Shown here one piece after another: positions 1 through 10,964 of a DNA stretch of 10,964 nt; position 1 is the first letter of the stretch, and each line of letters begins with the position of its first letter. Under the pieces are notes generated by a model, which saw nothing but the letters and a program-made list of their open reading frames with translations, had not been told where the DNA came from and ran no database searches. The translations under genes and the position numbers were made by a program. The stretch comes from an uncultured Rubellimicrobium sp. (GTDB lineage: Bacteria; Pseudomonadota; Alphaproteobacteria; Rhodobacterales; Rhodobacteraceae). The DNA is taken from NCBI GenBank assembly GCA_902805995.1, contig CADCUU010000462.1, forward strand, positions 1-10,964, read 5' to 3'.

Positions 1-231
1 ACCCATGCCCGCGCGCTGGCCAACGGCGACCGCCACCACGGTTGCACCGTCCACGAGGTTACTGCCGAGCTCGATCACGGGCCGATCCTGGGCCAGGCGC
101 GGGTGCCCGTCCTGTCCGGTGACACGCCCGACAGCCTCGCCGCCCGCGTCCTCGTGCACGAACATCTCCTCTACCCGGCGGTGCTGCGCCGCTTCGCCAG
201 TGGCGACACAACGCCCGTCCTGCTGTCGTGA
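1..231 (+). CDS. purN: Phosphoribosylglycinamide formyltransferase (GART), C-terminal part
   Basis: PurN transfers the formyl group of 10-formyl-tetrahydrofolate to GAR, the third step of de novo purine synthesis in the cytosol. Only the last 76 codons are in the window; frame 1 is open from base 1 to the TGA at 229-231. The peptide begins THARALANGD, followed by HGCTVHEVTAELDHGPILGQ, which matches the conserved second half of GART. The Asp in ELDHGP corresponds to the catalytic Asp144 of the E. coli enzyme. The Asn and His catalytic residues of the NIH motif would lie upstream of the window. The tail after VPVLSGDTPDSLAARV is of ordinary length. rnd begins 40 bases downstream on the same strand, so co-transcription is likely. 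Family assignment is confident; the missing 5' part cannot be assessed. Confidence 0.93.
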   Translation, partial: THARALANGDRHHGCTVHEVTAELDHGPILGQARVPVLSGDTPDSLAARVLVHEHLLYPAVLRRFASGDTTPVLLS

Positions 232-271
232 TCGCCTTTCCAAAGCCCCTTCAATAACCTAAGCCTCGGCC

Positions 272-1432
272 ATGCAGATCATCACCACGACCGACCAGCT
301 CGCCGAATTCTGCGCCCGCGCGGCCGCCCATCCGTTCGTGACCGTGGACACCGAGTTCCTGCGCGAGCGGACATACTACTCCAAGCTCTGCCTCCTCCAG
401 ATCGCCTATCCTGGCGAGGGGGATGAAACCGCAGCGGTCGTGGACCCGCTCGTCGAGGGGCTGAGCCTTGCGCCGCTCTACGACCTCTTCCGCAACGCGG
501 ACGTGATGAAGGTATTCCACGCCGCCCGCCAGGACCTGGAGATCTTCTTCGTCGATGCCGGCGTGATCCCCGCACCGCTCTTCGACACGCAGGTCGCAGG
601 CATGGTCTGCGGCTTCGGCGACCAGGTCTCCTACGAGACGCTGGTCCGCAAGATCTGCAAGGCCGAGGTCGACAAGTCCTCCCGCTTCACCGACTGGTCG
701 CACCGTCCCCTGTCGGAGGCGCAACTCCGCTACGCGCTGGCCGACGTGACCTATCTCCGCACGATCTTCGTCCATCTGGCCGAGCGGCTGAAGCGCACCG
801 ACCGGGAGTCCTGGGTGGCGGAAGAGATGGGCGTCCTGATGGACCCCGCCACTTACCGCACCAACCCCGCCGACGCGTGGGAGCGAGTAAAGGCGCGGCC
901 CGGCTCCAACAAGATGCTGGCGGCACTCGTCGAGCTTGCGCGTTTCCGCGAGGAATACGCCCAGGGTAAGGACGTGCCCCGGTCCCGCGTCTACAAGGAC
1001 GATGCCCTGATCGAGCTGGCCACGACCCGTCCGCAGACCGAGGCCGACCTGTCCAAGTCGCGCCTTCTGCTGCGCGAAGGGCGGCGCGGCGACATTGCCG
1101 AAGGCATCCTCGCCGCCATCAAACGCGCCGCCGCTCTCCGCCCGGAGGACCTGCCCCGGACCGCCGACTCCCGCGACCAGCTTCAGGTGAACCCCGCTTT
1201 GGCGGACCTCCTGCGCGTGCTCCTCAAGGCCAAGGCCGAAGGGGAGGGCGTCGCGGCCCGGCTCATCGCTTCCTCCGCCGATCTCGACGCCATCGCGGCA
1301 GGGGAGCGGAACCTGCCCGCCCTCCATGGCTGGCGGCGCGAGGTCTTCGGAGAGGACGCGATACGCCTTTGCGAGGGCAAGGTCGCGCTGGCGGCCAAGG
1401 GGCAGAATGTCGTGACGGTGCGATTGCCCTGA
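272..1432 (+). CDS. rnd: Ribonuclease D
   Basis: This is a 3'-to-5' exoribonuclease of the DEDDy superfamily, which trims tRNA precursors and other structured RNAs in the cytosol. The 386-residue product has all exonuclease motifs in order: Exo I D26 and E28 (VDTEFLRE), Exo II D88 (FHAARQDLE), and Exo III Y154 and D158 (YALADVTYL). An HRDC nucleic-acid-binding domain follows at about residues 210-290 (LAALVELARFREEYA, then PQTEADL), and then a C-terminal helical region. The length is normal for the family. The ATG at 272 gives the usual short N-terminus (MQIITTTDQLAEF) just before the first exonuclease strand, although the ribosome binding site ahead of it is weak. It lies 40 bases after purN and 133 bases before sufE, all on one strand. 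Nothing is missing or broken. Confidence 0.95.
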   Translation: MQIITTTDQLAEFCARAAAHPFVTVDTEFLRERTYYSKLCLLQIAYPGEGDETAAVVDPLVEGLSLAPLYDLFRNADVMKVFHAARQDLEIFFVDAGVIPAPLFDTQVAGMVCGFGDQVSYETLVRKICKAEVDKSSRFTDWSHRPLSEAQLRYALADVTYLRTIFVHLAERLKRTDRESWVAEEMGVLMDPATYRTNPADAWERVKARPGSNKMLAALVELARFREEYAQGKDVPRSRVYKDDALIELATTRPQTEADLSKSRLLLREGRRGDIAEGILAAIKRAAALRPEDLPRTADSRDQLQVNPALADLLRVLLKAKAEGEGVAARLIASSADLDAIAAGERNLPALHGWRREVFGEDAIRLCEGKVALAAKGQNVVTVRLP

Positions 1433-1565
1433 CCCTGTCGGTCGGGTGGGCCTCGACCTCACCAGGGCCCCTTGCGGCATCATGACGGGTACAATCCTGC
1501 CCGTTTGCGCTGGAATAGCCTGCCCGGCACCCCTATCTCGACCTCGCCACAACCGGAGCGCCCCC

Positions 1566-1976
1566 ATGGCCACCCCTGCCTTCGAGGAGATTGCCGAAAC
1601 CTTCGAGTTCCTGGGCGACTGGGAGGAGCGCTACCGCGAAGTCATCGCCATGGGAAAGGCCATGCCCCCCATGCCCGAGGCTCTTAAGGTGCCCGCGACC
1701 AAGGTGACGGGCTGCGCCTCGCAGGTGTGGATCCACCCGGAGATCCAGGGCGGCCGATATGGTTTCCATGGCGACAGCGACGCGCACATCGTCCGCGGCC
1801 TGATCGCGATCCTCAGGGCGCTCTACACGGATGTCCCGGTTGCCGAGGTTCCCAAGGTGGACGCCCAGGCCGAGTTGGCACGCCTCGGCCTAGACAGCCA
1901 CCTGTCATCGCAGCGCTCCAATGGCGTCAAAGCAATGATCCAGCGCATTCGCGAATCGGCCCAGCAGGCGGCGTAA
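1566..1976 (+). CDS. sufE: SufE, cysteine desulfurase sulfur acceptor
   Basis: SufE accepts persulfide sulfur from the cysteine desulfurase SufS and passes it to the SufBCD scaffold in iron-sulfur cluster assembly. The ATG at 1566 is chosen over the in-frame upstream ATG at 1446. It gives a 136-residue protein, the usual SufE size, and its first residues (MATPAFEEIAETFEFL) match the family N-terminus, whereas the extra 40 upstream residues do not look like SufE. A CGGAG sequence lies just ahead of this start. The motif VTGCASQVW carries the sulfur-accepting Cys50, the counterpart of Cys51 in E. coli SufE. No suf genes are adjacent; the gene follows rnd, an arrangement I associate with Rhodobacterales. 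The identity is confident, and the exact role with a SufS partner is inferred from the family. Confidence 0.93.
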   Translation: MATPAFEEIAETFEFLGDWEERYREVIAMGKAMPPMPEALKVPATKVTGCASQVWIHPEIQGGRYGFHGDSDAHIVRGLIAILRALYTDVPVAEVPKVDAQAELARLGLDSHLSSQRSNGVKAMIQRIRESAQQAA

Positions 1977-2100
1977 GGCCTGTGGCCAGCGGGGCGACGT
2001 TATGGGCTGCTCATCTGGCCAGCCACCATGAGGGTTGTCAATTGATCGGCGCTCTGGCGGCCTTGTCCAACGACGTCAGAATGGTAACGACTGTCCGGCG

Positions 2101-2667
2101 CTAGAGTTCTGCGAGGACGCGGCCAAGGTCCCCGTAACCCGTAAACCGCCTCTCGAAGGCAAGTCCCAGCCGCTCCGCGCAGAGTCTCGCCTTCTCGGTC
2201 AGCGCAGCGTCGTCGATCTGCGCCTGATAGACAAGTTTCTCGTAATTGCCGAAATACATATCCCTTAGCTCCGGATGCTGGTCCAGACCCAAGGGCCTCC
2301 AGACAAAAGCGTCGAACTGCCGGACCAGAAAGTCGGTGAGGTAGAAGGCCGTGAACTCATCACGCGCCGCGAAGGCGTCATTGCCCTCGAAGAAGCTGTA
2401 GCAGTGCGGCCCCTCCACAAGGCTGACCCCTAGCCGTCCACAAGCGGCCTCCAGGCGACCCCCAGTGCCGCAATCGGCGTAAACCACAAAGACCTCTGCA
2501 TAGCGACCCTGCGCGGCGCTCACCGCCGCCTCCACGGCGGGCACGATCCGATCCGGCGTGTTGTGGAGGATCGCCGGCAGGCATTGCAGGTCCAGATGAT
2601 TCCAGCCGTTCGCCTCGCGCAGGGCCAGGATCTCGCGCGCCAGCGCCCCGCACGCGATCAGCAGCAC
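2101..2667 (-). CDS. DUF1638 domain protein
   Basis: This 188-residue protein is of the DUF1638 family, whose biochemical function I do not know to be established. Family-like features are the N-terminal IACGALAREI, then LQCLPAILHNTPDRI, VYADCGTGG and GPHCYSFFEG. Cysteines at 6, 29, 66, 76 and 89, with His35 and His88, sit inside or close to these motifs, which would suit metal or corrinoid contact, but that is inference. The start is the GTG at 2667: a stop codon (TAG, complement of 2680-2682) lies only four codons upstream, and AGGGG ends nine bases before the GTG. It lies on the same strand as, and downstream of, the corrinoid protein gene. I recall DUF1638 genes near corrinoid methyltransferase genes in methanogens and alphaproteobacteria, which supports a link to methyl transfer. 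It converges with sufE across 124 bases that show only weak short hairpins. Confidence 0.85.
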   Translation of the reverse strand: MLLIACGALAREILALREANGWNHLDLQCLPAILHNTPDRIVPAVEAAVSAAQGRYAEVFVVYADCGTGGRLEAACGRLGVSLVEGPHCYSFFEGNDAFAARDEFTAFYLTDFLVRQFDAFVWRPLGLDQHPELRDMYFGNYEKLVYQAQIDDAALTEKARLCAERLGLAFERRFTGYGDLGRVLAEL

Positions 2668-2679
2668 GCGACCGCGCCC

Positions 2680-2874
2680 CTATGCCTCGGTACCCTCGTA
2701 GGTCAGAGTGGAGTCGTCGGTAATCACCAGGTCTGCGCCGCTCTGCTACGGACCTGCATCGTCGCGGAAACCAATGCTGTCCAAGCCGCCACCCTAAGAA
2801 CCTCCGATCCGCTGCGCCGCATGCTCATCCGCCTGCACCCATGTGCTGCCGGAACCTGAGGGGCTCTCCGGATT
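2680..2874 (-). pseudogene. Possible decayed reading frame upstream of the DUF1638 gene
   Basis: The stretch 2668-2997 has no intact gene. One minus-strand frame reads like protein at its end (GADLVITDDSTLTYEGTEA, closed by TAG at 2680-2682) and before that (GSTWVQADEHAAQRI, GLDSIGFRDDAGP). It is broken by in-frame TAG codons at 2794-2796 and 2746-2748, and preceded by TAA and TGA at 2878-2880 and 2875-2877. The terminal TAG overlaps the probable ribosome binding site of the DUF1638 gene, as is usual for adjacent genes of an operon. I do not recognise the peptide. It may be the remnant of a former operon member or an untranslated spacer that looks coding by chance; the short length makes both possible. 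Confidence 0.25.
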
Positions 2875-2997
2875 TCATTAACGGACGCAGGTTGCCGCCT
2901 CAACGCTGCCTTCACCGCAGCTGGTGCGCAGCCACATCCGAAACCTGACAACGCGCTACTCTCGGGTGTGTGGACAAGTCGTCGACTAGCGTCAGTT

Positions 2998-3198
2998 TCA
3001 ACCATCGCCGGCTTCGCCCCTCCTGACCCGAAGCTCAGCCGAGCCGCGCACAACCAGGGCAGCCCCGAGCAGAACCGGGACCAGGATTGTCAGGATCGAG
3101 ACGGGGACAAACAGCGCCAGACCAGCACCAAGGCCAACCGTCACACCGGCTGCGGCGATAACAACGGCGATCAACGAAAGGAGTCGTCGAACGGGCAT
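2998..3198 (-). CDS. Small hydrophobic protein with two predicted membrane helices
   Basis: This is a 66-residue protein of unknown function. Residues 6-26 and 28-50 are two hydrophobic stretches joined by a very short turn near FVP. Basic residues at the start (PVRR) and after the second helix (RGSAELRVRR) would place both ends in the cytoplasm as a helical hairpin of the inner membrane. A good ribosome binding site, GAGGT, lies seven bases upstream of the ATG, which supports real translation. The gene starts 84 bases after the stop of the corrinoid protein gene on the same strand, so they may share a transcript. No sequence family is recognised, and the hydrophobic composition of GC-rich DNA can mimic such frames, so confidence is moderate. 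Confidence 0.5.
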   Translation of the reverse strand: MPVRRLLSLIAVVIAAAGVTVGLGAGLALFVPVSILTILVPVLLGAALVVRGSAELRVRRGEAGDG

Positions 3199-3282
3199 GG
3201 GCCTACCTCGTGGTGTGGGTCGCCCTGCTCAGATGGGGGTTGGGGGCCGCCCTTGCGACCCCCTCTTCGCCCCGATGGGCTG

Positions 3283-3978
3283 TCAGGCCGACATGCGGTT
3301 GTGCTTGCGCGCGACAAAGGTCTTCGCGGTCTCCACGGCCACGGCGGCGTCGCGGCAATAGGCGTCGGCACCGATCGCCCGGCCGAACTCCTCGTTCAGA
3401 GGGGCTCCGCCGACGAGCACGATGTACTCGTCGCGTATGCCCTTTTCCTTCATCGTGTCGATCACGACCTTCATGTATGGCATGGTGGTAGTCAGCAGGG
3501 CGGACATGCCCAGGATGTCGGGCTTCTCGTTCTCCAGCGCCTCGAGGTACTTCTCGACCGCGTTGTTGATGCCGAGGTCCACGACCTCGAAGCCCGCGCC
3601 TTCCATCATCATCGACACGAGGTTCTTGCCAATGTCGTGGATGTCGCCCTTGACGGTGCCGATCACCATCTTGCCGACGCGGGGGGCGCCGGTCTCCGCC
3701 AGGAGGGGTTTCAGGATGAACATCCCGCCCTTCATCGCGTTGGCGGCCAGCAGCACCTCGGGCACGAACAGGATGCCGTCGCGGAAGTCCGCCCCGACGA
3801 CGGTCATTCCTCCGACCAGGGCCTTGGTCAGGATGTCGTAAGGCGTCCAGCCGCGTTCGAGAAGAACGTTCACGCCTTCCTCGATCTCCTCGCGGAGACC
3901 GTCGTAAAGGTCGTCGAACATCTGCGCGACAAGCTCCTCGTCATCGAGCTCGCTCAGGATGATCTCGTCGTCAGCCAT
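3283..3978 (-). CDS. Corrinoid (cobalamin-binding) protein, B12 module of a split methionine synthase
   Basis: This cytosolic methyl-carrier binds cobalamin and shuttles methyl groups between a donor module and an acceptor methyltransferase. The 231-residue product has the two expected domains. Residues about 10-95 form the helical cap (B12-binding_2 type; ILTKALVGGMTVVGADF, VPEVLLAANAMKGG). Residues about 100-225 form the Rossmann-like B12 domain with D112-x-H114-x-x-G117 (KGDIHDIGKN), where His114 is the lower cobalt ligand, then SALLTTTM at 159-166 and GGAP at 190-193. The ATG at 3978 is preceded by GAGGAA and gives the family start (MADDEIILSELDDEEL); the frame stays open 24 codons further upstream, but that part is unlike the family. 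Proteins of this type are often labelled MtbC-like. In roseobacters they serve as the B12 part of a split MetH, a role supported here by the nearby Bmt-family gene at 5537-6550. Confidence 0.92.
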   Translation of the reverse strand: MADDEIILSELDDEELVAQMFDDLYDGLREEIEEGVNVLLERGWTPYDILTKALVGGMTVVGADFRDGILFVPEVLLAANAMKGGMFILKPLLAETGAPRVGKMVIGTVKGDIHDIGKNLVSMMMEGAGFEVVDLGINNAVEKYLEALENEKPDILGMSALLTTTMPYMKVVIDTMKEKGIRDEYIVLVGGAPLNEEFGRAIGADAYCRDAAVAVETAKTFVARKHNRMSA

Positions 3979-4099
3979 GGGAATTCCTCGCGTGGGCGTT
4001 GCCGTCTGTCTGCGCCCAGGCCACGCCCGGGTCGCGGCGGATTGCGACACCCCCTGCCTCGCAACCGACCGCCCCGCAAGAGACCTCGTGTTCTAGCGC

Positions 4100-4127
4100 T
4101 TGCAGTGTTCGTGTTTTGTTCTAGAAT
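4100..4127 (+). promoter_or_regulatory. Candidate leaderless promoter of the radical SAM gene
   Basis: A -35-like TTGCAG (4100-4105, three of six matches to TTGACA) and a -10-like TAGAAT (4122-4127, five of six matches to TATAAT) are 16 bases apart. Counting from the -10 element, transcription would begin at about 4134, which is the A of the ATG. There is no Shine-Dalgarno sequence before this ATG, which fits a leaderless mRNA. The match is by eye; the -35 element is weak. Confidence 0.5.
4107..4121 (+). promoter_or_regulatory. LexA-binding SOS box (GTTC-N7-GTTC)
   Basis: GTTC-GTGTTTT-GTTC is an exact match to the direct-repeat LexA operator of alphaproteobacteria. It sits wholly between the -35 and -10 elements of the radical SAM gene, 12 bases before its ATG, where a bound repressor would block RNA polymerase. 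GTTCTAG also occurs at 4090-4096 and again at 4118-4124, overlapping the second half-site. Expected effect: repression in normal growth and induction after DNA damage. That is inferred from position and motif, not shown. Confidence 0.72.
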
Positions 4128-4133
4128 TCCGAC

Positions 4134-5219
4134 ATGGAGGACCAAACGCCCCGAGTATCCGCCGACCAACGAGCCGGCCGCGCCGCTGCCAGCAACGCCG
4201 CCGGCCGCTTCGATCCCTATGCGCGCGTCGGCTTCGACGATGGTTGGGGGAGAGAGGACGATCTGCCCGCTCTTCGCACCGAGGTGACGGAGGAGCGGCC
4301 GCGCAAGGTCATCACGACCAACGCCTCGCCCGACATTCCCTTCGACCGGTCGCTCAATCCCTATCGCGGCTGCGAGCACGGCTGCATCTACTGCTTCGCC
4401 CGGCCGAGCCACGCCTTCCTGGGCCTGTCCCCGGGCCTCGACTTCGAGACGAAGCTCATCGCCAAGCCGCAAGCCCCCGCCGCACTAGCGAGGGAGATCC
4501 GCGCAAAAGGCTACGCGCCCGCAGTCCTCGCTATTGGGACCAACACCGATCCCTACCAGCCTATCGAGCGCGACAGGCGGATCATGCGTGGTCTTCTGGA
4601 GGTGCTGGCGGCGCATGACCACCCGGTCGCGATCACCACCAAGGGCACGCTGATCGAGCGCGACATTGACCTCATCGCGCCCATGGCTGCCCGCGGACTG
4701 GCCCAGGTGGGTCTGTCCGTCACCACGCTCGACCCGAAACTGTCGCGCGCCATGGAACCTCGCGTCCCGTCGCCCGCGCGCCGCCTCGCCACGATCCGGC
4801 GGCTGTCGGAGGCGGGCATTCCGGTGCGCATCCAGGTCTCGCCGGTGGTCCCGGCCCTTACCGACCATGAACTCGAGGCCATTCTGGCCGCTGGGGCCGA
4901 AGCTGGCGCGCAAGCCGCGAGCATGATCGTCCTACGCCTCCCCCGAGAGGTGGCGGGCCTGTTTCGTGAATGGCTGGAGGAGCGTTTCCCCGACCGTGCG
5001 GTCCGCGTCATGAGCCGGGTGAGGGAGCTGCATGGAGGCCGCGACTACGACCCCGACTGGGGCACGCGCATGACGGGGCAGGGGGAATGGGCGCGCCTGA
5101 TGTCGGCGCGCTTCCGTGTGGCAACCCGCCGGCTCGGGCTAGACGGTCCGCTAGGTCACCTGCGGACGGACCTGTTCCAGGTCCCGAAGGACCCGGACCC
5201 TCAGCTTTCGCTGTTCTGA
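4134..5219 (+). CDS. PA0069-family radical SAM protein (spore photoproduct lyase-like)
   Basis: This 361-residue radical S-adenosylmethionine protein belongs to the PA0069 group related to spore photoproduct lyase. Its substrate is not known to me. The cluster motif is C80-x3-C84-x2-C87 (GCEHGCIYC), which ligates the 4Fe-4S cluster that cleaves SAM. The preceding FDRSLNPYRG and following FARPSHAFLG are typical of this family, as is the C-terminal end QLSLF. Downstream strands AIGTNTDPYQP, ITTKG, GLSVTTLD and RIQVSPVVP form the SAM-radical barrel. The ATG at 4134 has no ribosome binding site but lies where a leaderless transcript would begin. A LexA box in the promoter points to a DNA-damage role, which agrees with the lyase-like family. 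The last 19 bases overlap the 3' end of the convergent small gene. Confidence 0.9.
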   Translation: MEDQTPRVSADQRAGRAAASNAAGRFDPYARVGFDDGWGREDDLPALRTEVTEERPRKVITTNASPDIPFDRSLNPYRGCEHGCIYCFARPSHAFLGLSPGLDFETKLIAKPQAPAALAREIRAKGYAPAVLAIGTNTDPYQPIERDRRIMRGLLEVLAAHDHPVAITTKGTLIERDIDLIAPMAARGLAQVGLSVTTLDPKLSRAMEPRVPSPARRLATIRRLSEAGIPVRIQVSPVVPALTDHELEAILAAGAEAGAQAASMIVLRLPREVAGLFREWLEERFPDRAVRVMSRVRELHGGRDYDPDWGTRMTGQGEWARLMSARFRVATRRLGLDGPLGHLRTDLFQVPKDPDPQLSLF

Positions 5220-5434
5220 GGACGCGAGAGGCCGAGCTTCACGAGTTCGGGCAGCGCATCCAGCGGCAGGACGAAGCACACGTCCGAGAAGCCCTTGGAC
5301 ACGGGGATGGAGGACTCGAACAGGATCTCCGTCCCATCCGCGCTCAGCCGCGTGGTGACGCCCGCATTGACCTTACCGTAGCGACGACGGGTGTGGCCCT
5401 TCCGAAGGACCGTATGACCTTCCAATTGCATCAT
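5201..5434 (-). CDS. Small conserved-looking protein of unknown function
   Basis: A 77-residue cytosolic protein with no recognised family. It begins with two Met codons. The strong ribosome binding site AGGAG ends four bases before the first ATG and seven bases before the second (5431), so the second, giving 76 residues, may be the real start. The N-terminus is basic (LRKGHTRRRYGKV), the middle looks strand-forming (GVTTRLSADGTEILFESSIPV), and the end is hydrophobic and helical (FVLPLDALPELVKLGL) with a polar tail. There is no signal peptide or membrane segment. The gene overlaps the radical SAM gene by 19 bases tail to tail. It is on the same strand as the methyltransferase gene upstream, with a hairpin and a possible promoter of its own in the 102-base gap. 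The ribosome binding site is the main reason to believe it is real. Confidence 0.65.
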   Translation of the reverse strand: MMQLEGHTVLRKGHTRRRYGKVNAGVTTRLSADGTEILFESSIPVSKGFSDVCFVLPLDALPELVKLGLSRPQNSES

Positions 5435-5481
5435 TTCTCTCCTGGCACTGACCAGAAGAATATGGGGGCGGAGCGCCCCAA

Positions 5482-5510
5482 ATGTAAGTCCAGTCAGGGC
5501 GTTAGGTCAA
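5482..5510 (-). promoter_or_regulatory. Candidate promoter for the small gene at 5201-5434
   Basis: On the minus strand, TTGACC (5505-5510, five of six) is followed after exactly 17 bases by TTACAT (5482-5487, three of six). The predicted start of transcription is near 5475, about 41 bases before the ATG. A GGGGCG-CTC-CGCCCC inverted repeat at about 5465-5479 lies over that start point. The -10 match is poor, so this is tentative. Confidence 0.35.
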
Positions 5511-5537
5511 ATTTCTCGCGCGCCGCGCGAAGAATTT
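5509..5537 (-). terminator. Hairpin at the end of the methyltransferase gene, possible terminator
   Basis: An inverted repeat with 13-base arms (5509-5521 and 5525-5537) and a three-base loop matches at 11 of 13 positions; its core is a six-base GC-only-rich stem around CGCGCG. It starts inside the stop codon of the methyltransferase gene. On the minus strand it is followed by TTTGACC rather than a long T run, so it is a weak intrinsic terminator at best and may instead protect the mRNA 3' end. Confidence 0.4.
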
Positions 5538-6550
5538 CAGCCCCGTCCGCGCCGCCCGCCGCGCCGCGCCGAGGGCTGGTCCTCCCCGGTCCCGTCACTG
5601 GCCGAGGAGAAGCCGCCGAGCCGCTCCGCGATCACCTCGAGCGCCGGCCGATCACCGCGTGGACGGGTCTCCAGCGCCTCGCGCATGACCTTCAAATGGT
5701 CGGGCCGGGTCCCGCAGCAGCCGCCAATGATGGTCGCCCCGGCGTCGCGGGCCAGCACGGCGTATTCGCCCATCAGCTCGGGCGTGCCGTCGTAATGGAT
5801 ATGCCCGTCGTGGTAGCGCGGGATCCCTGCATTGCCCTTGGCGATGATCGGCCGCTCCGGCCCCGCCGCGGCAAAGCCCAGCACCGTCCGCAGGAGGTCC
5901 GACGCCCCGACGCCGCAGTTTGCACCAAAGGCCAGGGGTTGGCTGGGCAGCTTGCCCACCATCTTGACCATCTCGGCCGAGGTCAGGCCCATCATTGTCC
6001 GGCCCGCCGTGTCGAAGCTCATGGTGCCGCACCAGGGCATCCCGGCGAGGGCAAAGGCTTCGGCCGCGGCCCTGAACTCCTCGGCGGCGCTGATCGTCTC
6101 GACCCAGAGCACGTCGGCGCCACCTTCCTTGAGGCCTTCCGCCTGCTCGTGGAACATTTCCACGGCGCTTTCGTGGGTCAGGGTGCCCATGGGCGACATG
6201 ATCTCTCCGGTGGGGCCCACGTCGCCTGCCACGACGACCGGCCGCCCGGCCTTGTCGGCCACCTCTCGCCCGATCTCGGCCGCGATGCGGTTCAGCTCCC
6301 GGACGCGTCCCTGTGCGCCATGCAGCTTGAGCCGCGAGGCGTTGGCGCCGAAGCTGTTGGTGAGGAACAGATCGCTCCCCGCATCCACCCAGCCCTGGTA
6401 CAGCGCGCGGATGCGCTCAGGATGATCCACGTTCCACATCTCGGGCGCGTCGCCCGCGGTCAGGCCCATGTTGAACAGGTTCGTCCCCGTCGCGCCATCC
6501 GTGAGGAGCCAGTCGCGGGTTTCGAGCAGGCGGGACAGGGCGTCAGTCAT
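5537..6550 (-). CDS. bmt: Homocysteine S-methyltransferase (Bmt family), methyl-acceptor module of a split methionine synthase
   Basis: This zinc enzyme moves a methyl group to homocysteine to make methionine. The 337-residue barrel has DGATGT at 18-23, LTNSFGAN at 63-70, GDVGPTGE at 109-116, and the three zinc-binding cysteines C212 (GANCGVG) and C278-C279 (GGCCGT). It is usually named betaine-homocysteine methyltransferase. In roseobacters, however, genes of this type have been assigned as the homocysteine half of a methionine synthase split into separate proteins. The corrinoid protein at 3283-3978, about 1.6 kb away on the same strand, fits that reading. The C-terminus (about 315-337) is an acidic linker followed by an Arg/Gly-rich tail ([10 protein letters not shown]) outside the catalytic fold. 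The ATG at 6550 is preceded by GAGG with a spacing of nine bases. Methyl donor specificity cannot be decided from the sequence. Confidence 0.9.
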
Positions 6551-6852
6551 GGGTCAAACCTCTGAGCGCAGGACCCCGCGACAGGCGGGCTCCGGATGGC
6601 GGTGGCGCGGCCCGCGCATCGCATGGGAGGGCTGCGGGTTCAAACGCAAAATGGTCGCGCAGGTGCGGCCCGATGCCGGCCCGACGCCTGGGGCCGCGCG
6701 GCGGCCCTTCACCTGGCGAGCGCCGCGGTCCACGTCACAGGTACCGTCCCCCATGGAAGCCCATCGAGGAAACCCTCGAGACGTGGGGGCAGGGCGCCAG
6801 CCAAGGATCTGCCTGTACATGGCAACCCTTGGACCTCAGCCCCCGCCAGCCC
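6551..6852. other. 302-base stretch without a convincing gene
   Basis: This gap lies between the methyltransferase gene and DUF1476, both read leftward. It presumably holds the promoter and leader of the methyltransferase gene. Visible are an imperfect palindrome at 6801-6832 (CCAAGG and CCTTGG outer arms, TGCC and GGCA inner arms), and a small TGCG-CGCA stem near 6633-6648 beside the most AT-rich spot. Short open frames cross it, but none has a ribosome binding site or a recognisable product. I looked for a cobalamin riboswitch and SAM or SAH riboswitch cores and did not find one, but distant variants could escape reading by eye. Confidence 0.5.
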
Positions 6853-6861
6853 TCAGGGGGC
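6839..6861 (-). terminator. Weak GC hairpin at the end of the DUF1476 gene
   Basis: GCCCCC (6839-6844) and GGGGGC (6856-6861) pair in a six-base stem with an 11-base loop; the stem begins inside the last coding bases and ends after the TGA at 6853-6855. No T run follows on the minus strand. It could slow transcription or be chance in GC-rich DNA. Confidence 0.25.
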
Positions 6862-7170
6862 CTCGGTCATGAGTTGAACCTTGGCCTCGGACATGAGCGA
6901 GGTCATCTTCGCACGGATCGCGGCGTCGTCCACGCGCCCGCCAAGATCGGCCCGGACCTTCTGGAACACGTCCTCGTCCCCGGCCTCGCGGAAGTCGGCC
7001 TGCACGACTTCCCGGGCATAGGCTTCGGCTTCATCACCCGACTTGCCGGCGACACCGGCGGCCCACAGCCCGAGCAGCCGGTTGCGGCGCGCCTCGGCCT
7101 TGAACTGCATCTCGGCGTCGTGGGCGAACTTGGCCTCGAAGGCGTGTTCACGGTCGTCGAAGGTGGTCAT
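6853..7170 (-). CDS. DUF1476 protein, F1-ATPase zeta (inhibitor) subunit family
   Basis: This 105-residue helical protein belongs to DUF1476. The family includes the zeta subunit of Paracoccus denitrificans, a natural inhibitor that binds the F1 part of the alphaproteobacterial ATP synthase and blocks ATP hydrolysis. Typical features are the N-terminal [17 protein letters not shown], then [15 protein letters not shown], an acidic middle ([19 protein letters not shown]), and a C-terminal helix starting KVRADL. The full length is normal and no segment is missing. AGGGG lies seven to eight bases upstream of the ATG at 7170. It is divergent from purC across 156 bases, and no atp genes are present, so its control is likely separate from the ATP synthase operon. 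Whether this copy inhibits the enzyme in this organism is inferred from the family. Confidence 0.9.
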
Positions 7171-7243
7171 GGGCGGTCCCCTGGCTTGCTTTGCAGGCCT
7201 CTGCGGGACCCGCTTCCCCTTGTCGATATGACGGCGGGGTGGC

Positions 7244-7272
7244 TTGCCCGCAAGGGGGGGTTGCCGTATGAC
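7244..7272 (+). promoter_or_regulatory. Candidate purC promoter inside the inverted repeat
   Basis: TTGCCC (7244-7249) and TATGAC (7267-7272, four of six to TATAAT) are separated by exactly 17 bases, with the -10 in the loop of the inverted repeat. The start of transcription would be near 7279. TATGAC also occurs at 7227-7232, exactly 40 bases earlier. On the opposite strand, TTGCGG (7248-7253) and TCATAT (7226-7231) form a weak candidate for DUF1476. Both are by-eye matches. Confidence 0.3.
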
Positions 7273-7295
7273 CCGCGCAACCCCCCTTTGCGGGC
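7246..7295. repeat. 19-bp inverted repeat upstream of purC
   Basis: The left arm GCCCGCAAGGGGGGGTTGC (7246-7264) and right arm GCAACCCCCCTTTGCGGGC (7277-7295) pair at 18 of 19 positions; the one mismatch would be a G-U pair in RNA. The loop is 12 bases. It ends 31 bases before the purC ATG and has no T run after it. It may be an operator across the purC/DUF1476 promoters or a hairpin in a leader RNA. Confidence 0.75.
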
Positions 7296-7326
7296 CGGAC
7301 CCGAACCCGCCGCCCGAGGAGCCAGC

Positions 7327-8088
7327 ATGGCACGTCGCAAGAAGATCTACGAAGGCAAGGCGAAGATCCTCTACGAGGGCCCGGAGCCAGGCACGCTAGT
7401 GCAGTACTTCAAGGACGACGCGACCGCAGGCAACGGCGCCAAGAAAGAAGTGTTCGAGGGCAAGGGCGTCCTGAACAACCGCATGTCCGAATTCTTCATG
7501 GAAGGGCTCAACCGGATCGGCGTACCCACGCATTTCATTCGCCGCCTCAACATGCGCGAGCAGCTCGTGCGGCAGGTGGAGATCATCCCGCTCGAGGTGA
7601 TCGTCCGCAACTTCGCCGCAGGATCCATGGCGCAGCGCCTCGGCCTCGACGAAGGGCACCAGCTTCCGCGTCCGATCGTCGAGTTCTGCTACAAGGACGA
7701 CCGCCTGGGCGACCCCCTTGTCCCCGAGGAATACATCATCGCTTTCGGCTGGGCCGCGCAGCAGGACCTCGACGATATCGTGGCGCTCGCCCTGAGGGTG
7801 AACGACTTCCTGTCGGGCGTCTTCCACGGCGTCGGCATCAAGCTCGTGGACTTCAAGATCGAGATCGGGCGCATCTGGGACGGCGACTTCGCCCGCCTCG
7901 TCATAGCCGACGAGATCAGCCCCGACTCCTGCCGCCTCTGGGACATCGAGACGGGCCGCAAGCTCGACAAGGACGTGTTCCGCAAGGACCTGGGCTCCCT
8001 CACCGAAGCCTATACCGAGGTCGCCCGCCGCCTGGGCGTCCTGCCGTCGAACGTCACCCACCGCCCCAAGCCCACGTTGATCAACTGA
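7327..8088 (+). CDS. purC: SAICAR synthetase
   Basis: PurC joins CAIR and aspartate with ATP to make SAICAR in de novo purine synthesis in the cytosol. The 253-residue protein has the ATP-binding start KIYEGKAK (6-13), [10 protein letters not shown] (91-100), [11 protein letters not shown] (172-182) and [12 protein letters not shown] from residue 195, which is the family's signature set in the right order and spacing. The ATG at 7327 follows GAGGAG with a spacing of six bases. The frame is open far upstream, but the family N-terminus begins here. The stop TGA shares its A with the ATG of purS (TGATG), so translation of the two is probably coupled. The inverted repeat just upstream is the likely site of control. 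Confidence 0.97.
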
Positions 8089-8327
8089 TGCGCGCAACCG
8101 TCACTGTCATGCTGAAGAACGGCGTCCTCGACCCTCAGGGCGAGGCTGTCCGTCGTGCCCTGGGCTCCCTCGGCTTCGGGGGGGTGGACGGCGTCCGCCA
8201 AGGCAAGGTGATCGAACTTGACCTCGCCCAGACCGATCGCGCCGCTGCCGAGGCCGAGGTTCGCCAGATGTGCGAGAAGCTCCTCGCCAACACGGTGATC
8301 GAAAGCTACCGGGTCGAGATCGCCTGA
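8088..8327 (+). CDS. purS: FGAM synthase subunit PurS
   Basis: PurS is the small structural subunit of the three-part phosphoribosylformylglycinamidine synthase, which it forms with PurQ and PurL; it helps pass ammonia from PurQ to PurL. The 79-residue product shows the family's two-part fold: VTVMLKNGVLDPQGEAVRRA at 5-24, then LGFGGVDGVRQGKVIELDL and the C-terminal CEKLLANTVIESYRVEI. Its start overlaps the purC stop by one base, and its own stop overlaps the start of the dehydrogenase gene in the same TGATG manner. PurQ is encoded 1.1 kb downstream rather than next to it, because of that inserted gene. Confidence 0.95.
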   Translation: MRATVTVMLKNGVLDPQGEAVRRALGSLGFGGVDGVRQGKVIELDLAQTDRAAAEAEVRQMCEKLLANTVIESYRVEIA

Positions 8328-9364
8328 TGCGGGCCGCGGTGCTCGAGGCGTTCCGCGCGCCTCTCGCCATCGCGGACCTGCCCGAGCCCGCCTGTCCCGA
8401 GGACGGCGTCGTGCTCCGCCTTCTCGCCTGCGGCGTCTGCCGGTCCGATTGGCACGGCTGGGCCGGAGAGCACAAGCTCGTGCGGCCCGGCCATGTGCTG
8501 GGCCACGAATACTGCGGCGTGGTGGTCGAGGCCGGGCCCCGTTCGCAGTGGAGCCTGGGCGACCGGCTTATCGCTCCCTTCATCCTGTCCTGTGGCCGCT
8601 GCCCCGCCTGCCGGTCTGGCGAAAGCACGACCTGCGTGGATCAAGTGATCCCCGGCTTCTCGACGCAGGGCGCCTTTGCGGAATTCGTGGCCGTCCCCCG
8701 TGACCACAACCTCGTGCGGCTGCCGGAGGATCTGTCGCCGGCGCTCGCCGCGGGCCTCGGCTGCCGGGTGACGACGGCGTGGCACGCTTTGACTGGCCGC
8801 GCGGGGCTCAAGTCCGGCGAATGGCTTGCGGTCCATGGCACGGGCGGGATCGGCCTCGCGGCGGTGATCCTGGGGCGCGCCATGGGGGCCCGCGTGATCG
8901 CGGTGGATGTGGTTCCCGAAAAACTCGCCCAGGCGCAGGAGCTGGGGGCCGAAGCTGCCGTGGATGCGAGGGCAGGGGACGCCGCCCAGACGATCCGCGA
9001 CCTCACGAACGGCGGCGCGCATGTGAGCCTGGAAGCCCTGGGCGCCAAGGCCACGCTGAACGCGTCGCTCCGCTGCCTGCGCCCGCTGGGGCGCCACATT
9101 CAGGTCGGCCTGCCCTCGATTCATGAAGCGCAGATGGAGATCGACGTGATGGCCGTCTATTCCGGCCAGCTCGCCCTGTTCGGATCGCGCGGCATGCCTG
9201 CGTGGCGATACCCGTCGCTCCTGGGCCTTATCGAGGCCGGGCGCGTGGACCTGTCGCCGCTCGTGTCACGCCATATCGGCCTGTCGGGCGTGTCCGCCGA
9301 ACTCGCAGCGATGGACGGGCCCACGCCCCCCGGCACCGCCGTGGTCACGGAGTTTCGCTCTTGA
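8327..9364 (+). CDS. Zinc-dependent alcohol dehydrogenase family protein (MDR superfamily)
   Basis: A cytosolic oxidoreductase of the medium-chain dehydrogenase/reductase superfamily, 345 residues. Catalytic zinc ligands are C38 (ACGVCRSDWHGW), H60-E61 (GHEYCG) and probably C146 (GLGCRVTTAW). The structural zinc site is complete: C89, C92, C95 and C103. The Rossmann loop GTGGIG is at 171-176, and Asp194 at the end of the second strand (VIAVDVVPEK) suggests NAD rather than NADP. The substrate cannot be told from sequence. The start at 8327 overlaps the purS stop (TGATG) and gives the family N-terminus MRAAVLEAF; an in-frame start 19 codons earlier lies within purS and is unlikely. It is embedded between purS and purQ, so it is probably co-transcribed with purine genes, with no obvious metabolic reason. 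Confidence 0.92.
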   Translation: MRAAVLEAFRAPLAIADLPEPACPEDGVVLRLLACGVCRSDWHGWAGEHKLVRPGHVLGHEYCGVVVEAGPRSQWSLGDRLIAPFILSCGRCPACRSGESTTCVDQVIPGFSTQGAFAEFVAVPRDHNLVRLPEDLSPALAAGLGCRVTTAWHALTGRAGLKSGEWLAVHGTGGIGLAAVILGRAMGARVIAVDVVPEKLAQAQELGAEAAVDARAGDAAQTIRDLTNGGAHVSLEALGAKATLNASLRCLRPLGRHIQVGLPSIHEAQMEIDVMAVYSGQLALFGSRGMPAWRYPSLLGLIEAGRVDLSPLVSRHIGLSGVSAELAAMDGPTPPGTAVVTEFRS

Positions 9365-9380
9365 GCCGTCCCGCGCCCGG

Positions 9381-9410
9381 TTGACGCCCAGCCGTCATCG
9401 GGTGTTAACG
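9381..9410 (+). promoter_or_regulatory. Possible promoter for purQ
   Basis: The 72-base gap before purQ contains TTGACG (9381-9386, five of six), followed after 17-18 bases by GTTAAC or TTAACG, which are poor -10 matches. The gap is longer than at the two upstream junctions, so purQ may have its own promoter as well as read-through. The ribosome binding site GAGGAG at 9424-9429 is clear. Confidence 0.3.
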
Positions 9411-9436
9411 CCCCTGCCTATCCGAGGAGTCCGCCC

Positions 9437-10105
9437 ATGAAGGCCGCCGTCGTCGTCTTTCCCGGTTCCAACTGCGACCGCGACCTTGCCGTCGCTCTGC
9501 GGAACGCAGGCGCCGAGGTCACGATGGCATGGCACAAGGACGACGCGCTGCCTCCGGGCACCGACCTCGTCGCCGTTCCGGGTGGCTTCTCCTTCGGCGA
9601 CTACCTCCGCTGCGGCGCCATCGCCGGGCAGTCCCCCATCGCCGCGGCGGTCAAGTCGCATGCCAAGCGCGGCGGCTATGTCCTGGGCGTCTGCAACGGC
9701 TTTCAGGTCCTGACGGAGATGCACCTCCTCCCGGGCGCGCTGATGCGCAACGCGGGCCTCAAGTTCATCTGCCGGACCGCGGCCCTGCGCGTGGCGACGG
9801 CCGACAGCCCCTTCACCCACGGCTACGCCAAGGGGGACACTGTCCATTTCCCCATCGCCCACCACGACGGCAACTACTTCGCCGACGAGGATACGCTGCA
9901 GCGCCTCCAGGGCGAGGACCGGATCGCCTTTACCTACGCCGATCCAGTGAACGGCTCCGTGCTCGACATCGCGGGCATCCTGTCCGACAACCGACGCGTC
10001 CTCGGGATGATGCCGCATCCCGAACGCGCGGCCGAACCTGCGCACGGAAATACCGATGGGCAGGCGCTTTTCCGCGGGCTGCTCGATCAACTCGCGACGG
10101 CCTGA
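9437..10105 (+). CDS. purQ: FGAM synthase glutaminase subunit PurQ
   Basis: PurQ is the class I glutamine amidotransferase subunit of the PurSQL complex; it releases ammonia from glutamine for formation of FGAM. The 222-residue protein starts with the family motif [12 protein letters not shown] (5-16), then [16 protein letters not shown] (47-62). The catalytic triad is Cys86 (GVCNGFQ), His193 and Glu195 (MMPHPER). The ATG at 9437 has GAGGAG seven bases upstream. The length is normal. It is separated from its partner subunit gene purS by the alcohol dehydrogenase gene. purL does not follow; the next gene is a sensor kinase that starts 47 bases after the purQ stop. Confidence 0.97.
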
Positions 10106-10152
10106 CCGCCCCTTCCTTGAGCGTTGCGGCGACGCGGCGTAAGACCGGCGCA

Positions 10153-10964
10153 TGACCACCGCCGTCCGAGAGTTCCTGCCTTCCACGCCCGGCCGCTCCT
10201 GGTGGCCGCGCATCGCCCTCGCGATGTTCGTGCTGGCCGCCGTGTCGATCATCTGGGTCACCAACCAGGTCCTGACGCAGCGCTTCACCGAAACGGTCCG
10301 CAGCCGGGCCGAGGTGCGCTACACGCTTTACGTCGGCCAGCTCGTCTCCGAACTTCAGCGCAACTCCATTGTCCCCCAGCTCCTCGTTCGCGACCCGGAG
10401 TTGATTCAGGCTCTTCAGATCCGGGATTTCTCGCGCTCCACCATCCGGCTCCTGAGCCTCGTGGAGGAGATCGGTGCTGCCTCGATCATGCTTTATGACC
10501 GCGACGGTCGCGTGGTCGCCGCGACAGAACGGCGGCGCTTGGGGGAGAACCACGGCGGGGCCGACTACATCACCTCGGCCCTGCATTCGAACGCCACCGT
10601 TTTCACCGCCCTCGCAGAACCGAGCGGCGCCTACAGCTTCCTCTACTCCCGGCGCCTGGAGGAGGGGGGCGAGACCCTTGGCATCATCACCGTGGAGGTG
10701 GACCTCGCACGGTTGGAGCAGAGCTGGGCCGGGACCCAGGACGCCGTGATGGTTACCGACGGTCAGGGGAGGGTTGTCCTCGCGACCGAACGGCGGTGGC
10801 GCGGCCTGACGGAGGAGGCGGCCATCGAGCGCGCCTCCGCCCCCACCTCGATCGAACGGGCGCTGCGCGTCACGCAGGACTGGGCCCTGCTGCCCCCTGA
10901 CGCCTATCTGAGCGGCGAAGCGGTGATGCGGCGCGAGCTGCGCATTCCCTTCCAAGGCTGGCGG
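10153..10964 (+). CDS. Sensor histidine kinase, DctB-like, N-terminal part
   Basis: This is the first 270 codons of a membrane sensor kinase, open to the window edge. A basic, aromatic N-terminus (GRSWWPR) leads into one membrane helix at about residues 20-37 (IALAMFVLAAVSIIWV). A long periplasmic region of double-Cache type follows: RSRAEVRYTLYVGQL, SIMLYDRDGRVVAATERRRLGEN, YITSALHSNATVFTAL, LGIITVEVDLARLE, and a second VMVTDGQGRVVLATERRW. Repeated D-x-x-G-R-V-V-x-A-T-E-R segments mark the two Cache subdomains. DctB proteins sense C4-dicarboxylates and act on the regulator DctD, but the ligand here is unknown. The second membrane helix, the kinase domain and any partner regulator lie beyond the window. 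The ribosome binding site before the ATG is weak. Kinase identity is inferred from the sensor part only. Confidence 0.75.

Follow-up and report, generated by a model that had tools for sequence, protein, structure and literature searches.

The window analysed here is a stretch of 10,964 nucleotides from an uncultured Rubellimicrobium sp. It holds a gene for a PA0069-family radical SAM protein, preceded by a short promoter region and flanked by genes on the opposite strand. The features on which the analysis draws are the following:

2101-2667, minus strand: DUF1638 gene, flanking the PA0069 gene
3283-3978, minus strand: divergent gene for a corrinoid (B12-binding) methyltransferase partner protein; the scan took in two further codons (3283-3984)
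4042-4064, no strand assigned: intergenic inverted repeat TTGCGA-N11-TCGCAA, followed by CCGACC
4100-4105, plus strand: putative -35 element TTGCAG, from the sequence and from a TTG at the same place in a logo of 69 orthologues
4107-4121, plus strand: candidate LexA operator GTTC-N7-GTTC in the spacer of the promoter, which it fills; kept in this orientation in 83 of 91 loci
4122-4127, plus strand: putative -10 element TAGAAT, immediately next to the operator, from the sequence and the logo
4134, plus strand: transcription start predicted from the spacing, at the first base of the ATG (leaderless)
4134-5219, plus strand: PA0069-family radical SAM protein of 361 aa (NF033668; PF04055; CX3CX2C at residues 80-87)
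5537-6550, minus strand: betaine-homocysteine-methyltransferase-like gene, flanking the PA0069 gene

To compare this locus with its orthologues, we used NF033668, which found matches in 167 of the 196 genomes of the window's order. The resulting set of 91 loci comprises the window and 90 others, namely the 30 best matches and 60 more, 56 of which were chosen for further genera. The divergent corrinoid partner was found in 83 of the 91 loci with a loose peptide motif. We take the DUF1638, corrinoid and betaine-homocysteine-methyltransferase-like genes together to resemble a split methionine synthase set. We weighed the inverted repeat between the divergent genes as a component of the SOS promoter but dismissed it, as even its loose form occurs in only 29/91 loci. 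It probably belongs to the divergent gene, perhaps as the site for a regulator of this methionine-cycle gene.

Upstream of the PA0069 gene, the LexA-type direct repeat GTTCGTGTTTTGTTC at 4107-4121 fills the 16-bp spacer between TTGCAG and TAGAAT. Positions 4100-4136 thus read TTGCAG, T, GTTC (4107-4110), seven bases, GTTC (4118-4121), TAGAAT, TCCGAC and ATG. The A of this ATG (4134-4136) is the seventh base after the TAGAAT, and the six bases in between hold no Shine-Dalgarno-like stretch. Direct reading therefore confirmed what the sequence-only reading had described, namely a GTTC-N7-GTTC box between these two elements and an expected start on the A of an ATG that has no ribosome binding site. 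A consensus scan requiring 9 of 12 bases gave no sigma-70 promoter in 3900-5500; the basis for reading a promoter here is the logo of the 69 orthologues, described below.

The strict box occurs once in the whole window, at 4107-4121. This lone site is not significant and proves little: among 200 shuffled copies of the window, 45 had at least one strict match (mean 0.28), and the genome as a whole holds 64 matches compared with 49 for the reversed pattern that served as control. Both counts would be in keeping with a fortuitous GTTC repeat before a gene that is constitutive or under another regulator. Since a single site is not improbable by chance, the comparison of orthologues was needed to settle the case.

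The sequence-only reading had made the presence of the box upstream of close orthologues its check. Within -150 to +30 of the expected start, a strict box was present in 87/91 loci in either orientation and in 83/91 in the forward orientation. Forward boxes have a density of 5.1 per kb in this interval and of 0.012 per kb in the remainder of these 91 loci, a difference of about 428-fold. When spacers of 3 to 12 were compared, spacer 7 was found in 83 loci and every other spacer in at most two. Together with the finding that other classes have their own type of LexA box at this gene, described below, this enrichment at a single spacer makes a chance box barely credible.

The remaining loci fall into two kinds. 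Four (L158, L011, L027 and L192) lack a strict box, forward or reversed, and carry one-mismatch forms instead. Four others, all from one genus (L016, L017, L029 and L208), have a reversed box directly before the ATG and no forward box. In these four and in a Ruegeria record (L066), GAAC-N7-GAAC is followed by a few A-rich bases and then the ATG, which looks like a re-invention of the operator.

Similar frequencies were observed in the other collections. In a separate collection of named records, drawn from the best 80 of at least 589 matches, 76/80 loci had a strict box (75 forward, one reversed). Counting either orientation, it was also present in 27/30 further loci of the class and in 26/28 additional loci (L319-L346). 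Five PA0069 loci outside the order (L345, L346, L102, L119 and L120) have no strict box within 300 bp upstream. One record labelled Enemella evansiae (L060, JAFKDC010000016.1) carries a Rhodobacterales-like PA0069 with 65% identity and the 27-bp geometry; as we take E. evansiae to be an actinobacterium, this contig is perhaps mislabelled or from a mixed assembly. Among plasmids and phages, we found copies on plasmids or chromids, while the viral matches were all partial (nine records, each with less than 80% of the query covered); neither set sheds light on function.

Next, we analysed the distance between the box and the start codon. From the first base of the box to the in-frame ATG, the distance was 26-28 bp in 69 of the 83 loci with a forward box, and exactly 27 bp in 50, a count that takes the in-frame ATG nearest +27 and so favours this result. 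The same choice underlies the counts for the named collection, the Shine-Dalgarno-like sequences, the -10 element, the pyrimidine and mmcB given below. In an unbiased count of ATGs at +26 to +28 in any frame, the ATG was in frame for 70 of the 83 forward boxes and out of frame for none. Among the named Rhodobacterales of the separate collection, with the order judged from the record names, 24/28 had the 26-28 bp distance. Another 12 of the 83 forward boxes lie 31-45 bp from the ATG, six of them with a Shine-Dalgarno-like sequence.

The logo of the 69 loci places promoter elements on both sides of the operator. At the -35 position the frequencies were T 0.94, T 0.77 and G 0.80, a T precedes the box, and TAnnnT follows directly after it, with T 0.77, A 0.96 and, at the sixth place, T 0.77. 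Ending 4-8 bases before the ATG, TANNNT was present in 41/69 loci and [CT]ANNNT in 55/69.

Two further signs bear on how the mRNA starts, both compared with 24 control orthologues from outside Rhodobacterales whose box lies more than 42 bp from the ATG. Shine-Dalgarno-like tetramers 4-16 bases before the ATG were found in 1/69 loci against 19/24 controls, a measure that is weak, as uvrA, taken as leadered, scored in only 8/27 loci. A pyrimidine (C or T) stands immediately before the ATG in 54/69 loci, compared with 11/24 controls and 15/27 uvrA loci. This is what one would expect if transcription begins at the A of the ATG. The fixed spacing, the pyrimidine at -1 and the rarity of Shine-Dalgarno-like sequences thus support the leaderless promoter that had been claimed from the window, and suggest that the PA0069 mRNA would start at the ATG at 4134.

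The SOS control could be real and the mRNA still have a short leader, if the true start codon lay downstream and the locked ATG were a region for transcript initiation. The first ~14 residues of the protein are poorly conserved and have low model confidence, and exactly one in-frame start lies between the box and the invariant Arg25 in only 40/83 loci, both of which fit such an arrangement. Against it stand the 70 in-frame and zero out-of-frame ATGs at +26 to +28, and, in the window, the position of 4134 as the sole in-frame ATG, GTG or TTG from the preceding stop to ~4235. Weighing these, we find the short leader distinctly improbable, and the leaderless start at 4134 is the reading carried forward here.

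We also compared the geometry with that of other SOS genes. The window's genome has one copy of lexA (G000:C278), whose promoter combines TTGACA with a GAAC-N7-GAAC that begins 46 bp upstream of the ATG. In the same genome, another strict GTTC-N7-GTTC is found immediately beyond the 3' end of lexA (L214:439-453). No recA was recovered from this draft genome (3.0 Mb, 504 contigs, 85% complete). The boxes at the orthologues and a lexA with its own box support the earlier proposal that the gene belongs to the SOS response.

The control genes lexA, recA, uvrA and ruvC were drawn from the window's family or order. A strict box was present in 24/30 lexA loci, reversed in all 24, and in 19 of the 28 recA loci that could be read, the other two of the 30 being truncated; 18 of these 19 recA boxes are reversed. 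In lexA and recA, most boxes are 36-128 bp away from the candidate start codons downstream, although a few alternative starts are closer. In uvrA, a strict box was found in 27/30 loci, 78-99 bp before the last candidate ATG. ruvC, taken in as a further SOS gene, had a strict box within 300 bp in 0/30 loci and so became the negative control. Thus the PA0069 promoter shares its operator type with the Rhodobacterales lexA, recA and uvrA, but these are read as leadered, and their different geometry indicates that the 27-bp spacing is not general to SOS genes.

A search of the 196 genomes for the whole module (box, [CT]ANNNT, 5-7 bases and ATG) gave 119 matches in 100 genomes, compared with six when it was run backwards. 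Of these matches, 83 are located at PA0069. Among the other 36, we read 29: three more are PA0069 (L388, L389 and, by eye, L315), ten are MmcB, one each is AlkZ-like, endonuclease-III-like and TcmP-like, and 13 are short or without assignment. The MmcB assignments (L308, L311, L374-L376, L378-L380, L386 and L387) come from Pfam in three cases, from HMM position in four and by eye in three. The AlkZ-like glycosylase gene (Pfam PF06224; L371:313-1500, minus strand) carries the module in one genome, and the endonuclease-III-like and TcmP-like genes (L300 and L317, by eye) do so in single genomes.

When mmcB (PF06319) was analysed separately in 30 Rhodobacterales loci (L391-L420), a strict box was found in 27, and 26 of these 27 have an ATG at 26-28 bp. 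A Shine-Dalgarno-like sequence was present in 0/26 and a pyrimidine before the ATG in 22/26. The window's own draft genome, 85% complete, yielded no mmcB. The mmcB gene therefore appears to have a leaderless LexA promoter design like that of PA0069, although it encodes a different protein.

Outside Rhodobacterales, the box often lies further from the ATG. We collected 82 loci from the named or class sets, nearly all of them from Alphaproteobacteria and one bearing an actinobacterial label. Here the distance from box to ATG peaks at 38-40 bp (34/82), with 26-28 bp in only four loci; eight loci gave no distance. In the 38 loci at 37-42 bp, the seven bases within the box begin with TTG in 33, compared with 7/69 in Rhodobacterales, and 28 have a TANNNT whose end lies 4-8 bases ahead of the ATG. 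A C stands before the ATG in 33 of these 38, and a Shine-Dalgarno-like sequence occurs in four. The simplest reading is that these loci would be leaderless too, with the operator lying over the -35 element rather than in the spacer. The two registers, in the spacer in Rhodobacterales and over the -35 in many other Alphaproteobacteria, would differ by ~12 bp, or roughly one turn of the helix.

In other classes of the phylum, the operator type itself changes. CTGT-N8-ACAG is the E. coli-type LexA box, and it was found in perfect form at PA0069 in 15/20 of these loci, while the strict alphaproteobacterial box was present in none of the same 20 within 300 bp upstream. In actinomycete relatives, GAAC-N4-GTTC was found in 2/3 loci. 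In P. aeruginosa and M. tuberculosis, respectively, PA0069 and Rv2578c count among the members of the LexA regulon. These comparisons suggest that PA0069 stays a LexA target while the motif of the repressor changes. A conserved operator in several forms would place PA0069 among the steadier SOS targets.

Taken together, our model proposes that the 35 bp at 4100-4134 are, with high probability, a LexA-occluded leaderless SOS promoter of the PA0069-family gene. It builds on features read in the sequences: the operator and where it sits among the promoter elements, the constant spacing between box and ATG, the rarity of Shine-Dalgarno-like sequences and the presence of lexA. In this model, LexA bound to the direct repeat between the -35 and -10 elements would block RNA polymerase. 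After DNA damage, RecA filaments would trigger the cleavage of LexA and free the promoter. The PA0069 transcript would then start with the A of the ATG and be translated with neither a leader nor a ribosome-binding site. At the PA0069 promoter we would accordingly expect LexA binding, a 5' end at the ATG and induction by damage.

More broadly, we lean slightly towards the existence of a leaderless SOS branch in Alphaproteobacteria. It would include PA0069 in much of the class, mmcB in Rhodobacterales and occasional genes such as the AlkZ-like one, with the operator either in the spacer between the -35 and -10 elements or, shifted upstream by ~12 bp, over the -35. The position of the start codon is kept while the register, orientation and type of the operator change, a pattern that points to selection for translating these repair proteins from leaderless mRNAs during damage. 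If the leaderless reading is true, a set of SOS repair genes would bypass ordinary ribosome recruitment, and the link between DNA damage and leaderless translation would be testable.

The protein encoded at 4134-5219 had been called a PA0069-type radical SAM protein, and this holds: it scores 498.2 bits with NF033668 over residues 15-361, above the cut-off of 360. Its closest named relative, among the best 80 of at least 589 matches, is that of Rubellimicrobium mesophilum, with 82% identity, on which grounds Rhodobacterales is taken as the window's order. The cluster cysteines C80, C84 and C87 are present in 43/43 aligned sequences. A further PA0069 copy, L315, which lies outside this alignment, reads CEHDCIDCF in place of CEHGCxYC[FY], the invariant Tyr being replaced by Asp.

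The description of the protein as spore-photoproduct-lyase-like stood in part. In a fold search, whose list of families is incomplete so that absence from it carries no meaning, spore photoproduct lyase (SPL) was the closest solved fold. SPL and the PA0069 protein also have in common the CX3CX2C motif and the Tyr before the third cluster cysteine. The Cys/Tyr relay, in contrast, is not conserved in the family. For the H-donor cysteine (C141 in B. subtilis SPL), no cysteine column beyond the cluster three exceeds 13/43, and the position of B. subtilis Tyr99, right after the third cluster cysteine, is Phe in 36/43 sequences, the window's included, and Tyr in seven. The SPL chains of the PDB gave no match by sequence (E up to 10) or by profile (E up to 1). 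With the SPL family model TIGR03886, the window protein reaches 12.7 bits (E 0.052) against a cut-off of 437.55. With TIGR04070 it is absent at E up to 1, and 32/43 members match weakly.

These residues bear on whether the protein is a genuine SPL, repairing 5-thyminyl-5,6-dihydrothymine in bacteria that do not sporulate, as the name splB used in the literature suggests. According to the passages available from PMC3742179, the C141A mutant of SPL is inactive in vivo and Y99F stops the regeneration of SAM, which shows that both residues matter. The H-donor may sit elsewhere, as does C74 of the Clostridium acetobutylicum enzyme in the passages of PMC5368176, yet no other conserved cysteine was found in the PA0069 family. 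Given this and the TIGR03886 score, so far below its cut-off, we consider a genuine SPL unlikely. With the SPL fold and without the conserved relay, the PA0069 protein is better described as a relative of SPL. Perhaps, and here we are evenly divided, it is an SPL-fold radical SAM enzyme that acts in the repair or tolerance of nucleic-acid damage through a different reaction. With its conserved operator, PA0069 is an appealing place to look for a novel DNA-damage reaction carried out by a radical SAM protein without the SPL relay.

Part of this picture has precedents. We found no paper on PA0069 with radical SAM or LexA, or on Rv2578c with LexA. LexA control of splB was predicted in alpha- and beta-proteobacteria by Sanchez-Alberola et al. 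2012 (PMC3323433), which in the passages available presents this as the first sign of a photoreactivation enzyme under SOS control. The species it analysed include P. denitrificans and R. sphaeroides. By its description, this splB belongs to the same gene group and has the same alphaproteobacterial operator type, and we infer that it would be PA0069 in every species. At the P. denitrificans PA0069 locus (L370), the box lies 27 bp before an ATG. Section 7 and the other available passages of PMC3323433 do not mention leaderless mRNA, the operator register or the missing SPL residues. SplB/COG1533 also appears as an SOS member in several phyla in the passages of PMC8565304, with other LexA motifs and in a COG broader than PA0069. 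In view of these two sets of predictions, as far as the passages go, SOS membership of the PA0069 group is no novelty.

The apparently new element is the leaderless design with the operator inside the promoter, with its two registers and a second gene. At the level of titles and the openings of abstracts, we found no description of leaderless SOS promoters in Alphaproteobacteria. Neither photolyase nor radical SAM occurs in the main text of PMC6473078 as available, and splB, radical SAM and leaderless are absent from the available part of PMC12700426. The second gene has an SOS history of its own: in the passages of PMC9578287, mmcB is SOS-regulated in Caulobacter and MmcB is a PD-(D/E)XK endonuclease. 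The available passages on the lexA gene of Mycobacterium tuberculosis (PMC2897130) do not describe the place of the operator in the promoter; they do report that translation from the transcription start was shown experimentally. This leaderless lexA is an SOS gene too, and differs from PA0069 in gene, phylum and operator.
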